Shown piece by piece: positions 1 through 64,000 of a stretch of DNA of 64,000 bases. Each line of letters opens with the position of its first letter. Positions within the stretch are counted from its first letter, which is position 1. The DNA is from Bacteroidia bacterium (GTDB lineage: Bacteria; Bacteroidota; Bacteroidia; J057). Position numbers and translations under genes: made by a program. The stretch is from assembly GCA_030430575.1 (NCBI GenBank), contig JAUIKF010000030.1, positions 1 through 64,000 on the forward strand. The letters run 5' to 3'. The notes under the pieces were generated by a model, which saw only the letters and a program-made list of their open reading frames with translations, was not told where the DNA came from and did not search any database.

Positions 1-49
1 AATTCCCCTTGTGATATTATTTAAACAATATAGCATTATTTAACCCCAT

Positions 50-119
50 AGTACGACTTTTTGAGCCACCTACCTAGCACGACTTAATGAGCCAATTCCT
101 TAGCACGACTTAGTGAGCC
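50..119. repeat. 26-bp-period direct repeat array, three copies
   Basis: Three copies of an 18-bp core, AGCACGACTTARTGAGCC with small changes, start at 50, 76 and 102, so the period is exactly 26 bp. The 8-bp spacers are ACCTACCT and AATTCCTT. The array lies at the left edge, so the gene it belongs to may be outside the window. Its layout, a conserved core at fixed period beside a possible start codon, recalls the 33-bp arrays at 8526 and 16496. Confidence 0.85.
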
Positions 120-128
120 TTGACAAAA

Positions 129-170
129 CTCAAAACTCAAAACCCAGAACATAAAACACAAAACCTAAAA
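129..170 (+). repeat. Heptad leader array before pirin gene
   Basis: Six consecutive in-phase heptads starting at 129, 136, 143, 150, 157 and 164 read CTCAAAA, CTCAAAA, CCCAGAA, CATAAAA, CACAAAA and CCTAAAA. The array ends 4 bases before the pirin start codon at 175, and no Shine-Dalgarno motif is visible. It probably forms the A-rich untranslated leader of that gene (inference). Confidence 0.75.
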
Positions 171-174
171 GACC

Positions 175-1044
175 ATGACCAAACACATCAAACAACTCAT
201 CACTAGTTCCAAGGTACATATGGGGCCGATTTTATTGGATCAGCCCTTACCAAATGCCCATACAGAGCAGATAGACCCTTTTTTACTCATCCATCATTGG
301 GCTGATGAACTTCCGGGAGGGCAGCACCAAAATCAGGTCGGCGTAGGGCCTCACCCACACCGCGGCTTTGCGCCAGTGACTTTCATTTTCAATGGTGAAT
401 TGCAGCATCGCGATTCCCGAGGACATGACAGCGTCGTGAAAGCGGGCGGTACGCAGTGGATGTTTTCGGGCAAAGGCATCACGCATAGTGAGCGTCCTAC
501 CAAGGAATTAGCCTCAAATGGAGGTAAATTTGAGATCATCCAGTTTTGGGTGAATGTGCCTGCCAAGCACAAGATGGATCAGCCTTTTTACCAGCCCGTA
601 TCGGCTGAGGATATGCCTGTATACCATTCCCCTGATGGCTTGGTAAAGGTCGGTGTACTGTCAGGCGCTTTTGAAGGCGTTGAAGGGCCTGTCCCTCACC
701 CTTCACCGCTGGTCGTCACCCGCATGGATTTCCAGGAAGGTGGAAAGGTCAGTTTTGACCTGCCCAAGGGCTTCAACGCCCTCATGTATGTCCTCGACGG
801 CAAGGTAGACGTCAATGGTGATCAATTTGCCTTTGACAAGCAGCTTGTCTGGTTCGAGCAAGCTGGAGAGCATATCGAGCTGACAGCCAGCCGCGAGACA
901 CGTGCGATCCTGCTGGCAGGCGCACCGATCAATGAGAAGGTGACTTCTTATGGGCCATTTGTCATGAATGACCAGACGGAAGTATTGCAAGCGATCCGCG
1001 ATTCGCAGATGGGGAAAATGGGGGTGCTGATTGAGGAATTTTAG
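175..1044 (+). CDS. Pirin family protein
   Basis: A 289-residue bicupin of the pirin family. The N-terminal cupin carries the metal-binding set H60, H62, H104 and E106, matching the four iron ligands of human pirin, within the motifs GPHPHRGF and GITHSERP. Bacterial pirins are cytosolic; some (YhhW) have quercetinase activity, and others act as redox-responsive partners of metabolic enzymes, so the substrate cannot be named. Length is normal for the family (about 230 to 300). It stands alone, with an A-rich heptad leader directly upstream and a dispersed inverted repeat downstream. The start is the ATG just after the leader. Family assignment is secure; cellular role is not. Confidence 0.93.
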   Translation: MTKHIKQLITSSKVHMGPILLDQPLPNAHTEQIDPFLLIHHWADELPGGQHQNQVGVGPHPHRGFAPVTFIFNGELQHRDSRGHDSVVKAGGTQWMFSGKGITHSERPTKELASNGGKFEIIQFWVNVPAKHKMDQPFYQPVSAEDMPVYHSPDGLVKVGVLSGAFEGVEGPVPHPSPLVVTRMDFQEGGKVSFDLPKGFNALMYVLDGKVDVNGDQFAFDKQLVWFEQAGEHIELTASRETRAILLAGAPINEKVTSYGPFVMNDQTEVLQAIRDSQMGKMGVLIEEF

Positions 1045-1076
1045 AGGAAATTATGAAATCAGTATTCTATCCTCCT

Positions 1077-1179
1077 AACAGCAAAGCTGTCATTCTGAAC
1101 GACGTGAAGAATCTTACTATTTTTCAATAATTGGCCAGGTAAGATCCTTCATTTAATTTGGGATGACAGCTTTGTTGTT
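1077..1179. repeat. MITE-like inverted repeat
   Basis: The ends AACAGCAAAGCTGTCAT and ATGACAGCTTTGTTGTT are near inverted complements, and the interior has GAAGAATCTTAC on one side and GTAAGATCCTTC on the other. The same outer words occur at 56834 and, degraded, at 58389. It resembles non-autonomous dispersed repeats common in Bacteroidota and could fold into a terminator-like hairpin after the pirin gene. Confidence 0.7.
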
Positions 1180-1276
1180 ACCAGAAAAACAAAGGGAAAG
1201 GTGACTTACCTCTTAGGTCAATTCCCCCAAATTCCCTACCTTTTGCCCATCAAAACAACCATCAAAAAAGGGTAGG

Positions 1277-2503
1277 ATGAATTCAATTTGGAAGAAAAAA
1301 TCACAAGAAGAGATCAAGGCCACTGTATTTGAAGCGTTGGGCAAAAATGTAAACTATGGTGCGCAACATATCTTGGGCGTCCCTGCTTCTTATCTCGATG
1401 ATAAGGTATTTAACCAAGATGCTTCTTTTATCAAGGATGCTCCATTTATCTCCACCCTTCTTCAAAATCCCAATCATATTGGCTGCCACACGATTGGTGA
1501 GTCGGAGTCCTTTTTCACTGGGACACAGGCCATTGAAAAAGAGCTGATCGAAATCTGCGCAGTAGATATCCTAAAAGGGGAAGCCGCTCAGCAAGATGGT
1601 TATGTCGCCGCAGGCGGCACCGAAGCCAATATGCAAGCCATCTGGGTGTATCGCAATTATTTTATCCAACAGCACGGCGCCAAACGAGAAGAGATATGCA
1701 TCCTCTGCAGCCAGGACAGCCACTATTCGATGGACAAGGGCGCAAATGTTTTGGTATTGGCTATAGAAAAAGTTGAAGTCACGGATGATACTAGAGAAAT
1801 AAGCCCTGAAACTGTCAGGTCAGCCCTCAACCGGGCGCGTGCCCAAGGGAAAAAATATTTCATTGTGGTGTGTAACATGATGACGACCATGTTTGGGTCT
1901 GTAGATGACGTGACAGTATATGTCGATGAGCTAAAAGCATCGGGATGCGAATTCAAGATCCACGTGGATGGTGCTTATGGCGGCTTTTATTACCCCTTTT
2001 CCAATGATCAGCGTGCCTTGACATTTGCCAATCCAGATATTACTTCCTTTACCTTAGATGCCCACAAAATGGCCCAAGCGCCCTATGGGACAGGTATATT
2101 CCTGATTCGAAAAGGCTATATTGGCTATGCCAATACCCAACAAGCCAGTTATGTCGAAGGAGAAGATTGTACCTTGATTGGCAGTAGGTCCGGGGCCAAT
2201 GCGATCGCTGTATGGATGATTTTGGTAAAAAATGGGCCTTATGGCTGGCAGGAGAAGATCTTTATTCTGCAAAAAAGAACCGAGTGGATGTGTGACCAAC
2301 TCGCACAGCTAGGCATCCAGTTTTACCGACACCCGCAGTCCAATCTCATTACGATCCGTAGCCATCATATCAGCGAAGCCCTCGCTCAGGAATTTTGGCT
2401 AGTACCAGACAACCATGCTTCGCCCAAATGGCATAAAATCGTCATCATGGAACATGTGACGATAGAGAAATTGCTTCCCCTGATTGAGGCCCTTAAACAA
2501 TAG
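1277..2503 (+). CDS. Pyridoxal phosphate-dependent group II decarboxylase
   Basis: A 408-residue fold-type I PLP enzyme. The N-terminal half has the decarboxylase motif around GGTEANMQAIW, the mid region has HVDGAYGGF with the cofactor-contacting Asp, and DAHKMAQAPYGTG supplies the likely Schiff-base lysine, K264. This fits the group II decarboxylase family (glutamate, tyrosine, aspartate and histidine decarboxylases), which release CO2 from an amino acid to give the amine. The compact length and TEAN motif are closest in style to the archaeal MfnA/histidine decarboxylase branch, but the substrate cannot be read from sequence alone. It is monocistronic, followed by a dispersed hairpin repeat. 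Confidence 0.85.
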   Translation: MNSIWKKKSQEEIKATVFEALGKNVNYGAQHILGVPASYLDDKVFNQDASFIKDAPFISTLLQNPNHIGCHTIGESESFFTGTQAIEKELIEICAVDILKGEAAQQDGYVAAGGTEANMQAIWVYRNYFIQQHGAKREEICILCSQDSHYSMDKGANVLVLAIEKVEVTDDTREISPETVRSALNRARAQGKKYFIVVCNMMTTMFGSVDDVTVYVDELKASGCEFKIHVDGAYGGFYYPFSNDQRALTFANPDITSFTLDAHKMAQAPYGTGIFLIRKGYIGYANTQQASYVEGEDCTLIGSRSGANAIAVWMILVKNGPYGWQEKIFILQKRTEWMCDQLAQLGIQFYRHPQSNLITIRSHHISEALAQEFWLVPDNHASPKWHKIVIMEHVTIEKLLPLIEALKQ

Positions 2504-2552
2504 CGGTTCATCAAGGCATTTAGTGGACTAAATTTACTCTACCAGGAAATTT

Positions 2553-2619
2553 GCCACGGATTACACAGATTGGCACAGATTAAAGAAAAGAATCCGTGTG
2601 AATCCGAGTAATCCGTGGC
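2553..2619. repeat. Dispersed hairpin repeat (GCCACGGATT family)
   Basis: The arms GCCACGGATTACACAGATT and its approximate complement ending AATCCGTGGC flank a short A-rich loop. A half copy of the same words lies at 24287. It sits between two same-strand genes and may end transcription of the decarboxylase gene. Confidence 0.7.
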
Positions 2620-2757
2620 TTATTCTTTGACTCCACTAAAAGGCTCGAAGAGCCACAATAGCTATTAGGATGCCACTGGAACTTATCAAAACCTTATCCA
2701 AGGAATTTCCCTAACTTTAGTAAGAAGAAATACCACAATCAATAATTTCATTAGGAC

Positions 2758-3702
2758 ATGGTCATTCACACCCCATTAACCTTAGCTCAGATTAGGGAAA
2801 TCGCTGTGGCTTATGCATTGGAAGTCGAAAGCTTTGAACCGCTTGGCATGGGATCCGCCAATTCCAATTATCTCCTTCATACTCAGCAAGGAAAAGTGGT
2901 ATTAAGCATCCTCGAAGAGCAATCGCCAGAAGAGGTGACAGAGATGTCCAATATGTTGCTATGGCTGGAACAGCATGGCTTTCGGACTTCGCGCCTACTC
3001 CCTCAAACGAATGGTGCCGTGCTCGCCACTGTTCTGGGAAAAAACCTTTACCTCAAGCATTATTTGCCAGGTGAGGTGCAGTTTGGACTTACTGACTTCA
3101 TGCTCGCTCAGGTAGGTCAAGCCATCGGCCATTTGCACAAAATTCCGCCCCCAGATTACCTGTCCCACGGCATTTATTATGAATCCCCCACTTTTGCAAA
3201 GGCAATCTGTTCGGGACTAGATACGACCTATGAAGCCTGGCTGACGGCGCGCTTAGCAGACTTGCAGCAAAAGCTCCCAAATGACTTGCCCCGTGGGTTG
3301 ATTCACGGAGATCTATTTGAAGACAACGTGTTGTTTGAAGGGGAGCAATTAGTGGCAATGATTGATTTTGAGCTGGCAAGCCATTACTTCAAGGTTTTTG
3401 ATATCGCCATGGCCATGGTAGGCTTGTGCAGGTCCAATAGTCAGTTATTGCTGGATAAATCAAAAGCACTTGTGAAGGGGTATCAGCAGGTGAGAGTTTT
3501 GGAACCAGGAGAGAGACAATCCCTGCAAGCCTTTACCGAATATGCGGCCACAAGAACCTCCAATTGGCGGTTTTGGCGGTATTGCTATCACCGCCCCATT
3601 CCTGGCAAATGGGACCGCTATAAGGAGATGTGGCGATTGGCGGAGGCGATTCGAGGAATTTCGGAAGGGGAGTTTATGGGAAGGGTTTTTGAGGAGATGT
3701 GA
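2758..3702 (+). CDS. APH-type phosphotransferase (homoserine kinase II-like)
   Basis: A 314-residue member of the aminoglycoside/choline kinase-like fold. The catalytic loop is LIHGDLFEDNVLF, with H183, G184, D185 and the Asn five positions on, and the metal-binding motif IDFE has D203. The N-terminal lobe (GMGSANSNYLL) replaces the canonical P-loop. The pattern fits the ThrB2/SrkA-like COG2334 group, which phosphorylates homoserine or other small hydroxyl substrates. No threonine-pathway neighbour is present, so homoserine is only one possibility. The first ATG after an A-rich stretch was used. The gene runs directly into a tandem repeat region. Confidence 0.8.
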   Translation: MVIHTPLTLAQIREIAVAYALEVESFEPLGMGSANSNYLLHTQQGKVVLSILEEQSPEEVTEMSNMLLWLEQHGFRTSRLLPQTNGAVLATVLGKNLYLKHYLPGEVQFGLTDFMLAQVGQAIGHLHKIPPPDYLSHGIYYESPTFAKAICSGLDTTYEAWLTARLADLQQKLPNDLPRGLIHGDLFEDNVLFEGEQLVAMIDFELASHYFKVFDIAMAMVGLCRSNSQLLLDKSKALVKGYQQVRVLEPGERQSLQAFTEYAATRTSNWRFWRYCYHRPIPGKWDRYKEMWRLAEAIRGISEGEFMGRVFEEM

Positions 3703-4014
3703 AAGGCAGGGAAGCACATCTCCGCTCACACAGGCCGCAGCCTCCCTTCGGAAGACTCAGGGCATGCTTCCAAGAGGCTTTCGCGCAATAAACTTGGCCT
3801 GCGCGAAGTCCTCTTTGAAGAGGACGGGGCCTGCGGGGCTCAGGAGATGTGAAGAGCAAGGAGGCACATCTCCGCTCACACAAGCCGCAACCTCCCTTCG
3901 GTAGACTCAGGGCATGCTTCAAAGAGGTTTTCGCGCAATAAACTTGGCCTGCGCGAAGTCCTCTTAGAAGAGAGAGCCTGTCCCGAGTCCGCCGAGGGAG
4001 GGCCTGCGGGGCTC
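3693..4014. repeat. Tandem composite repeat, two long copies
   Basis: Two copies of a 150 to 174 bp unit start at about 3693 and 3842. Each opens with the inverted repeat GGAGATGTG...CACATCTCC and continues with a GC-rich module containing ACTTGGCCTGCGCGAAGTC and a palindromic GTCCTC/GAGGAC region. The second copy has an insertion near 3967-4001. A third, truncated copy is the terminator at 4015. A diverged copy of the GC-rich module is at 31664. The first copy begins inside the end of the upstream kinase gene. This stretch shows no credible gene. Confidence 0.8.
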
Positions 4015-4052
4015 AGGAGATGTGAAAGGCAGAGAGGCACATCTCCTTTTTT
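4015..4052 (+). terminator. Rho-independent terminator
   Basis: The stem AGGAGATGTG (4015-4024) pairs with CACATCTCCT (4038-4047), followed by a run of T. The stem is the same inverted repeat that opens each copy of the adjacent tandem repeat, so the repeat seems to have spread a terminator-like hairpin. Confidence 0.75.
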
Positions 4053-4067
4053 CAAATCCCCAAAATT

Positions 4068-4766
4068 ATGCATTTACCCCCCTTATACCTGATCATTGTG
4101 CTGCTAGTTGGATGCCAAGCGAGTCCTTCTGATATGAGTAGCAATTTGGATAAAAAGGACACAACAAAAGTGGATTCTTTATACCTGAAATACCTACCAT
4201 TTGAGAAAAGAAACGGTGACAAGGGAACGAGAAAGGAAATGCAGCCCTGGAGCGTAAGGGATAGTATAAAAAGGGTTAATGAGGCAAAATATCATGCGAA
4301 GCGGGAAAAGGAAGTTTTGAAGCCTAATGTGTATATATGCCAACAATCTCCTTTTGCGAAAAGAGAAAAAGTTATTGTAGACCCAATAACAAAGGATAAT
4401 TATAAGGTAACCTATCAAGTCTATTGTTTAAAGGATGATACTGTACACATCCCTTTTATGACTGAATATGGGCCTACCTTTGAGGTGATTACCGATTATG
4501 AATTAAGGATTAACATTTCGAGGAATGATAGTGCAATAATTGATCAGCAGATGAGCCGAAAGTTATTACACAGAAAACTGGGCTGGAGCATTGTTGCTGG
4601 GAATATCTATTCTGCTTCTTTTAAGCGATTTGATTCTATAAGTAAGGGCTTTTTCTTTAAAATTCTATATGGTGTAAATGATTCCGACCACTGTTATTCA
4701 ATACCTTACTTACTGGAATTAAATGGAAATGACAGTATTTTTGAAGCAAAATATGAAGGTCTTTGA
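4068..4766 (+). CDS. Hypothetical lipoprotein
   Basis: A 232-residue protein with a lipoprotein signal: hydrophobic stretch LYLIIVLLVG followed by the lipobox cysteine C16. The mature part is polar, rich in Lys and Asp, with no recognised domain; several short hydrophobic strands near 120 to 220 suggest a beta-rich fold. It is predicted to be anchored in the outer membrane or periplasmic face. Codon use is more AT-rich than in the large flanking genes, which may indicate recent acquisition together with the toxin-antitoxin pair that follows. Function is unknown. Confidence 0.65.
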   Translation: MHLPPLYLIIVLLVGCQASPSDMSSNLDKKDTTKVDSLYLKYLPFEKRNGDKGTRKEMQPWSVRDSIKRVNEAKYHAKREKEVLKPNVYICQQSPFAKREKVIVDPITKDNYKVTYQVYCLKDDTVHIPFMTEYGPTFEVITDYELRINISRNDSAIIDQQMSRKLLHRKLGWSIVAGNIYSASFKRFDSISKGFFFKILYGVNDSDHCYSIPYLLELNGNDSIFEAKYEGL

Positions 4767-4811
4767 CTTGTATAATTAATCTCTGTTGATATAGAAATCC
4801 ATAATAAATCG

Positions 4812-4835
4812 TATTTTTAGTATAACATAAAAATA
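4812..4835. promoter_or_regulatory. Inverted repeat upstream of toxin-antitoxin operon, possible operator
   Basis: TATTTTTA (4812-4819) and TAAAAATA (4828-4835) are perfect inverted complements with an 8-base spacer. They sit immediately before the purine-rich AAGGGGAG ribosome binding site of the antitoxin gene at 4848. Type II toxin-antitoxin complexes usually repress their own promoter by binding such a site, so this is a plausible operator (inference). Confidence 0.5.
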
Positions 4836-4847
4836 AGGGGAGAAAAT

Positions 4848-5012
4848 ATGACGACAATTATTCGAAAAAACCTTAGTAAGGCAGATATTCAGGAGCTTCT
4901 AAAAAAAGTAGTCCCTGTAAAGCGCTTTAATGCATTTCAATATTGCGGGGTAATTAAATTGACTATCGATCCTTTAAAATTTCAACGCCAGCTGAGAGAT
5001 GAATGGGAATAG
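4848..5012 (+). CDS. Small putative antitoxin (VapB-like position)
   Basis: A 54-residue basic-acidic protein beginning MTTIIRKNLSKADIQ and ending DEWE, preceded by a strong AAGGGGAG ribosome binding site. Its last 14 bases overlap the PIN-domain toxin gene that starts at 4999, the usual translational coupling of toxin-antitoxin operons. No named antitoxin fold is evident. The assignment rests on size, position, overlap and the upstream inverted repeat. An alternative is a truncated remnant of a longer antitoxin, because type II antitoxins are more often 70 to 90 residues. Confidence 0.65.
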   Translation: MTTIIRKNLSKADIQELLKKVVPVKRFNAFQYCGVIKLTIDPLKFQRQLRDEWE

Positions 5013-5370
5013 TCTACTACTCGACACTAATATCATTCTATACCTTTTATCGGGAGATCAGACCTTGGCCACTACACTTGATGGCAAGGCACTCTATGTC
5101 TCGTTTATAACAGAATTAGAGTTACTAGGATATCCAGGGTTAGGTGAACAAGAGAAAATCGCTATTCAACAATTACTCAATGATATAGCAATCATTGATA
5201 TGAATGATAGTATAAAAAAAGAGGTGATTGAATTGCGGAATAAACATCGAATAAAATTACCTGATGCCATTATTGCAGCAACATCAATATACCTCAACCT
5301 GCCTCTATTTTCTGCCGATCAAGGGTTTGAAAATATTGAGGAGATCAACTTCATAAAATACGAATTATAG
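4999..5370 (+). CDS. PIN-domain ribonuclease toxin (VapC-like)
   Basis: A 123-residue PIN-domain protein. The acidic metal site is complete: D9 in LLLDTNIILYLL, E39 or E41 in FITELELL, D89 in KLPDAIIAATS and D107 in LFSADQGF. VapC toxins cleave tRNA or rRNA when released from their antitoxin; the RNA target of this one is unknown. The start overlaps the preceding small gene by 14 bases in another frame, which supports an operon. It has the length expected for the family and no sign of damage. Confidence 0.88.
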   Translation: MNGNSLLLDTNIILYLLSGDQTLATTLDGKALYVSFITELELLGYPGLGEQEKIAIQQLLNDIAIIDMNDSIKKEVIELRNKHRIKLPDAIIAATSIYLNLPLFSADQGFENIEEINFIKYEL

Positions 5371-5386
5371 GAACCCCCTCCTCCCA

Positions 5387-5902
5387 ATGAAATACCCCAT
5401 CGGCGAATTCTCGCCTCCCGCCGTCATCACCCCAGCCCATATCCAAAACTGGATCAGCGAAATCGAAGCATTGCCCGAACAAATCACCCTTGCGGTACAA
5501 GGGCTGGATGACGAGGCCCTCGAACGGACCTACCGCCCTGGCGGATGGACCATCCGCCAAGTCGTGCATCACCTACCCGACAGCCATATGAACAGCTACG
5601 TCCGTTTCAAATGGACCCTCACGGAAGATGCGCCCACCATCAAGCCCTACTACGAAGACCGCTGGGCCAATCAGCCTGATTATCGGGCGAATATCGCCGT
5701 TTCCCTCAACCTGCTACATGCGTTGCATGAGCGATGGGCCGTCCTCCTCCACAGCCTCACAGAGGCAGATTTGGAACGGGTATTTGTCCACCCAGAAGAT
5801 GGTAAACACTATGTGTTGAAAGAAGTCATTGGCCTCTATGCTTGGCACGGCAAGCATCATTTGGCGCATATCGAAATCGCCAAAGGGGGGAGGGGTTTTT
5901 AG
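5387..5902 (+). CDS. DinB/YfiT-like metal-dependent hydrolase or thiol transferase
   Basis: A 171-residue four-helix-bundle protein. Recognisable features are PGGWTIRQVVHHLPDSHMNSY near residues 46 to 66 and YAWHGKHHLAHIEIAK near the C-terminus; the three histidines in these motifs form the nickel or zinc site of the DinB_2/YfiT (BstA) family. Relatives in Firmicutes move bacillithiol onto xenobiotics; in Bacteroidota the thiol is unproven. The gene starts 16 bases after the toxin gene but has a GC-richer codon style, so it is probably not part of that operon. It converges on a MacB-like permease gene. Confidence 0.85.
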   Translation: MKYPIGEFSPPAVITPAHIQNWISEIEALPEQITLAVQGLDDEALERTYRPGGWTIRQVVHHLPDSHMNSYVRFKWTLTEDAPTIKPYYEDRWANQPDYRANIAVSLNLLHALHERWAVLLHSLTEADLERVFVHPEDGKHYVLKEVIGLYAWHGKHHLAHIEIAKGGRGF

Positions 5903-5909
5903 TTTGTTG

Positions 5910-5972
5910 TTTGTTGTCTGTTGTTACGATTTAGCTCCCAAACCACAAACCACAAACCACAAACCACAAACT
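5910..5972. terminator. Heptad-based inverted tract between convergent genes
   Basis: AGTTTGTTGTTTGTTGTCTG on the left is an imperfect inverted complement, allowing G-T pairs, of the CCACAAA heptads on the right (about 5941-5971). It fills the space between two convergent genes and probably works as a bidirectional terminator (inference). Confidence 0.5.
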
Positions 5973-5977
5973 TCTCC

Positions 5978-8368
5978 CTACTCATACTTCAGATTCTCCA
6001 CCGGATTTGCCGTCGCAGCCTTATAAGCGTGGTATCCTGTTGCAAGGACTGTGACAGCCAGCGTGGCTAGCAATACGAGGACAAAGACCATCAAGCTAAT
6101 GGTACCATGATACTCAAAGCTCTTGAGCCAGTCTGTCATGAAGTACCAGGCGAAGCCAAAAGCAGGCAAAGCCGCGATGCCGATCAATAAGGCAAATTCT
6201 TTCACGAGCAGGCTTATCAGGCCACTGGTGCGGGCACCGAGGACCTTGCGAATACTTATCTCCTTGGAGCGCTGCTCTGCGGTGTAGGAGGCAAGGCCGA
6301 GCAAGCCTAGGCAAGCGATGATGATGGTCATCAAGGTAAACCCTAGGAAAAGGCGGCCGCGCAGGCGATCTGTTTCGTATTGATCCCAAAAGCGCTCATC
6401 CAGGAAGGTGTATTCAAAAGGAATGGTGGGGAAAACTTCTTCCCAGGTGGATTTCATGTAGCCTACCGTCTTTTCGATATCGCCTTCGGCCTTGACCATC
6501 ACAACGCCGTTGTTGAAGTTAGGGATGAACATGAGGGGCTCGATAGGATTGTACAGGGCCTGTTGGTGGAAGTCTTTGACGACGCCGATTACTGTAGAGG
6601 TGGGCAAAGTGTCTGCCACCCCAAAGCGCACCTTTTTCCCTATCGGATTAGTCCAACTCATGCGCTTTACCATGGCCTCATTGACAATGACGGCAGCCGA
6701 GGAGTCTGACCCAAATTCTTGAGAGAAATTGCGCCCTGCTACAATTTTCATGTCCAAGGTAGGAAAGTAGTCAAAGTCTACCCGGTAATTGTCCACGCCC
6801 TTTTGTTCCATTACCCCTTCTTTTGTTTCAAGGCTAAACAACCTTTTGCTAAACCCATATCCAGGTGACGTACTAGCCGTTCCCAGCCGATTGATGTCGG
6901 GACTTTCCAAGAACTTATCGCGAAGAACAGGCCATTTCTCACGGAGTTCCCGGTTGTTGAGGTTAAAGCGCACAATCTGTTCTTTGTCAAAGCCGAGGTC
7001 TTTGTCCTGCACATATTGCATCTGGTTGTAGATGATGGTTGTTCCTGCAAACATGAACATCGAAATGGCAAATTGCATCACGACCAGTACCTTACGAAAG
7101 ATTTTGGCACCTGATTTCCCCACATGTACGCCCTTGATCGCAAAAACAGGCTGGAAGGAGGAGAGGTAAAAAGCGGGATAGCTGCCGCCCAAAATACCGG
7201 TGATCAGCATGATGCCCATCAAGATCCACAAGACATTGCCTGTCCCTAGGGCTGCAAATTGCAGATTTAAGCCTAAGGAACTATTGATCAAAGGCACTAC
7301 GCCCCAGAGCAATAATAAGCTCGCCCCAAAGGCGATCAAGGTCAGGAGCATAGACTCTGACAGAAACTGGGTCATGAGCCAGCCTCGCTCTGCGCCCAGC
7401 ACCTTCCGCATGCCCACTTCCAGCGACCGCGAAGAGGAACGCGCCGTCGATAGGTTCATATAATTGATGCAAGCAATCAGGAGCAAAAACAGCCCCACGG
7501 CGGAGAAAATATAAATGTAGCGAATGTCTCCTAATGACTCTGGTTCGCCTTCAAAAGTAGACTTCAAGTGAATATCCTTGATCGGCCAAAGCTCATATTT
7601 GACAGTGATCCCATAGTCTGAGAAAATGGGTTCCACATGCTTCGTGATGACTTCTGGCAACTTTGCCTCAAAGGCTTTGGGGTCAGCATTTTCATTCAAC
7701 AGCACATAGGAATAAATCCCAAAACCTCCCCAACTGCCAGGGCCAGGATTCATCATTCCTGGAACAGTCTGGGTAGAAATCAATGCGCGGGCAATGATAT
7801 GAGAATTGGAGGGCATATCTTCAATGACACCCGTCACTTCAAAAGTCAGATCTCCATCGGATTTCAACGTTTGCCCAATAGGGTTTTGATCCGCAAAAAG
7901 TTTATCAGCGATGCTTTTGTTAATGACCATCGCATTGGGTTTATCGAGGGCAGAGGCAGGATCTCCTTTGATGAAATTGAAGGTGAAAATGTCAAATATG
8001 GTAGAGTCGACAAAGAAGACATCATCTTCAAAAAAGTTCTTCCCATCCAGTTCCAGTCGTGTCCTCCCATTGCCAATAAACCGCACATATTCCTCCACCT
8101 CAGGATAATCAGCCTTCAAAGTCATGGCCAGCGGCTGTTGGGTCACCGACCAGCGGAAGTTATCATCTGGCTCAGTAATATCTGAGGAGATGCGAAAAAT
8201 GCGGTCCGCCTTTTCATGGTGACTGTCATAACTCAGCTCATTCACCAGATACAGCAAAATCAGCATGCTAGAAGCCAGGCCGATCGTAAGGCCCAAGATA
8301 TTGAGCAAGCTGTAGGCAGGGTGGCGGAAGAGATGTCTGACGGCGATTTTGAGGTAATTTTTGATCAT
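5978..8368 (-). CDS. MacB/FtsX-type ABC transporter permease
   Basis: A 796-residue membrane protein with the duplicated MacB architecture: N-terminal membrane segment (HPAYSLLNILGLTIGLAS), a periplasmic core domain with the SYDSHHEKADRIFRI motif, an FtsX three-helix unit near residues 270 to 410 with the signature RSRSLEVGMRKVLGAERGWL split by short gaps, a second core domain, and a final FtsX unit with QRSKEISIRKVLGA. Such permeases work with a MacB ATPase in mechanotransmission or lipoprotein/drug export rather than channel transport. No ATPase gene is nearby. The start at MIKNYLKIAVRHL is chosen because the 20 residues before it are polar and repeat-derived. Confidence 0.9.
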   Translation of the reverse strand: MIKNYLKIAVRHLFRHPAYSLLNILGLTIGLASSMLILLYLVNELSYDSHHEKADRIFRISSDITEPDDNFRWSVTQQPLAMTLKADYPEVEEYVRFIGNGRTRLELDGKNFFEDDVFFVDSTIFDIFTFNFIKGDPASALDKPNAMVINKSIADKLFADQNPIGQTLKSDGDLTFEVTGVIEDMPSNSHIIARALISTQTVPGMMNPGPGSWGGFGIYSYVLLNENADPKAFEAKLPEVITKHVEPIFSDYGITVKYELWPIKDIHLKSTFEGEPESLGDIRYIYIFSAVGLFLLLIACINYMNLSTARSSSRSLEVGMRKVLGAERGWLMTQFLSESMLLTLIAFGASLLLLWGVVPLINSSLGLNLQFAALGTGNVLWILMGIMLITGILGGSYPAFYLSSFQPVFAIKGVHVGKSGAKIFRKVLVVMQFAISMFMFAGTTIIYNQMQYVQDKDLGFDKEQIVRFNLNNRELREKWPVLRDKFLESPDINRLGTASTSPGYGFSKRLFSLETKEGVMEQKGVDNYRVDFDYFPTLDMKIVAGRNFSQEFGSDSSAAVIVNEAMVKRMSWTNPIGKKVRFGVADTLPTSTVIGVVKDFHQQALYNPIEPLMFIPNFNNGVVMVKAEGDIEKTVGYMKSTWEEVFPTIPFEYTFLDERFWDQYETDRLRGRLFLGFTLMTIIIACLGLLGLASYTAEQRSKEISIRKVLGARTSGLISLLVKEFALLIGIAALPAFGFAWYFMTDWLKSFEYHGTISLMVFVLVLLATLAVTVLATGYHAYKAATANPVENLKYE

Positions 8369-8525
8369 AGGAGAAGGGGGTATGAAAAGTTCAAATTCAA
8401 ACTCATGTCCAATCCTAAAGGTAATCATTGTCCGCTAGCAATCCTGCACCAATCGACCAAAAAGCAATTTTGGTAGATAAGATGATGGAAAAGGAGAGGG
8501 AGAATTAAGCGAGAAATGCGATTTG

Positions 8526-8624
8526 CCTTGACTTTGTGGGGGAATTAGGTAAAATATACCCTGACTTTGTGCATATTTATATATAAATTTACCCTGACTT
8601 TGTGTTATCGAATTATCTTTTATT
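8526..8624. repeat. 33-bp-period array upstream of DUF4143-type ATPase
   Basis: Three copies of a 13-base core start at 8526 (CCTTGACTTTGTG), 8559 and 8592 (both CCCTGACTTTGTG). Spacing is exactly 33 bp. The remaining 20 bases of each unit are AT-rich and not conserved. The last core ends 30 bases before the ATG of the ATPase gene. It is not a CRISPR: the core is short and the spacers are AT-rich leader-like sequence. It probably binds a regulator or the ATPase itself (inference). Confidence 0.88.
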
Positions 8625-8634
8625 TGAAGCAAGC

Positions 8635-10002
8635 ATGCTGTTTGAACGAAATATTTTATCAAAGCTTAGAGAGATAAGACAGAAACCTAATCGAAAGCCA
8701 CTTGTCCTAAGAGGTGCACGGCAAGTAGGGAAGACAACAGTGGTTAATTTATTTGCCAAAGAATTTGATTGGTATGTGTATTTGAATTTAGAAACGGTTA
8801 AGGACAGGGCCTTTTTTACCAAATATGATGAGATAGAAGATACTGTTGAAGCGATTCTTTTTACACATAGTATTCCAAAAGATAGCGAACGGATCTTAAT
8901 CTTCATAGATGAAATTCAAGCTGAACCTAAAGCTGTGGCAAGTCTGCGTTATTTTTATGAGAAATTTCCAAAATTATATGTCATAGCAGCGGGTTCCTTA
9001 TTGGAAACTTTACTTGAAGTCAAAAACACGTTCCCTGTAGGAAGGGTAGAATATTTGGTGATGCGGCCAGTTTCTTTCCTAGAATTCTTGTCTGCCATAG
9101 GTGAAATACAGGCGTATGAAGCGATTCAACAAATTCCGGTGCCTAATTATGCATATCAAAAGCTCATGGATTTGTTCCATACCTATGCCCTTATTGGTGG
9201 GATGCCAGAGGTAGTTCAGGAATACATCATGCACCGAGATTTAGTGAAATTAAAACCCATATATGACAGTTTGCTGGTTGCGTATCTTGACGATGTCCAG
9301 AAGTATTCTGGCAATGCAGTAAAGGCCGAAGTTTTACAAACAGCCATCCAAAGCCTTTTTAGGGAAGCAGGGAAACGAATAAAATTCTCAGAATTCGCTC
9401 ATGCAAGTTACACTTCGCGTGCTATGGGGGAAGCATTGCGCACACTTGAAAAAGCGATGCTCATACACTTAGTGTACCCTGCCATCGAAAATCAACTCCC
9501 TGCTTCCCCTAATTTACGGAAAGCCCCCTATTTACAGGCCCTAGATACAGGTTTGATGAATTTCTTTAGTGGGGTACAGGCTGATTTAATTGGTACAAAA
9601 GACCTTCATCAAGCTTACCGTGGGCGAGTGATTCATCATTGGGTAGGGCAAATGTTATTGACGGGGATGCATAGCCCATTGGATAAGTTGCGATTTTGGG
9701 TGAGAGACAAGAAGCAGAGTAGCGCAGAAATAGATTTTGTTCATTTACAAGACTCAAAGCTGATTCCTATTGAAATAAAGTCAGGGAAGGCAGGGAAAAT
9801 GTACTCCTTACGTCGATATATGGAAACCGCTAATCATGACTTTGCCGTCAGGATTTACGCAGGAGACCTCCACTTACAAGTGTTAACTAATCCTTCTGGA
9901 AGAAGCTTTTATTTACTAAACCTACCTTATTTTCTGGTGGAATTATTACCTCAATACATAGAGTGGATGAAAGAAGCTAGTAACTCATTGCCGATTGAAT
10001 AG
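8635..10002 (+). CDS. AAA family ATPase with DUF4143 domain
   Basis: A 455-residue protein. The N-terminal AAA_14 domain has Walker A GARQVGKT (27-34), Walker B ILIFIDE (87-93) and the AAGSLLE sensor region. The C-terminal half is DUF4143, with SSAEIDFV and IPIEIKSGK resembling the D...ExK core of PD-(D/E)XK nuclease folds. The family is widespread in mobile and accessory regions and its cellular role is unsettled. The ATG at 8635 is preferred over a GTG at 8602 that lies inside the upstream 33-bp repeat. The gene is monocistronic, AT-rich relative to its neighbours, and shares its repeat-leader arrangement with the second ATPase at 16617. Confidence 0.9.
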   Translation: MLFERNILSKLREIRQKPNRKPLVLRGARQVGKTTVVNLFAKEFDWYVYLNLETVKDRAFFTKYDEIEDTVEAILFTHSIPKDSERILIFIDEIQAEPKAVASLRYFYEKFPKLYVIAAGSLLETLLEVKNTFPVGRVEYLVMRPVSFLEFLSAIGEIQAYEAIQQIPVPNYAYQKLMDLFHTYALIGGMPEVVQEYIMHRDLVKLKPIYDSLLVAYLDDVQKYSGNAVKAEVLQTAIQSLFREAGKRIKFSEFAHASYTSRAMGEALRTLEKAMLIHLVYPAIENQLPASPNLRKAPYLQALDTGLMNFFSGVQADLIGTKDLHQAYRGRVIHHWVGQMLLTGMHSPLDKLRFWVRDKKQSSAEIDFVHLQDSKLIPIEIKSGKAGKMYSLRRYMETANHDFAVRIYAGDLHLQVLTNPSGRSFYLLNLPYFLVELLPQYIEWMKEASNSLPIE

Positions 10003-10086
10003 AAAGCTGACATAGGGCCGGATTACGCGAAGATCCAACTCACTTCCCAGAAATCCAGCCCAGCGCATTATTAATGGTTATCGTTT

Positions 10087-10223
10087 AGGTCTGAGCGTCT
10101 GAATGGCCGATAGTCTGAATGAAAAAAGAGGTATTCAAACTCAAACTCAAACTCAAATTCAAGCTCAATCTCAAATTCAAAATATCTTTCAGACCCTCAG
10201 ACCCTCAGACCCTCAGACATTCT
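10087..10223. repeat. Inverted short-word tract between convergent genes
   Basis: The left part contains GGTCTGAGCGTCTGAATGG and AGTCTGAATG, the right part AGACCCTCAGACCCTCAGAC (tandem AGACCCTC words), which are approximate inverted complements. Between them lie CAAACT and CAAATT hexamer repeats. It separates convergent genes and likely terminates both. Confidence 0.5.
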
Positions 10224-10224
10224 T

Positions 10225-12045
10225 CTAATCCCTGTCATACTTCATTTCTGAAATCCCTGTGCGATAGGAGAATTCACTGTTGAATGTACCATTTGGATTA
10301 AAGAAAGCCACCGTATCCAGGAATTGCTGGAATTTGGGGTACATCTTGCTGATGAGGTCTCGCCCGTTGACGAGGTTGCATATCTTGCCCCAGTGCGGTT
10401 TGGCACCGACGCCCATCAGGGCCTTTTGCATACGATCCATCATCTGGTCGTCGCCCATGGTTCCAAGGACGGCAGGGACATCTACCATGCAGGTAGGAAT
10501 ATTATTTTCACTGTATTCAGGCGACATGTAGGCATGAGATGGCTGTACAAATCGTGCGCAGTTCGGCGAACTGAGGTACTCATGTGACTCAGCAGACTTG
10601 CCTGCTACTTCCATGATTTTCTCTACCCCTTGCACAAAATTATTCGCATCATCTACCCCAAATCCTGGCTCTACGGAGTAGCCAGAGTTTTTGAAAACCA
10701 GCTTGCCCTGGTTCATGACGATATAGCTTTTGCCTATTTTTCCACTACCTGAAAGCAAGACGACCAGTGAAAGATCAATGATGATCGGCGTCATCTCAGG
10801 GTATTTATTCATAAATGCGACCAGCAAAGCCTCGGGCAATTCCGCCGCTGGCGTCTCTTTGTCTAATCCTGCGATGGTATCGGTATGGGTGCCGTCATAA
10901 CCACCGTTGGTGAGGATTTCTTCAATGAAATCGTGAAGCTTACGCTCTTTCTTTGGTTCCTCCGCGATAAGCTTATCGTATTCTTCCTTGGTGATTTCCG
11001 TTTGCACCTGAACACAGCAGGTGTGGTCTGGACCATTGTGATCCCAAGGGCGATGGGTTTGGTAGGGATTAAAGAAGAATTGGGCACGCGTAGGCTCATC
11101 ACCAGGTGCTTTGGTCCCTTCAGGGTCTATTTCATGGAAGAAACTGCGATCCAGCAATTTCGGTTTGAGGGTGCTCCAATTGGTGATCCAGAGGCGCTGC
11201 TTGAGGTAAAAGGTCTTTTTAACCTCTAATACTACTGAGTACACAATGCCCATAAGGCCAAACCCTACAACCGTAGAATGAAATTTATCATCATCCTGGA
11301 TCAGCGTGATATCTGAATGCTTTTGCTTAAACTTTTCGGGATCAGTGATCCCGTTGGTAGGTTCCAGGCGGTAGACTTTACCGCCAGCAGCGACCATGTC
11401 CATTGACTTCAGCATATCTGACATGCCAGGCACACGGATGCCCGTGCCGTGGGTGGAAGTAGCAATGGCACCATAGATTGTCTCTTGGTCAAATGCCGCC
11501 ATCGTCGGGATAGCCAGGCCTATATCATCTAGGTTTTTATTTAAGTCTTTTACCAACATTCCCCCTTCGCAGCAATACATCACATCCGTAGGCGTCCCCG
11601 CTTTAAACGTATCTGTCTCTAGCGTCAATTCTTTGTCAAGTCCTAAGGTATCCACCAACACATCGGTCGCATTGGCGACGTCAGAGAAGGAATGCCCTTT
11701 GCCTACAGCGCGGACCATGTGGCCATTTGCCTCGGCGGTTTTGACAATTTCAATGACCTTTTCTTTAGTCGTAGGAATGATATACTGAAGGGGCTGTACC
11801 CGCTCTTTGTGGATGGTATTTTCCCATGTTTGTTGATATAATACTACGTCAGTATTATCGGGACGGGGGATGATGGTCTCCTCTTTACCTTCTTTCCGAA
11901 GGACCTTGAGCTCGCAGAGAAATTCTTTGATGAAGGAGTTGGGGTTTCCTTTATAGTGTTCGTGGAGGGCTTTATGGATTTCACCATTGCGCGGATCTTT
12001 ACGCATCTGGCGGAAGAGTTTACGGATTTCTCTTAAGGTAGACAT
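10225..12045 (-). CDS. FAD-binding oxidoreductase, D-arabinono-1,4-lactone oxidase-like
   Basis: A 606-residue flavoprotein of the vanillyl-alcohol oxidase fold. The FAD-binding half begins near residue 85 (YIIPTTKEKVIEIVKTA), with VRAVGKGHSFSDV and, about 75 residues later, GAIATSTHGTG, the hallmark of aldonolactone oxidases. The C-terminal ALO-like half contains CMVDVPAVLG, AKPHWGKI and YPKFQQFLDTV. The HWGK motif is typical of sugar-lactone and alditol oxidases. The natural substrate is not evident; a carbohydrate or polyol is likely. An N-terminal extension of about 80 residues is unusual. No signal peptide is seen, so a cytosolic place is expected. It stands alone between inverted tracts. 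Confidence 0.83.
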   Translation of the reverse strand: MSTLREIRKLFRQMRKDPRNGEIHKALHEHYKGNPNSFIKEFLCELKVLRKEGKEETIIPRPDNTDVVLYQQTWENTIHKERVQPLQYIIPTTKEKVIEIVKTAEANGHMVRAVGKGHSFSDVANATDVLVDTLGLDKELTLETDTFKAGTPTDVMYCCEGGMLVKDLNKNLDDIGLAIPTMAAFDQETIYGAIATSTHGTGIRVPGMSDMLKSMDMVAAGGKVYRLEPTNGITDPEKFKQKHSDITLIQDDDKFHSTVVGFGLMGIVYSVVLEVKKTFYLKQRLWITNWSTLKPKLLDRSFFHEIDPEGTKAPGDEPTRAQFFFNPYQTHRPWDHNGPDHTCCVQVQTEITKEEYDKLIAEEPKKERKLHDFIEEILTNGGYDGTHTDTIAGLDKETPAAELPEALLVAFMNKYPEMTPIIIDLSLVVLLSGSGKIGKSYIVMNQGKLVFKNSGYSVEPGFGVDDANNFVQGVEKIMEVAGKSAESHEYLSSPNCARFVQPSHAYMSPEYSENNIPTCMVDVPAVLGTMGDDQMMDRMQKALMGVGAKPHWGKICNLVNGRDLISKMYPKFQQFLDTVAFFNPNGTFNSEFSYRTGISEMKYDRD

Positions 12046-12266
12046 AGGTAGTGAGAATAAATGAATGATGAATGAGGGAATGCTAAATTTTGAATGAAAT
12101 TAGGAGACATATTCCTTTTGTCGGGAAAAAAGGAGGCAAGGTAAATGGCAGGGGGCGGAGGAGATTTAATCCTCATAGATTCCGAGAATACATATTAGTG
12201 GATTTTTCCCAATTTCCCAACTTGTTATCCTTATTTGCAGCGGGTAAATTGGAATGTTGGAGAAAA
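12046..12266. other. Intergenic region without recognised gene
   Basis: AT-rich sequence upstream of the oxidoreductase gene, which reads on the minus strand. No convincing open frame, RNA gene or promoter match was found; it precedes two palindromes. Confidence 0.5.
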
Positions 12267-12303
12267 AAACACCTCGGAGGTTTTTAAAACCTCCGAGGTG
12301 TTT
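12267..12303. repeat. Perfect 18-bp-arm palindrome (CCTCGGAGG family)
   Basis: AAACACCTCGGAGGTTTT and its exact reverse complement flank a single T. It is a REP-like or terminator-like element of a type widely scattered in Bacteroidota. A sister copy is at 12315. Confidence 0.85.
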
Positions 12304-12314
12304 CATGCAAAAAA

Positions 12315-12360
12315 GACCTCGGAGGTTTAATCAACATTATTGGCTAAAACCTCCGAGGTC
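12315..12360 (-). terminator. Second CCTCGGAGG hairpin
   Basis: GACCTCGGAGGTTT (12315-12328) pairs perfectly with AAACCTCCGAGGTC (12347-12360) around an 18-base loop. It ends 10 bases from the stop of the T9SS protein gene and, with the neighbouring palindrome and its A-tract, is well placed to terminate that gene. Confidence 0.6.
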
Positions 12361-12370
12361 TGCACGCAGT

Positions 12371-13666
12371 TCATCGCTTCACCACCTGCCGCACAAATTG
12401 CAGCTTCGCCTCGTGAGTACCCACCAGCCAATACCTGCCTTCGGCCAGGTCAGCCATCGGAATCGTCGCTTCCCTTGCGCCTTGAGGCAAGTCTTGGGCA
12501 AACACAGTCCGCCCTTTGATGTCTATTAATTTTATATTCAGTGAAGGCATTTCTCTAGGGAATTCGATTGTGAGGGTCTCTTCTACAGGATTTGGATAAA
12601 ATTGTATGCCCACCAATGTCAAGGGAATATCGACGCTAGCAGTCGGATCATACATTCGCGTCGCAAACACATGGTTGTCACATTGAATAAATTTGATGTC
12701 CTGCGTGAGGACCGTATCGTTGACAACCTGACCAGTGACGCCATCTATGAGCAGCAGATGTGCGTCAAAATTATCATCATTGGCCACGCATACAAAGGTG
12801 CTCGAAAGCTGGTCATAGTCATCTGAGCCAGCCCGAAATCCCATGTTGAATCCGCCTAAAATAGGAGTCGCGCTTAACGGCGAAACGACTCCTGTCACAG
12901 AATCTACTTCTCCCCAATGCAGCGTATGATAGTACCGCTGTGCCATGGGGTCGTATTGTGTCGAATCAATCTGTGAATACATCCCATAGAGCTTATTGCT
13001 ATTATTGTCATAGGCGAGACTGAGGAGGGTTTTTGAAAGGGTAGGCGAATACAGCATATCGCCATTGGTGGCATCCAGGTAATAAAGCTTGACAGTGTTA
13101 TTGGTATCAAATCCCTGGAAGATATAGCGATGGTGATTGGAGTTAAAGGCTGAAGAGAGGTTCACTGTGCCGCCGACGCCAGGCAAATAAGCGACCGTAT
13201 CGATGGAGCCATTTTGCATGCTGATTGTGACAAAATACTCCTTCTGGGCGGTATTGTCCCACATCAATGCATAAGTCGTATCCGCTTGTAGGTCGTATTC
13301 CATCTGCTTGGGCGAATTGGTGCCAAATAATGGATTCGGGACGATGGGAACACTGCTGGTTGACGAACTATCTGTCGCTACCGTATAAAATACCTTTTGA
13401 CTAAAATCATCAATTCCCCAAAACAGAAAGTGCTGCCTGCTATGGTCAAATGCCTTGGAGCTATAGGCCGCGGCATTGGAGTTAGGGATAGTCAGGATGG
13501 GGATGACTGATGTGGTAAGTGGATCCATGACCACAAGTTCAAAGCTGTTGGCGGGATTGGCGGGGTCATTGGGCATGGTATTGCGCAGGCCGAAGAGGTT
13601 GAGTCCCTGAGAAAAGCCGCATGTGAGGGTGGTAATAAGGCATAGGAATAAGGAGAGCTTTTTCAT
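12371..13666 (-). CDS. T9SS-sorted secreted protein
   Basis: A 432-residue exported protein. The signal peptide MKKLSLFLCLITTLTCGFSQ is followed by beta-rich sequence with repeated motifs of the type YDLQADTTYALMWD and LDATNGDMLY, suggesting a beta-propeller. The last 80 residues form a T9SS type A sorting domain: PNPVEETLTIEF, then IKLIDIKGRTVF, then AEGRYWLVG and VVKR at the end. It is expected to cross the outer membrane by the Por system and to be released or anchored at the cell surface. The start at MKKLS rather than a codon 21 positions upstream is set by the signal peptide. Function is unknown. Confidence 0.85.
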   Translation of the reverse strand: MKKLSLFLCLITTLTCGFSQGLNLFGLRNTMPNDPANPANSFELVVMDPLTTSVIPILTIPNSNAAAYSSKAFDHSRQHFLFWGIDDFSQKVFYTVATDSSSTSSVPIVPNPLFGTNSPKQMEYDLQADTTYALMWDNTAQKEYFVTISMQNGSIDTVAYLPGVGGTVNLSSAFNSNHHRYIFQGFDTNNTVKLYYLDATNGDMLYSPTLSKTLLSLAYDNNSNKLYGMYSQIDSTQYDPMAQRYYHTLHWGEVDSVTGVVSPLSATPILGGFNMGFRAGSDDYDQLSSTFVCVANDDNFDAHLLLIDGVTGQVVNDTVLTQDIKFIQCDNHVFATRMYDPTASVDIPLTLVGIQFYPNPVEETLTIEFPREMPSLNIKLIDIKGRTVFAQDLPQGAREATIPMADLAEGRYWLVGTHEAKLQFVRQVVKR

Positions 13667-14022
13667 AGAAAATAAGCTTAAAAGGTTGGTACTAAAAGAT
13701 GGCTGTTGATGGGATAAGGGGCTTATCATTTTAACGGGCTAAGTAATTCAATGGGTTGCTAAGAATCCTATAGCAAACAGAGAAAACCAGGTTTTTATCA
13801 TAGCCCCCTTTCAACTCCACCCAAGCGTAGAATGTTCTGATTTCAGGCCTTGCCTATCTCATTTTCTTCAAAGATGTGTGGGGATAAATAAGGAATAAAA
13901 TTAAAGATGGAGATAAATCGCAATTTTACCCCTACCAAATAATGTAGATCAATGAGCCTGTTCTAGCTATTCAGGCACATTTTGGATAATTTTCTTTTCC
14001 TCAAAAGAAAAATCCTCGACCT
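13667..14022. other. Divergent intergenic region
   Basis: About 356 bases between divergent genes. It must hold both promoters, but no clear match to the Bacteroidota TTTG/TAnnTTTG promoter pair was confirmed, and no RNA gene or repeat was recognised. Confidence 0.5.
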
Positions 14023-16449
14023 ATGAACTTCCATTTTCTCAAAATCTCCTGGCGTCATCTGCTTCGCGACAAAGTTTTTGGGCTGATTAACCTCACAGGG
14101 CTATCTGTCGGGATAGCGAGTGTGCTGCTCATCGGCATGTATGTTCACAATGAAACGTCATTTGACAGTTTTTTCCAAGACAGTGAGCGGATTTATCGCA
14201 TTCCGCTCCATCGGATTTATCCCGACAGGAAGGCTGAATTTGCTTCGTCTGCGATCACCTTGGCACCTGTTCTGAAGGAGAACTATCCAGAAGTGGAAGC
14301 CGTCACACGACTGCATAGAATGTATTTTCTGAACGAAATCCCTGTTCAGGTAGGAGATCGTGTTTTTCAGGAACCTAGGGTCCGCTTTGCGGATGAGGAT
14401 TTTTTCGAAGTATTCTCCTATACCTTCCTTCACGGCAATCCTGAGACAGCATTGGACGGAGAAAATAAGGTCGTCTTAACGGCTGAAACGGCCATCAAAT
14501 ATTTTGGGAAAACGGATGTCCTCAATGAACGACTGCAAGTTGGTAGAGACACCAGCGCATTTCTCGTTGCTGGGGTGATTGAAAATATTCCCTTTAATTC
14601 GCATATACACTTTGACGTCTTAGGATCCATATTTTCAGTACCCTATTTGGTCAACGCGCTTGAAAACAATCGCTGGGTCAATCCATGGTTGTATACCTAT
14701 GTCAAGCTACGCGCTGGCGCTGATCCAGCTGCCTTTGAAGCGCAGCTTGGTCCCTTGGTAGATACTTATGGGAAGGCATACCTGTCTCAACGACTAGGAA
14801 ACGACTATGCCGCATCAGGGCACGAATTTAACTACTACCTCCAGCCCATTCAGGCGATTCACCTCACTTCCAAATTGGATAATGAAGTTGAACCTACCAG
14901 CGATATTACCTATGTCTACCTATTGTCGGTGATCGCGTTGATTATCTTGATCATTTCCTCCATCAACTACATCAATCTCTCAGTCGCTCGATCTCCCATC
15001 CGCGCCAAGGAAGTGGGCATCCGCAAAGTGGTTGGCGTGCAACGAGGGGCATTGATCCGGCAATTTTTGATGGAATCGATTCTCTTCTGCTGTTTGAGTG
15101 CTGTACTCGCTTTGGGCATTGTCTATGCGAGTCTGCCCTATTTCAACGCGCTACTCAATACGTCTCTCTCCCTCGCTCCCTTATTGACGCCGCAGATTAT
15201 GCTCATAGTTTTACTCTTTATCCTCGCTGTAGGCGTGCTGTCAGGATTTTATCCCGCGCTGGTCATCGCAGCCATCCAGCCCTCCTGGATCCTCAAAGGC
15301 TCCTTCAAAAGCAGCAAAAAAGGCGCTTGGCTGCGCAATGGCCTCACGACGCTACAGTTTGTGATTTCCATTGTCATGATTTCAGGTTCTATCCTGGTCC
15401 ATCAGCAAATGGAGTTCTTTCAAACGAAGCAGTTGGGCTTTGACCAGGAAAATGTCTTGGTGATCGACCAAGCCAATCAGCTAGGGCCGCAACAAGCTGC
15501 CTTTCGCGAAGCGCTGAAGGCGCTTCCAGGCGTAGTAAGTGTTGGTGGCGCCAATGAATTGCCTGGAGATTTTCATGGGAGCAATATTTACGCTGCAGCA
15601 CAGTCTGACATGAGCGACCTGCGGGCACACGTCACGACCATAGATGACTATTTTATTGAAGCTATGCAGTTTCAAGTGGTGAAGGGGCGTGGATTCAGCC
15701 CTGAATTTAACGACTCTCTCTCCTTGGTCATCAATGAAGCCACTGCGCGCTCTATCGGGCTGGAAGACCCCATTGGCACCCAATTCAAGGCTTCTTTTGG
15801 CGGGGATGATGCGCCTTTTTTAACGATCGTAGGGGTGGTAGAAGATTACCACTTTTTCTCCCTCCATGACGAGATAGGCCCCGTCATCATGATCAATGGA
15901 AATCAACGATTTGCGCCAGCAAGATTGGCCGTAAGGCTCCAACACCCCAATATGTCGGAGTTGATTGCGCGTATCGAAGCGGTATGGAAAGAAATGGGAG
16001 AAGGAGAAATGGACTATACATTTTTGGACCAAGAACTGGCGGCGCAGTACGAATCCGACCACGCCACAGGCTGGGTATTCGACGTCTTTACCTTTATCGC
16101 CTTGCTGATGTGTTGCATCGGCCTATTTGGTCTCACCACCTTTATGGCGCAGCAGCGCGCCAAGGAGATGTGTATCCGCAAGGTGCTCGGCGCCTCTACA
16201 GGCAGCATTATCCTCACCTTTTCCAAAGAATTCCTCAAGCTGATCGGTCTCGCCTGTCTGCTTGGCATGCCCATCGCTTACTGGGCCATGAGTGAATGGC
16301 TGAGCGGCTTTGCGTACCATGTGGAGATCTCTTCGATTCTCTTTATCCTGACCGCCTTTGTGATGGTCTTCTTGCTGATGGTGACGATGAGTTATCAGTC
16401 CTTTAAGCTCGCGACAGTGAATCCTGTGGAGTCGCTGCGGAATGAGTAG
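14023..16449 (+). CDS. MacB/FtsX-type ABC transporter permease
   Basis: An 808-residue permease with the same layout as the gene at 5978: N-terminal membrane helix (LINLTGLSVGIASVLLIG), periplasmic core with TSFDSFFQDSERIYRI, a first FtsX unit with IRAKEVGIRKVVGVQRGALI, a second core domain and a final FtsX unit with QRAKEMCIRKVLGA. The two proteins are clear paralogs but not recent duplicates. Members act with a MacB-like ATPase, which is missing here. It starts just after an AT-rich leader and is followed by the 33-bp repeat array that belongs to the next gene. Confidence 0.9.
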   Translation: MNFHFLKISWRHLLRDKVFGLINLTGLSVGIASVLLIGMYVHNETSFDSFFQDSERIYRIPLHRIYPDRKAEFASSAITLAPVLKENYPEVEAVTRLHRMYFLNEIPVQVGDRVFQEPRVRFADEDFFEVFSYTFLHGNPETALDGENKVVLTAETAIKYFGKTDVLNERLQVGRDTSAFLVAGVIENIPFNSHIHFDVLGSIFSVPYLVNALENNRWVNPWLYTYVKLRAGADPAAFEAQLGPLVDTYGKAYLSQRLGNDYAASGHEFNYYLQPIQAIHLTSKLDNEVEPTSDITYVYLLSVIALIILIISSINYINLSVARSPIRAKEVGIRKVVGVQRGALIRQFLMESILFCCLSAVLALGIVYASLPYFNALLNTSLSLAPLLTPQIMLIVLLFILAVGVLSGFYPALVIAAIQPSWILKGSFKSSKKGAWLRNGLTTLQFVISIVMISGSILVHQQMEFFQTKQLGFDQENVLVIDQANQLGPQQAAFREALKALPGVVSVGGANELPGDFHGSNIYAAAQSDMSDLRAHVTTIDDYFIEAMQFQVVKGRGFSPEFNDSLSLVINEATARSIGLEDPIGTQFKASFGGDDAPFLTIVGVVEDYHFFSLHDEIGPVIMINGNQRFAPARLAVRLQHPNMSELIARIEAVWKEMGEGEMDYTFLDQELAAQYESDHATGWVFDVFTFIALLMCCIGLFGLTTFMAQQRAKEMCIRKVLGASTGSIILTFSKEFLKLIGLACLLGMPIAYWAMSEWLSGFAYHVEISSILFILTAFVMVFLLMVTMSYQSFKLATVNPVESLRNE

Positions 16450-16495
16450 GGGGGAAATGGAAAATGGAAATTGAAGAATTGAAAAATTGAAAAAA

Positions 16496-16612
16496 TGCTT
16501 TATGGGGAAAGCAGTTTTAGATTAATTATGCTTTTCATGAAAAGCAGTTTTGGTTAAAAAATGCTTTGTTGAAATAGCATTTTTTGGCTATTTTTGCTTT
16601 ATAGGTAAAGCA
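16496..16612. repeat. Four 18-bp palindromes at exact 33-bp spacing
   Basis: Copies lie at 16496-16513 (TGCTTTATGGGGAAAGCA), 16529-16546 (TGCTTTTCATGAAAAGCA, a perfect palindrome), 16562-16579 (TGCTTTGTTGAAATAGCA) and 16595-16612 (TGCTTTATAGGTAAAGCA). All starts are 33 bp apart. The 15-bp spacers are related T- and A-rich sequences (GTTTTAGATTAATTA, GTTTTGGTTAAAAAA, TTTTTTGGCTATTTT). The last copy ends 4 bases before the ATPase start codon, so a bound protein or an RNA hairpin there would block ribosome access. Confidence 0.93.
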
Positions 16613-16616
16613 AAAT

Positions 16617-17810
16617 ATGGAAAAATTACGAATTCACTCAAATGAGCGTGTAAAAAGAACATCCCTTCAATATAAACGAGAGGAGTTCTACCTTTTTGAT
16701 TGGAGCCAGCGATTGGTGGGAATCAAAGGAGCCAGAGGCATTGGGAAGACGACGCTTTTATTACAACACCTAAAAGAGACCCATGGCCTAGCGGAACAAG
16801 CGATTTACCTATCGCTAGATGACATTTATTTTTCAGAAAATAGATTAACTGACTTTGTAGAGACCTTTTATCGGAATGGAGGACTTTTCCTCTATTTAGA
16901 TGAAGTACATAAATATCCTGATTGGGCTATCGAGATAAAAAATATGTATGATGTTTACGCAGACATTCATATCATATTCACAGGCTCAGCCATGCTAGAA
17001 GTTCAGAAAGGAAACGCAGACTTGAGCCGTAGAGCTATCGTATTTCGAATGCAGGGGCTTTCCTTTCGGCAGTATTTGCGCTTAGCCCATAACATTAATA
17101 TCCCTATAGCATCGCTGGAGGATGTTTTGGTAAAAGGAAATCAGATCATTTCCGAATTGCCCTTGGGGGTTAAGCCCTATTCCCTTTTTAAAAAATACCT
17201 TCAAACAGGATACTATCCCTTTTTTATGGAAGGGGATCGCTGGTTTTATGATCGCTTAACAGCTACTGTCAAAGTGGTGATAGAAACAGACTTTCATGCA
17301 ATACAATATATTGATATACAGAATATTAGGCTCATTTATAAATTGTTATTGACAGTTGCTACATCTCCTCCTTTTACCCCTAATATTCAAAAAATGAGTG
17401 AACGGATTGGTATTTCACGCAATACCCTTGTCCAATACCTTTATTACCTAGAAGAAGCCGATATCCTATCCTTGTTGCAAGTGGAAGGCAAAGGCCTCAC
17501 AAAACTTCAAAAACCTGACAAAGTATATCTGGAAAACACGAATTTATTACATGCATTTGCTCCCCAAAAGCCTAATATCGGAATGGTGCGAGAAACATTT
17601 GTCTTAAATCAACTCAAGATGAAGCATCAAGTGCATTATCCTGCCAAAGGAGACTTTCAGGTAGACGGAAAATATACATTTGAAATAGGAGGCCAGTCAA
17701 AGTCATCTAAACAAGTATCAGGCTTGCCAGATGCGTTTGTCATCGCTGATGAGTTGGATTATGTGGTAGGGAATAAGGTTCCGATCTGGTTATTGGGCTT
17801 GTTGTATTGA
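16617..17810 (+). CDS. AAA_14/DUF4143-type ATPase
   Basis: A 397-residue ATPase with Walker A GARGIGKT (38-45), Walker B LFLYLDE (90-96) and a sensor-like FTGSAMLE. The region from about 190 to 300, with ISRNTLVQYLYYLEEADIL, is a winged-helix-like part typical of DUF4143 proteins. The C-terminus (KYTFEIGGQSKSS) is a shortened nuclease-like region in which the acidic D...ExK set is poorly kept. The family is common in Bacteroidota, with unclear role. The start codon lies 4 bases after the last of four 33-bp-spaced palindromes. It converges, with a 3-base gap, on a toxin-antitoxin pair. Confidence 0.87.
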   Translation: MEKLRIHSNERVKRTSLQYKREEFYLFDWSQRLVGIKGARGIGKTTLLLQHLKETHGLAEQAIYLSLDDIYFSENRLTDFVETFYRNGGLFLYLDEVHKYPDWAIEIKNMYDVYADIHIIFTGSAMLEVQKGNADLSRRAIVFRMQGLSFRQYLRLAHNINIPIASLEDVLVKGNQIISELPLGVKPYSLFKKYLQTGYYPFFMEGDRWFYDRLTATVKVVIETDFHAIQYIDIQNIRLIYKLLLTVATSPPFTPNIQKMSERIGISRNTLVQYLYYLEEADILSLLQVEGKGLTKLQKPDKVYLENTNLLHAFAPQKPNIGMVRETFVLNQLKMKHQVHYPAKGDFQVDGKYTFEIGGQSKSSKQVSGLPDAFVIADELDYVVGNKVPIWLLGLLY

Positions 17811-17813
17811 TGG

Positions 17814-18239
17814 CTATGGGGTAACGAACTTATTGTATTTGGCTTTGGTCCAGTTTTCGATTTTGATGCCATTTATCCTACTAAGATGTTTTTCATTGTT
17901 GGTGACCATAGTCATATTATTGACCACAGCAGTTGTACCAATGAGTAGATCGAAATTAGGTATTAGCAATCCTGATTTTTGAAGTCTCACTCTTTCTTCG
18001 GCGTATTTAGCAAAACTTTGATATATAGGAACGATGCTAAATAAGTGTTCAATTGTCACTATATCTGCCTTGTGTTTCTGGAAATTCAAGCTCTTAACTG
18101 CTCCATAAGTCAATTCGGCAATGGTTATTTCTGAAATATAGCAATTAGATTTCCCAATCTGTTTTACCTTATCTCTCATATTGAATTTGCCACGGAGGTA
18201 GTACACACAAATATCGGTATCCAATAAATACTTACTCAT
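17814..18239 (-). CDS. PIN-domain ribonuclease toxin (VapC-like)
   Basis: A 141-residue VapC-type toxin. D7 in YLLDTDICVYYLRG, E42 in ITIAELTYG and D97 in NFDLLIGTTAV are the catalytic acids; the last position is the TNN motif in MVTNNEKHL, as in many true VapC proteins. It is expected to cleave a tRNA or rRNA at one site. Its start overlaps the stop of the upstream partner gene by 4 bases (ATGA), so the two form one operon. The gene ends only 3 bases from the end of the convergent ATPase gene. Confidence 0.9.
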   Translation of the reverse strand: MSKYLLDTDICVYYLRGKFNMRDKVKQIGKSNCYISEITIAELTYGAVKSLNFQKHKADIVTIEHLFSIVPIYQSFAKYAEERVRLQKSGLLIPNFDLLIGTTAVVNNMTMVTNNEKHLSRINGIKIENWTKAKYNKFVTP

Positions 18240-18499
18240 TCGTCCAAATTTATTTCTTTGTCACTAATAGTTCGGCTACTCATAATATCATCCAAAATAC
18301 TTTCATCCATATCACTCCATGCGCCATATAGCTCATCTAACAGTTGATCATCACTTTTCTGTTTCGGGCCTGCTGCAAACTCAGATTGCAAATTCTCCGA
18401 AAGCTTTGAAAGAATAGCCAGCTTGACCTCAAAATTCAAAGGCGCAAGCATATTCATGTATTTAGAGACAAGCGAATTATCCGTAAGGGTATCGTTCAT
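18236..18499 (-). CDS. Putative antitoxin partner of PIN toxin
   Basis: An 87-residue acidic protein. The N-terminal half (YMNMLAPLNFEVKLAILSKL) is helical, and the C-terminal half is rich in Asp and Glu (DMDESILDDIM). Many Bacteroidota VapC genes have such a helical partner that begins with the phrase on position within a membrane-independent four-helix segment and wraps the toxin with its acidic tail. The 4-base overlap with the toxin gene is the main evidence. No classical AbrB, Phd or RHH DNA-binding fold is evident, so autoregulation is not assured. Confidence 0.72.
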   Translation of the reverse strand: MNDTLTDNSLVSKYMNMLAPLNFEVKLAILSKLSENLQSEFAAGPKQKSDDQLLDELYGAWSDMDESILDDIMSSRTISDKEINLDE

Positions 18500-18600
18500 A
18501 ATAGTCTGAAATCTAATGGTTAATCAAATTTACCCAAAATAAATGCATTTCTCAATAGGAGGTTAGCTGGGTATGGCTGAAGGAAGCTTTATCTGATTGC

Positions 18601-19215
18601 TCAATCCACCCACTCTCGATAATATGAATCTTCCCTATACATTTTTGTAGACCGCATTTTAGCTAATACTACAGCTTGTGTCTCTACAGGATGATCTTTC
18701 AAATAGGAAGCAGCCTTGATATATGCTCCATAAACAGGGAGGGTAGATATCTCCTCCTTTAAGCAAACAGCTTCCAGAATTTCTATGGGAATCAAGGAAG
18801 GTAAGTGATAGTTCCAAATGTCAAGAAAGGATTCTATATAATAGTCTACTTTGCCATAATCCTCCCGACTTATTAGATACATGAGCATTGTAGAAAGGGC
18901 TTTTGAGATGGAATCACTAGGTTTTTGCCAGATGAGGTTAATGAGGAAAAACACTTTTAATAAAGAGGATTCTCCAGTTTTTACTGTTTCAAATTCCTTT
19001 AGAAGAAAATTGGAATAGCTGCTAGGAGGATGGGACTTGAGGAAGATAAGGCATTCACTCACTGCCTGTTCTAGGGCTTTATTAGCCGCTTTTTCATGAG
19101 TTTTGCCTATTGTAAAGTAGTTATCATCCACATTTTCTGATCGAAGCATATACGAGCGATAAAGTTCTGTATAGTGGTAATAAGAAGTTAGGGAGGTATG
19201 GTAAGAAGTTTCCAT
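18601..19215 (-). CDS. Hypothetical helical protein
   Basis: A 204-residue protein, all-helical in appearance, with many Tyr and Leu residues and regular segments such as AANKALEQAVSECLIFLKS and SISKALSTMLMYLISRE, which suggest a TPR-like or armadillo-like scaffold. It has no signal peptide and no recognised domain. It reads in the same direction as the toxin pair downstream but is separated by about 100 bases. Function is unknown. Confidence 0.6.
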   Translation of the reverse strand: METSYHTSLTSYYHYTELYRSYMLRSENVDDNYFTIGKTHEKAANKALEQAVSECLIFLKSHPPSSYSNFLLKEFETVKTGESSLLKVFFLINLIWQKPSDSISKALSTMLMYLISREDYGKVDYYIESFLDIWNYHLPSLIPIEILEAVCLKEEISTLPVYGAYIKAASYLKDHPVETQAVVLAKMRSTKMYREDSYYREWVD

Positions 19216-19279
19216 TGTTAAAAATTAGACTCAATTGGACATCAAAAAAATGACATAAGCTCGGTTCCCTTGACCTCCT

Positions 19280-19495
19280 TTATTCTCTTAGCGCCTTCTC
19301 TTCCTCCTTCTGCGCTATCGGGCAAGGCATAGATCCATAGGAGCAATAAATACAGCAATCTCCATCCTTAGGGCGTAAGACGGTATGGCATTTTTCGCAT
19401 TCATAAAAGAAATGGCAGGAATAGGTGGGCATGTTTTCTTCTTTTTGATGGGCACATACGGGACATGTAATAATTGATTTTAAGGTAATGGTCAT
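19280..19495 (-). CDS. GDCCVxC-type small cysteine-rich protein
   Basis: A 71-residue protein with three cysteine groups: CPVC near residue 11, CEKC near residue 33, and GDCCIYCSYGSMPCP from about 45. The GDCC..C motif defines a small family often found near mercury or metal-resistance genes in some bacteria, with selenoprotein members in others. Here all are ordinary Cys codons and no mer genes are close. A zinc- or metal-binding role is likely, but the substrate is not known. The gene stands alone. Confidence 0.72.
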   Translation of the reverse strand: MTITLKSIITCPVCAHQKEENMPTYSCHFFYECEKCHTVLRPKDGDCCIYCSYGSMPCPIAQKEEEKALRE

Positions 19496-19606
19496 GAGAT
19501 AAGGGGGTTTTGAGGTGATTTATGATAATTCAGGCATGTCACGTCCAGGCACTTAATGGAGAATCCATTGAGTGCTTGAACATAGAACCTAGACGCGATA
19601 AAGAAT

Positions 19607-19631
19607 GAGACGCGATAAATCGCATCTCTAC
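19607..19631. repeat. GTAGAGACGCGAT-type palindrome, intergenic copy
   Basis: GAGACGCGAT and ATCGCATCTC flank AAATC-like centre bases with one mismatch. It ends 3 bases before the stop codon of the giant T9SS gene. A further half copy (AGACGCGATAAAG) lies just upstream near 19591. Confidence 0.65.
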
Positions 19632-19634
19632 GGG

Positions 19635-22600
19635 TTACCGCTTCACTACTTTGACGAGCTGGCGCTCGTTCTGGGTCGTGATTTCGAGGAGGTAAACGCC
19701 TGCGGCGATTTCCCTGACATCGAAAGTGCCTTCGATGGTGGTCGTAGAGACGCGATTCATCGCGTCTCTACCAGCAAACAGGACAACCCGTCCCGTCCCA
19801 TCAATCAAGCGAATGCTTGCATCCCCTTCCAACCCATCCACCCGAAACCTCAACTCATCCCTCACGGGATTGGGGAAGGTAGAGACGCGATTTATCGCGT
19901 CTCTACCCAGCCGAGGCGCGCCGCCTGTAGAAATGGACAACTGGTCTACCGTATAATGAACGACCTGTCCGGGCGTACCTGCCGAAGCGGCGATTCCCAC
20001 CTCGTAAGTTCCTGTAATGACAGCCGTCATCGTGCCGATAATCGTCCAAGTCGCCCCGTCAGGCGAAATGGAAGCCGTAAAGGCAGTCCCGACTCGCTGT
20101 AAGCGCATCCAGTAACTAGGCCCAGGCCAAAGTGGACCAGGCAGGGTAGGCCCATTGATGCCTGTAGAGAATAGTCCGCCTAGGGCACGATTGACCATCA
20201 AGGTCTTGTTGTCTCCTGCGATCAGCGTGGCTACACTGGCTGCGTTGTTGGCGTTTGTCTGGCGGATCATCACCCCTATGTGGTCTTGGTGATTGTTGGT
20301 GGGGTGGGCCACTATATGGGCAATGATGTCCATTGTCAGGCTGCTGCTCTCACGAGAGATCAAATGGAACCCATCAGCATTGCTTCCAATTCCACTCCCC
20401 GAGGTTTTGATCTCAAATGTTCCAGTGGTGGCATCATAGCAGGTTTTGCCTACCACATTTCCTGTATTCCCTATGTCTTCATTATCCATTCCCGCAGGAA
20501 GCGGGTCGCAATCTTCGGTTACCGTTATGCTAAAGTCACAATCACTGGTATTGCCTGCTTTATCAGTTGCGGTAATATGGAGGTAGGTAGTGCCCAAAGG
20601 GAAAAAACTGCCGCTCAATAGGGTAGGGGAGAAAGTGATTTTATTGGGATTGGTACAATTGTCAGTAGCGGTGATGGTAGGCCAGGTATGGACATGGCCT
20701 GTGGTACAGAATGGCACCAAATAGGTGGCCGAAGGCGGACAATTGTCGAAGACAGGGCCTTCGCGGTCGCGAATGCGGATGTTATAGGCGCAAGTAGCGC
20801 TATTGCCAGCGACATCTGTAGCCGTCCAGGTCACCAGGGTTTTTCCCTTAGGAAGGCTGGCACCATCAAGGCTATTAGCATTGTTGAAGTCATTGATGAA
20901 GGACTGAACCTGGCAATTGTCAGTAACGAGTGGATCAAGGTCACTGCCTACGGCTAGATGGCTACAAACGGTGGGGCTGGTATTTCGCACGACATTAGAT
21001 GTAGGGCAATTGAAGGTAGGCGATTCAACATCTTTGACCGTGACAGTGAAACTGCAACTAGCGGTATTGCCTGCGGCATCTGTGACCGTGTAGGTCTCCG
21101 TGCTATTTCCCACAGGGAATGTTCCGCCATCTCCCTGACCTGCGGTCAGGGCGGTCGCTTGCCCTGGGCAATTGTCTGTGCCCGCTGGTGGGATATAGGT
21201 CGCTACCCCTTCACAAGTCCCTGGGGTATTATTCGCAAAAACCGTAGCTGGGCAAGTGATCTTAGGTGCTTCAGTGTCGCTGACCGTGACGGTAAAACTG
21301 CAACTGGCAGTGTTTCCTGCGGCATCTGTGACCGTGTAGGTCTCTGTGCTATTTCCCACAGGGAATATTCCGCCATCTCCCTGACCTGCGGTCAAGGCGG
21401 TCGTTTGGCCGGGGCAGTTGTCTGTTCCAGATGGTGGCGTGTAGCTCACCACAGCCTCGCAAACGCCTGGATCATTATTCGCAAAAACGGTAGCTGGACA
21501 AGTAATCTTAGGCGCTTCTGTGTCGCTGACTGTGACAGTGAAACTGCAACTGGCAGTGTTTCCTGCGGCATCTGTCACGGTGTAGGTTTCGGTGTTATTT
21601 CCCACAGGGAATATTCCGCCATCTCCCTGACCTGCGGTCAGGGCAGTTGTGGCACCAGTGCAGTTATCCGTGCCCGTAGGGGGCGTATAGGTTACGACTG
21701 CGGAGCAATTGCCTACTTCATTATTGGCGAAAACCGTAGCGGGGCAGTTGATGGTAGGGGCAATCCCATCTGTTGGGGTTACATCAAAGGTGCAGGTATT
21801 GCTCCTGCCTAGTCCGTCAGTTCCAGTCAAGGTGATAGTGGTGATTCCACTTTGGGTCGTGCCATCATTGGGGCTTTGGCTAGCGCTAAAGCTGGTGCAG
21901 AAGTCTGGTGAACTGGCTAGGCTGGTATAATCAGGAAGCAGGTATTCACAGTTATTGTTGACGGCTACTTGTTGATTAGCGGGGCAGTTTACCGTAAGGG
22001 TACCAAATAGTTCATCTAAGTCAGTGGCGGTAGGCTGGGCATGATCAGCTTGTTCCAAATCAGAGGTGAGGACATTGCTGAAATTACTTCCTGAAACGGT
22101 GCCTTGGTTGCTGATAGTCGTTGTGGAAGGATAAACCCCATTATTGACCGTTACTTCAAAATAAATTTTCACAGAATCTCCTGCCCCCAAACTTCCTATA
22201 TTTACCAAGACACTCGTATGACCCGCCCCATTGCCTGTCGTCACAGTTCCTTGGGTGGTGGTCACAGATCCTATACTAAGGGTTGAATTCGCATCAGGCA
22301 CATCGGTGAATGTGACGCCTAAGGCAGTTGCAGCACCGCTATTTTTAATCACTGACGTATAGCGAATGGTCTGACTGCAGGTAGCCGCGTCAAAGCTATC
22401 TCGCTTTTCCGCTGAGATCGCTACCTCATCCAATCCCGTGAAATAAAACACATTGTCCTCATAATCGCGGTCTCCTCCCCCAAATATATCCTCTATTCCA
22501 ATAATCAAACTGTTGGGGTCGCCTACAGGCTGCACCACCATGAAATGAGGCATTTTCCCTTCTACGGCTCGAAGAATAATAGATTGTCCATCTGCCGAGA

Positions 22601-23960
22601 GGTCATAGCCATATCTGCCTTGAATAACCGCATAAACATCTAATGAAGCGTTGTCAAGCCAATCCGATACGGCTTGATATTGAACGATTCGCCTATCTGT
22701 CGTCCAGTTTTCGTATTTATCCACCCATGCCTGATCGGCAGGGTTGACAGCTACAGGGCTGCTGCCATCGGTAGGTGCAGTGGCGATGTCTGCCCAGGTT
22801 TTGCCCGTTCCAAACACGCCTTCGGCTAGGTCGTCATGATCAGCTGTATGTTGGAATCTCGGAAACCAATTATTTTTCCCAGCCCATCCCCCAAAATCGT
22901 CACCTGTGGTGCTGCTGTTCAAGCCAGGATTAGCGGGGACCTGATCGGGGTTAAAGACTGTTTTAGAATAATAGGTATTCACTGATACGCCACCAGCGCC
23001 CCAAAAAACCGCAGAGAAATAGACCAATTCTCGGTCAGCCGTGATATGGCGACTATCGAACCAGCGATAAGTGAAATAATCCTCCCCTTGGGCATCCGTG
23101 CCAATAATTTGTTGGGGAATCAGGGTGCTTGCGGGATTGGTCGTCCCATAGATGTCGTAATCTACCTGTGCATTGGTACTCGCCTTAGTATCGGCATAAG
23201 CATTGCCATAAGGAGAGAAATTTGTGTACTGAGAGGCTTGTCCATTTCCTTGATCATCATCACAAATATAGTAGATGGTGCTTCCCGTCGTATGCGTCCG
23301 CTCAGTAGCAGTACTTCCAGGCGATCCGCTATATTCCCAGTCGCCCAATAACCCTAGGAAGCTTCCTGTGAGGGCATGCGTCGCCGCGACGCCTTTATCG
23401 ATGACATAAGGAGGCACCTTATTGGTGGCATATTCCAGGATGTCGGGGACATGATTCGCATTATTGTCAATGTATAAATACGCTCCAGGATGCGCTAAAT
23501 AGCCGTTAAAGGAACCGCCTGAGATCGTGTTGTTGGGGACAAACTGCCAATAATCGCCACTGGTGGCACCATTGGCGGCTGCGACCGCACCATTTTGGAA
23601 AATAGCCGCAGGCATAGACGTCACGCCAGCGGGCTGGGTATCAGCTCCATCGAGAATGCCGTCGTTGTCGTCATCGGGATCGGCAGAGTTGATCATTCCG
23701 TCTCCGTCGAGGTCATCGCTTGGGCCTGTTTCGAAGAAATCGGGCGTACCGTCTTTATCGGTATCGATGTCTAGGTAGAAGAAGCCAAAGATGGCGCTGG
23801 CGCCTGCGCCTTCTGAGAGGTAATCTATAATGATGGCTTTTTTGGTGGTAGGGATTAAGGTTTCTAGGTTACAAGTGCTTTGAGCAGTAGCGATCCAACT
23901 AGTGGTTAGCAGTAGGAGAAAACTACTGCCTCCTTTAAGGAGGGTGTATAGGTTTTTCAT
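19635..23960 (-). CDS. Giant HYR-repeat T9SS surface protein
   Basis: A 1441-residue secreted protein. Order of parts: signal peptide (MKNLYTLLKGGSSFLLLLTT); calcium-binding thrombospondin type 3-like repeats (DTDKDGTPDFFETG, DLDGDGMINSADPDDDND); a long unique region ending in a DUF4114-like GGGDRDYEDNVFYF motif; a DUF11-like module; at least four HYR (hyalin) repeats, three nearly identical; a concanavalin-like DUF1349-type module (about 190 residues); and a T9SS sorting domain ending LVKVVKR. It is expected on the cell surface as an adhesin or filament component. Two palindromic mini-elements are inserted in frame in the sorting domain. The start 27 codons downstream of the longest frame is set by the signal peptide. 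Confidence 0.88.
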   Translation of the reverse strand: MKNLYTLLKGGSSFLLLLTTSWIATAQSTCNLETLIPTTKKAIIIDYLSEGAGASAIFGFFYLDIDTDKDGTPDFFETGPSDDLDGDGMINSADPDDDNDGILDGADTQPAGVTSMPAAIFQNGAVAAANGATSGDYWQFVPNNTISGGSFNGYLAHPGAYLYIDNNANHVPDILEYATNKVPPYVIDKGVAATHALTGSFLGLLGDWEYSGSPGSTATERTHTTGSTIYYICDDDQGNGQASQYTNFSPYGNAYADTKASTNAQVDYDIYGTTNPASTLIPQQIIGTDAQGEDYFTYRWFDSRHITADRELVYFSAVFWGAGGVSVNTYYSKTVFNPDQVPANPGLNSSTTGDDFGGWAGKNNWFPRFQHTADHDDLAEGVFGTGKTWADIATAPTDGSSPVAVNPADQAWVDKYENWTTDRRIVQYQAVSDWLDNASLDVYAVIQGRYGYDLSADGQSIILRAVEGKMPHFMVVQPVGDPNSLIIGIEDIFGGGDRDYEDNVFYFTGLDEVAISAEKRDSFDAATCSQTIRYTSVIKNSGAATALGVTFTDVPDANSTLSIGSVTTTQGTVTTGNGAGHTSVLVNIGSLGAGDSVKIYFEVTVNNGVYPSTTTISNQGTVSGSNFSNVLTSDLEQADHAQPTATDLDELFGTLTVNCPANQQVAVNNNCEYLLPDYTSLASSPDFCTSFSASQSPNDGTTQSGITTITLTGTDGLGRSNTCTFDVTPTDGIAPTINCPATVFANNEVGNCSAVVTYTPPTGTDNCTGATTALTAGQGDGGIFPVGNNTETYTVTDAAGNTASCSFTVTVSDTEAPKITCPATVFANNDPGVCEAVVSYTPPSGTDNCPGQTTALTAGQGDGGIFPVGNSTETYTVTDAAGNTASCSFTVTVSDTEAPKITCPATVFANNTPGTCEGVATYIPPAGTDNCPGQATALTAGQGDGGTFPVGNSTETYTVTDAAGNTASCSFTVTVKDVESPTFNCPTSNVVRNTSPTVCSHLAVGSDLDPLVTDNCQVQSFINDFNNANSLDGASLPKGKTLVTWTATDVAGNSATCAYNIRIRDREGPVFDNCPPSATYLVPFCTTGHVHTWPTITATDNCTNPNKITFSPTLLSGSFFPLGTTYLHITATDKAGNTSDCDFSITVTEDCDPLPAGMDNEDIGNTGNVVGKTCYDATTGTFEIKTSGSGIGSNADGFHLISRESSSLTMDIIAHIVAHPTNNHQDHIGVMIRQTNANNAASVATLIAGDNKTLMVNRALGGLFSTGINGPTLPGPLWPGPSYWMRLQRVGTAFTASISPDGATWTIIGTMTAVITGTYEVGIAASAGTPGQVVHYTVDQLSISTGGAPRLGRDAINRVSTFPNPVRDELRFRVDGLEGDASIRLIDGTGRVVLFAGRDAMNRVSTTTIEGTFDVREIAAGVYLLEITTQNERQLVKVVKR
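19744..19771. repeat. GTAGAGACG-family palindrome inside sorting domain
   Basis: Arms of 13 bases, GTAGAGACGCGAT and ATCGCGTCTCTAC, are perfect complements around TC. The element is in frame and is translated, on the minus strand, as GRDAMNRVST within the T9SS sorting domain. Confidence 0.88.
19879..19906. repeat. GTAGAGACG-family palindrome at start of sorting domain
   Basis: Arms GTAGAGACGCGAT and ATCGCGTCTCTAC flank TT. It is translated as GRDAINRVST immediately before the FPNPV motif that opens the sorting domain. Confidence 0.88.
21035..21772 (-). repeat. Three near-identical 246-bp tandem units coding for HYR domains
   Basis: Units begin at 21035, 21281 and 21527 on the plus strand, period 246 bp (82 codons). 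They are close to identical at DNA level, including third codon positions, which points to recent tandem duplication or gene conversion rather than old domain repeats. Confidence 0.85.
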
Positions 23961-24286
23961 GAGTGAAGAGCGATTAGTGGTTATAAAGAACGTCAAATGT
24001 TGAGGGACCATTACCCATACAAAGGGCATTCCTACATGCACATAAATATTTTGAATAAAACATAAAAACGCCTAATAGGCCAAATAGGATATGATTCTAG
24101 GTCGTAATATGAAAAAAATGAGCTATGCCAATCGTGTCCTAATTAGGCTTTCTCTCCCAAATTTGAGATAATTTTTCTCAATTAGGCTATACCTAAAGGT
24201 AGATTTTGCCTGTGGTAGAAGCTTGTATTATTGTGCCAATTGTTTGAAGGGATGTTGTAAAAAGCTCAGAAAAGAGGAGAAGAATA
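23961..24286. other. Intergenic region upstream of giant T9SS gene
   Basis: AT-rich region with repeated words AATTAGGCT and CTAATAGGCC. It must hold the promoter of the minus-strand T9SS gene. No gene or RNA was recognised. Confidence 0.5.
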
Positions 24287-24320
24287 AGCCACGGATTACA
24301 CAGATTATCACGGATTTTCT
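24287..24320. repeat. Half copy of GCCACGGATT dispersed repeat
   Basis: AGCCACGGATTACACAGATT followed by ATCACGGATTTTC matches one arm of the hairpin at 2553. The partner arm is missing. Confidence 0.6.
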
Positions 24321-24393
24321 TTTTTAACCTGTGCAATTGGTGATAATTGTAAAGGGCTAAAAACTGCTTGACCGACTTGAACCTTTGAACCTC

Positions 24394-25218
24394 CTATTTT
24401 TTCCCTACCAAAAGCGCATGTCCTCCTGCCTCAATAAATGCTTCATTGGTTGCCACTTCTCTGCTGGCTTCTATAATTGCTTCAAACAAAGCAGGATCTT
24501 CTTCCTGAATCTTCAACAAGTGCCCTTCATTCTGATGCATAAATGTTCTTGTCGAAACGACATAAATATCCGATAGGCCCATCTTTGCCCAAAAGGCTTT
24601 GGTCTCGGCTAAGGTAGGGTAGTAGCCTTCCTGGAAGCCCTTTTCGCTGGCGTTGTGAAAGACACCGTCTTTCACAGCTCGGCGAAATACTTCGCTGGTG
24701 ACCTGGCCAGGGGTGCGCGCAGCGCGCCCGATCAGGCCTGCTAGGCCAGAGAACTTGGGGATAAAGCCTATCAACAATGTCCCTCCGGGTTTCACCACAC
24801 GCATCGCCTCTTTGGCAGCAGCGATACGGTCTTTTTCGCTCACCAAGTGATAAAATGGGCCACAGCTCAAGACAGCATCATAATGGTCCGAAGACAATGG
24901 CGAAAGATCAGTAGCATTTCCCACTAGAAAGTCTGCTACACGATTGGTTAATCCTTCCTCTTCAAATTTCGCCCTGGCGATGTCTATCAGCCTTGGCGAC
25001 AAATCAGTCAGGCTCAGGCGATAACCCCTTTTCGCAAATTCAAGGGCAAATCTGCCTGGGCCCGCGCCTACATCCAGGATGTGCGCCCCTTGAGGTACAT
25101 TTTCACATACGACCCGGATGACTTCCCCTTTTTCCAACATTCCTGCTGCCGAGTCCAGCCTGCCCCATTCGTCAAACTGGGAATAGTAGCTCCTGATTTT
25201 GTCAAATGATTCTTCCAT
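24394..25218 (-). CDS. Class I SAM-dependent methyltransferase
   Basis: A 274-residue methyltransferase with motif I HILDVGAGPGRFAL (46-58), motif II LTDLSPRLIDIA, an AVLSCGPFYHL motif IV and the post-motif VVKPGGTLLIG. The core is of the Methyltransf_11/UbiE type; the C-terminal 100 residues (AEMKAFW-like region, TRTFMHQNEGH) probably form the substrate cap. No cofactor or lipid pathway genes are near, so the substrate is unknown. The ATG is preceded on the coding strand by five heptads (CCTAGAA, CATAAAA, CTTAGAA, CATAAAA, CCTTAAC) and a 9-base gap, with no Shine-Dalgarno site. Confidence 0.9.
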   Translation of the reverse strand: MEESFDKIRSYYSQFDEWGRLDSAAGMLEKGEVIRVVCENVPQGAHILDVGAGPGRFALEFAKRGYRLSLTDLSPRLIDIARAKFEEEGLTNRVADFLVGNATDLSPLSSDHYDAVLSCGPFYHLVSEKDRIAAAKEAMRVVKPGGTLLIGFIPKFSGLAGLIGRAARTPGQVTSEVFRRAVKDGVFHNASEKGFQEGYYPTLAETKAFWAKMGLSDIYVVSTRTFMHQNEGHLLKIQEEDPALFEAIIEASREVATNEAFIEAGGHALLVGKK

Positions 25219-25227
25219 GAGCTTATC

Positions 25228-25262
25228 GTTAAGGTTTTATGTTCTAAGTTTTATGTTCTAGG
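25228..25262 (-). repeat. Heptad leader array before methyltransferase gene
   Basis: On the minus strand five in-phase heptads read CCTAGAA, CATAAAA, CTTAGAA, CATAAAA and CCTTAAC, ending 9 bases before the start codon. CCTAGAA and CATAAAA also occur as leader heptads at 55384-55418. Confidence 0.75.
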
Positions 25263-25271
25263 TTGCTTTTT

Positions 25272-25341
25272 AACCCTGAACCCTGAACCCTGAACCCTGA
25301 ACCCTGAACCCTGAACCCTGAACCCTGAACCCTGAACCCTG
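25272..25341. repeat. Ten perfect AACCCTG heptads
   Basis: Ten uninterrupted copies of AACCCTG (CAGGGTT on the other strand) lie between two minus-strand genes. Four further copies lie at 43998-44025 and reverse-strand copies near 55292-55312. Heptads of this type are not telomeric here; they are internal. Confidence 0.95.
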
Positions 25342-25348
25342 AACCTCT

Positions 25349-28300
25349 TCACCCCCTCCCCTCACTTGGCACTTCTCCAAATTCCTCCACATAACAGCGC
25401 GTAAAATAGCTAGGCGAATTAAAGCCCACCATATAGCCAATCTCGGCCATCGTGAGGGTGGGGTCTTTGAGAAATTCTTTGGCCTTGAGGAGGCGTAAGA
25501 GGCGGATATACTTGGTGAGTGAACGGCCTGTCAAGGCAGTGATTTTGCGATGCATTTGGGAGCGGCTCATGCCCATGGCTTTGCACAGTTCGGGAACTCT
25601 GAACGCCTCATCTGTTAGATTGGATTCGAGGACTTCTTTGAGTCGGAGGATGAAGGCATCTTCCTGTATGATATTGCGGTCTTCGCTAGGCGGGAGATCG
25701 CTTGTGGAGGTATACCTCGCCTGCAGCAGTTGCCGCAGCTCTATGAGCTTGCGGATGCGAATAAGGAGCTCCTCCTTGTTGAATGGCTTGGCGAGGTAGG
25801 CATCTGCCCCGCGCTCAAATCCGCTGATGCGAGAGTCGGCATCTGTCTTGGCCGTCAGCATGATGATGGGGATATGGCTGGTCCGGTTGTCGGTTTTGAG
25901 GGTTTTGAGCAGCTCAAAGCCGTTTTTGCGGGGCATCATCACGTCGCTGACGATGAGGTCTGGGATTTCCTCCAAGGCGGTTTCTATGCCTTCCTGGCCG
26001 TCCTTGGCGACCAGAACCTCATAGTCGTTGAGGCAGGTGAGGAGGTATTCTACCACATCGGCATTGTCCTCTGTGACGAGGACGGTAGGCATGCCTTCCT
26101 TGCGAGCGGCAGGTGTCGAAGGCGTAGCTGTAGTTTCTTCAACTTCGGGGACGGACGGCTCCGAGAGGATAGGCGTCTTGAAGTCTTCGGCCAAGGGAGC
26201 CGTTTGGCGGATCGGCAGTTGAATCATGAAGGTAGTGCCTTTTCCCACCTCACTGTCCACACTGATCGCTCCATCTAGCAAGGTGACCAATTCTTGGGTT
26301 AGCGCCAGCCCGATTCCTGTCCCTTCTCCTTCCCTTACAGAAGAATTGTCCGCCTGATAAAACTGATCGAATACATGGGGTAATTTGTCAGCTGGGATTC
26401 CCTTGCCAGTATCCGAGACCCTCAAGACAAGAAAGTCTGAAAGACTGATAGCCTGGGGCTTGTCCTGAGCGGAGTCGAAGGGGACTGAGGATTCAGTTTT
26501 GGGCGCATGAAGGACACGGACACGGAGCTTGACTTCTCCGCCTGCTGGGGTAAACTTAATCGCATTTGACAGCAAATTGGAGACGATTCGCAGAGTCTTT
26601 TCGATGTCATAGTCCATGAACAGTTCGTCTATATGGGTGTCAAAGGACAATTGGATGCGCTTCAGGTCAGCCAGGGAGCTGAATGACTCGGCTATATAGT
26701 TGAGGTATTGAATGATATTTCCTTGGATATATTCTATCTCCAGTTTGCCGGATTCAAGTTTCCGGAGATCAAGGATCTGATTGATCAATTCTAATAGGTT
26801 ATGGCTATTGCGCTTGATGAGTTTTCGTGCTTTCTCATATCCTGAAATGGTGTCCACCATGCCTAAAATTACGGTCAGCGGTGTCCGGAATTCGTGGGAG
26901 ATGTTGGTGAAAAAGCGAGACTTCTCCCGGTCCAGCTCTTTGAGTTGTTCGGCTTGGACTTCAAGCTGGTCTTTTTGGAGACGGACTTCTTGCGTTCGTT
27001 CCAAAACAATGGCCTCCAGCTCCTCGGTACGTGCTTTGAGCTGGCGGGTACGCCATTGGAGCAAGGCATATATACCGCTTATGGCTAAGATGATATACAG
27101 GGTATAAGCCCACCAGCTGCGGTACCACGGCGGCAAAATCGTGAATTCAAAGATGCCTTCTGCGCTTTCTTCTCGATAGATATTTCGCCCTTTTACCCGA
27201 AAACGATACGTGCCTTCTCTGAGGTTGGTATAATCCTTTTGGGTCTCCTGGGTCCATTTTGACCATTTTTCATCAAACCCGTCCATACGAAACCTATACT
27301 CCGTCTTGTCAGGATCGTCAAAAGCTGGCAAGGCATATTCAAAGCGGATCGCATTGTCTCGATAAGGAAGCTCAAATTCCGTTTGATTAGGATTGATCAG
27401 TCCATCAAAAACGAGGGAATCTCCATTGGAAACCAGCTTTCGGACGGCTGCTGGAAACAGGGGCTGAGTAGATGCGGTGATGCGATGGTCATACCGAATA
27501 AGGCCATTGTCTCCTGCTAGCCACAGGATATCGGGATTTGCTTCATTTATATAGATCGCCAAAAATTCGTCAAAGTCTCTTAATCGGTGGAAAGGAGTGG
27601 CTTCAAATGTATACCCTTCTTTGCCATCGGGAATCCACAAGTCAATGTCCCTTATGTTTTTTGAAAAGCTTTCTATCCACACCCGTTGGGTCGGATCTTC
27701 ATATACAAAGGTAATTTGTCGATTAGGGGTGGTATATTTAGGGGAAAAAGAGCCGTCGGGAATCAAAGTTTCCTTGGCTGCGTCATATGTTTTCAGTCCA
27801 TCTGTATTGGCCAAGGTTACTTTCCCGCTTACCAAATAAGTTCTCCCTTGACCTGCCTGCCCAATGAAGGATTTAATATGGGCTGGAAACGTCTTATGAG
27901 GATCGGCTTTTGATTCTTTAAGCATGCTACCAAGCACGCTATCAGAAAGAGTAATTTTTACATATCCTTTAGACAGCCCTGCCCACAAAACCCCTGGCAT
28001 CTCCTCTGTCATCTTCTGCACCTCTTCTGAAAAACCCCTTACCTGGCCGATAGATTTCCACTTGTCATCTATTTTTTTGAAGATGGTAATTCCTTTTGGG
28101 TGAGCTATATAGAGCAATTCAGGGTGAAAAGGAGAGGGACAAATGGAGAAAGCATTCAGGTCAGCAATCTGGACGGGAGGTGTCTGTGAAACATCGTAAA
28201 TTCCTAAGATGGTTGAAGCCCATAAAGCACCATCCACCACCGTGAGGCTATTACATATTTCCTTGACTTCGGGAATCTTGCGGATAGAAGGAGGTTGATG

Positions 28301-29431
28301 CGAGAAGGTAGGCTCAAGGTAATAGATTCCTTTGGTGCCACACATATACATTCGCTCCCTGTACCATTTGACATCCCAGAGGTCCATGTCCAGGCCATGA
28401 GGCTTTGTATAGGCAGAAAATGGGGATTGGGCCTCTACGCGTGCTATTCCGTCAAATAATGTCAGCCACAGCCCCCCTGCCTGATCTTCAAAGATGTGGG
28501 TCACAACCCCATCCCTAAGGCCATCAGCTTCATTGACTACGCGAAGTAGCTCGCCCGAAGGGCTCATGATAGCCAATGCCCCTTGAAGGCAAGCCAATGC
28601 GATATTGCCGTTGGCCAAGAGAGTACCCGAATAGATGGGGTACTGTTGAAGGAATTCCTGCATGGCTGGCGAGGCTTGGAAGGGCTTGATCCCTTGGCCG
28701 TCATAGACGTGAAGTCCTGCCAGTGAAGCGCCTATCAGCGCTTGCTGAGGGCCCAGTGGCAGCATGGTATGGATACGGTTTTGGGCAAAAAAATCACCTC
28801 CTGGGACCATTTCCAATTGGTCCCCTACCAGCCGCATCAGCCCTTTGTCTGCGACTCGGACAAAAATCTCATCTTGAAACCCATACGTCAAGGTAGCGTC
28901 CGTGCCATAGGCCAATACGTCTAGGTGCTCCTCTGTAGTTGCTGAGGCTTCCACCCATCGAATCAAGCATTTATCTGACCCAAAATAGGTCCCATGGCTT
29001 GTCTCAACGATAGATGCAACGATGCTAATATCTCGGTATTCTTTTGGGAGTAATTTCCGTAGGGAAATGAATTTTAGCTGATGCTTCTTTCGGGGATTAG
29101 CCAAATAGCCAAATACCTGCCTGGCACCCACCAGAATACGTCCTTTGGAGTCTTTGTATAGGACGCGCACCAATTTCCCAAAATTCGTTTTAATTAAGCG
29201 CCATTTAGCCCCATCGTATTCTAAAATTCCAAAATTATTGGCGACATAAATGAAGCCCCTGTCATCCTGTGTGGTCATCCAGTTTTGGGTATATCCATTG
29301 TAGTCCTGTGGGCTGAAATTTTGGACAAAAGGATGGGCTACAACCTGTTCGTAGGCGGATTCACTGTTTTGAGCGACCGCACTTGCGCATAAGAAGAAAA
29401 TACCCAGAAGTTGGATCAAGCGTTCTTTCAC
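25349..29431 (-). CDS. Hybrid two-component sensor regulator (HTCS)
   Basis: A 1360-residue one-protein signalling system. Order: signal peptide; two Reg_prop beta-propellers (to about 690); a Y_Y_Y domain (YRFRMDGFDEKWSKW); one membrane helix near 770-792; a coiled coil; HisKA with phospho-His in ISHEFRTPL (about 845); HATPase with NAIKFTP, DTGKGIP and GTGIGLAL; a receiver with VSDVMMP (Asp about 1162); and an AraC-type helix-turn-helix at the end. It senses a periplasmic ligand, usually a glycan breakdown product, and regulates nearby genes directly. No SusCD pair is in the window. A dispersed repeat adds the residues FDSAQDKP inside the ATPase domain near 987. Confidence 0.95.
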   Translation of the reverse strand: MKERLIQLLGIFFLCASAVAQNSESAYEQVVAHPFVQNFSPQDYNGYTQNWMTTQDDRGFIYVANNFGILEYDGAKWRLIKTNFGKLVRVLYKDSKGRILVGARQVFGYLANPRKKHQLKFISLRKLLPKEYRDISIVASIVETSHGTYFGSDKCLIRWVEASATTEEHLDVLAYGTDATLTYGFQDEIFVRVADKGLMRLVGDQLEMVPGGDFFAQNRIHTMLPLGPQQALIGASLAGLHVYDGQGIKPFQASPAMQEFLQQYPIYSGTLLANGNIALACLQGALAIMSPSGELLRVVNEADGLRDGVVTHIFEDQAGGLWLTLFDGIARVEAQSPFSAYTKPHGLDMDLWDVKWYRERMYMCGTKGIYYLEPTFSHQPPSIRKIPEVKEICNSLTVVDGALWASTILGIYDVSQTPPVQIADLNAFSICPSPFHPELLYIAHPKGITIFKKIDDKWKSIGQVRGFSEEVQKMTEEMPGVLWAGLSKGYVKITLSDSVLGSMLKESKADPHKTFPAHIKSFIGQAGQGRTYLVSGKVTLANTDGLKTYDAAKETLIPDGSFSPKYTTPNRQITFVYEDPTQRVWIESFSKNIRDIDLWIPDGKEGYTFEATPFHRLRDFDEFLAIYINEANPDILWLAGDNGLIRYDHRITASTQPLFPAAVRKLVSNGDSLVFDGLINPNQTEFELPYRDNAIRFEYALPAFDDPDKTEYRFRMDGFDEKWSKWTQETQKDYTNLREGTYRFRVKGRNIYREESAEGIFEFTILPPWYRSWWAYTLYIILAISGIYALLQWRTRQLKARTEELEAIVLERTQEVRLQKDQLEVQAEQLKELDREKSRFFTNISHEFRTPLTVILGMVDTISGYEKARKLIKRNSHNLLELINQILDLRKLESGKLEIEYIQGNIIQYLNYIAESFSSLADLKRIQLSFDTHIDELFMDYDIEKTLRIVSNLLSNAIKFTPAGGEVKLRVRVLHAPKTESSVPFDSAQDKPQAISLSDFLVLRVSDTGKGIPADKLPHVFDQFYQADNSSVREGEGTGIGLALTQELVTLLDGAISVDSEVGKGTTFMIQLPIRQTAPLAEDFKTPILSEPSVPEVEETTATPSTPAARKEGMPTVLVTEDNADVVEYLLTCLNDYEVLVAKDGQEGIETALEEIPDLIVSDVMMPRKNGFELLKTLKTDNRTSHIPIIMLTAKTDADSRISGFERGADAYLAKPFNKEELLIRIRKLIELRQLLQARYTSTSDLPPSEDRNIIQEDAFILRLKEVLESNLTDEAFRVPELCKAMGMSRSQMHRKITALTGRSLTKYIRLLRLLKAKEFLKDPTLTMAEIGYMVGFNSPSYFTRCYVEEFGEVPSEGRG
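26459..26482. repeat. Dispersed repeat inside kinase ATPase domain
   Basis: The plus strand reads CTTGTCCTGAGCGGAGTCGA followed by AGGG, part of a family of CCTGAGC/GAAGGG words scattered over the window (for example near 32753, 49283 and 58418). Here it is translated, on the minus strand, as FDSAQDKP in a loop. Confidence 0.75.
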
Positions 29432-29490
29432 CTGCTAAAGCTACATCTTTCCACAGAAAGACTCAAGCGGGCGAAATCAGGTATTTGGAT

Positions 29491-29513
29491 AAAAAAACCG
29501 CCCGAAGGCGGTT
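29491..29513 (-). terminator. Rho-independent terminator
   Basis: Read on the minus strand, AACCGCC-TTCG-GGCGGTT is a perfect 7-bp stem (29496-29513) with a stable tetraloop, followed by a T-run (29491-29497). It ends the secreted coiled-coil gene at 29574. Confidence 0.88.
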
Positions 29514-29573
29514 CCTGAAAGGTTTTATATTTTGGGGCATAATCAGCTGACCTAGCTCATAGAACTTTCTGCC

Positions 29574-30239
29574 TTAGTCAACATCTTCCAAAATAGCGTC
29601 TGCCTTTGCGGCAGCTCTTATGCGCTCGTCTCTGATCGCCTCCTCGTTGGCCTGTATTTTATTGGCGTTTTCCAGCATTTTCTTTTCCTTCTGAGCCAAG
29701 AGGGATTCGTAATACCGGATCAATTTTCTGTTTTGACTGATGGCTACCTCACTGACATCTGACATGCCTGTATTGGTCACTGAAAGTGAGTCGATTGTGC
29801 CTTCCAAAGCATTGCACTCTACCTCCAAATAGTCAATTTCAATATTTAACTCCTCGATCTCATCGTATAGCCTTTGTTCTTCTTTAGTTCGATCAGGGTA
29901 AACAAGGGTTCCTCCATAGGAAACCAGGTCCCGCGAATAGGGCACATAGTCCTCAAGGGTGATAGAGGCACCTTCTTTCATAAATAAGATTGCGTCTGTT
30001 TGTATTTCTATAGACATGAGTTCTATGGCATGACCTAGGACGGGATAGGCTGACAGGCTCGTATCAATCGGTTCAATAACAACATCAGAATAGGCATCTG
30101 GTACGCTGCCTGTACTCCAGTTTCTCGGTTCATTCCAATTGTGTTCACTGCCAGGGGTGCCGCCTATCCAGGTGACGGTGTATTGAGCGAGAGCAGAGGT
30201 AGAAATCAGGGTAAATACGATGACAATAAGCGTTCTCAT
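29574..30239 (-). CDS. Secreted protein with beta-helix-like head and coiled coil
   Basis: A 221-residue exported protein. Signal peptide MRTLIVIVFTLISTSALAQ, then WIGGTPGSEHNWNEPRNWST and DVVIEP, a motif seen at the head of cell-surface parallel beta-helix proteins. Residues about 120 to 220 form a long coiled coil (RLYDEIEELNIEIDYLEV, KEKKMLENANKIQANEEAI). It lacks a T9SS sorting domain. It may be a small periplasmic or outer-membrane-associated structural protein. It is followed by a strong terminator, so it is transcribed separately from the regulator gene downstream. Function is unknown. Confidence 0.75.
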   Translation of the reverse strand: MRTLIVIVFTLISTSALAQYTVTWIGGTPGSEHNWNEPRNWSTGSVPDAYSDVVIEPIDTSLSAYPVLGHAIELMSIEIQTDAILFMKEGASITLEDYVPYSRDLVSYGGTLVYPDRTKEEQRLYDEIEELNIEIDYLEVECNALEGTIDSLSVTNTGMSDVSEVAISQNRKLIRYYESLLAQKEKKMLENANKIQANEEAIRDERIRAAAKADAILEDVD

Positions 30240-30504
30240 GATGTGATAGGTAAATATTTGATTTTGGCACCCAAGGTAGCATCTTCATTTGTTACAACCA
30301 ATATGCTTTTCTAGCCATTACTTGCATTCAATGAAAAGAGAACCCCTTTTCGTCCTATTTTATTATACCTAATTTCACAAGAAAATCCGCCAAATCACCT
30401 TGATTTCATGGAGGTTTTTGTCTTACAGAAATAGAAAACCGGGCGGACATTCATCACATAAACCATGAATAATACACCCAGATTTTTTTCACTCACCTCC
30501 TCCC

Positions 30505-31560
30505 TTACCCCAAGATCAAATGCAAATCCCCAAACTGGTGCCAGTAATAATCAGCTGCAAGGGCCTCGCGATATGCCCGATTGATATGCTGAAATCCTGC
30601 CAGAGACTGTAGCATGTGTAGGTGGGAAGCTCTCGGTTCGTGGAATCCCGTAAGCAAGCTATCTACAACTTGCATCTTGAAGCCTTCATGGATATATAAA
30701 TCCGTGTGACCACGGTAGGGAATTACTTCTCCTACTGCGTTCACTGCAGTTTCTACTGCCCGTATGGCTGTGGTCCCCACAGCTATCACCCGCCTGCCTT
30801 CGGCTTTTGCTTGGTTGATCTGCAACGCAGAGATGGGATTTATTTCCATATATTCTGGATAGGGCTTTTCATGGTCTTCCAAACTGGATACACCGCAGTG
30901 GAGCAGAATAGGCGCAATGATGACGCCTTTCTCCACCAACTTCTTCATCACCTCAGTGGTGAATCCCCGACTGGCTGAAGGCATTTCCGCACTTCCTGGG
31001 TGAAACGAGAAGTAAGTCTGGTAATATGCCATGGGAAATGGCTTGTCCAATTGGGTGTACTTGATGGGCTTGCCGTACATTTCCAAATAAGCCGATTCGC
31101 TAAAATCTATGCAAAATTCTCCTACCCACAGGTCCAGCGACTCGTGGTCTTGGTAGAATCGTTCGCGGAGCATAAAGGTAGCCCCCCCTGGCAAACTGAA
31201 TAGCATGCCAGTCTCTCCCGCTTGCCATCGATAGGTTTTGCTCCCTTTGAGTGCTCGAATCTCTGCAAGCCATGTTTTGCCCGTCAGAGAATTGCTCAAA
31301 TGGAGCATGCCAGCGTTCCCATTGGGTAAGGTCACGGGTAGGGCCGCAGCTCGCATGGCGGAGGTATTGACGACGAGGACATCACCTGCCTGTAGGTATT
31401 GATCAAAGTGGGTAAAGGTATCATGATGGGTGTCTCCTTCGCCTGTGGTGACGAGCAGACGGACTTGGTCCCTTTCGATATGCCGAGCCTCCGTAGGAGG
31501 GGGGCAGGCGAGGTGGGGAGGAAGTTCAAATTGGATGATTTGATTGGCGGTTGTATACAT
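30505..31560 (-). CDS. QueA-like S-adenosylmethionine:tRNA ribosyltransferase-isomerase homolog
   Basis: A 351-residue protein of QueA length (about 350). Family marks are the N-terminal GDVLVVNTSAMRAAALP, YYQTYFSFHPGSAEMPSASRGF, and EGRRVIAVGTTAIRAVE. QueA transfers the ribosyl group of SAM to queuosine precursor in tRNA. Here the usual PTAGLHF motif reads PSASRGF and the THVG loop reads LHCGVSS, so the active site has diverged. It may be a QueA paralog with another SAM-dependent reaction. No queuosine genes are close. The family is clear; the exact activity is not. Confidence 0.78.
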   Translation of the reverse strand: MYTTANQIIQFELPPHLACPPPTEARHIERDQVRLLVTTGEGDTHHDTFTHFDQYLQAGDVLVVNTSAMRAAALPVTLPNGNAGMLHLSNSLTGKTWLAEIRALKGSKTYRWQAGETGMLFSLPGGATFMLRERFYQDHESLDLWVGEFCIDFSESAYLEMYGKPIKYTQLDKPFPMAYYQTYFSFHPGSAEMPSASRGFTTEVMKKLVEKGVIIAPILLHCGVSSLEDHEKPYPEYMEINPISALQINQAKAEGRRVIAVGTTAIRAVETAVNAVGEVIPYRGHTDLYIHEGFKMQVVDSLLTGFHEPRASHLHMLQSLAGFQHINRAYREALAADYYWHQFGDLHLILG

Positions 31561-31663
31561 GGGGATTGTTTAATTTTGAATGAAGAATTTTGGGTTCTTT
31601 GACAAATTCCGTGGTAAGCTTTTAGCTTCTGTCAAAAACATCCCCGATCGCACAAGGCCCCAA

Positions 31664-31748
31664 CCCCTTCAAAGGGGTTTTCGCGCCAACATGGCTTGTG
31701 GGAAGTCCTCTTTGAAGAGGAAGGGGCCTGCGGGGTTCAGGAGATGTT
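31664..31748. repeat. Dispersed GC-rich module, third copy
   Basis: Contains GTTTTCGCGCCAACATGG, GGGAAGTCCTCTTTGAAGAG and GGCCTGCGGGGTTCAGGAGA, matching the GC-rich module of the tandem repeat at 3693-4014. The inner AAGTCCTCTTTGAAGAGG forms a hairpin. Confidence 0.75.
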
Positions 31749-31827
31749 TCAGGCCTAAAGTGGAAGCTCCACTAAAATTGTCAGAGAATCTAATTTGAAT
31801 GAAGAATGGGGAAGAGGGATTGCAGAA

Positions 31828-31905
31828 TGTCGATTGATGAACAAGGATTGTAGAAGGAAAGAACACTATTTCATCAATCATCAATCCTTGTTCGATATCC
31901 TGCAA
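31828..31905. terminator. Imperfect inverted tract after SDR gene
   Basis: Words ATTGATGAACAAGGATTG and ATTGCAG on the left recur as complements on the right (CAATCCTTGTTCGATATCCTG). It lies just beyond the stop of the minus-strand SDR gene and likely folds as a terminator. Confidence 0.45.
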
Positions 31906-32613
31906 TCAATTCGCAACCAGTAATTCCTCTGACTGAGCGACATACCGTCCACTAGGCAGGTCCCTCCCTATCAGGTTCAGGATAGCAGGAACAGCAAAGG
32001 CGGTAGGCAAGGGACGGTCGGAAATGTCTTCTCCAGGAAATGCATCTTGGTGCATACTTGTCAGCATATCTCCTGGGTCAAAGGCATACCACCGGTAGGC
32101 AGGGTTTTCCTTGGCGAGGATGGCTGTCATGTGGTCGAGGCCAGCCTTGCTACCTCCGTAGACGCCCCATGTTTCGTAGTGTTCTGCGCCTGCATCGCTG
32201 CTGACATTGATGATAGCGGCATGTTCCTTTAGAAAAGGTTTTACCTTTTGGAGGAGAGAAATAGGGGCAATCATATTGGTATGTAGGACGGTATGCATTT
32301 GCTCGATGGGATGGCTGAGCAAGTCTTTCATGGGCGAAACGCCCAGGGAGGAGGCGTTATTTACGACGAGGTCGAGTGACCATTGGTGCTGTTCAAGGGC
32401 TTCTGCCACTTCTAGGAGATGAACCTCATCCCTTACGTCACCTGAGAGGGCGATGACCTCCGTCAACTCTGCCAAAGCTTTTTTCGCTTCCAGCAGCTTG
32501 GCCGGATTTCTCCCGTCAATTAACAGTTTCCAGCCATTTTGTGCTAGGGCCTTTGCCAATGCCAAGCCTAGTCCGCGAGATGCGCCAGTGATAAGTGCTA
32601 TTTTTTGTGCCAT
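31906..32613 (-). CDS. Short-chain dehydrogenase/reductase
   Basis: A 235-residue SDR. The cofactor motif is LITGASRGLGLALA (residues 8-20), the structural NNAS is at 85-88, and the catalytic set is S138 or S139, Y152 and K156 (YGGSKAG). NAD(P)H-dependent reduction of a carbonyl, or the reverse, is expected; the basic residue after the glycine motif and RNPAK suggest NADPH. No substrate can be assigned. It stands alone. Confidence 0.92.
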   Translation of the reverse strand: MAQKIALITGASRGLGLALAKALAQNGWKLLIDGRNPAKLLEAKKALAELTEVIALSGDVRDEVHLLEVAEALEQHQWSLDLVVNNASSLGVSPMKDLLSHPIEQMHTVLHTNMIAPISLLQKVKPFLKEHAAIINVSSDAGAEHYETWGVYGGSKAGLDHMTAILAKENPAYRWYAFDPGDMLTSMHQDAFPGEDISDRPLPTAFAVPAILNLIGRDLPSGRYVAQSEELLVAN

Positions 32614-32854
32614 GGTATTGATATTTGTATGAATGATTATGGTTACAAATATCTAGGGTAAAGAGGCGGGAAGAATCGGCACTTAGGATAGAAGTGTACC
32701 TGTACGATGGTACAGGTGAGGAGGAGATTGAAGAATATCGAACAAGGCATGTCCTGAGCTTCACCTGAGCTTGCCGAAGGGAGCCGAAGGGATTGATGAT
32801 TTTTGATGGGAAAAGGAATTCTCACATAAATTTCAAGTCTTTTTTTTTACCTTT

Positions 32855-32973
32855 CCCAAAACCCAAAACCCAAAACCCAAAACCCAAAACCCAAAACCCA
32901 AAACCCAAAACCCAAAACCCAAAACCCAAAACCCAAAACCCAAAACCCAAAACCCAAAACTCAAAACTCAAAA
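32855..32973 (+). repeat. Seventeen in-phase heptads before ankyrin gene
   Basis: Fifteen perfect CCCAAAA units from 32855 to 32959 are followed by two CTCAAAA units. The array ends 4 bases before the start codon at 32978, the same gap as at the pirin gene. No Shine-Dalgarno site is visible. Confidence 0.95.
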
Positions 32974-32977
32974 CTTT

Positions 32978-33274
32978 ATGTCCGGAGGAGATTGGAAAGA
33001 AATGTTTACTGCCATCCAAAACGGTGATCTCGCCTTGGTGGAATATTATCTGAAAGCAGGGATAGATCCCAATTATCAGCATCCCGAATACCTCGCTGCG
33101 CCGTTAGTGGAGAGTATTCGCTTTGGGCATTTGGCGATTGCCCAATTGATCATGGAACATGGAGGAGATCCCGCCATTAAGGAAGTTTGGGGAGGAGAAA
33201 CGCCCCTTTCTGTCGCGCGCATCAAGCGGGATAAAGCAGCCATAAAATTGCTTGATCAATACCTGCAAGCCTAG
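32978..33274 (+). CDS. Small ankyrin-repeat protein
   Basis: A 98-residue protein of two to three ankyrin repeats: GDLALVEYYLKAGIDPN, FGHLAIAQLIMEHGGDP and TPLSVARIKRDKAAIKLL. Ankyrin repeats are protein-binding helices with no enzymatic role. It has no signal peptide and no fused domain. Its start codon directly follows a 119-base heptad array, which must form its leader. Partner unknown. Confidence 0.85.
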   Translation: MSGGDWKEMFTAIQNGDLALVEYYLKAGIDPNYQHPEYLAAPLVESIRFGHLAIAQLIMEHGGDPAIKEVWGGETPLSVARIKRDKAAIKLLDQYLQA

Positions 33275-33311
33275 CTTCCAGGATAACTATGCTTGGCAAT
33301 CATTTGGTTAA

Positions 33312-33709
33312 ATGCGATTTATGAATCAATTGAACATTATTCTCCTTATAGGAGGACTCCTCTTGGGGCTTTCTTGCAGCGAAAAAGCTCAATCAACCAT
33401 GGAGCAACCCGAAGTTGCCAAACCAATGGCAGGCATATCAAGCATACCTTATTGCTCCATCACAATTTGACTTCAGCCCTGTTTCTGGAAAGCCTGATTG
33501 AAAGATTCCAAGCTGAAGGCTGGGAGGTCACGAATGCCATGGACGCATTCCAAGACTCGATTTACCAAGAAGTACCAACAGTGGTGCCTGCAGGAGAAAG
33601 CTTGATTTGGGCCTTAGCCAAAGAAAGTGGACAATTTGAAAGCAGGTTGAGGTATCCAGCAGAGGATAGTCGCTATGAGAAAGATAAGATGGATGAATTG
33701 GGGCTGTGA
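33312..33709 (+). pseudogene. Frame-broken small lipoprotein (possible)
   Basis: From 33312 a lipoprotein-like start is readable: a hydrophobic run IILLIGGLLLGLS and lipobox Cys, but this frame stops near 33470. A third frame carries NQWQAYQAYLIAPSQFDF and then stops. A second frame, open to 33709, carries the plausible C-terminal part (ERFQAEGWEVTNAMDAF, SLIWALAKESGQ). The pieces look like one ancestral lipoprotein of about 130 residues broken by two indels. It could instead be a real TTG-start gene in the long frame, starting at 33293. Family unknown. Confidence 0.4.
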
Positions 33710-33806
33710 GGGCGATTTTTTATGCAAATTATGATCAGCAGATGTGGGCTGAAGACGCAACAGATTGAAATCTTATGTGTAGATTTGCCCCCTCATAAAA
33801 TTGTCT

Positions 33807-35444
33807 ATGATAACGGTTGATAATTTAGCGGTAGAATTCAGTGGAGCGACCTTATTTAGCAAGGTTTCCTTTGTCATCAATCCCACAGACAAAATTGCCT
33901 TGATGGGAAAAAATGGCGCAGGCAAATCCACGATCATGAAGATCATTGCGGGCGAGCAAAAGCCGACCCGAGGTAATGTGGGCATTCCCAAGGATGCTGT
34001 GATCGCCTATTTGCCACAGCATTTATTGACGGAGGATAACTGCACGGTATTTGAAGAAGCCGCCAAGGCCTTCTCGCACATCCATGAGATGAGCGCAGAA
34101 ATGGAGCGGCTCAATGCAGAGCTGACCACCCGAACGGATTATGACAGCGATGACTATATGAAGATCATCGAAAAGGTATCTGATCTGGGAGAAGTATTCT
34201 ACGCTTTAGAAGAGGTGAATTACGATGCCGAGGTAGAAAAAGCCTTAAAAGGCTTAGGGTTTAAGCAATCGGATTTTTCCCGACAAACCAAAGAGTTCAG
34301 TGGAGGATGGCGCATGCGGATCGAGCTTGCCAAGATTTTGTTAAAAAAGCCCGATTTGATTTTGCTGGATGAGCCTACCAATCACATTGATATTGAGTCC
34401 GTGATCTGGTTAGAAGACTTTCTCGTCAATAAGGCGAATGCCGTCATGGTGATCTCTCACGATCGGACCTTTATTGACAATATCACCAACCGCACGATCG
34501 AGGTGACGATGGGCCGCATATTTGACTATAAAGCTAAATATTCCCATTACCTGCAATTGCGAGAGGAGAGGCGTTCACACCAGCTCAAAGCCTATAAAGA
34601 GCAGCAAAAGATCATTGCGGACAATAAAGCCTTTATCGAGCGTTTCAAGGGTACTTATTCTAAGACCAACCAGGTGACTTCGCGGGAGCGAATGTTGGCG
34701 AAAATGGAAGTGATCGAAATTGATGAAGTCGATACCTCGGCGTTGAAATTGCGTTTTCCACCCGCGCCCCGTTCGGGGGATCACCCCGTCACCGTGAAAG
34801 ACGTGTCCAAAGCCTATGGCGATTTGGTGGTATTCAAAGACGCCAATATGTCGATCTCAAGGGGCGAAAAAGTCTGTTTTGTGGGAAGAAATGGAGAAGG
34901 GAAGTCTACCATGATTAAAGCGATCCTGGGTGAAATTGATGTGACAGGCACCTGCCAATTGGGCCACAACGTGCGGGTCGGCTACTTTGCCCAAAATCAG
35001 GCTTCCTTATTAGATCCAGACCTCACCATCTTCCAAACGGTGGACGAGGTAGCGAAGGGAGATATTCGTTCACAGATCAAACATATTCTGGGCGGTTTTA
35101 TGTTCAGCGGAGATGATATAGACAAAAAGGTCAGCGTATTGTCAGGCGGAGAAAAAACCAGATTGGCCATGGTGAAACTCTTGCTTGAACCCGTCAATCT
35201 GCTCATCCTCGATGAACCTACGAATCACCTGGACATCCGCTCCAAGGATATCCTGAAAGAAGCCCTCTTAGGGTTTGGAGGGACCTTGATCCTCGTGTCA
35301 CACGATAGGGACTTCCTACAAGGCCTTTCGCAAAAGGTCTTTGAATTCAAAGACCAGCGCGTGATCGAGCATTTCGAAACAATAGACGCCTTCCTGGAGC
35401 GTAACCGCATCAAGAACCTGGCGGAGATCAATTTGATGAAGTAG
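33807..35444 (+). CDS. ABC-F family ATP-binding protein
   Basis: A 545-residue soluble protein with two ABC domains. The first has Walker A GKNGAGKST and signature FSGGWRMR, the second GRNGEGKST and LSGGEKTRL; each has LLDEPTNH- or ILDEPTNHLD-type Walker B. The joining linker (about 245-310) is charged, as in ABC-F proteins, which act on ribosomes to relieve stalling or gate translation (EttA, Uup, YbiT groups). There is no membrane segment. It lacks the long C-terminal coiled coil of Uup. The ATG at 33807 gives MITVDNLAVEF, the normal N-terminus; an earlier TTG was not used. Confidence 0.93.
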   Translation: MITVDNLAVEFSGATLFSKVSFVINPTDKIALMGKNGAGKSTIMKIIAGEQKPTRGNVGIPKDAVIAYLPQHLLTEDNCTVFEEAAKAFSHIHEMSAEMERLNAELTTRTDYDSDDYMKIIEKVSDLGEVFYALEEVNYDAEVEKALKGLGFKQSDFSRQTKEFSGGWRMRIELAKILLKKPDLILLDEPTNHIDIESVIWLEDFLVNKANAVMVISHDRTFIDNITNRTIEVTMGRIFDYKAKYSHYLQLREERRSHQLKAYKEQQKIIADNKAFIERFKGTYSKTNQVTSRERMLAKMEVIEIDEVDTSALKLRFPPAPRSGDHPVTVKDVSKAYGDLVVFKDANMSISRGEKVCFVGRNGEGKSTMIKAILGEIDVTGTCQLGHNVRVGYFAQNQASLLDPDLTIFQTVDEVAKGDIRSQIKHILGGFMFSGDDIDKKVSVLSGGEKTRLAMVKLLLEPVNLLILDEPTNHLDIRSKDILKEALLGFGGTLILVSHDRDFLQGLSQKVFEFKDQRVIEHFETIDAFLERNRIKNLAEINLMK

Positions 35445-35501
35445 GGGGGGGATTGACAAAAACGACTAAAGGTCGATGGGATTGAATTTAACTGAAAAAA
35501 C

Positions 35502-35918
35502 ATGATAGAACTCTCCTTATCCTATTGGAACAAACTCGCTGATCAGACCATCTTTATCAGTGCGCTCTTAGGCGGATTCTCCCTGGCTGTCATTGTGTCT
35601 TTATTGAATAGCCAAACGGAATCCCGCGTTTCCACTGCCATGATCCGGTCAGCGACGATCGCGGCTGCCTCCTTCCTGATCGCTATCTTCGCCATGACCA
35701 AAATCATGATGATGACGACGCCTGGATTCCCTTCAGAAGTGACAGCTGACAGCCTCACCATGCCACGGATTCTTGGGATGCTTACCTTCGTCTCAGGAAT
35801 CACCTCCTTGATTGTGGTGGTGTCGCTCGCTGGATGGACCAAGTCCAAACGGATCGGGAGATTCACGACCACTGTCGGAATCATCACCTTTGTGTTGATT
35901 GTGATGATGCTGGTGTAG
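35502..35918 (+). CDS. Hypothetical four-helix membrane protein
   Basis: A 138-residue integral membrane protein with four hydrophobic segments near 12-32, 48-68, 88-110 and 118-137. It begins 57 bases after the ABC-F gene in the same direction and may be co-transcribed. No known family was recognised. The cluster FAMTKIMMMTTPGFPSEVT is a notable Met-rich loop. Confidence 0.65.
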   Translation: MIELSLSYWNKLADQTIFISALLGGFSLAVIVSLLNSQTESRVSTAMIRSATIAAASFLIAIFAMTKIMMMTTPGFPSEVTADSLTMPRILGMLTFVSGITSLIVVVSLAGWTKSKRIGRFTTTVGIITFVLIVMMLV

Positions 35919-36036
35919 GGGGAATAATATTTGGTTTTTCTTCTTGCCTATTTCTCTTAATCGAATGCGTGATGCGATTTGGATATATTCCTAAGTTTAT
36001 AGTAATTGATAGCCGAAAAAAAATCAATAAAACCTA

Positions 36037-36585
36037 ATGAAAACAAGCACCTTTATCTTTTTAATGACCCTAATAAGTGTTCAATCTTTTTCCCAAGAAA
36101 TTCGCAATAAATTATCAGTTAATCCTGGGCAACTTTTTGTATTCAGCATGACAAATTTTGAATATGAAAGGGGGTTTAATAATGGCAAGCTAGGGGTGTC
36201 ATTTTTTTTAGGAACTACCAATCTAACCGTTAGGCCAATAGGTGGACTCATAAGGACTGGCACAGAACAAAATTTCAACTTAAAATTTTATTCTAAATCA
36301 TTTTCGACCTCAAGTTTTTGGTATGGTGGCCAACTCTCAGTCGCATCTGGAAGTATTTATGAGGCTGGCGATTTTTGGAATAATCGGGCCTCAGGACTAG
36401 GAACCGTGGGAATAAGTGGAAAATTGGGTTATCAATTTCTAATACAATCTTTTTACCTCGATTTTTATGGAGGGGTAGGGTATGCCATTACAAATAACCT
36501 TTTTGGACAAGCGCAATATATTGGGCGATTTACAGAATCACGCCTATTAATTCCTTATGGGATCAAAATGGGTATAGCATTTTAG
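36037..36585 (+). CDS. Hypothetical exported beta-rich protein
   Basis: A 182-residue protein with a signal peptide (FIFLMTLISVQSFSQ). The mature part alternates hydrophobic and polar residues with aromatic ends, and closes with a phenylalanine (KMGIAF), the C-terminal pattern of small outer-membrane beta-barrels. Glycine-rich turns (GGQLSVASGSIY, GISGKLGYQF, GGVGYAI) agree. Likely a small outer-membrane protein of unknown function. Codon use is AT-rich. Confidence 0.65.
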   Translation: MKTSTFIFLMTLISVQSFSQEIRNKLSVNPGQLFVFSMTNFEYERGFNNGKLGVSFFLGTTNLTVRPIGGLIRTGTEQNFNLKFYSKSFSTSSFWYGGQLSVASGSIYEAGDFWNNRASGLGTVGISGKLGYQFLIQSFYLDFYGGVGYAITNNLFGQAQYIGRFTESRLLIPYGIKMGIAF

Positions 36586-36619
36586 GTTATTTCGGATACA
36601 AATAGGAAAATATTTTTCC

Positions 36620-37579
36620 TCACACCCCCAGCAACCCCCGCCGCAGCGCCGTATCCACCGCCTCCGTCCGTGTCTTCGCATACAGCTTTGACAAAATAGC
36701 AGAGAGGTGAAACTTCACCGTCCGCTCAGTGATGAAAAGCTGCTCTGCAATTTGCTTATTGGTGAGGCCTTTTTTGACTAATCCTAAGACTTCCAATTCT
36801 CGGTTGGTGAGGGGAGAGGCTGGGTAATGAAGCTCCGCTTGGGCTGTTTTTTTGGAAGATTTTTCCGCAAAATCATTTCCCATGACGTCCATTTGCTTTT
36901 CCATCTCCTTCGCCAAGGCGATCGCTTGAAAGACCTGTTCCAGGGCCGCTGGTTGCTGTTGGGCTAAGTCTGTCAACTTATCCAAACTGGCCAATAACGC
37001 TTCCAATCTCGGTTGGAGAATCCGGGACAAGAGTTTGTGTGGGGCATCCTGTTGGGTTATATGCTGCGTCTCATAATATTCCTGAAGCCGCGTGCGCTGA
37101 ATCGCAATGCCGATCAGTTCGGCGATGGTATTCAACATGGACAGCTCCTTGTCGTCCAATTGTTGGGATTCCTTGCTGAGAAGATTGAGGATGCCAGCCT
37201 TTTCGCCTTTGACAAAAATAGGCACCGTCGCGTGGAACTTCAGATCACGCGTTTCCGCATGGATATCCTTTAAGCGACTACACGTGATTTCACTGATGTT
37301 TTTTGCCTCAGAAAAACGATTGGTCAAGTATTTTTCGATGCAATAACACCAGCCCGAAAGCCTTTCGGGATAATTGGATAGGGCAGGGGGGAGGTTATAA
37401 GACGCTGCCAGGTAAACCGATTTATTATCGCTTTGCACCAGCCAAATCCAGCCCGTCTCCAGGTTCAGCAAGCTGACCGTCTTCTCCAAAGCCTTGCGGA
37501 GCGCAGCTTGCAAGGCGAATTCCTGATTGAGGTGACTGGCGATCTCGTAGAGATGGGAAAAATATTCTTTTTCATTCAT
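36620..37579 (-). CDS. GAF-domain LuxR-type transcriptional regulator
   Basis: A 319-residue regulator. Residues about 15 to 165 form a GAF domain, a small-molecule-binding module with a conserved Cys (WCYCIEKYL). Residues 170 to 245 are helical linker, and 250 to 315 are a LuxR/FixJ helix-turn-helix with LTNRELEVLGLVKKGLTNKQ and ITERTVKFHLSAILSKL. It has no receiver, so the signal is probably bound by the GAF domain. Four heptads of the CNYWRAA type precede its start on the coding strand. The target genes are unknown. Confidence 0.88.
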   Translation of the reverse strand: MNEKEYFSHLYEIASHLNQEFALQAALRKALEKTVSLLNLETGWIWLVQSDNKSVYLAASYNLPPALSNYPERLSGWCYCIEKYLTNRFSEAKNISEITCSRLKDIHAETRDLKFHATVPIFVKGEKAGILNLLSKESQQLDDKELSMLNTIAELIGIAIQRTRLQEYYETQHITQQDAPHKLLSRILQPRLEALLASLDKLTDLAQQQPAALEQVFQAIALAKEMEKQMDVMGNDFAEKSSKKTAQAELHYPASPLTNRELEVLGLVKKGLTNKQIAEQLFITERTVKFHLSAILSKLYAKTRTEAVDTALRRGLLGV

Positions 37580-37596
37580 GGGGGAAATGAGATGAG

Positions 37597-37624
37597 TTCC
37601 ATGTTTTAGGTTCTATGATCTAAG
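37597..37624 (-). repeat. Heptad leader before GAF-LuxR gene
   Basis: On the minus strand four heptads read CTTAGAT, CATAGAA, CCTAAAA and CATGGAA and end 17 bases before the start codon. Matching plus-strand heptads at about 37638-37665 make the tract an inverted repeat. Confidence 0.65.
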
Positions 37625-37667
37625 ATGACTTTTCTTGAACATAAAACCTAAAACACGGAACCCAAAA

Positions 37668-40600
37668 CTATTTTTTCACCACCTTGACGAGCTTGCGCTC
37701 GTCACCTGCCCGTACCTCCAGGAAGTAAATGCCTGCGGCTATTTCAGCAGTGTTGATCACCGCTGTAGAGACGTTGGATTCCAACGTCTCTACAGCAGCG
37801 GATTCCAACGTCTCTACGATGGTGATCACCCGCCCTGTCACATCCAACAAGCGCACTTGCGCTTCTCCTTCAACGCCTTCCAGGCGATAGGTGAGCTGAT
37901 TCCCAAATGGATTGGGAATGGCGTCGACCTGTAGAGACGCCGACAATCGTGGAGCTACAGTCCCCGTTCTCACAGCCGTACCATTGATGGAGATATGGTC
38001 AAAAGTCGCTGAGCCTGTACTACCGCTCGTGACAGAAAAAAGGCTTAGGTACAGGGGATTGGTCAGGACATTGGGATAACTACCAATCGTTGTCCAGGTG
38101 ATTCCATCAGCCGAGACATAGCCCATAATGGTAGCACCAGCCCGGTAGAGCCGCAACCAGTAAGGGGTATTCACAGTGGCGCCAGCGGTGCTGAGTGGGG
38201 AGCCTCCTGAACTGGCCCTGAGGCTAAGGGTAGGGACAGCCGTTCCAGAAAGGGACAAACATATATTGGCTGCATTGGCATCCAGAGATTGGCGCATCAT
38301 GATGCCTGCCTTGTCATAATAGCCCGCACCTGGAGGGGTTACCTTTGCCCTAAAGTCGATCACGGCATCACTACTGGGAAAGAATATTCCCCCAAAATTA
38401 TCCGCACTATTCCCGATCGTCCCACCGCCTGACTGAATCACGAGCGTTCCTGAGGTGGAGTCCCAATTAAAATGGGAGCTGACACCCGAACCAATGTTCT
38501 GGACAGACCATCCGCCGGGTGTAACAGCTCCCTCCTCAATAACCGTGACTGTAAAGTCACAAAACGCATCGTTGTTCGACTTGTCAGTGGCCGTCCATGA
38601 GACGGCAGTTGTCCCTAATGAAAAATAGCTACCACTGAGCGGTAATCCTGAGACCGTGAGTTTGTTAGGAGAAACACAGTTATCAGTGGCCGTCAGGGCC
38701 GCCCATGTGTGGTAGCTGCCGCCTGTAAAGGCGGGAATGGTAAGGGTGGTATCAGCGGGACAATTGTCGAATATTGGGGCTTCGCGGTCGCGAATTTTGA
38801 TGTGGTAAGTACACGTGTTGGTGTTGCCCTGGATGTCGGTTGCGACCCAGGTGACGGCTGTTTTTCCTTTGGAGAATACGGCCCCATCGAGGCTATTGGC
38901 CCCATTATAGGTGTTCACTATCATGCTGATCTGGCAATTGTCTGTGATCAGTGGGTCGAGATCGGCCCCGATGGCGAGGTGGTCGCAGACGCCAGGATCA
39001 GTATTGCGGATGACATTGGAAGCAGGGCAAGTGATGACAGGTAATTCTGTATCTGATACCGTAACGGTGAAGCTGCACGCCTGGGTATTGCCAGCGGCAT
39101 CAGTAGCTGTGTAGGTTTGGGTAGTGGTACCAATGGGAAATAAATCGCCAGCTGAAAGCCCTGAATCGTCTGATTGTGCGTGAGATACTCCTAGGCAATT
39201 ATCAGAGCTGCTGATAGGATAAGTCACCCATGCACCGCAATCTCCCGGGTCATTGCTGACGCTTATGTTGGCGGGACAAGTCACAATGGGCTTTTCGCTG
39301 TCGGAGACCGTCACTGTAAAGGTACAGCTATGGACATTGCCCGATGCGTCAGTGGCTTGGTAAGTATTGGAGGTAGTGCCAATGGGGAATGTCGCCCCAC
39401 TCGCCAGACCTTCGGTCCTGGCATGTGTCACGGAGCAGTTGTCAGAACTGCTCACCCCATAGCTGACCACAGCTCCACAAGTGCCAGGGTCGTTATTCAC
39501 AATCATATGTGCGGGACAGGTCATGACCGGATCCTGATTGTCATGGACAATGACATCAAACTGGCAAATACGGGTATTGCCATTGCCATCATCCGCTTGA
39601 AAGCGGATCAGCGTAGTTCCGACAGGAAACTGTGACCCGCTAGCGGGGCCAGTGATTTGTGAGACTGTAGGGCTGTTGGCACAGTTGTCGGAGGCTGAAG
39701 GGGTGGAAAAAGTGACGACTTTTTCACAGGCGTTTGCACGGGTGTTGACCGATTGGTTTCCAGGGCAATGAGAGAAAGTAGGCTGGGTATTGTCAGGAAT
39801 GGTCCCCACAGGTGTCGCTTCTATCAAGGACAAACAGTCATTTTTATCCTTTACCCGAATAGAATAAGTACCTGCGCTGAGGTTGGGAAAACTCGTGGAA
39901 TTCCCATAGGAAGAACCGCCATTCATAGAGTACTTATAGGGAGTAGTTCCCCCTCGAACCTGACTGATCGAAATGCTTCCATTGCTTTCGCCTGGGCAGC
40001 TTACTGATACTACGGTCATGGTCGGTTTTATCCCTTCACATAGCGCCTCGCCCTTTACATCAAATTCATAATTCTCTTCTTCACAGTCACTATTGTGAAG
40101 GGTAATTGTAGCCTGTACTGGCCCAAAGGTAAAGGGATCATAATTGACCGTGATAATATGTGTCCCACCTGGAGGAATCGTTGCCACGGCATTTGAAACC
40201 CTGAAATTATCTGTATCGGAACTCGTCGCTCCTGTAAGCTCAAGGGCAGCATTCCCCATGTTGTGAACCACAAAGTTTTTTGGAATCAAGGTGCCTGGCT
40301 GATGGGCCCCAAAATCTGTATGGTCAGCCGTTCGCGGACTGGTATCTCCGTTAGAAATCGTATTTCCATTTCCTTTTAAGGCTATCTCAGGGGCTTTTAC
40401 TGTCACCTTGAAATTGCAATTCCTTTGTTGACCGTGGATATTGGTGATGGTAAAGGTTTCATTGTGAACGCCCTTGGTATAGGTGGCAGATGCATCCGCA
40501 CTCATACCTGTTTTGGTATTGCTCACGGTATGCACCACCGGTGCATTCATGGGGGAAAGGGTGACACCATGGTGGAGGGTAGCTACCCGATTCATGGGGG

Positions 40601-41423
40601 ACTCGTCGACCAGGGTGGTACCGTTTACGATCTCCTCACAGCGGTAATAGGCCATTAATTCATCTTCATCGCCCTGGCGGAGCTTGTCGTGATAATCCTT
40701 GGCAGGACTGCCAAAGATCCCTTTCGTCCAGATGCGGATTTCGTCTATTTTTCCCTTGTGGTAAAAAGGGCCATTGCCCAATAGATCTCCCTTGCCGATG
40801 ACGATGGGGTTGGTGTTTTTATTGGGAAATTCGAATTGCGTCATCCCTACAGAGGCACGACCTACGCCATCTACGATCAGCCTTGATGTGCCGATCCCTA
40901 CCGTACCTACTAGGTGGTACCACCTGTTGGTTTCTATTTCGTTGACACGCCAGATCGCAGCTTTGACTTGGTTATTATTTCCAGTTGTCACACGAAAACT
41001 GAATTCGGGCTTCCACCCCTTGCTCTTTTTCCCTGTATAATACCATAAGCTAAAGTGTTGCTCTCCCGTCCCTTTTACCTTCCCGACGACCATAATGTCT
41101 TCATTTTCCACGATCGCATCCATATATACCCATGCTTCTACCGTTATGGAAAGCACTCGATCAAAGGTATCAGCATGCGGAATCGTGACGTATCCCGTTC
41201 CATCAAACTGTAAGGATCCCGTCGTCACGGCATCGAAACAATGATCTGTGGTGGAAGGCGTTCCCACCGAAACTAGGGCCTCACATGCTCCAGCAGGAGT
41301 TGCCACTGTCACATCATTTGGGCAAGTGATCGAGGGGGTAGAATTGGAATTGCAAGATTGTCCATAGGTTGCATAGGTCATTCCGATAAGGAGGACACAG
41401 CATAAAAAGAGATTGCGTTTCAT
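37668..41423 (-). CDS. Giant T9SS protein with LamG nested in HYR, SprB and HYR repeats
   Basis: A 1251-residue secreted protein. Order: signal peptide; an HYR first half (ITCPNDVTVATPAGACEALV); a LamG module (about 66-285); an HYR second half (FTITNIHGQQRNCNFKVTV); a choice-of-anchor/ASPM-like module (VVHNMGNAALELTG, PPGGTHIITVNYDP); a SprB-like repeat (SVSCPGESNGSISIS, AGTYSIRVKD); HYR repeats; a DUF1349-type module shared with the gene at 19635; and the T9SS sorting domain ending LVKVVKK. It is expected at the cell surface, probably as an adhesin or gliding-related protein. A palindromic mini-element and a half copy are translated in the sorting domain. Confidence 0.88.
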   Translation of the reverse strand: MKRNLFLCCVLLIGMTYATYGQSCNSNSTPSITCPNDVTVATPAGACEALVSVGTPSTTDHCFDAVTTGSLQFDGTGYVTIPHADTFDRVLSITVEAWVYMDAIVENEDIMVVGKVKGTGEQHFSLWYYTGKKSKGWKPEFSFRVTTGNNNQVKAAIWRVNEIETNRWYHLVGTVGIGTSRLIVDGVGRASVGMTQFEFPNKNTNPIVIGKGDLLGNGPFYHKGKIDEIRIWTKGIFGSPAKDYHDKLRQGDEDELMAYYRCEEIVNGTTLVDESPMNRVATLHHGVTLSPMNAPVVHTVSNTKTGMSADASATYTKGVHNETFTITNIHGQQRNCNFKVTVKAPEIALKGNGNTISNGDTSPRTADHTDFGAHQPGTLIPKNFVVHNMGNAALELTGATSSDTDNFRVSNAVATIPPGGTHIITVNYDPFTFGPVQATITLHNSDCEEENYEFDVKGEALCEGIKPTMTVVSVSCPGESNGSISISQVRGGTTPYKYSMNGGSSYGNSTSFPNLSAGTYSIRVKDKNDCLSLIEATPVGTIPDNTQPTFSHCPGNQSVNTRANACEKVVTFSTPSASDNCANSPTVSQITGPASGSQFPVGTTLIRFQADDGNGNTRICQFDVIVHDNQDPVMTCPAHMIVNNDPGTCGAVVSYGVSSSDNCSVTHARTEGLASGATFPIGTTSNTYQATDASGNVHSCTFTVTVSDSEKPIVTCPANISVSNDPGDCGAWVTYPISSSDNCLGVSHAQSDDSGLSAGDLFPIGTTTQTYTATDAAGNTQACSFTVTVSDTELPVITCPASNVIRNTDPGVCDHLAIGADLDPLITDNCQISMIVNTYNGANSLDGAVFSKGKTAVTWVATDIQGNTNTCTYHIKIRDREAPIFDNCPADTTLTIPAFTGGSYHTWAALTATDNCVSPNKLTVSGLPLSGSYFSLGTTAVSWTATDKSNNDAFCDFTVTVIEEGAVTPGGWSVQNIGSGVSSHFNWDSTSGTLVIQSGGGTIGNSADNFGGIFFPSSDAVIDFRAKVTPPGAGYYDKAGIMMRQSLDANAANICLSLSGTAVPTLSLRASSGGSPLSTAGATVNTPYWLRLYRAGATIMGYVSADGITWTTIGSYPNVLTNPLYLSLFSVTSGSTGSATFDHISINGTAVRTGTVAPRLSASLQVDAIPNPFGNQLTYRLEGVEGEAQVRLLDVTGRVITIVETLESAAVETLESNVSTAVINTAEIAAGIYFLEVRAGDERKLVKVVKK
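37765..37817. repeat. GTAGAGACG-family palindrome plus half copy in sorting domain
   Basis: The full copy 37765-37793 has 14-base arms GTAGAGACGTTGGA and TCCAACGTCTCTAC around one T, and the palindrome extends to 37762-37796. A half copy GGATTCCAACGTCTCTAC follows at 37800-37817. Both are in frame and translated as part of the T9SS sorting domain (VETLESAAVETLESN). Confidence 0.9.
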
Positions 41424-41635
41424 GGTAATTGAGATTAATAGTGAGGGAGGCTTGCGTTTGTCATCAGCAAAGGTGGGGTTCGCTGAGGAAGACAGATTTC
41501 ACTATTGTCCCAAATGCTATCACTATTGTTGCAAGGGAAGGAAAATGGCCTCAAATTTACTGCTATTTTTAGTAGTTTTTGTATTCTCGTTTTTTGTATA
41601 TTTACGTAATTTTACTGAGTATTCACTTAATACAT

Positions 41636-43957
41636 ATGAAAAAAACCATACTCTATCTCACTTGCTTACTCTCTTTTTTTATCACACAAGCCCAGAATCA
41701 AATTGGTGCCGACATTGATGGTGAGGCACCAGGAGATGTATCCGGCGAATCGGTGTCTATTTCAGCCGATGGCAGGTTCGTAGCTGTTGGAGCTACTGGA
41801 AATACTGGAAATGGGGCTCAGGCAGGCCATGTCCGGGTCTTTGAACGAGTCGGTAATAATTGGTCACAACTAGGTGCTGATATAGATGGGGAAGCAGCAG
41901 GTGACCAGTCGGGTAGATCTGTTTCGCTATCCTCTGATGGAACCAGGGTAGCAATTGGAGCTAATACTAATGGGGGAAATGGACTTAGCGCAGGTCATGT
42001 GCGCGTATTTGAATTGGTAAATGGAAATTGGGTTCAGCTAGGGGGGGATATAGATGGAGAAGCAGCGGGCGTTGGAGCCGGGGTATCGGTATCCCTTTCA
42101 TCTGATGGCAGCAGGGTGGCTATTGCAGGAATATTCCTCGGAGGACGGGGTTTGGTTGAGGGATATGTTCAAGTTTACGAATGGAGCAATGGAGCCTGGA
42201 CACAACTTGGGGCTAATATTGAAAGCGCAACAGGAGAAAATTTTGGAGGCAATTCACTCTCTTTTTCATCTGACGGCAACAAGTTGGCAATTGGGTATCC
42301 TAGCAACAGTGGGATTGGTGTAGGTTCTGGGAATGTTCGGGTCTTCGAATGGAGCAATGGAAGCTGGACACAATTAGGCTCAGATATAGAAGGAGAAGCA
42401 AAGGGGGATAATTTTGGCCAGTCTGTTTCTCTCTCTTCGAATGGAAATCGGGTAGCTATTGGAGCCCCATTTAATGATGGAGCAGCCTTTAATGCAGGCC
42501 ATGTCCAAGTGTACGAATGGGACAACGGAAGTTGGACGCAACTAGGTTCAGATATAGGAGGAGAAGCAGCCTTTGACCAATCTGGCGGCTCAGTCTCCCT
42601 CTCTTCTGACGGTAGCAAGCTGGCCATTGGGGCCAGGTTAAATGATGGAAATGGCATTAATTCAGGCCGTGTGCGTGTTTTTGAGCTGATTGGCGGCAAT
42701 TGGGTACAAATTGGAGATGACATAGACGGAGAAGCTGAAGGTGATCAAACTGGTTTTTCAGTCGCATTGTCTTCTGATGGTGGCACACTAGCCATAGGAG
42801 CGTATCTTAATGACGGAAATGGATTGGCTTCAGGTCATGTACGGGTATATGGGGGTCTTTGTACAGGTCCTCAATCTAGCTTTACTTTCTTAGGAAATAT
42901 GCTAGATGTGACCTTTACAGATGCGTCTACAACTGCAAGCGCCATTACTTCCTGGGAATGGGACTTTGGCGACGGAAACACTTCGACCCTCCAAAACCCC
43001 ATGCATACCTATGCTTCCTATGGTTCATATGCTGTCTTGCTTATTGTAGAAGATGCGTGTACCAAAGATACTTTCACGCAAGTTATTGGGGTGAGCGATT
43101 GTGACTTGCCAGCAGGGTTTGTAGGGGTAGACATCGGAGATGTCAGCGGGAATGCTGGCAAAGCCTGCCAAGACGCCAACGGCGTGGTTGAATTCAATTC
43201 CGCTGGAACGGGAATTAAAGGCGTAGCCGATGGCTTCCATTATGTCTATAAGTCACATTCAGGTGATATCGACATGATCGTCCGAGTGGCTACCATTCCC
43301 AACAATAGCGCCCGAAGGGCTGGCCTGATGTTGAGAACCGGAACTGGAACGAATGCTGAAAATGTCTCCCTTTTGATCAATGGTAAAAAAGAAGTAAAGC
43401 TAAGTAAAAGGTCTTCAGAAGGCGGAATAACCATCACTACTGCTACGAAATTCGCCAAAAAGCGGCAAAACACCTACCTACGCTTGACCTACGACAACGC
43501 GACTCATACGATCCTAGCTTACCATTCTAGAAGTGGTGTTTCCACTTCCTGGCAGTTGGTGGGCATTTCGGCCCTAACATTACCCACAAACTACCTCGCT
43601 GGTATGGCAACCACCCGAGGTCAATCAGGTAACACAGTCTTGTTTAGATTGGACAATCTTCAGATTGATGGAACCTCTCTCCGTCTGTCAGCATCCCCTA
43701 TGATCTTTCACGCGGCAGCCTACCCCAATCCCTTTGGTGATAGGCTAAGCTATCGCCTTGAAGGATTGCAGACAGATGCCACTGTCAGGTTATTAGACCT
43801 GAATGGTCGGGTGATCGCTGTAGAGGTGTTGGATTCCAACGCCTCTACAGCAGGGGATGAAGGCGTCCTCGACACCTCCCACCTCGCCTCAGGAATGTAT
43901 TTCCTGGAAGTACGGGCAAATGGTGAGCGTAAGCTCATCAAGGTGGTTAAGCGATAA
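41636..43957 (+). CDS. T9SS protein with seven-bladed propeller and PKD domain
   Basis: A 773-residue secreted protein. Signal peptide MKKTILYLTCLLSFFITQAQ; then seven repeats of about 56 residues of the type SVSLSSDGTRVAIGA...GHVRVFE...NGNWVQLG.DI, which fit a seven-bladed beta-propeller; a PKD domain (SWEWDFGDGNTSTLQNPMHT); a DUF1349-type module; and a T9SS sorting domain ending LIKVVKR. It is probably surface displayed. Its sorting domain carries one GTAGAGG palindrome. It reads away from the giant T9SS gene at 37668, with the two promoters in the gap. The start is set by the signal peptide. Confidence 0.9.
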   Translation: MKKTILYLTCLLSFFITQAQNQIGADIDGEAPGDVSGESVSISADGRFVAVGATGNTGNGAQAGHVRVFERVGNNWSQLGADIDGEAAGDQSGRSVSLSSDGTRVAIGANTNGGNGLSAGHVRVFELVNGNWVQLGGDIDGEAAGVGAGVSVSLSSDGSRVAIAGIFLGGRGLVEGYVQVYEWSNGAWTQLGANIESATGENFGGNSLSFSSDGNKLAIGYPSNSGIGVGSGNVRVFEWSNGSWTQLGSDIEGEAKGDNFGQSVSLSSNGNRVAIGAPFNDGAAFNAGHVQVYEWDNGSWTQLGSDIGGEAAFDQSGGSVSLSSDGSKLAIGARLNDGNGINSGRVRVFELIGGNWVQIGDDIDGEAEGDQTGFSVALSSDGGTLAIGAYLNDGNGLASGHVRVYGGLCTGPQSSFTFLGNMLDVTFTDASTTASAITSWEWDFGDGNTSTLQNPMHTYASYGSYAVLLIVEDACTKDTFTQVIGVSDCDLPAGFVGVDIGDVSGNAGKACQDANGVVEFNSAGTGIKGVADGFHYVYKSHSGDIDMIVRVATIPNNSARRAGLMLRTGTGTNAENVSLLINGKKEVKLSKRSSEGGITITTATKFAKKRQNTYLRLTYDNATHTILAYHSRSGVSTSWQLVGISALTLPTNYLAGMATTRGQSGNTVLFRLDNLQIDGTSLRLSASPMIFHAAAYPNPFGDRLSYRLEGLQTDATVRLLDLNGRVIAVEVLDSNASTAGDEGVLDTSHLASGMYFLEVRANGERKLIKVVKR
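43817..43851. repeat. GTAGAGG-family palindrome in sorting domain
   Basis: Arms GCTGTAGAGGTGTTGGA and TCCAACGCCTCTACAGC pair with one mismatch around a single T. It is translated as VEVLDSNAST within the sorting domain, at the place matching the 37765 element in the neighbouring gene. Confidence 0.88.
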
Positions 43958-43960
43958 GAA

Positions 43961-44032
43961 AGTTCAGGGTTCAGAGTTCAGCGTTTGATCGTTCGAACCC
44001 TGAACCCTGAACCCTGAACCCTGAACCTAAAA
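43961..44032. terminator. Inverted heptad tract between convergent genes
   Basis: Left heptads TTCAGGG, TTCAGAG and TTCAGCG (43963-43983) are complements of four CCCTGAA heptads at 43998-44025, followed by CCTAAAA. They lie between the T9SS gene and sucC, which converge. A long hairpin is likely in either transcript. Confidence 0.6.
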
Positions 44033-44038
44033 CGGTTT

Positions 44039-45253
44039 TTACCCCATCGCCTTTTTCACCGCCTCGGCGGCTTCCTTCAACGTAATGGCTGACGCCACTT
44101 TTAGGCCCGACTCGTCGATGATCTTGGCGCCGAGCTCGGCGTTGGTGCCTTGCAGGCGCACGATGATGGGGACAGGAATATCGCCGATATTCTTATAAGC
44201 TTCTACGACGCCGTTGGCGACGCGGTCACAGCGGACGATACCGCCAAAGATATTCACCAGGATGGCCTTGACATTGGGATCTTTGAGGATGATGCGAAAG
44301 CCTTTCTCCACAGTCACGGCACTGGCACCACCGCCTACGTCAAGGAAGTTGGCAGGTTCGCCGCCTGAGAGCTTGATCATGTCCATGGTCGCCATAGCGA
44401 GGCCCGCACCATTTACCATACATCCCACATTTCCGTCAAGCTTGATATAGTTGAGGTCTGCTTCAGAAGCTTCTACTTCCAATGGCTCCTCTTCTGCACG
44501 GTCGCGAAGCGCTGCATAGTCAGGGTGACGGAATAAGGCATTGCCGTCAACACTCATTTTGCAGTCAACAGCAAGGACTTTGTCATCTGCTGTTTTGAAC
44601 ATGGGATTGATCTCCAACATGTCCGCATCAGTACCTTTGTAGGCTTTATAGAGGCTAGAAATGAATTTTACGCCACTTTTGAATGCAGCGCCGGAAAGGC
44701 CAAGGCCGTAGGCTACTTTGCGCACCTGGAAGCCTTGCAGTCCTACAGTGGGGTCAATCCACTCTTTGACGATCTTTTCTGGGTGCTTTTCTGCTACCTC
44801 TTCGATGTTCATACCTCCTTCGCTAGAAGCGATGATCACATCAACACCGCGTTCGCGGTCGAGGGTGATACTGAAGTAAAACTCCTGACGCTCACTTTCG
44901 CCTGGATAGTACATATCCTCAGCGATGAGCACTTTGTTCACTTTACTTCCTCCAGTAGCTTCATTCTGGATGGTCACCAGCGTGCCTCCAAGGATTTTGC
45001 TGACCGCTTCTTCCATGCCGTCAAGGCCTTTGGCAACAACAACACCTTTTGAGCCAGTCTCTTTAACGGTGCCTTTGCCGCGGCCTCCTGCATGAATTTG
45101 TGCTTTTACCACAAAAAACTTGCCTGCTGGATCGTCATATAACGTTTTGGCAGCAGCTACAGCTTCTTCGACGGTTTCGGCGACCACCCCTTCTTGGATA
45201 GGCACGCCAAATCCTTTGATTATTTCCTTTGCTTGATATTCGTGTAATTTCAT
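44039..45253 (-). CDS. sucC: Succinate--CoA ligase, beta subunit
   Basis: A 404-residue ATP-grasp protein beginning MKLHEYQAKEIIKGFGVP, with the family motifs VVKAQIHAGGRGKG, EINPMF, the Mg-binding NPMFKTADDKVLAVDCK, and FLDVGGGASAVTVEKGF...FGGIVRCDRVA near the C-terminus. It pairs with SucD to make ATP or GTP from succinyl-CoA in the citric acid cycle. No sucD gene is in the window, as is common in Bacteroidota where the subunits are unlinked. The start gives the standard N-terminus; a longer frame adds 12 residues without homology. A membrane-bound regulator gene lies upstream, reading the same way. Confidence 0.96.
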   Translation of the reverse strand: MKLHEYQAKEIIKGFGVPIQEGVVAETVEEAVAAAKTLYDDPAGKFFVVKAQIHAGGRGKGTVKETGSKGVVVAKGLDGMEEAVSKILGGTLVTIQNEATGGSKVNKVLIAEDMYYPGESERQEFYFSITLDRERGVDVIIASSEGGMNIEEVAEKHPEKIVKEWIDPTVGLQGFQVRKVAYGLGLSGAAFKSGVKFISSLYKAYKGTDADMLEINPMFKTADDKVLAVDCKMSVDGNALFRHPDYAALRDRAEEEPLEVEASEADLNYIKLDGNVGCMVNGAGLAMATMDMIKLSGGEPANFLDVGGGASAVTVEKGFRIILKDPNVKAILVNIFGGIVRCDRVANGVVEAYKNIGDIPVPIIVRLQGTNAELGAKIIDESGLKVASAITLKEAAEAVKKAMG

Positions 45254-45292
45254 GCGCGCAAAAATACATGGCGGATGGCCAAAAACCAAAAG

Positions 45293-45730
45293 CTATTGTG
45301 TATAGCGCATGGCTCTGATGAGGATCACCAAAAATGCGGAACCAGCAAGGAGATATAGGCCTGCTTTTATGGCCCATTTCATGGGTCTTTGCTGAGCCTT
45401 TGGGGATTCTGAAAGGGTCGCTCGGTATCCAACATGCTTGATCGTTTCTATATGGAGGGCGGAGATTCCCTTTTCCTTGAGCAGTTTTCTTAGGTCAAAC
45501 ACGGCCTTAGTGAGACTTTCTTCATTTACCGCTACTTCCTTCCACACATAATCTATAATATCCGCCCGTTTGACGATGGTGTTTTTGTGTAGGAGGAGAA
45601 ATAAAAGCAATTTCTTCAAGCGTGTTTCGATGAAAAATTCTTCTCCCTGCCGGGTCGAGAATCGGTTCAGCGCAGGGTCAAATATCCAATTCCCCAGTTT
45701 TTGTTGGGTTAATATCTTTTGTTGGCTCAT
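45293..45730 (-). CDS. Membrane-tethered winged-helix regulator (CadC-like)
   Basis: A 145-residue protein. The N-terminal 105 residues form an OmpR/PhoB-type winged helix (YVWKEVAVNEESLTKAVFDLRKLL, HIETIKHVGYRA). A single hydrophobic segment follows near 120-138 (AGLYLLAGSAFLVILIRAM). This is the CadC or ToxR plan: a DNA-binding domain fixed to the membrane with almost nothing outside, so it may sense through a partner or membrane state. It reads toward sucC. Target genes are not known. Confidence 0.8.
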   Translation of the reverse strand: MSQQKILTQQKLGNWIFDPALNRFSTRQGEEFFIETRLKKLLLFLLLHKNTIVKRADIIDYVWKEVAVNEESLTKAVFDLRKLLKEKGISALHIETIKHVGYRATLSESPKAQQRPMKWAIKAGLYLLAGSAFLVILIRAMRYTQ

Positions 45731-45824
45731 TTCATCTTTCTTTCAGGTTGATTTCAGGTAGCTTTCAGGCTAGCGACCATGATTTTGACGTGATTGGGGG
45801 CTTGTAAGTAAATAACCAATCATT

Positions 45825-46175
45825 ATGAACAAAACCCAAAAAATCATCTGGTGGGCCTTGCGTATCCTGCTTTCCCTAGGATTTCTCGCCGCGAGCTTAG
45901 GGAAGCTCACCCAAAATCCTGCTGTCCTGGATATGTTCGCCCATTGGGGCTATTCGCCTACTTTTGCCCTGATCATCGGTGCCTTGGAACTGGTGTTGGG
46001 GGTGCTATTACTGGTGCCAAAAACATCCTTTTACGCTGCCATTGGATTATTGGGATTGATGGCAGGGGCTGCTGTCACCCATATTATGCATGATTCCATG
46101 GGCGAACTGCTTCGGCCAGCTATTTTTAGCCTGTTGTTGGCTGGAGTGGTGTATTTGGAGAAGAGGAACTCATAA
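45825..46175 (+). CDS. DoxX-family membrane protein
   Basis: A 116-residue integral membrane protein with four hydrophobic helices. The first contains RILLSLGFLAASLGKLTQNP, the DoxX-type motif; helix two includes ALELVLGVLLLVP. DoxX-like proteins take part in membrane thiol or respiratory functions in some bacteria, but most are uncharacterised. It is divergent from the winged-helix gene and shares its promoter region. Confidence 0.82.
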   Translation: MNKTQKIIWWALRILLSLGFLAASLGKLTQNPAVLDMFAHWGYSPTFALIIGALELVLGVLLLVPKTSFYAAIGLLGLMAGAAVTHIMHDSMGELLRPAIFSLLLAGVVYLEKRNS

Positions 46176-46183
46176 GAAAATTC

Positions 46184-46258
46184 AAGTGTCAAGCTCAAAT
46201 TCAAGTTCAAGTTCAAGAAGAACAATTTGAGTTTGAGCTTGAGTTTGTATTTGAACTT
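46184..46258. repeat. Hexamer inverted tract
   Basis: TTCAAG/CTCAAA words on the left are complements of TTGAGTTTGAGCTTGAG on the right. It lies between two same-strand genes and may be a terminator. Confidence 0.5.
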
Positions 46259-46314
46259 CTCTTGGCTGCTTCTTTCCCTCGTTTTTCGTTGTTTTGGGTG
46301 AAATAATTTAAGCA

Positions 46315-47397
46315 ATGAAAAACCTTATCTTTCTTCTCCTATGGCTGCCGGTCATGGCGTCAGCCCAACAATTTGTCCCAACTACTCCTGCTCTCAAAAA
46401 CGTCGTTTTGGAAGAGTTCTCGGGGATTCGCTGCGGGATCTGCCCACAATCACATCAGATCGTCGCAGACATCCTATTGGATCATCCTGGTCGTGTTTTT
46501 CCCATGAATCTGCATCCTACGGGGGATGCCCACACCGAACCGCTCAATGCGACTGATCCCGACTTGCGGAATAGCTACGCCAATAATTTCTGGTACAGTG
46601 GCTTTTTTGGGGGCAATCTATATATGCCTAGTGCGATGGTCAATCGCCGAATATGGGCTACGGATGGGAGAGGCATCGGGCGGCAAAAATGGGCCTTACG
46701 CACTGCCGAAATCCTTACAGAACCTGCGCCGCTCAATATTGACCTTCAGGCGGATTATGACGCTGGGAGTCAGGAGCTGACAGTGAAAGTCGAAGTTTTT
46801 TACACAGATTCCGTTCCCAATATTCAAAAACTCTGTGTAGTGCTCACAGAAGATAGTATTCGCACGAGGCAGTCGGGATTTGGGGACAATTATCCCCAGC
46901 CACATGTGTTTCGCGCTTCCCTCACTGGGAGTGCCTGGGGGCAAGTCATCATTCAGCGGGCAGACAGCGGGCGTTTGGTTCAAAAAACCTATACTTATGA
47001 CAACAGTGACGGGCTGATCGACATGAGCCATTGTCAAGCGATCGCCTATGTGCGAGATCATGTCAACGATGAAATCGTAAATGGCATGGGACGACACGTC
47101 ACTGTCAATGGAAATACAGGTCTGCCGCCTGTTACTTTAGACCATCCCCTCAAGGTATTGCCAAATCCTGTACAGCATCAGGCATTTATTTCATTTACCC
47201 TGAATCAACAAAGCTCAGCATCTTTCACCTTCTATGACCTTCAGGGCAAAATAGTCGATCATGCAGCTTTAGGGCAGCTTGCCAAGGGAAATCACGAAGT
47301 GGTTTGGGAAAATAAAGGCTTGTCAGCAGGCATCTATTTCCTGGAATTGACAACCGGTGAAGGGGTGGGGAGGAAGAAGATCATGTTGAATAATTAA
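46315..47397 (+). CDS. Omp28-like T9SS protein
   Basis: A 360-residue exported protein. After a signal peptide (NLIFLLLWLPVMASAQQ) come a thioredoxin-like Omp28-related domain with LEEFSGIRCGICPQSHQ, where CGIC takes the active-site position, and a beta-rich domain. The end is a T9SS sorting domain (LPNPVQHQAFISFTL, SAGIYFLELTT). The Omp28-related family is found on Bacteroidota surfaces; redox activity through the CxxC is possible but unshown. No palindromic mini-element is in this sorting domain. Confidence 0.85.
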   Translation: MKNLIFLLLWLPVMASAQQFVPTTPALKNVVLEEFSGIRCGICPQSHQIVADILLDHPGRVFPMNLHPTGDAHTEPLNATDPDLRNSYANNFWYSGFFGGNLYMPSAMVNRRIWATDGRGIGRQKWALRTAEILTEPAPLNIDLQADYDAGSQELTVKVEVFYTDSVPNIQKLCVVLTEDSIRTRQSGFGDNYPQPHVFRASLTGSAWGQVIIQRADSGRLVQKTYTYDNSDGLIDMSHCQAIAYVRDHVNDEIVNGMGRHVTVNGNTGLPPVTLDHPLKVLPNPVQHQAFISFTLNQQSSASFTFYDLQGKIVDHAALGQLAKGNHEVVWENKGLSAGIYFLELTTGEGVGRKKIMLNN

Positions 47398-47401
47398 TGG
47401 G

Positions 47402-47501
47402 AGAATTTTGAATGATTGAATGGTGAATTTTGAATAAAAAAGAACCAAGGAATTCGTAATTCCTCTATTCAAAATTCCTTCATTCAAAATTCAAAATTAA
47501 A
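47402..47501. terminator. TTCAAAATT-family inverted tract
   Basis: Words GAATTTTGAAT and TTGAATG on the left are complements of ATTCAAAATT and CATTCAAAAT on the right. It lies between convergent genes. Related tracts are at 49181, 52203 and 59818. Confidence 0.55.
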
Positions 47502-47506
47502 TTTCT

Positions 47507-48439
47507 TCATTGCCCATTAAATACCGAAATATTGCCAAAGTCTATCGTGCAGATGACATTGGTGGCTTGGTCGCCATTGGCATCTTGATAGGCTTGATTG
47601 ACATAGGTATTCTTGTCCAATTTTTTAAAGCCATCTGGCATATGGGAAGTGGTGAATAGCCCACTTTTGAGGACAATTTTGACAGGGTGGTCTGGGTGAA
47701 TGATCAAGGTGCAATCTCCCATGCCCTGCTGGAGGTAAATGGTGCTGCCACTGTGCTGATCACTGCCCAGAATCAGTTTGGTGTCTCCCATGTCATTCAT
47801 GATCGTCACCAGTTCTGCACGTGCCAATTCGATGTTTTTGATCACTACTTTCGCTTTAGCGGCATGGATCTCCATTTTTTCCATTTCCACCCGATTAGCT
47901 AAGGAGTAATTGACGTGCACATCGGAGAAGGCAGACTGGATCATGACATTGTTGAGGCTCAGGTCGGAGAAGTCCAATCGGGAGCGGCCGATACCGAGGT
48001 CGAGGTATACATCAGTAGAGGCAGATGGATCAGGATTAAAAACGGATCGATAGGTATCCGTGCTGTTGATATTGCCCAGTTGTAAGACTTGGCTACCGAG
48101 ATCAGCCTGTGTCATCTGGTTTGTGACGCTTTTGGCTTGCAACTGTGCATCTTCATTTACTTGAAGCGAAAAGTGGTTGACCACATTGCCGTTAGGGTCA
48201 TGAGAGACCTTCATTTCGTGTTTTACATCGGGGTCAGTCGACGCAAGTTTGGAAATGCTGCTTCCACAGATTCGGGAAGACTGCATATACATCTCCCCAG
48301 TGGGGATACTGATATTCAGGAAGATATGATTGACATTATCCTTCGTAGGAAGGGTGTCAACCTGGAGGTTTGCAGGATCTTGTGCATACAGCACAGATAA
48401 TGCAAATAGGGGAACCCAAATTATTAACTTCAATTTCAT
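47507..48439 (-). CDS. Exported DUF4097-like beta-helix protein
   Basis: A 310-residue protein with signal peptide LIIWVPLFALSVLYAQ. The mature part is made of regular beta-strands with hydrophobic alternation (LDFSDLSLNNVMIQSAF, IEMEKMEIHAAKAKVVIKNI, TIYLQQGMGDCTLIIHPD), as in DUF4097/LiaF-like right-handed beta-helices. It is probably a periplasmic or outer-surface protein. It has no T9SS sorting domain. Function is unknown. Confidence 0.68.
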   Translation of the reverse strand: MKLKLIIWVPLFALSVLYAQDPANLQVDTLPTKDNVNHIFLNISIPTGEMYMQSSRICGSSISKLASTDPDVKHEMKVSHDPNGNVVNHFSLQVNEDAQLQAKSVTNQMTQADLGSQVLQLGNINSTDTYRSVFNPDPSASTDVYLDLGIGRSRLDFSDLSLNNVMIQSAFSDVHVNYSLANRVEMEKMEIHAAKAKVVIKNIELARAELVTIMNDMGDTKLILGSDQHSGSTIYLQQGMGDCTLIIHPDHPVKIVLKSGLFTTSHMPDGFKKLDKNTYVNQAYQDANGDQATNVICTIDFGNISVFNGQ

Positions 48440-48594
48440 AGCACCTAAACTACGGGCAAAGCGAATAAATGTTGTAACAGCAAACCTTATATCAAAAATA
48501 GCGATTCTTTATCGAATAATAATAAAAAGCCACCAGAAAAAGGATATTTGCCTTCGCTTATCTATCTTCAACTGGCAATTAACGTTGATGTTTT

Positions 48595-49173
48595 ATGTCA
48601 CAGTTTCTATACGAAGTCGAGCCGTATTACGGTTGGTTGCCGTTTTACAGCCATGATAAGGACCCTTTTTCGCCCTACCATAAAGTAGAACACAATCTTT
48701 TTTACCTGGATCGTACCATGAATAATATTCCCGTACATCCGCTATGGGATACCATTGGGTCCGAGAGTCTTTTGGTGAAAATCCTTTTTGCTGATTATCA
48801 GACAGGGTATGCGGTGGTGGAGTTGTTTGGGGAGTGGAACGATCTGTTTGAAAATGATTACAAACTCTTGGCGGAGCGCTGTTTGACCTATTTGATTGAT
48901 CAGGGCATCCAGCGATTTATCTTCATCTGCGAAAATGTATTTCACATTTATCTCGAATCAGACGACTACTACGAAGCCCTCCAAGAGGAGCTAGAAGGAG
49001 GATGGATTTCTCTGATCCGCCCGCGGGACCGAGTCCTGGAAGAGATGCAGGATTACCAGGTTGACCATTACTTCTATCATAGCCCGATCTTGGATGAAGT
49101 GCCTTGGCGCAAGCTGAAGCCTTTTCAGTTATATGCCATGGTCGAGGCCAGAATGGGGAAAGTGTTGGAGTAA
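48595..49173 (+). CDS. Conserved hypothetical protein
   Basis: A 192-residue cytosolic protein with no signal or membrane segment. Acidic and aromatic residues are frequent (EVEPYYGWLPFYSHDKDPF, LESDDYYEALQEELEGG). Conserved in style with uncharacterised Bacteroidota proteins, but no domain was recognised. It starts just before dnaN in the same direction, separated by a 240-base repeat tract, so an operon is not likely. Confidence 0.65.
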   Translation: MSQFLYEVEPYYGWLPFYSHDKDPFSPYHKVEHNLFYLDRTMNNIPVHPLWDTIGSESLLVKILFADYQTGYAVVELFGEWNDLFENDYKLLAERCLTYLIDQGIQRFIFICENVFHIYLESDDYYEALQEELEGGWISLIRPRDRVLEEMQDYQVDHYFYHSPILDEVPWRKLKPFQLYAMVEARMGKVLE

Positions 49174-49180
49174 GAAGAAA

Positions 49181-49368
49181 TTTTGAATGGAGAATGGTGA
49201 ATTTTGAATGGAGGATGAAGAAATTTTGAATGGATCATCATTTTGATAAGTGGCTGAAAATCAGCTTCCTATTTAAAACCCAACCCTTCGACAGACTCAG
49301 GGCAAGCATTCAATCATTCAAAATTCACCATTCAATTATTCAAAATTCAACATTCAATCATTCAAAAT
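49181..49368. repeat. TTCAAAATT-family long inverted tract
   Basis: Left side repeats GAATTTTGAATGGAG and GGTGAATTTTGAATG; right side repeats ATTCAATCATTCAAAATTC and CATTCAATTATTCAAAATT as complements, and a CCTTCGACAGACTCAGGGC word lies near 49284. Part of the family at 47402 and 52203. Confidence 0.6.
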
Positions 49369-49414
49369 TACTGCTATAGCTTTTCATCAAGCAGAAAGAT
49401 GTGTAATTTTGAGT

Positions 49415-50548
49415 ATGAATTTTATTATATCTTCATCTACCCTTTCCAAACAATTGGCCCGCATTGCTGGCGCCATTCCGTCACGCTCGTTTTTGCCCAT
49501 TATTGAGAACTTCCTGTTTGAGATTTCGGACAATACCCTCACCATTTCAGCTACCAATTTGGAAACCTCCATGCAGACGCGGATTCCCGTGGAAGCTCGT
49601 GGAGAAGACCTCCAGGTAGCTATCCCGTCCAAGATTCTCTTAGACATATTAAAAGCCCTGCCTGAGCAGCCTGTGACCTTTATCATTAATGAAGATAATT
49701 TCACCATAGAGATCAGCTCGGACAACGGAAAATACAAGATCAGTGGAGAAAATGGGGAAGACTTTCCTGCCATTCCCAAACCCGAAGGTACAGACGCCAT
49801 TCAGATTCCTTTGCATGTGATGCTCAAGGCGATTAATAAGACACTTTTTGCTGCGTCTACAGATGAAGATAAAGCTGCCCTCAACGGCATCTATTTTGAC
49901 CTGGGAGAGCATGGGGCTACCTTCGTGGCTACCGATGCGCATCGCCTCGTGCGGTACCGCAGGGTGGATGTGACGGTGGATAACCCCACCACCTTTATCG
50001 TGCCCCAAAAGGCCCTCAATTTGCTTAAAGGTTCCCTCGATGCATCCTCCAATAAGGACCTCGTCATTCACTATAATGACAACAATGCCTTCTTCCAAGG
50101 AGAAGACTTGTTGCTCGTATGTCGCCTGATCGACCAGAAATACCCAGACTACGAGAATGTCATCCCTACGCAGAACCCTAGCCGCCTGTTTATCAACAAA
50201 ACAGAACTCATGGGCACCCTGCGTCGCGTCAATATATTTGCCAACCGCAGTACGCACCAAGTACGCTTCAGCATTCGTGGAGACGAATTAGAAATCTCCT
50301 GCGAAGACCCCGACTTCGCCAATGAAGCCAAGGAAACCTTGAAGTGTCACTTCGAAGGAGAGGACATCGACATTGGATTTAATGCCTCACTACTCATAGA
50401 TGTGATCTCCAACCTCAGCACAGAAAGCGCTGTCATGGAGCTTTCAGAACCTAGCCGGGCGAGCATCATCCTCCCCAATGACCATGAAGAAGGAGAAAAT
50501 ATCCTGATGCTAATCATGCCTATCATGCTGAATTCTTATGCCGTGTAG
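49415..50548 (+). CDS. dnaN: DNA polymerase III beta subunit (sliding clamp)
   Basis: A 377-residue clamp with the normal three-domain length. The N-terminus MNFIISSSTLSKQLARIAG, the ATDAHRLVRYR motif near 170, and the C-terminal NILMLIMPIMLNSYAV (the position of the ligand-cleft MPMR motif) are typical. The ring encircles DNA and tethers DNA polymerase and repair enzymes. An ATG at 49415 is used; a TTG two codons earlier was rejected. Here dnaN is separate from dnaA, as in many Bacteroidota. Confidence 0.96.
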   Translation: MNFIISSSTLSKQLARIAGAIPSRSFLPIIENFLFEISDNTLTISATNLETSMQTRIPVEARGEDLQVAIPSKILLDILKALPEQPVTFIINEDNFTIEISSDNGKYKISGENGEDFPAIPKPEGTDAIQIPLHVMLKAINKTLFAASTDEDKAALNGIYFDLGEHGATFVATDAHRLVRYRRVDVTVDNPTTFIVPQKALNLLKGSLDASSNKDLVIHYNDNNAFFQGEDLLLVCRLIDQKYPDYENVIPTQNPSRLFINKTELMGTLRRVNIFANRSTHQVRFSIRGDELEISCEDPDFANEAKETLKCHFEGEDIDIGFNASLLIDVISNLSTESAVMELSEPSRASIILPNDHEEGENILMLIMPIMLNSYAV

Positions 50549-50669
50549 AAGAATTATTGATTTACTGATTCTTGATTATTGATTGAAAAATAGTTGTATT
50601 TCATTGACAATCAGTGATTTTGGAATAGTTTTTTATTAATAATCAGTCAATCATTCAATTAATAATTTC

Positions 50670-52187
50670 TTGTTCAGACTTCTCCAACATATCCCCTTCA
50701 CTGTCCATGCCCTGGTCCTGCTGCTGACAGTCCTACTGCGATTGCCGGTATTTTTCTTGGATTATTTTCAAGCGGATGAATCGCTTTACCTCTTGTGTGC
50801 CCAGAAACTCGCAGCAGGCGGAGAGATTTATCAGGATGCCTGGATAGGCGGCTCACCGATGATGGTGTGGCTATACAGTTTGTTTGTGGACGTTTTTGGA
50901 GACAGTGCCTTGACAGTCATCCGGATCGTGACCATCTTTTATTTGTACTTCACGGTCATTTATTTTCAGGGAATGCTCTTTGCCTATAAGGTATTTCAGA
51001 AAAATGAATTTGCAGCTGCTATTTTTCTGGTCCTATTGCTTTGCACCCCTTGGCACTTTCAAGAACTGAATACAGGCCTGATGATGATCTGGCCTTTCAC
51101 TTTTTCCTTCCACGTCATCATCCGCCTGACGATAGAAAAACGCCGCAACTTTCGGCGATTATTTCAAGCAGGTCTTCTGTTGATGACTTGTTTCTTGATT
51201 GACTATGCGGCGGTGACCTTCTTCCTAGGGATCATGATCGCCTATTTGTCTATCAGACAAGCCAAGACTGATGAGTTTTTTACGTTGATTTTAGGCGCAT
51301 CTGTTGGGCTGGTGGTCTTTCTGCTATTATTACACTTCAAAGGCCTCATCCTCGAATATTGGGATTTGGGACTGCGCCATTACTTCAGAACCTTCTTTTT
51401 GGATGAAAGCAGCAGGTACGCCTATTCTCCATTGCAAGTAGTTCTCAACTTCTTGCTGAGCTGGAGCCCAGTCATGTTGCTAGGGATATTTGGGTTTATC
51501 CATTATCGCTTGCGGATTTACTCCTACCTGATCGTCATCCGACAGGTAGAGCAGACGATGCTTCTATGGCTCATCTGTGCTGGGATGATTCTGATCTTCT
51601 CAGGATGGAAAATCGGCTACCATGACCTGATTCTCTTTGCGCCGCCTTTTGCCTTTTATGGGGCCAAAGCGTGGTATTTCAAGATGAAACCCTTGATCAG
51701 GCTAATTGTGGTTCTGATGCTAATAGGCCCAACAAGCTTCATGTATATAGAATGGGTGGGATTAAAAATGCCTCAGTCATTTGGGTTATGGTCCGCTGAA
51801 GGGATGGGACAAAAACTGGGTATCCAGAGTGTGCAAAATCGGGATGACAGGATCTTAAAGGAATACCTTAAAAAGATGGATCCTGTCCCCCAAAAAGCAT
51901 GGATCATGGAACAGAATCCTGCTCGCTATCATCGCCTGGGCCTTGCCTGCGCTACGCGCTATACCGATTATGGCGTTGTCAAACGAAAATTCTCCTACCT
52001 TTCAGGTCGTGCCCCCGGCTATGTCGGCCAAGAACCCGACGCAGAGATATTCGCCCAATTTCAGGACGATATGCCTGACGTGGTGATAGACCCTTCGGGG
52101 AAATTTGAACTGCTACAACAGCGCTTCCCGTCGCTGCTGGGGCATTTCCAGGCCGAGCAGGTAGGTCGGTATAAGGTGTGGCAGTAG
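50670..52187 (+). CDS. Membrane glycosyltransferase, GT39-like
   Basis: A 505-residue integral membrane protein with about ten hydrophobic segments. The first loop after helix one has YFQADESLYLLCAQKLAAGG and YQDAWIGGSPMMVW, the acidic D-E motif of ArnT/PMT-type (GT39 and relatives) transferases that use polyprenyl-phosphate sugars. A soluble C-terminal part of about 130 residues follows the last helix. The sugar and acceptor are unknown. The start is a TTG, because no ATG lies in a reasonable place upstream. Confidence 0.75.
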   Translation: MFRLLQHIPFTVHALVLLLTVLLRLPVFFLDYFQADESLYLLCAQKLAAGGEIYQDAWIGGSPMMVWLYSLFVDVFGDSALTVIRIVTIFYLYFTVIYFQGMLFAYKVFQKNEFAAAIFLVLLLCTPWHFQELNTGLMMIWPFTFSFHVIIRLTIEKRRNFRRLFQAGLLLMTCFLIDYAAVTFFLGIMIAYLSIRQAKTDEFFTLILGASVGLVVFLLLLHFKGLILEYWDLGLRHYFRTFFLDESSRYAYSPLQVVLNFLLSWSPVMLLGIFGFIHYRLRIYSYLIVIRQVEQTMLLWLICAGMILIFSGWKIGYHDLILFAPPFAFYGAKAWYFKMKPLIRLIVVLMLIGPTSFMYIEWVGLKMPQSFGLWSAEGMGQKLGIQSVQNRDDRILKEYLKKMDPVPQKAWIMEQNPARYHRLGLACATRYTDYGVVKRKFSYLSGRAPGYVGQEPDAEIFAQFQDDMPDVVIDPSGKFELLQQRFPSLLGHFQAEQVGRYKVWQ

Positions 52188-52202
52188 GGTAGTCAATAGG
52201 AA

Positions 52203-52279
52203 AAATTTTGAATGATTGAATGTTGAATTTTGAATGGGAAATACACTTTTATTCAAAATTCTCTCATTCAACATTCAAA
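52203..52279. terminator. TTCAAAATT-family inverted tract
   Basis: GAATGATTGAATGTTGAATTT and ATTCAACATTCAAAATT are complements. It lies between convergent genes and is a member of the 47402 family. Confidence 0.55.
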
Positions 52280-52280
52280 A

Positions 52281-52949
52281 TTAATCCTTCTCCTTCATCT
52301 TCTCCATATGCGTCCTATATAACATTTCCATAGGAACCACCTTTTTAGTCCGAACATCATGTGACTCCGCTTCCATGAACAAAGGGGGCTGAAAATGAAT
52401 CCCTTTGTCCCCCGAGGTAGCTTTGAGGTCTTTTTCCCATCCTAACCACTCGATCCCATCATAGAAGATATCCAGATCTCCCATAAAAGCCCACATCAGA
52501 AAATCGGTATAGCTCATTTCCAGGTTTTCCCAACTTAGGGTCAAGGGATCGAAATAATAGATCTGCCCAATAATCCCTCCCCAAGCGCCATTATTCAGGG
52601 CAAAAAGGCCTCCCAAGACGTCATCGCCGATGAGCAGATAAGGAGGGCGTTCTCCATATTCGCTAAAGGTTTTGCCCTTATTCCACTCCGGAAGACTTCT
52701 CTTTAGGTATTTACTTCCTGATCCGAGAATCCTGATCCAGCCACCGCCAATCAGTATTCCGCCACTTTTGTAAATGACAGATCCCATCGTTGATTTAGTG
52801 CTCACTTGGGCATGATACAAGGCTTTTTTTGCAGCTTCTTTGCTCAAAATTGGCAAAATTCGGACAGAATTGCTCGCTGCACGTGCCCAGTCGTTGACCT
52901 GTCTCCAGGTAGCTTTTTCTTGATGTATAAGTTCTCCAATAGGACGCAT
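52281..52949 (-). CDS. DUF2625 family protein
   Basis: A 222-residue soluble protein. Marks are NSVRILPILSKEAAKKAL near the start, GGWIRILGSGS, and IGDDVLGGLFALNNGAWGG with the later YFDPLTLSWENLE. These match the DUF2625 family, whose members are in many bacteria without known function. It has no signal peptide. The gene is alone, with an inverted repeat region before it. Confidence 0.8.
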   Translation of the reverse strand: MRPIGELIHQEKATWRQVNDWARAASNSVRILPILSKEAAKKALYHAQVSTKSTMGSVIYKSGGILIGGGWIRILGSGSKYLKRSLPEWNKGKTFSEYGERPPYLLIGDDVLGGLFALNNGAWGGIIGQIYYFDPLTLSWENLEMSYTDFLMWAFMGDLDIFYDGIEWLGWEKDLKATSGDKGIHFQPPLFMEAESHDVRTKKVVPMEMLYRTHMEKMKEKD

Positions 52950-52999
52950 AAGGGGAAATGATAGGATGATAGAATGAGAAAATGATAGAATGTTTTAGA

Positions 53000-53203
53000 T
53001 CGCTTCGCTACGAGACCGTTCGTCGCGGAGCTCCTCACTGCGAGAACCGAGACCGCTCGAAGACTCGCTATGAGACAAGAGACAACTACTAATAACTCTG
53101 CTTTTAGTCTCGCAGCGAGGTGAGTCTTCGAACCGAGCGATCTCGCAGTGAGCCCTTCAGGGCGAACGATCTCGCCTCTCGCAGCGACCGAAGGGAGCGG
53201 TCT
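53000..53203. repeat. GC-rich inverted repeat between two minus-strand genes
   Basis: Words TCACTGCGAGA, CCGAGACCGCTCGAAGACTC and ATGAGAC on the left are imperfect complements of CTCGCAGCGAGGTGAGTCTT, CCGAGCGATCTCGCAGTGAG on the right. A terminator-like hairpin or a dispersed repeat; no gene was recognised. Confidence 0.6.
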
Positions 53204-55195
53204 CTACTCAAAAATCGCATCATACAACACCTGGTGCATGCGCGGGCGAAGGTTGAGCTGATAAAGTTTTTTATTGTCTCTCGTAGGGTGCACACGATTT
53301 GAAAGAAAAATAAAGATCAACTCCTCGGCTGGATCTATCCAGAAAAAGGTCCCTGTATAGCCCGAATGGCCATAACTTGCCTCGCTGGCGGCTTCGGCCA
53401 CATAGCCATCCGCCTTGTTTTCCAACATCGGCTTGTCAAATCCCAAGCCCCGACGATTGTCGTCATCGGCGAAATGGCGACTGGTGAATGCTTGAAGGGT
53501 AGTATCACTGATAAATCGTTCGCCCCCATAAGTGCCGCCCCACAGATACATCTGCAAGAGCTTCGCCAGGTCATTGGCATTGCCAAAGAGGCCGGCGTTG
53601 CCAGAAAGGCCGCCCAGCATAGCCGACGCCTCGTCATGGACCACACCCTGAAGGAGCATGTTCCGAAAAAACGTGTCTACCTCCGTCGGGACGATCTGCT
53701 CACGAGGAAATCGCCTCAGCGGAGTGAAGGTCAGGCGAGGAGCCCCGAGTCGGTCGTATACATGGGTTCGTAAATAGTTCTCATAGCTTTTGCCCGAAAG
53801 CCGCTCAATGATGGCAGGATATAGCAAAAAGGACAAACCGGCATATTGATAAGTCATAGTAGGATCGACGGGAGACTTTTTGACCTGCTTATACATCTTC
53901 TTGGTATACTTGCTATTGAGGTACATGCCAGGCTTTAAGGCAATCGAATATTTGGCTGAAGAATCAGATCGAATAACAGAAGGCTTAAAACTGCCGTCTT
54001 TCTTCTTTTCGTTTTGATAAAAATTGATGTAAGGCTTCAGCCCCGCCCGATGAGAAAGCACTTCTCGCACCGTCATGTCTCTTTTATCCTTTTTCTTAAA
54101 ATCTGGCCAATACAGCGAAAAGGGCGCATCGAGGTCAAATTTTCCCTGATCATGCAATTGCATCAGCGCAGGCAGCGGCGCTGTGACCTTGGTGACAGAA
54201 GCTAAGTCATAGAGATCATTTAGCTGGACTGCACGCTTTTTCTCATAGGTATGGTGCCCAAATGCCTTGTGAAAAACCACTTTCCCTTTTCTGGCGACCA
54301 GTACCTGGCATCCTGGAAAAGCTGCCGAGTCAAGGCCCTCTTGGATTACGGCTGTGAGTTCATTGGTGAGGTACAGCTCGTCCATGTCTGCTGCGTCAGG
54401 TACGTCGTAGGTGAGGCGCTGCCCTCCTGCGGTCTTGACGCCTATGCCTTCCCTGAACCGGGGATCAGCCGATACGGGAAGCCGTCCGCCCACACCCAAT
54501 CCGCCAAAGAGCACTTGTGCCGCCAATTGCTGTTGCGTGTAGTCGTCCTGATGGGCAATCAGTATAGCATCTGCCTGATGGATTTCCTTGAAATGCATCA
54601 GCGTAAGGGGATCGAGGAAAAGAGAAAGAATGGTGTTAGGCCTCACAGAAAGGCTATCTACCAATCCTGTGAGCAGTTCGCCATAGGGATTGTTATAAGA
54701 AGGTTTGGCACCTGCTTGATGAAGTCCTACAATGAGCAGGGAGCCTTCGGGAATCTGGGCTTTTGCCGCTTCGATGGCTATTCTGTCAGCTGTAAGAGGA
54801 AGTGAAACCGTTGGGATGGAATGGTACAAATTTAAGGTCTCTTCAAAGAAATTAGGGCCATGCACGCCGATGGACAGTAAGGTGATTTGCTGCTTTTCAA
54901 GGTGCTGAATGGGTACCACAGCATTGACATTGCCTAGCAGGACAAATCCTGCTTTGCGAAGTTCCCTCGGCAACTGAGTAGGCTGGTTAAAAAAACGTCT
55001 ATCTAGGCTAGGGCGGGCCGCATACATGATGGAAGGCGCAAGGTATTCTTCGCTATGCAGCACTTTGGTGATGCTATCATACCACGCCCATGAACTGCCC
55101 CTTTGCCCAAATACATCTGTCGAAAAAACACATGTGAATAGACCTGCCCAAAACAGGAAGATAAGGTTACCCTTTATGAATGATCGGATTAACAT
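53204..55195 (-). CDS. Exported beta-lactamase-like serine hydrolase with GH3 C-terminal domain
   Basis: A 663-residue exported protein. After the signal peptide comes a GH3 C-terminal-like domain (about 60-250) including GSLLIVGLHQAG and AQVLFGGLGVGGRLPVS, then a class C beta-lactamase fold from about 275, with SVTK (about 331) as the SxxK motif, YQYAGLSF as the second motif and a C-terminal GHSGYTG region. Related Bacteroidota proteins of about 1000 residues have a full GH3 N-acetylglucosaminidase (NagZ-like) barrel in front; that barrel is missing here. It may cleave cell wall peptides or esters. The start is set by the signal peptide. Confidence 0.82.
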   Translation of the reverse strand: MLIRSFIKGNLIFLFWAGLFTCVFSTDVFGQRGSSWAWYDSITKVLHSEEYLAPSIMYAARPSLDRRFFNQPTQLPRELRKAGFVLLGNVNAVVPIQHLEKQQITLLSIGVHGPNFFEETLNLYHSIPTVSLPLTADRIAIEAAKAQIPEGSLLIVGLHQAGAKPSYNNPYGELLTGLVDSLSVRPNTILSLFLDPLTLMHFKEIHQADAILIAHQDDYTQQQLAAQVLFGGLGVGGRLPVSADPRFREGIGVKTAGGQRLTYDVPDAADMDELYLTNELTAVIQEGLDSAAFPGCQVLVARKGKVVFHKAFGHHTYEKKRAVQLNDLYDLASVTKVTAPLPALMQLHDQGKFDLDAPFSLYWPDFKKKDKRDMTVREVLSHRAGLKPYINFYQNEKKKDGSFKPSVIRSDSSAKYSIALKPGMYLNSKYTKKMYKQVKKSPVDPTMTYQYAGLSFLLYPAIIERLSGKSYENYLRTHVYDRLGAPRLTFTPLRRFPREQIVPTEVDTFFRNMLLQGVVHDEASAMLGGLSGNAGLFGNANDLAKLLQMYLWGGTYGGERFISDTTLQAFTSRHFADDDNRRGLGFDKPMLENKADGYVAEAASEASYGHSGYTGTFFWIDPAEELIFIFLSNRVHPTRDNKKLYQLNLRPRMHQVLYDAIFE

Positions 55196-55285
55196 GCCTA
55201 AGGAAGGAATCAAAATAAAATGAATTTGTAGTTTGCGGGCCAAAGGTAAAAAAGAATTGCGAAGCAAATGGAGAAGTTCAAAGGT

Positions 55286-55312
55286 TCAAAAAGGTTCAGG
55301 GTTCAGGGTTCA
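55286..55312. repeat. Reverse-strand CCCTGAA heptads
   Basis: GGTTCAGGGTTCAGGGTTCA on the plus strand is the complement of CCCTGAA heptads. It lies between divergent genes. Confidence 0.7.
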
Positions 55313-55383
55313 GTGAAAAGGGATAATGATGTAGAACATATGAAATGACTTGCCCGCATTTTGAACGTTATAGGCCTGCAACC

Positions 55384-55418
55384 TCTTGAACCTAGAACAT
55401 AAAACATAAAACCTAGAA
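55384..55418 (+). repeat. Heptad leader before NagX-like gene
   Basis: Five in-phase heptads read TCTTGAA, CCTAGAA, CATAAAA, CATAAAA and CCTAGAA. They end 8 bases before the start codon at 55427. The middle words are identical to those before the methyltransferase gene at 25218. Confidence 0.75.
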
Positions 55419-55426
55419 CTTTTCTT

Positions 55427-56740
55427 ATGAACCACCGCCTCATCTCCCTGGACGTATTTCGTGGCGCGACGATCGCCGCCATGATCCTCGTCAACAACCC
55501 TGGTTCCTGGTCACATCTGTATAGCCCACTGGGTCACGCGTCCTGGCATGGCTGTACGCCCACCGATCTGGTTTTCCCCTTTTTCCTGTTTATTGTGGGG
55601 GTGGCCATCGCATTGGCCCTTCCGCGGCTCTTAGAAAAAGGCAAAACCCAAGGGCAAATCTTTCGGAAGATCAGCATTCGGACAGTGGTCCTTTTTGGGT
55701 TGGGGGTCTTCATGGCTGGCTTTCCTTACTTCGGCGCAGCCGAAGGGCTGAGCGGCGGCAGGGAAGTGCTTTACCTAACGTTGATGACCCTCTTTGTCGT
55801 TGGCTTGCTGGTAATGAAAGGCTTGGAACAAAAGCATTTGGCCAGTCCGCAGACGGAGAAGAGTGCCCGCATCGTGAAATGGACCCTGGTCCTGCTGACA
55901 GTAGGCATCATTGCCACAGGATTTGGCCATTTTGATGTGAGCCGCTTGCGCATCCCCGGCGTGCTGCAGCGCATCGCTTTGGTGTATTTTGTCTGTTGCC
56001 TCCTATTCTTGAAAACCAACTGGAAAGTGCAATTGTATGCGCTAGGGGGCATTTTGGTGGGGTATTGGCTGCTGATGGGCCTGCCTGTTCCTGGGATCGG
56101 CCCTGCTGACCTTGACGTCAAAGACGCCAATATCGCTTGCTGGCTGGACCGCGTCTTGCTGGGCAATCATCGCTGGAGCCAAGCCTTGGACTGGGGCGAT
56201 CCAGAAGGCTTGCTGAGTACTTTGCCTGCCATCGGGACAGGCTTGATCGGCATGCTCTGCGGCCAATGGCTCGCTACTGATCGGCCCCAAGCGGACAAAG
56301 TCGCTTGGATGATGGTAGCTGGCTGCTTCAGCATCGTTTTAGGGCTATTCTGGGGAATGGGATTCCCGATCAATAAGGCCTTATGGACGAGTTCTTATGT
56401 TCTCTACACAGGTGGAATTGCCCTTTTGGGCCTTGCCTGCTGCTACTGGATCATAGATGTGAAGGGGTATAATCAGTGGACGCCGCCCTTTATGGCGTAT
56501 GGGGCCAATGCCATTACGGTATTTGTGCTTTCTGGGCTGATAGCCAAGACGGTTTGGATGATCAAAATGCCAGGGGCAGATGGAAAAACCATTTCCTTCA
56601 AGGCATGGTTTATGGAACATGTGTTTAATGGCTGGCTTTCGCCTGTGAATGCTTCGTTGGCTGGGGCTGTGACCACAGTTTTGCTGTTTTGGCTGGCTGC
56701 TTGGGTCCTGTATAAGCGGCAGATTTTTATTAAGGTATAA
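55427..56740 (+). CDS. NagX/MurT-like multi-spanning membrane protein (COG4299, DUF5009)
   Basis: A 437-residue integral membrane protein with about ten to twelve hydrophobic segments. It opens with RLISLDVFRGATIAAMILVN and has HGCTPTDLVFPFFLFIVGVA, the typical head of the heparan-alpha-glucosaminide N-acetyltransferase-like family. Relatives in Bacteroidota have been linked to amino-sugar uptake (NagX; MurT of Tannerella forsythia, from memory). It lies between a cell-wall hydrolase and MurQ, so MurNAc transport or modification is plausible. The heptad leader upstream replaces a ribosome binding site. Confidence 0.8.
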   Translation: MNHRLISLDVFRGATIAAMILVNNPGSWSHLYSPLGHASWHGCTPTDLVFPFFLFIVGVAIALALPRLLEKGKTQGQIFRKISIRTVVLFGLGVFMAGFPYFGAAEGLSGGREVLYLTLMTLFVVGLLVMKGLEQKHLASPQTEKSARIVKWTLVLLTVGIIATGFGHFDVSRLRIPGVLQRIALVYFVCCLLFLKTNWKVQLYALGGILVGYWLLMGLPVPGIGPADLDVKDANIACWLDRVLLGNHRWSQALDWGDPEGLLSTLPAIGTGLIGMLCGQWLATDRPQADKVAWMMVAGCFSIVLGLFWGMGFPINKALWTSSYVLYTGGIALLGLACCYWIIDVKGYNQWTPPFMAYGANAITVFVLSGLIAKTVWMIKMPGADGKTISFKAWFMEHVFNGWLSPVNASLAGAVTTVLLFWLAAWVLYKRQIFIKV

Positions 56741-56845
56741 TGTAAAATAGAGATTCAGTGGATTGCAATCAGAAAAGACCAGAAAAATTGGTGTCTTTTA
56801 TAAGTCATTGACACTTATGAAGCGTCAACATCCAACAGCAAAGCT

Positions 56846-56923
56846 GTCATGCTGAGCTCGCGAAGCATCTTATGATGGCCTTGAAATAGAAAAACGTAAG
56901 ATGCTTCGCGAGCTCAGCATGAC
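56846..56923. repeat. MITE-like hairpin with 27-bp perfect arms
   Basis: Arms 56846-56872 (beginning GTCATGCTGAGC) and 56897-56923 are exact complements with a 24-base loop. Outer words (AACAGCAAAGCTGTCAT from 56834) match the repeat at 1077. Confidence 0.9.
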
Positions 56924-57029
56924 AATAAAAATTGGGAATAAACTGTCAACTACTTTTGTCAGGTATAAAGGGATATTACTACCATAGTAGTCGTCGGGCT
57001 TTACTAAAGAATTCAGGTTAAGATGAAAT

Positions 57030-58037
57030 TTAAAGCTTAAGAAATGTAGTAGAAAAACCTGATTTTTTTCGATCATCAAATATTCTAATGTAATAAATAC
57101 CAGGAGATAGTTTTTCAACATTAATTTCATTGTTATTTAGTAGTCCTGATACGATTTGGCTACCATATTGCTGATAAATAACATACTTTACCAAGTGTTT
57201 GTAATCGCCATCGAGCTTGACAACATCTTTAACTGGGTTTGGAAAAAGTTGAAAAGAATTCTCCATTTTCTGATTAACATTCTGCATACTGGTTGTTTTT
57301 AAATTTTGAATCTCCACATCTGAAAGCGGTCGATTAAATATTTTTACTTCATCAATTTTTCCATTTAAATAATATGGAAAATTAGGATTGCTCATTCTTC
57401 CAAGTAGCAAATTTTTTGAATTATTGGTAAGTGTATCTGAATGCGAATCTTGACTAAGCCCTTTAAGTACACCGTCTATATAAAGTTTTAATTTTACTCC
57501 ATCATAGACTCCCACTATATGATACCATTTATTTAATTTGATAGTGTCGGCTATGGCTGAGATGTTAACTGCAAGTCGTTTTCCCGAAAAGTTGACTGCA
57601 AATCCGAAAAACCAATATTGTCCAACAGTAGCACATTCTCCATCGTCATCTTGATATGTAAGTGAATAATGTCCAACCTCATTATCACTCCCTTTTCCTA
57701 GAATATAATTCGCCTGACATGGTCCTGTATAAAACCCTTTCGGATAAACGCAAGTGCTTATGGTAAATTGACTATCCAAATGAATATTGAGGCAATCTGA
57801 AATTTCAACATAATCATCAACTCCATCAAATTCCAATGCTGAATTTGGATGCATATTTTGATCTGTAGTGGGCAATGCCCCATTTACACTTCCATTATTG
57901 CAGCGATTGTTGGGTTCAATTGCATTTCCATTTAAAGGATAATGAACAAGGAGTCCTGTCTGAGATTGACCAGAGCAAAAGATAAAAACTCCTAAGCTGA
58001 TAAGAATCAAAGATTTTACATTTAATTTACTTGCCAT
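57030..58037 (-). CDS. LamG-domain T9SS protein
   Basis: A 335-residue exported protein. Signal peptide (SLILISLGVFIFCSGQSQ), a LamG/concanavalin module (about 25-240) with FDGVDDYVEIS, YHIVGVYDGVKLKLYIDGV and KIDEVKIFNRPLSDVE, and a T9SS sorting domain (LFPNPVKDVVKLDG, LSPGIYYIRIF). It probably binds sugar polymers at the cell surface. The sorting domain has no palindromic mini-element. Codon use is AT-rich compared with neighbours. Confidence 0.85.
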   Translation of the reverse strand: MASKLNVKSLILISLGVFIFCSGQSQTGLLVHYPLNGNAIEPNNRCNNGSVNGALPTTDQNMHPNSALEFDGVDDYVEISDCLNIHLDSQFTISTCVYPKGFYTGPCQANYILGKGSDNEVGHYSLTYQDDDGECATVGQYWFFGFAVNFSGKRLAVNISAIADTIKLNKWYHIVGVYDGVKLKLYIDGVLKGLSQDSHSDTLTNNSKNLLLGRMSNPNFPYYLNGKIDEVKIFNRPLSDVEIQNLKTTSMQNVNQKMENSFQLFPNPVKDVVKLDGDYKHLVKYVIYQQYGSQIVSGLLNNNEINVEKLSPGIYYIRIFDDRKKSGFSTTFLKL

Positions 58038-58388
58038 GGTGGAATGAATTAATAGTTTGATAATCAGAAGTTAATATTATGGAATGTTTAAGTATATGAA
58101 ATTAGGTTAAATGTATCAAATTATAACCTGGCGGGGCAATTTGCATCATTACGAATGATTTAAATATTCAATCATGATAATCCTCAATATAATAAATTAG
58201 GTTGATTAAAAACATACTTTGGTATTATCTGATAAATAGCTGTTTCAATTTTAAGGAAAAAATCCACAGTTTTGACAAGATATTTAAGGATGGGCATTAA
58301 AACAGCGTAATTACGCCTTAAGCACAGTGACAAAATAAACTATACCTCAGACCGTGTAAATAACCTTCTTTTAAGTGTTACAAAAATC
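58038..58388. other. Intergenic region with no recognised gene
   Basis: AT-rich upstream region of the LamG protein gene. No open frame with family support, RNA gene or clear promoter was seen. Confidence 0.5.
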
Positions 58389-58524
58389 AACAGCTTACTG
58401 TCATTCTGAACAGCCTGCCCTGAGCAACGATTAAGGGAAGAGAAGAATCTTACTAGGTTCATAATCAGTTGTTTATAAGGTGATTAGATCATTCGTGAGC
58501 TCAGGGTGACACCTTTGGTGTTGT
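58389..58524. repeat. Degraded MITE-like repeat
   Basis: CAGCTTACTGTCATTCTGAAC and GAGAAGAATCTTACTAGG on one side, with GAGCTCAGGGTGACACC on the other, resemble the elements at 1077 and 56846, with inserted CCTGAGC words. Confidence 0.55.
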
Positions 58525-58559
58525 GTTTTACAGGACGGTTATCTATCAGATCTGAGGTA

Positions 58560-58850
58560 TAATAATCTTGGCAGTACTATTTTTCGATGGTTTTGATTTT
58601 TTGTGGTGTTACTTTTTTTATAGGTCCGCGCTTTTAAAATTAATACTCGACTTTTTTTGCTCTGGCCGATTTCGGACTGTGGGCCTGCCTAAAGCGTAAT
58701 CCGCCAGAAAGCTCAAAAGCGAACGCTTTTCAGCACCAAGTCATCTTGGCTTTCATTCGCGGACTACGCTTCAAGGTCCGTCGCAAAAGGCCGAAGTCCG
58801 CGCAAGCAACCTTTTTATAATAAGTCAATGCACGGTGCTAAGAAAAAAGT
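58560..58850. repeat. Complex GC-rich repeat region before murQ
   Basis: Contains GTCCGCGCTTTTAAAATT, CTCTGGCCGATTTCGGACTG, AAGGCCGAAGTCCGCGC and GTGCTAAGAAAAAAGTAACC, with partial inverted symmetry. Frames through it are repeat-derived, so the murQ start is placed downstream. A dispersed element family is likely. Confidence 0.55.
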
Positions 58851-58974
58851 AACCAGATCCTTCGGCGGGGCTCAGGATAAGAATCGAAACGGGCCAACCA
58901 ATGCCATCGCTTCTATCCGTCCGCCCACGCCCGTTTCATCCCAGCCGCACAAACTTATTCTTTTGGATTACCTC

Positions 58975-59787
58975 ATGAAAACTACCGAACAACCCTCCCA
59001 TTACGATAATCTGGAACAGCTATCAACTCATGATCTTTTAGCGCATATCAACGCGGAGGATCATGTGGTTCCCAAGGTGATCAAGAAAATCTTGCCGAGC
59101 ATTGAACGTGTCGTAGATGCGGTATATGAGCGCATGGCGAAGGGCGGTCGGCTGTTTTATATCGGGAGCGGAACGAGTGGTCGCTTGGGGATTTTGGATG
59201 CGTCGGAGTGTCCGCCGACTTATGGGGTGCCTGCGGGCTGGGTGATTGGGATCATTGCGGGGGGAGACCGCGCCATCCGCGAAGCAGAGGAGTTTGCGGA
59301 GGACGATGAAGCCCAAGGATGGCTAGACCTGGAAGCCCATGAGGCGAATGAAAGAGACTTTGTCGTAGGAATAGCCGCCAGCGGTACCACGCCTTACGTC
59401 ATCGGGGCCGTCAAAGCGGCCCGTGAGCGCGGGCTGGGAACAGCAGGAATCACTTGCAACGCGGACGCTCCGCTCTCGCAATTCGTTGAATTTCCCATAG
59501 AGGCGGTCGTAGGACCCGAATTTGTGACGGGGAGTACCCGTATGAAGGCAGGCACCGCGCAGAAATTGATCCTCAATATGATTTCTACCTCCGTGATGAT
59601 CAAGCTAGGCCGTGTGCATGGCAATCGCATGGTAGACATGAAACTCAGCAATAGCAAGCTGGTGGATCGCGGGACGCGCATGATCATGGAAGAGACGGGA
59701 CTGGCTTATGCGGAAGCCGAGCGGATGTTGTTATTGCATGGGAGTGTGAGAAGGGCGTTGGAGGAGAATGATAAAATGAATACATGA
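58975..59787 (+). CDS. murQ: N-acetylmuramic acid 6-phosphate etherase
   Basis: A 270-residue SIS-domain enzyme. The sugar-phosphate-binding loop is YIGSGTSGRLGILDASECPPTYG (given here in parts: IGSGTSGRLG at 64-72, and DASECPPTYG at 75-84), and VTGSTRMKAGTAQKLILN and HGNRMVDM are MurQ marks. It removes D-lactate from MurNAc-6-phosphate to give GlcNAc-6-phosphate, in peptidoglycan recycling. The ATG at 58975 gives the family's normal length; a longer frame from 58828 is made of repeat sequence. It lies downstream of a NagX-like gene and a cell-wall hydrolase, but no MurK kinase is in the window. Confidence 0.93.
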   Translation: MKTTEQPSHYDNLEQLSTHDLLAHINAEDHVVPKVIKKILPSIERVVDAVYERMAKGGRLFYIGSGTSGRLGILDASECPPTYGVPAGWVIGIIAGGDRAIREAEEFAEDDEAQGWLDLEAHEANERDFVVGIAASGTTPYVIGAVKAARERGLGTAGITCNADAPLSQFVEFPIEAVVGPEFVTGSTRMKAGTAQKLILNMISTSVMIKLGRVHGNRMVDMKLSNSKLVDRGTRMIMEETGLAYAEAERMLLLHGSVRRALEENDKMNT

Positions 59788-59817
59788 GTAAATGATAAAA
59801 TGGCCGAATCATCTTTA

Positions 59818-59866
59818 TTCAGCATTCACTGAAAACTCAAAATTCATTCATTCAAAATTCAACATT
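59818..59866. terminator. TTCAAAATT-family tract between convergent genes
   Basis: ATTCAGCATTCACTG and CTCAAAATTCATTCATTCAA repeat the family words. It lies between convergent murQ and anti-sigma genes; the inverted arm on the left is weak. Confidence 0.4.
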
Positions 59867-59872
59867 TTCCCC

Positions 59873-60643
59873 TCAAAGCTTCTCCAACAACGACCCTGCC
59901 GCCTGCGCATAGCTCCCGCCCCCCGCTTGAATATCCTTCAATACACCTTTGCACCGCCTCGTGCTTCCGTCTTGCCAGTAGGTCAGGGCTTTGTACCAGG
60001 CCGCTTGCTCGTGGAAGACATTGCTGGACTGGTTGAGGACTGCATCAAATGCCGCCAGGGCCTCATCATTTTTTTCCAATACCAAATACGAGTTCCCCAA
60101 ATAGAACTGAGCCCGAGTATAGGCCGGGTCCTCTTCCGTGATTTGCTGAAGCTGGGAGATGGCTGTCGCATAATCGGCGGCTTCATACGTCCGCATGGCG
60201 GTCTCTATAGACGAAACGACACGTCCACTGTCGTCTTCCGCCCGGACGGTTTGGAGGGCAGGGTAGGGCTGGAAGACTTCGGCAAATACTGCTTCGGAGT
60301 CATTTCCTGAAGGCGATCCGCCTGGGCTGAAGATAAAAAATGCTGCTATCAGCGCGACCGCCGCTGCGGCAGCCCATATCCATCGCGGGAATTTTTGTGA
60401 TGGGGCAGTGGTAACAGGCGCTGCTGGCGCCGCATATTCATCGCCGATGGCTTGGAGCTGGGCCTCCAATTGCGGCTCTACGGTGTCTGAAAGGGTCTCA
60501 TGGACCTCGCGGTGGAGGGCTACTTCCTGAGCTAGGGCAGTATCCTGCTGTATCCTCGCCTCAAAGGCGGCGTGGTCTTCTGGGGACAGCGTCCCGTCGA
60601 GATAGGCGGCTATCTGTTCTGTCTGTGAGGGCTGATTATCCAT
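59873..60643 (-). CDS. Anti-sigma factor with membrane helix and TPR
   Basis: A 256-residue protein. The N-terminal 35 residues (IAAYLDGTLSPEDHAAFEARI) match the short sigma-binding head of anti-sigma factors, but lack the zinc HxxxCxxC set. A membrane helix spans about 88-106, and residues 150-220 hold TPR motifs (ADYATAISQLQQI, YTRAQFYLGNSYL, NDEALAAFDAVL) in the periplasm. It is expected to hold the partner ECF sigma factor until a signal acts on the TPR side. The gene overlaps the sigma gene by 8 bases. Confidence 0.82.
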   Translation of the reverse strand: MDNQPSQTEQIAAYLDGTLSPEDHAAFEARIQQDTALAQEVALHREVHETLSDTVEPQLEAQLQAIGDEYAAPAAPVTTAPSQKFPRWIWAAAAAVALIAAFFIFSPGGSPSGNDSEAVFAEVFQPYPALQTVRAEDDSGRVVSSIETAMRTYEAADYATAISQLQQITEEDPAYTRAQFYLGNSYLVLEKNDEALAAFDAVLNQSSNVFHEQAAWYKALTYWQDGSTRRCKGVLKDIQAGGGSYAQAAGSLLEKL

Positions 60644-61220
60644 TGTCTGCTAATTCTTGATAGATGGGGTCAGATTTGATCATCTGAATGAGTTTGTCTT
60701 TACAGGTAAATTTTTTCTTGCGGGCATATTCGGGGCTGGCATAACCCATGACTTCGGCGATCTCTACCATCGGTTTTTTTGAAAAACCCATGGAAAGGAC
60801 CTGTTGGCAATCTTCGCCTAGCGCTTGGAACTTCTGCCGATAGAGCCGCGCCCGAGCACGGCGGTGGATGGCTTCTTCTATTTCTGCATCCTCCGTGTAT
60901 ACCATTTCTTCTCGAATCGTTACCCCTTCTCTGCTTTTTTTTCGCAACTCCTTGAGCCACAGATTTTTACAAATGCTATAGAGAAAGGTGTAAAAAGCAC
61001 TTGTCAGCTCAAATTCTTCTTCTTTCGCCTTATGGTAAATCACCATCAGGGCTTCTTGAAAGATGTCCTGCGCATCGTCTTGTGTGCCTTGATTTTGCTG
61101 GATAAAAGTGGAGATACGGGGAAAGAACGCCGCGTATAGTTGGCGCAATATGGTACCGTCATTTTGTACCAATCCATTGAGATATGCTTGATCGGGAGAA
61201 AGGATCATCTTTGACACCAT
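60636..61220 (-). CDS. ECF-type RNA polymerase sigma factor
   Basis: A 194-residue sigma factor. Region 2 has ISTFIQQNQGTQDDAQDIFQ and the core-binding FLYSICKNLWLKELRK; region 4 has LGEDCQQVLSMGFSKKPMVE and EIAEVMGYASPEYARKKKF, a helix-turn-helix. It directs RNA polymerase to a small set of promoters. The pair with the downstream gene, overlapping by 8 bases, is a typical sigma/anti-sigma module. Two ATGs, at 61220 and 61208, are possible starts. Confidence 0.9.
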   Translation of the reverse strand: MVSKMILSPDQAYLNGLVQNDGTILRQLYAAFFPRISTFIQQNQGTQDDAQDIFQEALMVIYHKAKEEEFELTSAFYTFLYSICKNLWLKELRKKSREGVTIREEMVYTEDAEIEEAIHRRARARLYRQKFQALGEDCQQVLSMGFSKKPMVEIAEVMGYASPEYARKKKFTCKDKLIQMIKSDPIYQELADNG

Positions 61221-61370
61221 AGGAATAGTAAAGGTAATTTTTTTTTGAGAAATGAGGTAACGTTTGGATGGTCTGTGGTATAGAGGTCGCTATGACGCCC
61301 AAAATCAGACAGGCCGCTGCCGAAAAGCCTTCATCAGAGTAGGCAACTCATTCTTTAAATCCTTACAATT

Positions 61371-63386
61371 ATGTTATCTCGAATTTATCCAATTCTTATA
61401 GCCCTTATTGCGCTGACATTCAGCACAGATGTGCTCGGGCAGTGTGACTGCGATCCCACAAATAATCTGATCACCAATGGTGATTTTAGCAATGTGACCA
61501 CTACGGGAAACCCCTGTAGCTCTACGATATCTCACTTTTATCAAGGATGTGTGGCTGGTTGGAACAGTACGCACGGTACGCCGAGTATAGGGGGCGGCGC
61601 CAATAAGTATGTATTCATGTGGTCGATTTTCAATAATGGGGAGGGCATCAAAACCAATGCAAATATCCAAGCGGGCCATACCTACAACTTCAAATTCAGA
61701 GTAGCCACCGAGGAGAATGTGAATGGGGGGAATATTTTGGTTCGATTGACCAATGGGCTAGGCACAGGAGGCTCAGTCTCTTCTCCTCAAGGACAACCTT
61801 ACCCTAGCGCACCAGCTGGTACGATCACTTTATGGTCAGAAACATCAAACAACCTTCCCCTGTCTTCTGGCACCTGGCAAGAAGTATGTATTACCTTCAC
61901 GCCTACGAGTAGCTTTTCCCAAATATGGATCATGCCTACCCAAAATAGCTTAGGAGGTGATCAGTGTAGCATTGTGATGGATGACTTTTGTCTGGAAGAA
62001 GATGATTGTTCTAACACGCAGCCTTCTTTTACCTGGGAATTTGACTGTCAGAATGATGATGTAGTGATCAATGCCACGGCCAACCAGGGCTGTTCAGGAA
62101 GCGAATTCCGCCTCTACAACACCAATGGCAATTGCCAGGCAGGCAATATCAGTACTTCCTGTATGATATTCCCTCCTATTTCTACTCAAACTGGCAACAG
62201 TTTTTCTTTTACCGTACCGCACGTAGTGGGTACTGAATATGTACTTGAGCACTTTTGTGGGGGCTGCCCATATCGTGAGTTGATCACAATTGTCGAGTGG
62301 CCTGCACCAGATATTTCTGGAATTACTGGCACAGTCTGCGAAGACCAAGCCAATATCATCATTCCTGCAGGTATGCTAGGATACTATCTCGAAATCACAG
62401 AAGCTTTTGGAGGCGTGATCTGTTCCTATAACAGTCCCCTGTACCCTGCCGCTGGAGTGGTAAACTTATTTGATATTTGTCCAGGCCTTACCTGCGGTCA
62501 AGGGACTTGTTACAAAATAGATATTACCTATTACGACCTGTGTGTCAATGACTATAACCTAAGTGCTACCGCACACTTCCTCTGTTCTCCCAATGTACAG
62601 GCAGTCGCCAATCCTGGCGTCGTATGCCCAGGTGACTACGTTACCTATTGTGTAGTCAACCCATCATCTTCCCTTTCTTATCAGTGGTTTGATGACAATG
62701 GCCCCCTCAATACAGGAACCTGTACCAGCCCTATCCCCTATGACCCTGCTGATGGAGCCATCTATGTCGTAGCCACAGACGCCAATGGCTGCCAAGGATC
62801 GGCCAAGCCACTCTTGGGGATTTCTAGCGACTGTGATCCCGTCGGTATTTGCGCAGCCAATTTCTCTTGGACGGCTCAGTCTTCCATTTTTGGCGGATGC
62901 CTCGTCAACTTCACCGATCTCAGCGTCGCGGGCGGCAATATCGTGAGTTGGGTGTGGGATTTTGGTGATCAGACAGGATGGAATGTGCAGAATCCTTCTC
63001 ATCTCTATGCTTCAGCGAACCAAAGCTACTATGCTTGCTTGACCATCACCACAGATGATAACTGTACACACACTTATTGTGACTGGGTAGGCTGTCGTCG
63101 CGAGAAGAAAGAACGGAGAGAAGCAGGTGAGTTGACAACTGCCTTTAAGTTTTACCCCAATCCTGCGAATACGCGACTGAACCTGGATTATGACCTCGAA
63201 GAGGTAGGTGAAGCTACTTTCTCCCTCTTTGACATCACTGGCCGTGTCGTGAAGACTGAGACCCTCTCAGGTTCGGAAACCTTTAAAAGCTTTGAATTGG
63301 GTGATTTGACTGCTGGAATCTATATGGCTCGCATCGTTTCAGGAAGTGAAAGCATATTTAACCAGAAAATTGTAATTGAGAAATAG
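61371..63386 (+). CDS. PKD-domain T9SS protein
   Basis: A 671-residue exported protein. Signal peptide (PILIALIALTFSTDVLGQ), a first module with LITNGDFSNVTTTGNP and SGTWQEVCITFTPTSSF, a beta-rich mid part with several Ig-like segments and many cysteines, a PKD domain (VSWVWDFGDQTGWNVQNPSHL) and a T9SS sorting domain (FYPNPANTRLNLDYDL, LTAGIYMARIV). The CxC pairs at intervals suggest disulfides outside the cell. No palindromic mini-element is present. A strong terminator follows. Probably a surface protein of unknown ligand. Confidence 0.86.
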   Translation: MLSRIYPILIALIALTFSTDVLGQCDCDPTNNLITNGDFSNVTTTGNPCSSTISHFYQGCVAGWNSTHGTPSIGGGANKYVFMWSIFNNGEGIKTNANIQAGHTYNFKFRVATEENVNGGNILVRLTNGLGTGGSVSSPQGQPYPSAPAGTITLWSETSNNLPLSSGTWQEVCITFTPTSSFSQIWIMPTQNSLGGDQCSIVMDDFCLEEDDCSNTQPSFTWEFDCQNDDVVINATANQGCSGSEFRLYNTNGNCQAGNISTSCMIFPPISTQTGNSFSFTVPHVVGTEYVLEHFCGGCPYRELITIVEWPAPDISGITGTVCEDQANIIIPAGMLGYYLEITEAFGGVICSYNSPLYPAAGVVNLFDICPGLTCGQGTCYKIDITYYDLCVNDYNLSATAHFLCSPNVQAVANPGVVCPGDYVTYCVVNPSSSLSYQWFDDNGPLNTGTCTSPIPYDPADGAIYVVATDANGCQGSAKPLLGISSDCDPVGICAANFSWTAQSSIFGGCLVNFTDLSVAGGNIVSWVWDFGDQTGWNVQNPSHLYASANQSYYACLTITTDDNCTHTYCDWVGCRREKKERREAGELTTAFKFYPNPANTRLNLDYDLEEVGEATFSLFDITGRVVKTETLSGSETFKSFELGDLTAGIYMARIVSGSESIFNQKIVIEK

Positions 63387-63405
63387 GCATAGGCCCAAGT
63401 AATTT

Positions 63406-63437
63406 AAAGCCTCATGATATTCTCATGAGGCTTTTTT
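63406..63437 (+). terminator. Rho-independent terminator
   Basis: GCCTCATGA (63409-63417) pairs with TCATGAGGC (63423-63431) around TATTC, followed by six T. It ends the PKD-domain T9SS gene. Confidence 0.93.
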
Positions 63438-63455
63438 CACATTAACCCTTGACTT

Positions 63456-64000
63456 ATGTTTCCGATTACTTGTCACCGCTGGCTCCTTATTTTCCTCTTG
63501 TGCATTGTCATAACTCCCCTTCCTGGATATACGACTGATACCCTACGGGCTTATCGGTTTCTCCAGATAGCTGACAGCTTGGATGATAAAGCGTTGTATG
63601 GAAAGGCCAGGCCATTCTATCAAAAAGCGGCGGCAGCATATGGCAATGAATGTATGTGGGGCAGAGCCATACAGTGCATTAATTGGGCAGGTGACAAGTC
63701 TTGGGAAATCGGTGATTATCCGCAAGCCAAGATTTTATATGATTCGGCGAGCCATTTGGCAAATCGACACCTCGCCACAGATCACCCCGCAGCACTCCAA
63801 ACAGCTCTCGGATATGCTTTCCTCGATTATTTCAAAGATGATTTTGAAGGTTCTATTGCACGGAGCGAAGTCCTGGTGCCTCGACTGAAAAGGAGACTCG
63901 GTGAAGAAAGTATAGAGTTGGCACGGGCGCATAATATGATTGGGATTAGTTATGGGAAAAAGGGCGATTATGACCGTGCAGCGACCAATTTGGAGCGTTC
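63456..64000 (+). CDS. TPR-repeat protein (5' part only)
   Basis: The window ends inside this gene; 181 residues are readable from the ATG at 63456. An N-terminal signal (WLLIFLLCIVITPLPG) is followed by helical TPR units: AYRFLQIADSLDDKAL, GDYPQAKILYDSASHL and GDYDRAATNLERS, with HPAALQTALGYAF between. Bacteroidota proteins of this layout often end in a CHAT protease-like domain or a helix-turn-helix, but that part lies outside the window. Function of the whole cannot be given. Confidence 0.8.
   Translation, partial: MFPITCHRWLLIFLLCIVITPLPGYTTDTLRAYRFLQIADSLDDKALYGKARPFYQKAAAAYGNECMWGRAIQCINWAGDKSWEIGDYPQAKILYDSASHLANRHLATDHPAALQTALGYAFLDYFKDDFEGSIARSEVLVPRLKRRLGEESIELARAHNMIGISYGKKGDYDRAATNLER

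Follow-up and report, generated by a model that had tools for sequence, protein, structure and literature searches.

A phased 33-bp repeat array before a PDC-S01 ATPase-nuclease gene as a probable operator for its own product

The genes of iteron plasmid Rep proteins and of archaeal Orc1/Cdc6 proteins, the latter with an AAA+ module, adjoin arrays of their own proteins' sites. Among phage-defence islands, the autorepressor RptR acts on three direct repeats of its own promoter (PMC12255303). PDC-S01, an ATPase fused to a PD-(D/E)XK domain, ranks fourth in frequency among prokaryotic defences in a 2026 survey, which lists it as a candidate and states that most such candidates await experimental validation; PDC-S27 likewise combines an ATPase with a PD-(D/E)XK domain (PMC12988326). 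The anti-phage role ascribed to PDC-S01 below is a candidate role, borrowed from this status of the family. The literature searched gave no target, trigger or mechanism for PDC-S01 (PMC12988326).

Here, we analysed a window (the whole stretch of DNA under study, 64,000 nucleotides) carrying two genes whose products fit the PADLOC models of PDC-S01 (COG1373-type AAA_14-DUF4143), the first PDLC04788 with E=3.9e-170 and the second PDLC04787 with E=8.5e-28. The ATPase and PD-(D/E)XK-superfamily fusion was found as PF13173 followed by PF13635 with D367/E380/K382 in the first protein, while the ExK of the second gene is degenerate. Among 69 homologues of the first protein, Asp367 and Lys382 were invariant and Glu380 was present in at least 90%. 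An array of repeats precedes each gene (Table 1), and both arrays were detected by Tandem Repeats Finder. Array 1 consists of three sites spaced by exactly 33 bp, with the unit (A/G)CC(C/T)TGACTTTGTG starting at 8525, 8558 and 8591 and the first copy deviating at 2 bases. The sequence-only reading had placed repeated cores at 8526, 8559 and 8592; their period of exactly 33 bp stands, but their identity does not, the core being CCCTGACTTTGTG at 8559 and 8592 but CCTTGACTTTGTG at 8526. Array 2 consists of four 18-bp palindromes, TGCTTTN6A(A/T)AGCA, again with a period of exactly 33 bp, so that the proposed sharing of one period by two different motifs before the same protein family was borne out (direct repeats and palindromes, both before AAA_14 plus DUF4143 genes). 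Since the two arrays are unlike in symmetry, a single binding geometry may not suit all subfamilies. An in-frame GTG at 8602 is an alternative start for the first gene and would overlap site 3.

Table 1. Positions of the two arrays, their genes and the predicted functional residues in the window
Feature	Position	Strand	Description
Array 1, site 1	8522..8543	+	22-bp site; core GCCTTGACTTTGTG at 8525-8538
Array 1, site 2	8555..8576	+	core ACCCTGACTTTGTG at 8558-8571; 33 bp after site 1
Array 1, site 3	8588..8609	+	core ACCCTGACTTTGTG at 8591-8604; 33 bp after site 2
PDC-S01 ATPase, first gene	8635..10002	+	AAA_14 (PF13173) + DUF4143 (PF13635, PD-(D/E)XK); 455 aa from ATG 8635
Lys360 and Gln361 codons, predicted site-reading loop (FWVRDKKQSSAEID)	9712..9717	+	covary with bases 11 and 9 of the motif
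Predicted PD-(D/E)XK catalytic residues Asp367, Glu380, Lys382	9733..9780	+	motif D..ExK
Array 2, palindrome 1	16496..16513	.	TGCTTTATGGGGAAAGCA
Array 2, palindrome 2	16529..16546	.	TGCTTTTCATGAAAAGCA
Array 2, palindrome 3	16562..16579	.	TGCTTTGTTGAAATAGCA
Array 2, palindrome 4	16595..16612	.	TGCTTTATAGGTAAAGCA; ends 4 bp ahead of ATG
Second PDC-S01 ATPase, subfamily PDLC04787	16617..17810	+	AAA_14 + DUF4143; catalytic ExK degenerate (FEIGGQSK)

Other repeats and genes were observed in the window. A tandem 26-bp repeat (TAGCACGACTTARTGAGCC) at 49-119 recurs at the termini of some 20 contigs in the assembly, and this position ruled it out as another ATPase array; it is the terminus of a multicopy element, perhaps an IS with several end repeats, that interrupts the assembly. 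The window also has numerous 7-bp tandem repeats, perfect or nearly so (CAAACCA, AACCCTG, CCCAAAA, GAACCCT), at 5902-5971, 25272-25345, 32855-32974 and 43995-44027. Probable PIN-domain (VapC-like) genes, judged by eye, were seen at 17814-18239 (-), 18236-18499 (-) and 4999-5370 (+), one of them, paired with a putative antitoxin gene, lying immediately downstream of the second ATPase gene.

The first gene sits on a 101-kb contig, with genes for metabolism and transport around it and no sign of replicon function. In contrast to the arrays of iteron Rep and Orc1/Cdc6, the PDC-S01 array is chromosomal and lies at a promoter, and no replicon or origin function is indicated. The array-1 motif formed no second array anywhere in the 8.16-Mb host genome, where it matched 76 times with at most 2 mismatches vs 63 times for the reversed control. 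A host-wide regulon was rejected, as the genome lacks a second array and the motifs of the paralogues differ. Every host-genome DUF4143 gene above the Pfam cut-off has some repeat just upstream of the start: direct arrays at L003 and L004, palindrome arrays with a spacing of about 33 bp at L007 and, with GACAAT...ATTGTC, at L005 and L006, and one long palindrome each at L001 and L002.

The generality of the phasing was surveyed with 98 DUF4143 genes from related genomes and the phylum, using 160-bp upstream regions with start codons assigned by rule. Self-alignment at a lag of 32-34 reached the threshold in 41.8% of these regions; the rate was 3.9% for 153 regions before neighbour genes and 0.4% for dinucleotide shuffles, and among lags 20-60 only 32 and 33 exceeded the rest. 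A 33-bp autocorrelation above matched upstream regions, which the sequence-only reading had proposed to look for, is thus present. Palindromes scoring at least 12 were found in 52% of the DUF4143 regions vs 7% of the neighbour-gene and 2% of the shuffled regions. The arrays are real, beyond chance and more widespread than first proposed. The exact array pattern gave 0 matches in 395 Bacteroidota genomes because genuine host arrays vary.

In PDC-S27 genes, palindromes stood before the start in 88% of 25 genes vs 14% of controls. These are gene-specific paired inverted repeats in a separate family, seen in its host-genome members, in contrast to the 33-bp direct arrays of the PDC-S01 clade to which the first window gene belongs. 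In the PDC-S27 genes (L342-L370; e.g. G000:C63, C117, C79 and C108) the arms are variable and the loop is often similar (AAGTGYWTATTTTT..TAGATA); DUF234 (PF03008) proved a poor handle for this family.

For the window clade, a second survey by alignment query of named GTDB genomes collected 80 homologues with 43-63% identity, 79 of them with enough upstream sequence, from Bacteroidota, Desulfobacterota, Spirochaetes, Acidobacteriota, Neomarinimicrobiota, Gammaproteobacteria and others. An array was present in 71/79, with a best lag of exactly 33 in 67, and non-Bacteroidota homologues carried it in 16/23 cases. The consensus site, TTTACCCTTACTTTGTTACAAA, spans 22 bp with 17.3 bits and occurs mostly in 2-5 copies per gene, neighbouring sites being spaced by 33 bp in 148 cases and by 32 bp in 20. 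The motif is almost confined to the upstream coding strand: upstream regions gave 231 forward and 4 reverse matches, gene bodies 2 forward and 2 reverse, and the 1 kb following the gene, examined for 92 genes, gave 3 forward matches and 1 reverse match.

The placement bears on the view that gene and array form a transposable or homing unit with the array as its end. The patchy occurrence (the gene was found in 57/395 genomes) and the many paralogues per genome would suit such a unit. The near absence of downstream copies, the lack of other arrays in the host genome and the failure to see a syntenic empty site in one same-genus genome speak against it, and matching sequences at both ends, as of a transposable element, were not found within the 1 kb downstream of the 92 genes. 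We regard a mobile-element end as very improbable.

Towards the gene, the Bacteroidota -7 box TAnnTTTG was found between the last site and the ATG in 23/66 Bacteroidota genes (expected 1.0), and the last site extended into the ATG in 11 genes, placing the array next to or over the promoter. With those boxes following the last site, transcription would leave out most of the array, which argues against control at the RNA level, where the repeats would form hairpins or be bound by protein in the mRNA leader. Several subfamilies do have palindromes near the start codon, but the main-clade motif is asymmetric and stretches more than 100 bp upstream, and RNA-level control accordingly seems a very poor candidate.

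The cores themselves resemble the Bacteroidota TTTG/TAnnTTTG promoter boxes, as would be the case if the repeats were promoter pieces or were bound by a general regulator rather than by the ATPase. However, the paralogues of one genome carry unrelated motifs and the clade motif survives outside Bacteroidota in the proportion given above. Site similarity climbed from 8.5 to 26 as the proteins became more alike, whereas the sites of same-genome paralogues of other clades stayed at baseline, which makes a common host factor unlikely. Together with the residue-to-base covariation described next, this leaves a host or promoter factor little chance. The motif drifts slowly and is recognisable across phyla within one clade. 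Of the diversified recognition system proposed from the first reading, the part in which each ATPase has its own predicted site is retained; rapid diversification is not, as the motif is kept across phyla within the clade, and other subfamilies use palindromes.

Protein columns were compared with motif columns for 85 orthologues of one clade. The highest score linked motif base 11 to residue 360 (z=16.9) and the second highest linked base 9 to residue 361 (z=9.8); residue 362 scored with base 8 too. Lys or Arg at residue 360 went with C at base 11 in 42/45 cases and Asn with T in 10/10; Thr at residue 361 went with A at base 9 in 9/9 and Asp or Glu with C in 6/8. To control for phylogeny, a tree was used for which the loop had been masked. 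For residue 360 and base 11, 24 residue-class and 25 base-class changes were counted; 16 shared a branch and were without exception concordant (p=1e-10), whereas the next best of the 351 columns reached p=0.007. Sister pairs agreed (11/12 vs 3/30, p=9e-7). Gln361 and T/G at base 9 shared 6 branches (p=1.6e-6), a coupling weaker than that of residue 360 once split by the other residue classes. Natural replacements followed the same code: in L212 and L213, which are 88% identical, Lys to Thr is accompanied by AAC to AAT, and in the host genome the window protein has Lys360 with C at base 11 while its paralogue L003 (G000:C15) has Asn with T. The pattern agrees with side-chain chemistry, in which Lys and Arg pair with G and Asn and Gln with A, here on the opposite strand, and this agreement was counted in favour of the protein reading its own site. 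Covariation can mislead, but an error is unlikely here given the control on the tree, the agreement with chemistry and the dominance of one column. The earlier suggestion that the core tracks the C-terminal domain is thereby upheld at the level of predicted contacts, the covarying residues lying in a DUF4143 loop. We strongly infer that the encoded protein is the reader of the upstream repeats. The loop FWVRDKKQSSAEID stands just ahead of the predicted Asp367 of the PD-(D/E)XK domain, so the predicted reader would be the nuclease-fold domain.

A structure model built with the 69 homologues reached a pLDDT of 92, compared with 38 for the single-sequence model. Residues 1-313 matched the COG1672 ATPases 2QEN (Z 15.6, rmsd 3.9 over 266) and 2FNA (Z 14.5, rmsd 3.7 over 261) and also CED-4 (Z 14.4, rmsd 5.2 over 269). 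This likeness to COG1672 and to STAND proteins (CED-4, plant NLRs) is one of fold, limited to residues 1-313; the C-terminal PD-(D/E)XK domain falls outside these matches, and a common fold shows no function. A sequence search of solved structures gave no full-length relative, the best match being Cas4 (E=0.03) in the C-terminal region. Members with a degenerate ExK (L006, L007, L199, L207 and L208) keep their repeats, so cleavage is not needed for their retention and the predicted site binding would matter separately from cleavage. The conservation of the catalytic residues in the window clade suggests in turn that binding may not be the entire function.

Site pairs at exactly 33 bp were found in 43 IMG/VR contigs; with the spacing set to 31 bp, or with the motif reversed and the 33 bp kept, the count there was 0. 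None of the 43 contigs has an ATPase gene downstream of the array, and 177 PDC-S01 proteins gave no match in 0.41 Mb of viral contig sequence. Variant patterns added 4 further viral contigs (L372-L374 and L386), also orphan; the orphan-array contigs, possible decoys, are thus L299-L341, L372-L374 and L386. The 43 contigs, which are partial, fell into five groups without detected mutual similarity, and L372 and L373/L374, likewise partial, appear to be two additional phage groups. The phage arrays have exactly two sites each, mostly of 24-29 bits vs a host mean of 19, although the search pattern was biased to strong sites. They adjoin or lie near portal, terminase, endolysin and primase genes, and their versions (TTATTTTG, TGACTTTG and TAACTTTG) fit different residue-360/361 classes. 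Nonlabens phage P12024S, the nearest named relative by portal protein, is without the array.

The phage copies could be the target that the defence detects or cleaves, and the array upstream of the gene would then be an autoregulatory sensor of the same site. The occurrence of a two-site array in at least seven phage groups (two of them apparent) and the nuclease residues kept in the window clade are consistent with this. Yet the array has stayed near-perfect in unrelated phages, where its positions are unrelated too, which suggests an advantage rather than a liability and favours a benefit to the phage, and we consider the target reading unlikely. Slightly less likely still is a self tag, in which the protein would assemble harmlessly on a same-orientation array, DNA lacking the array or carrying it in another arrangement would be attacked and phages would copy the tag so as to be taken for self. 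The strictly single orientation of the clade sites, the conserved catalytic residues and the near-consensus two-site arrays on phages would accord with it, but a lone array in an 8-Mb genome would hardly shield the whole chromosome, the palindromic subfamilies violate the orientation rule and arrays persist in catalytically degenerate members.

We therefore favour, as somewhat better than an even bet on these sequence comparisons, a phased operator of the PDC-S01 ATPase-nuclease that is bound by its own product and controls its own gene, with the phage copies as decoys. One monomer would read one 22-bp site through the loop of the DUF4143 PD-(D/E)XK domain, with Lys360 and Gln361 on bases 11 and 9. 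Adjacent monomers, linked through their ATPase modules, would sit on sites 33 bp apart over the promoter and start region, and the occupied array would control expression of the gene, most likely by repression but perhaps by activation. The near-consensus two-site array of some phages would serve as a decoy that sequesters the protein. The arrays, their phasing and orientation, the covariation of protein and site and the orphan arrays of phages are direct sequence results. Of the interpretation, physical binding of the protein to the array is the part we hold most strongly. Autoregulation is held with moderate confidence, being the most economical reading of an array that occurs only at its own promoter in the genome and of repeats kept by members with a degenerate ExK, and a decoy role of the phage arrays is plausible. 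An array of as many as five sites, extending to 160 bp upstream, would exceed the needs of simple repression, and titrating an autorepressor would raise expression of the defence gene as well; these points count against the operator and the decoy, respectively.

The proposed operator differs from that of RptR, a small dedicated alpha-helical repressor with 9-bp repeats, in its predicted reader, which belongs to the ATPase itself as its nuclease-fold domain, and in its 22-bp sites phased at 33 bp. Compared with dedicated autorepressors in general, PDC-S01 would be set apart by this predicted reader, by a fixed 33-bp phase across unrelated motifs and by the phage copies. The site-protein family had been put forward as undescribed, and in the literature searched on DUF4143, COG1373 and PDC-S01, upstream arrays, cognate sites and phage copies are not described; preprints and most subscription journals lay outside this search, so the novelty is probable, not proven. 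A bolder and more tentative reading, to which we give about one chance in three, is that of a self-addressed defence enzyme, whose restriction-nuclease-fold domain would read a phased private address upstream of the gene by a simple residue-to-base code. Several phage lineages would have independently gained a minimal two-site copy of this address, as a decoy or self-mimic, making array and protein the lock and key of an arms race predictable from sequence.

In conclusion, PDC-S01 gains a candidate DNA ligand, predicted reading residues, a predictive code, a regulatory hypothesis and candidate phage counter-measures, all of which could be put to the test directly using a single protein, synthetic oligonucleotides and laboratory strains. 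The arrays could also flag functional PDC-S01 members in annotation. For the family, the results suggest that a PD-(D/E)XK domain can act as an operator reader and that phages may use short stretches of DNA as decoys for a defence protein.
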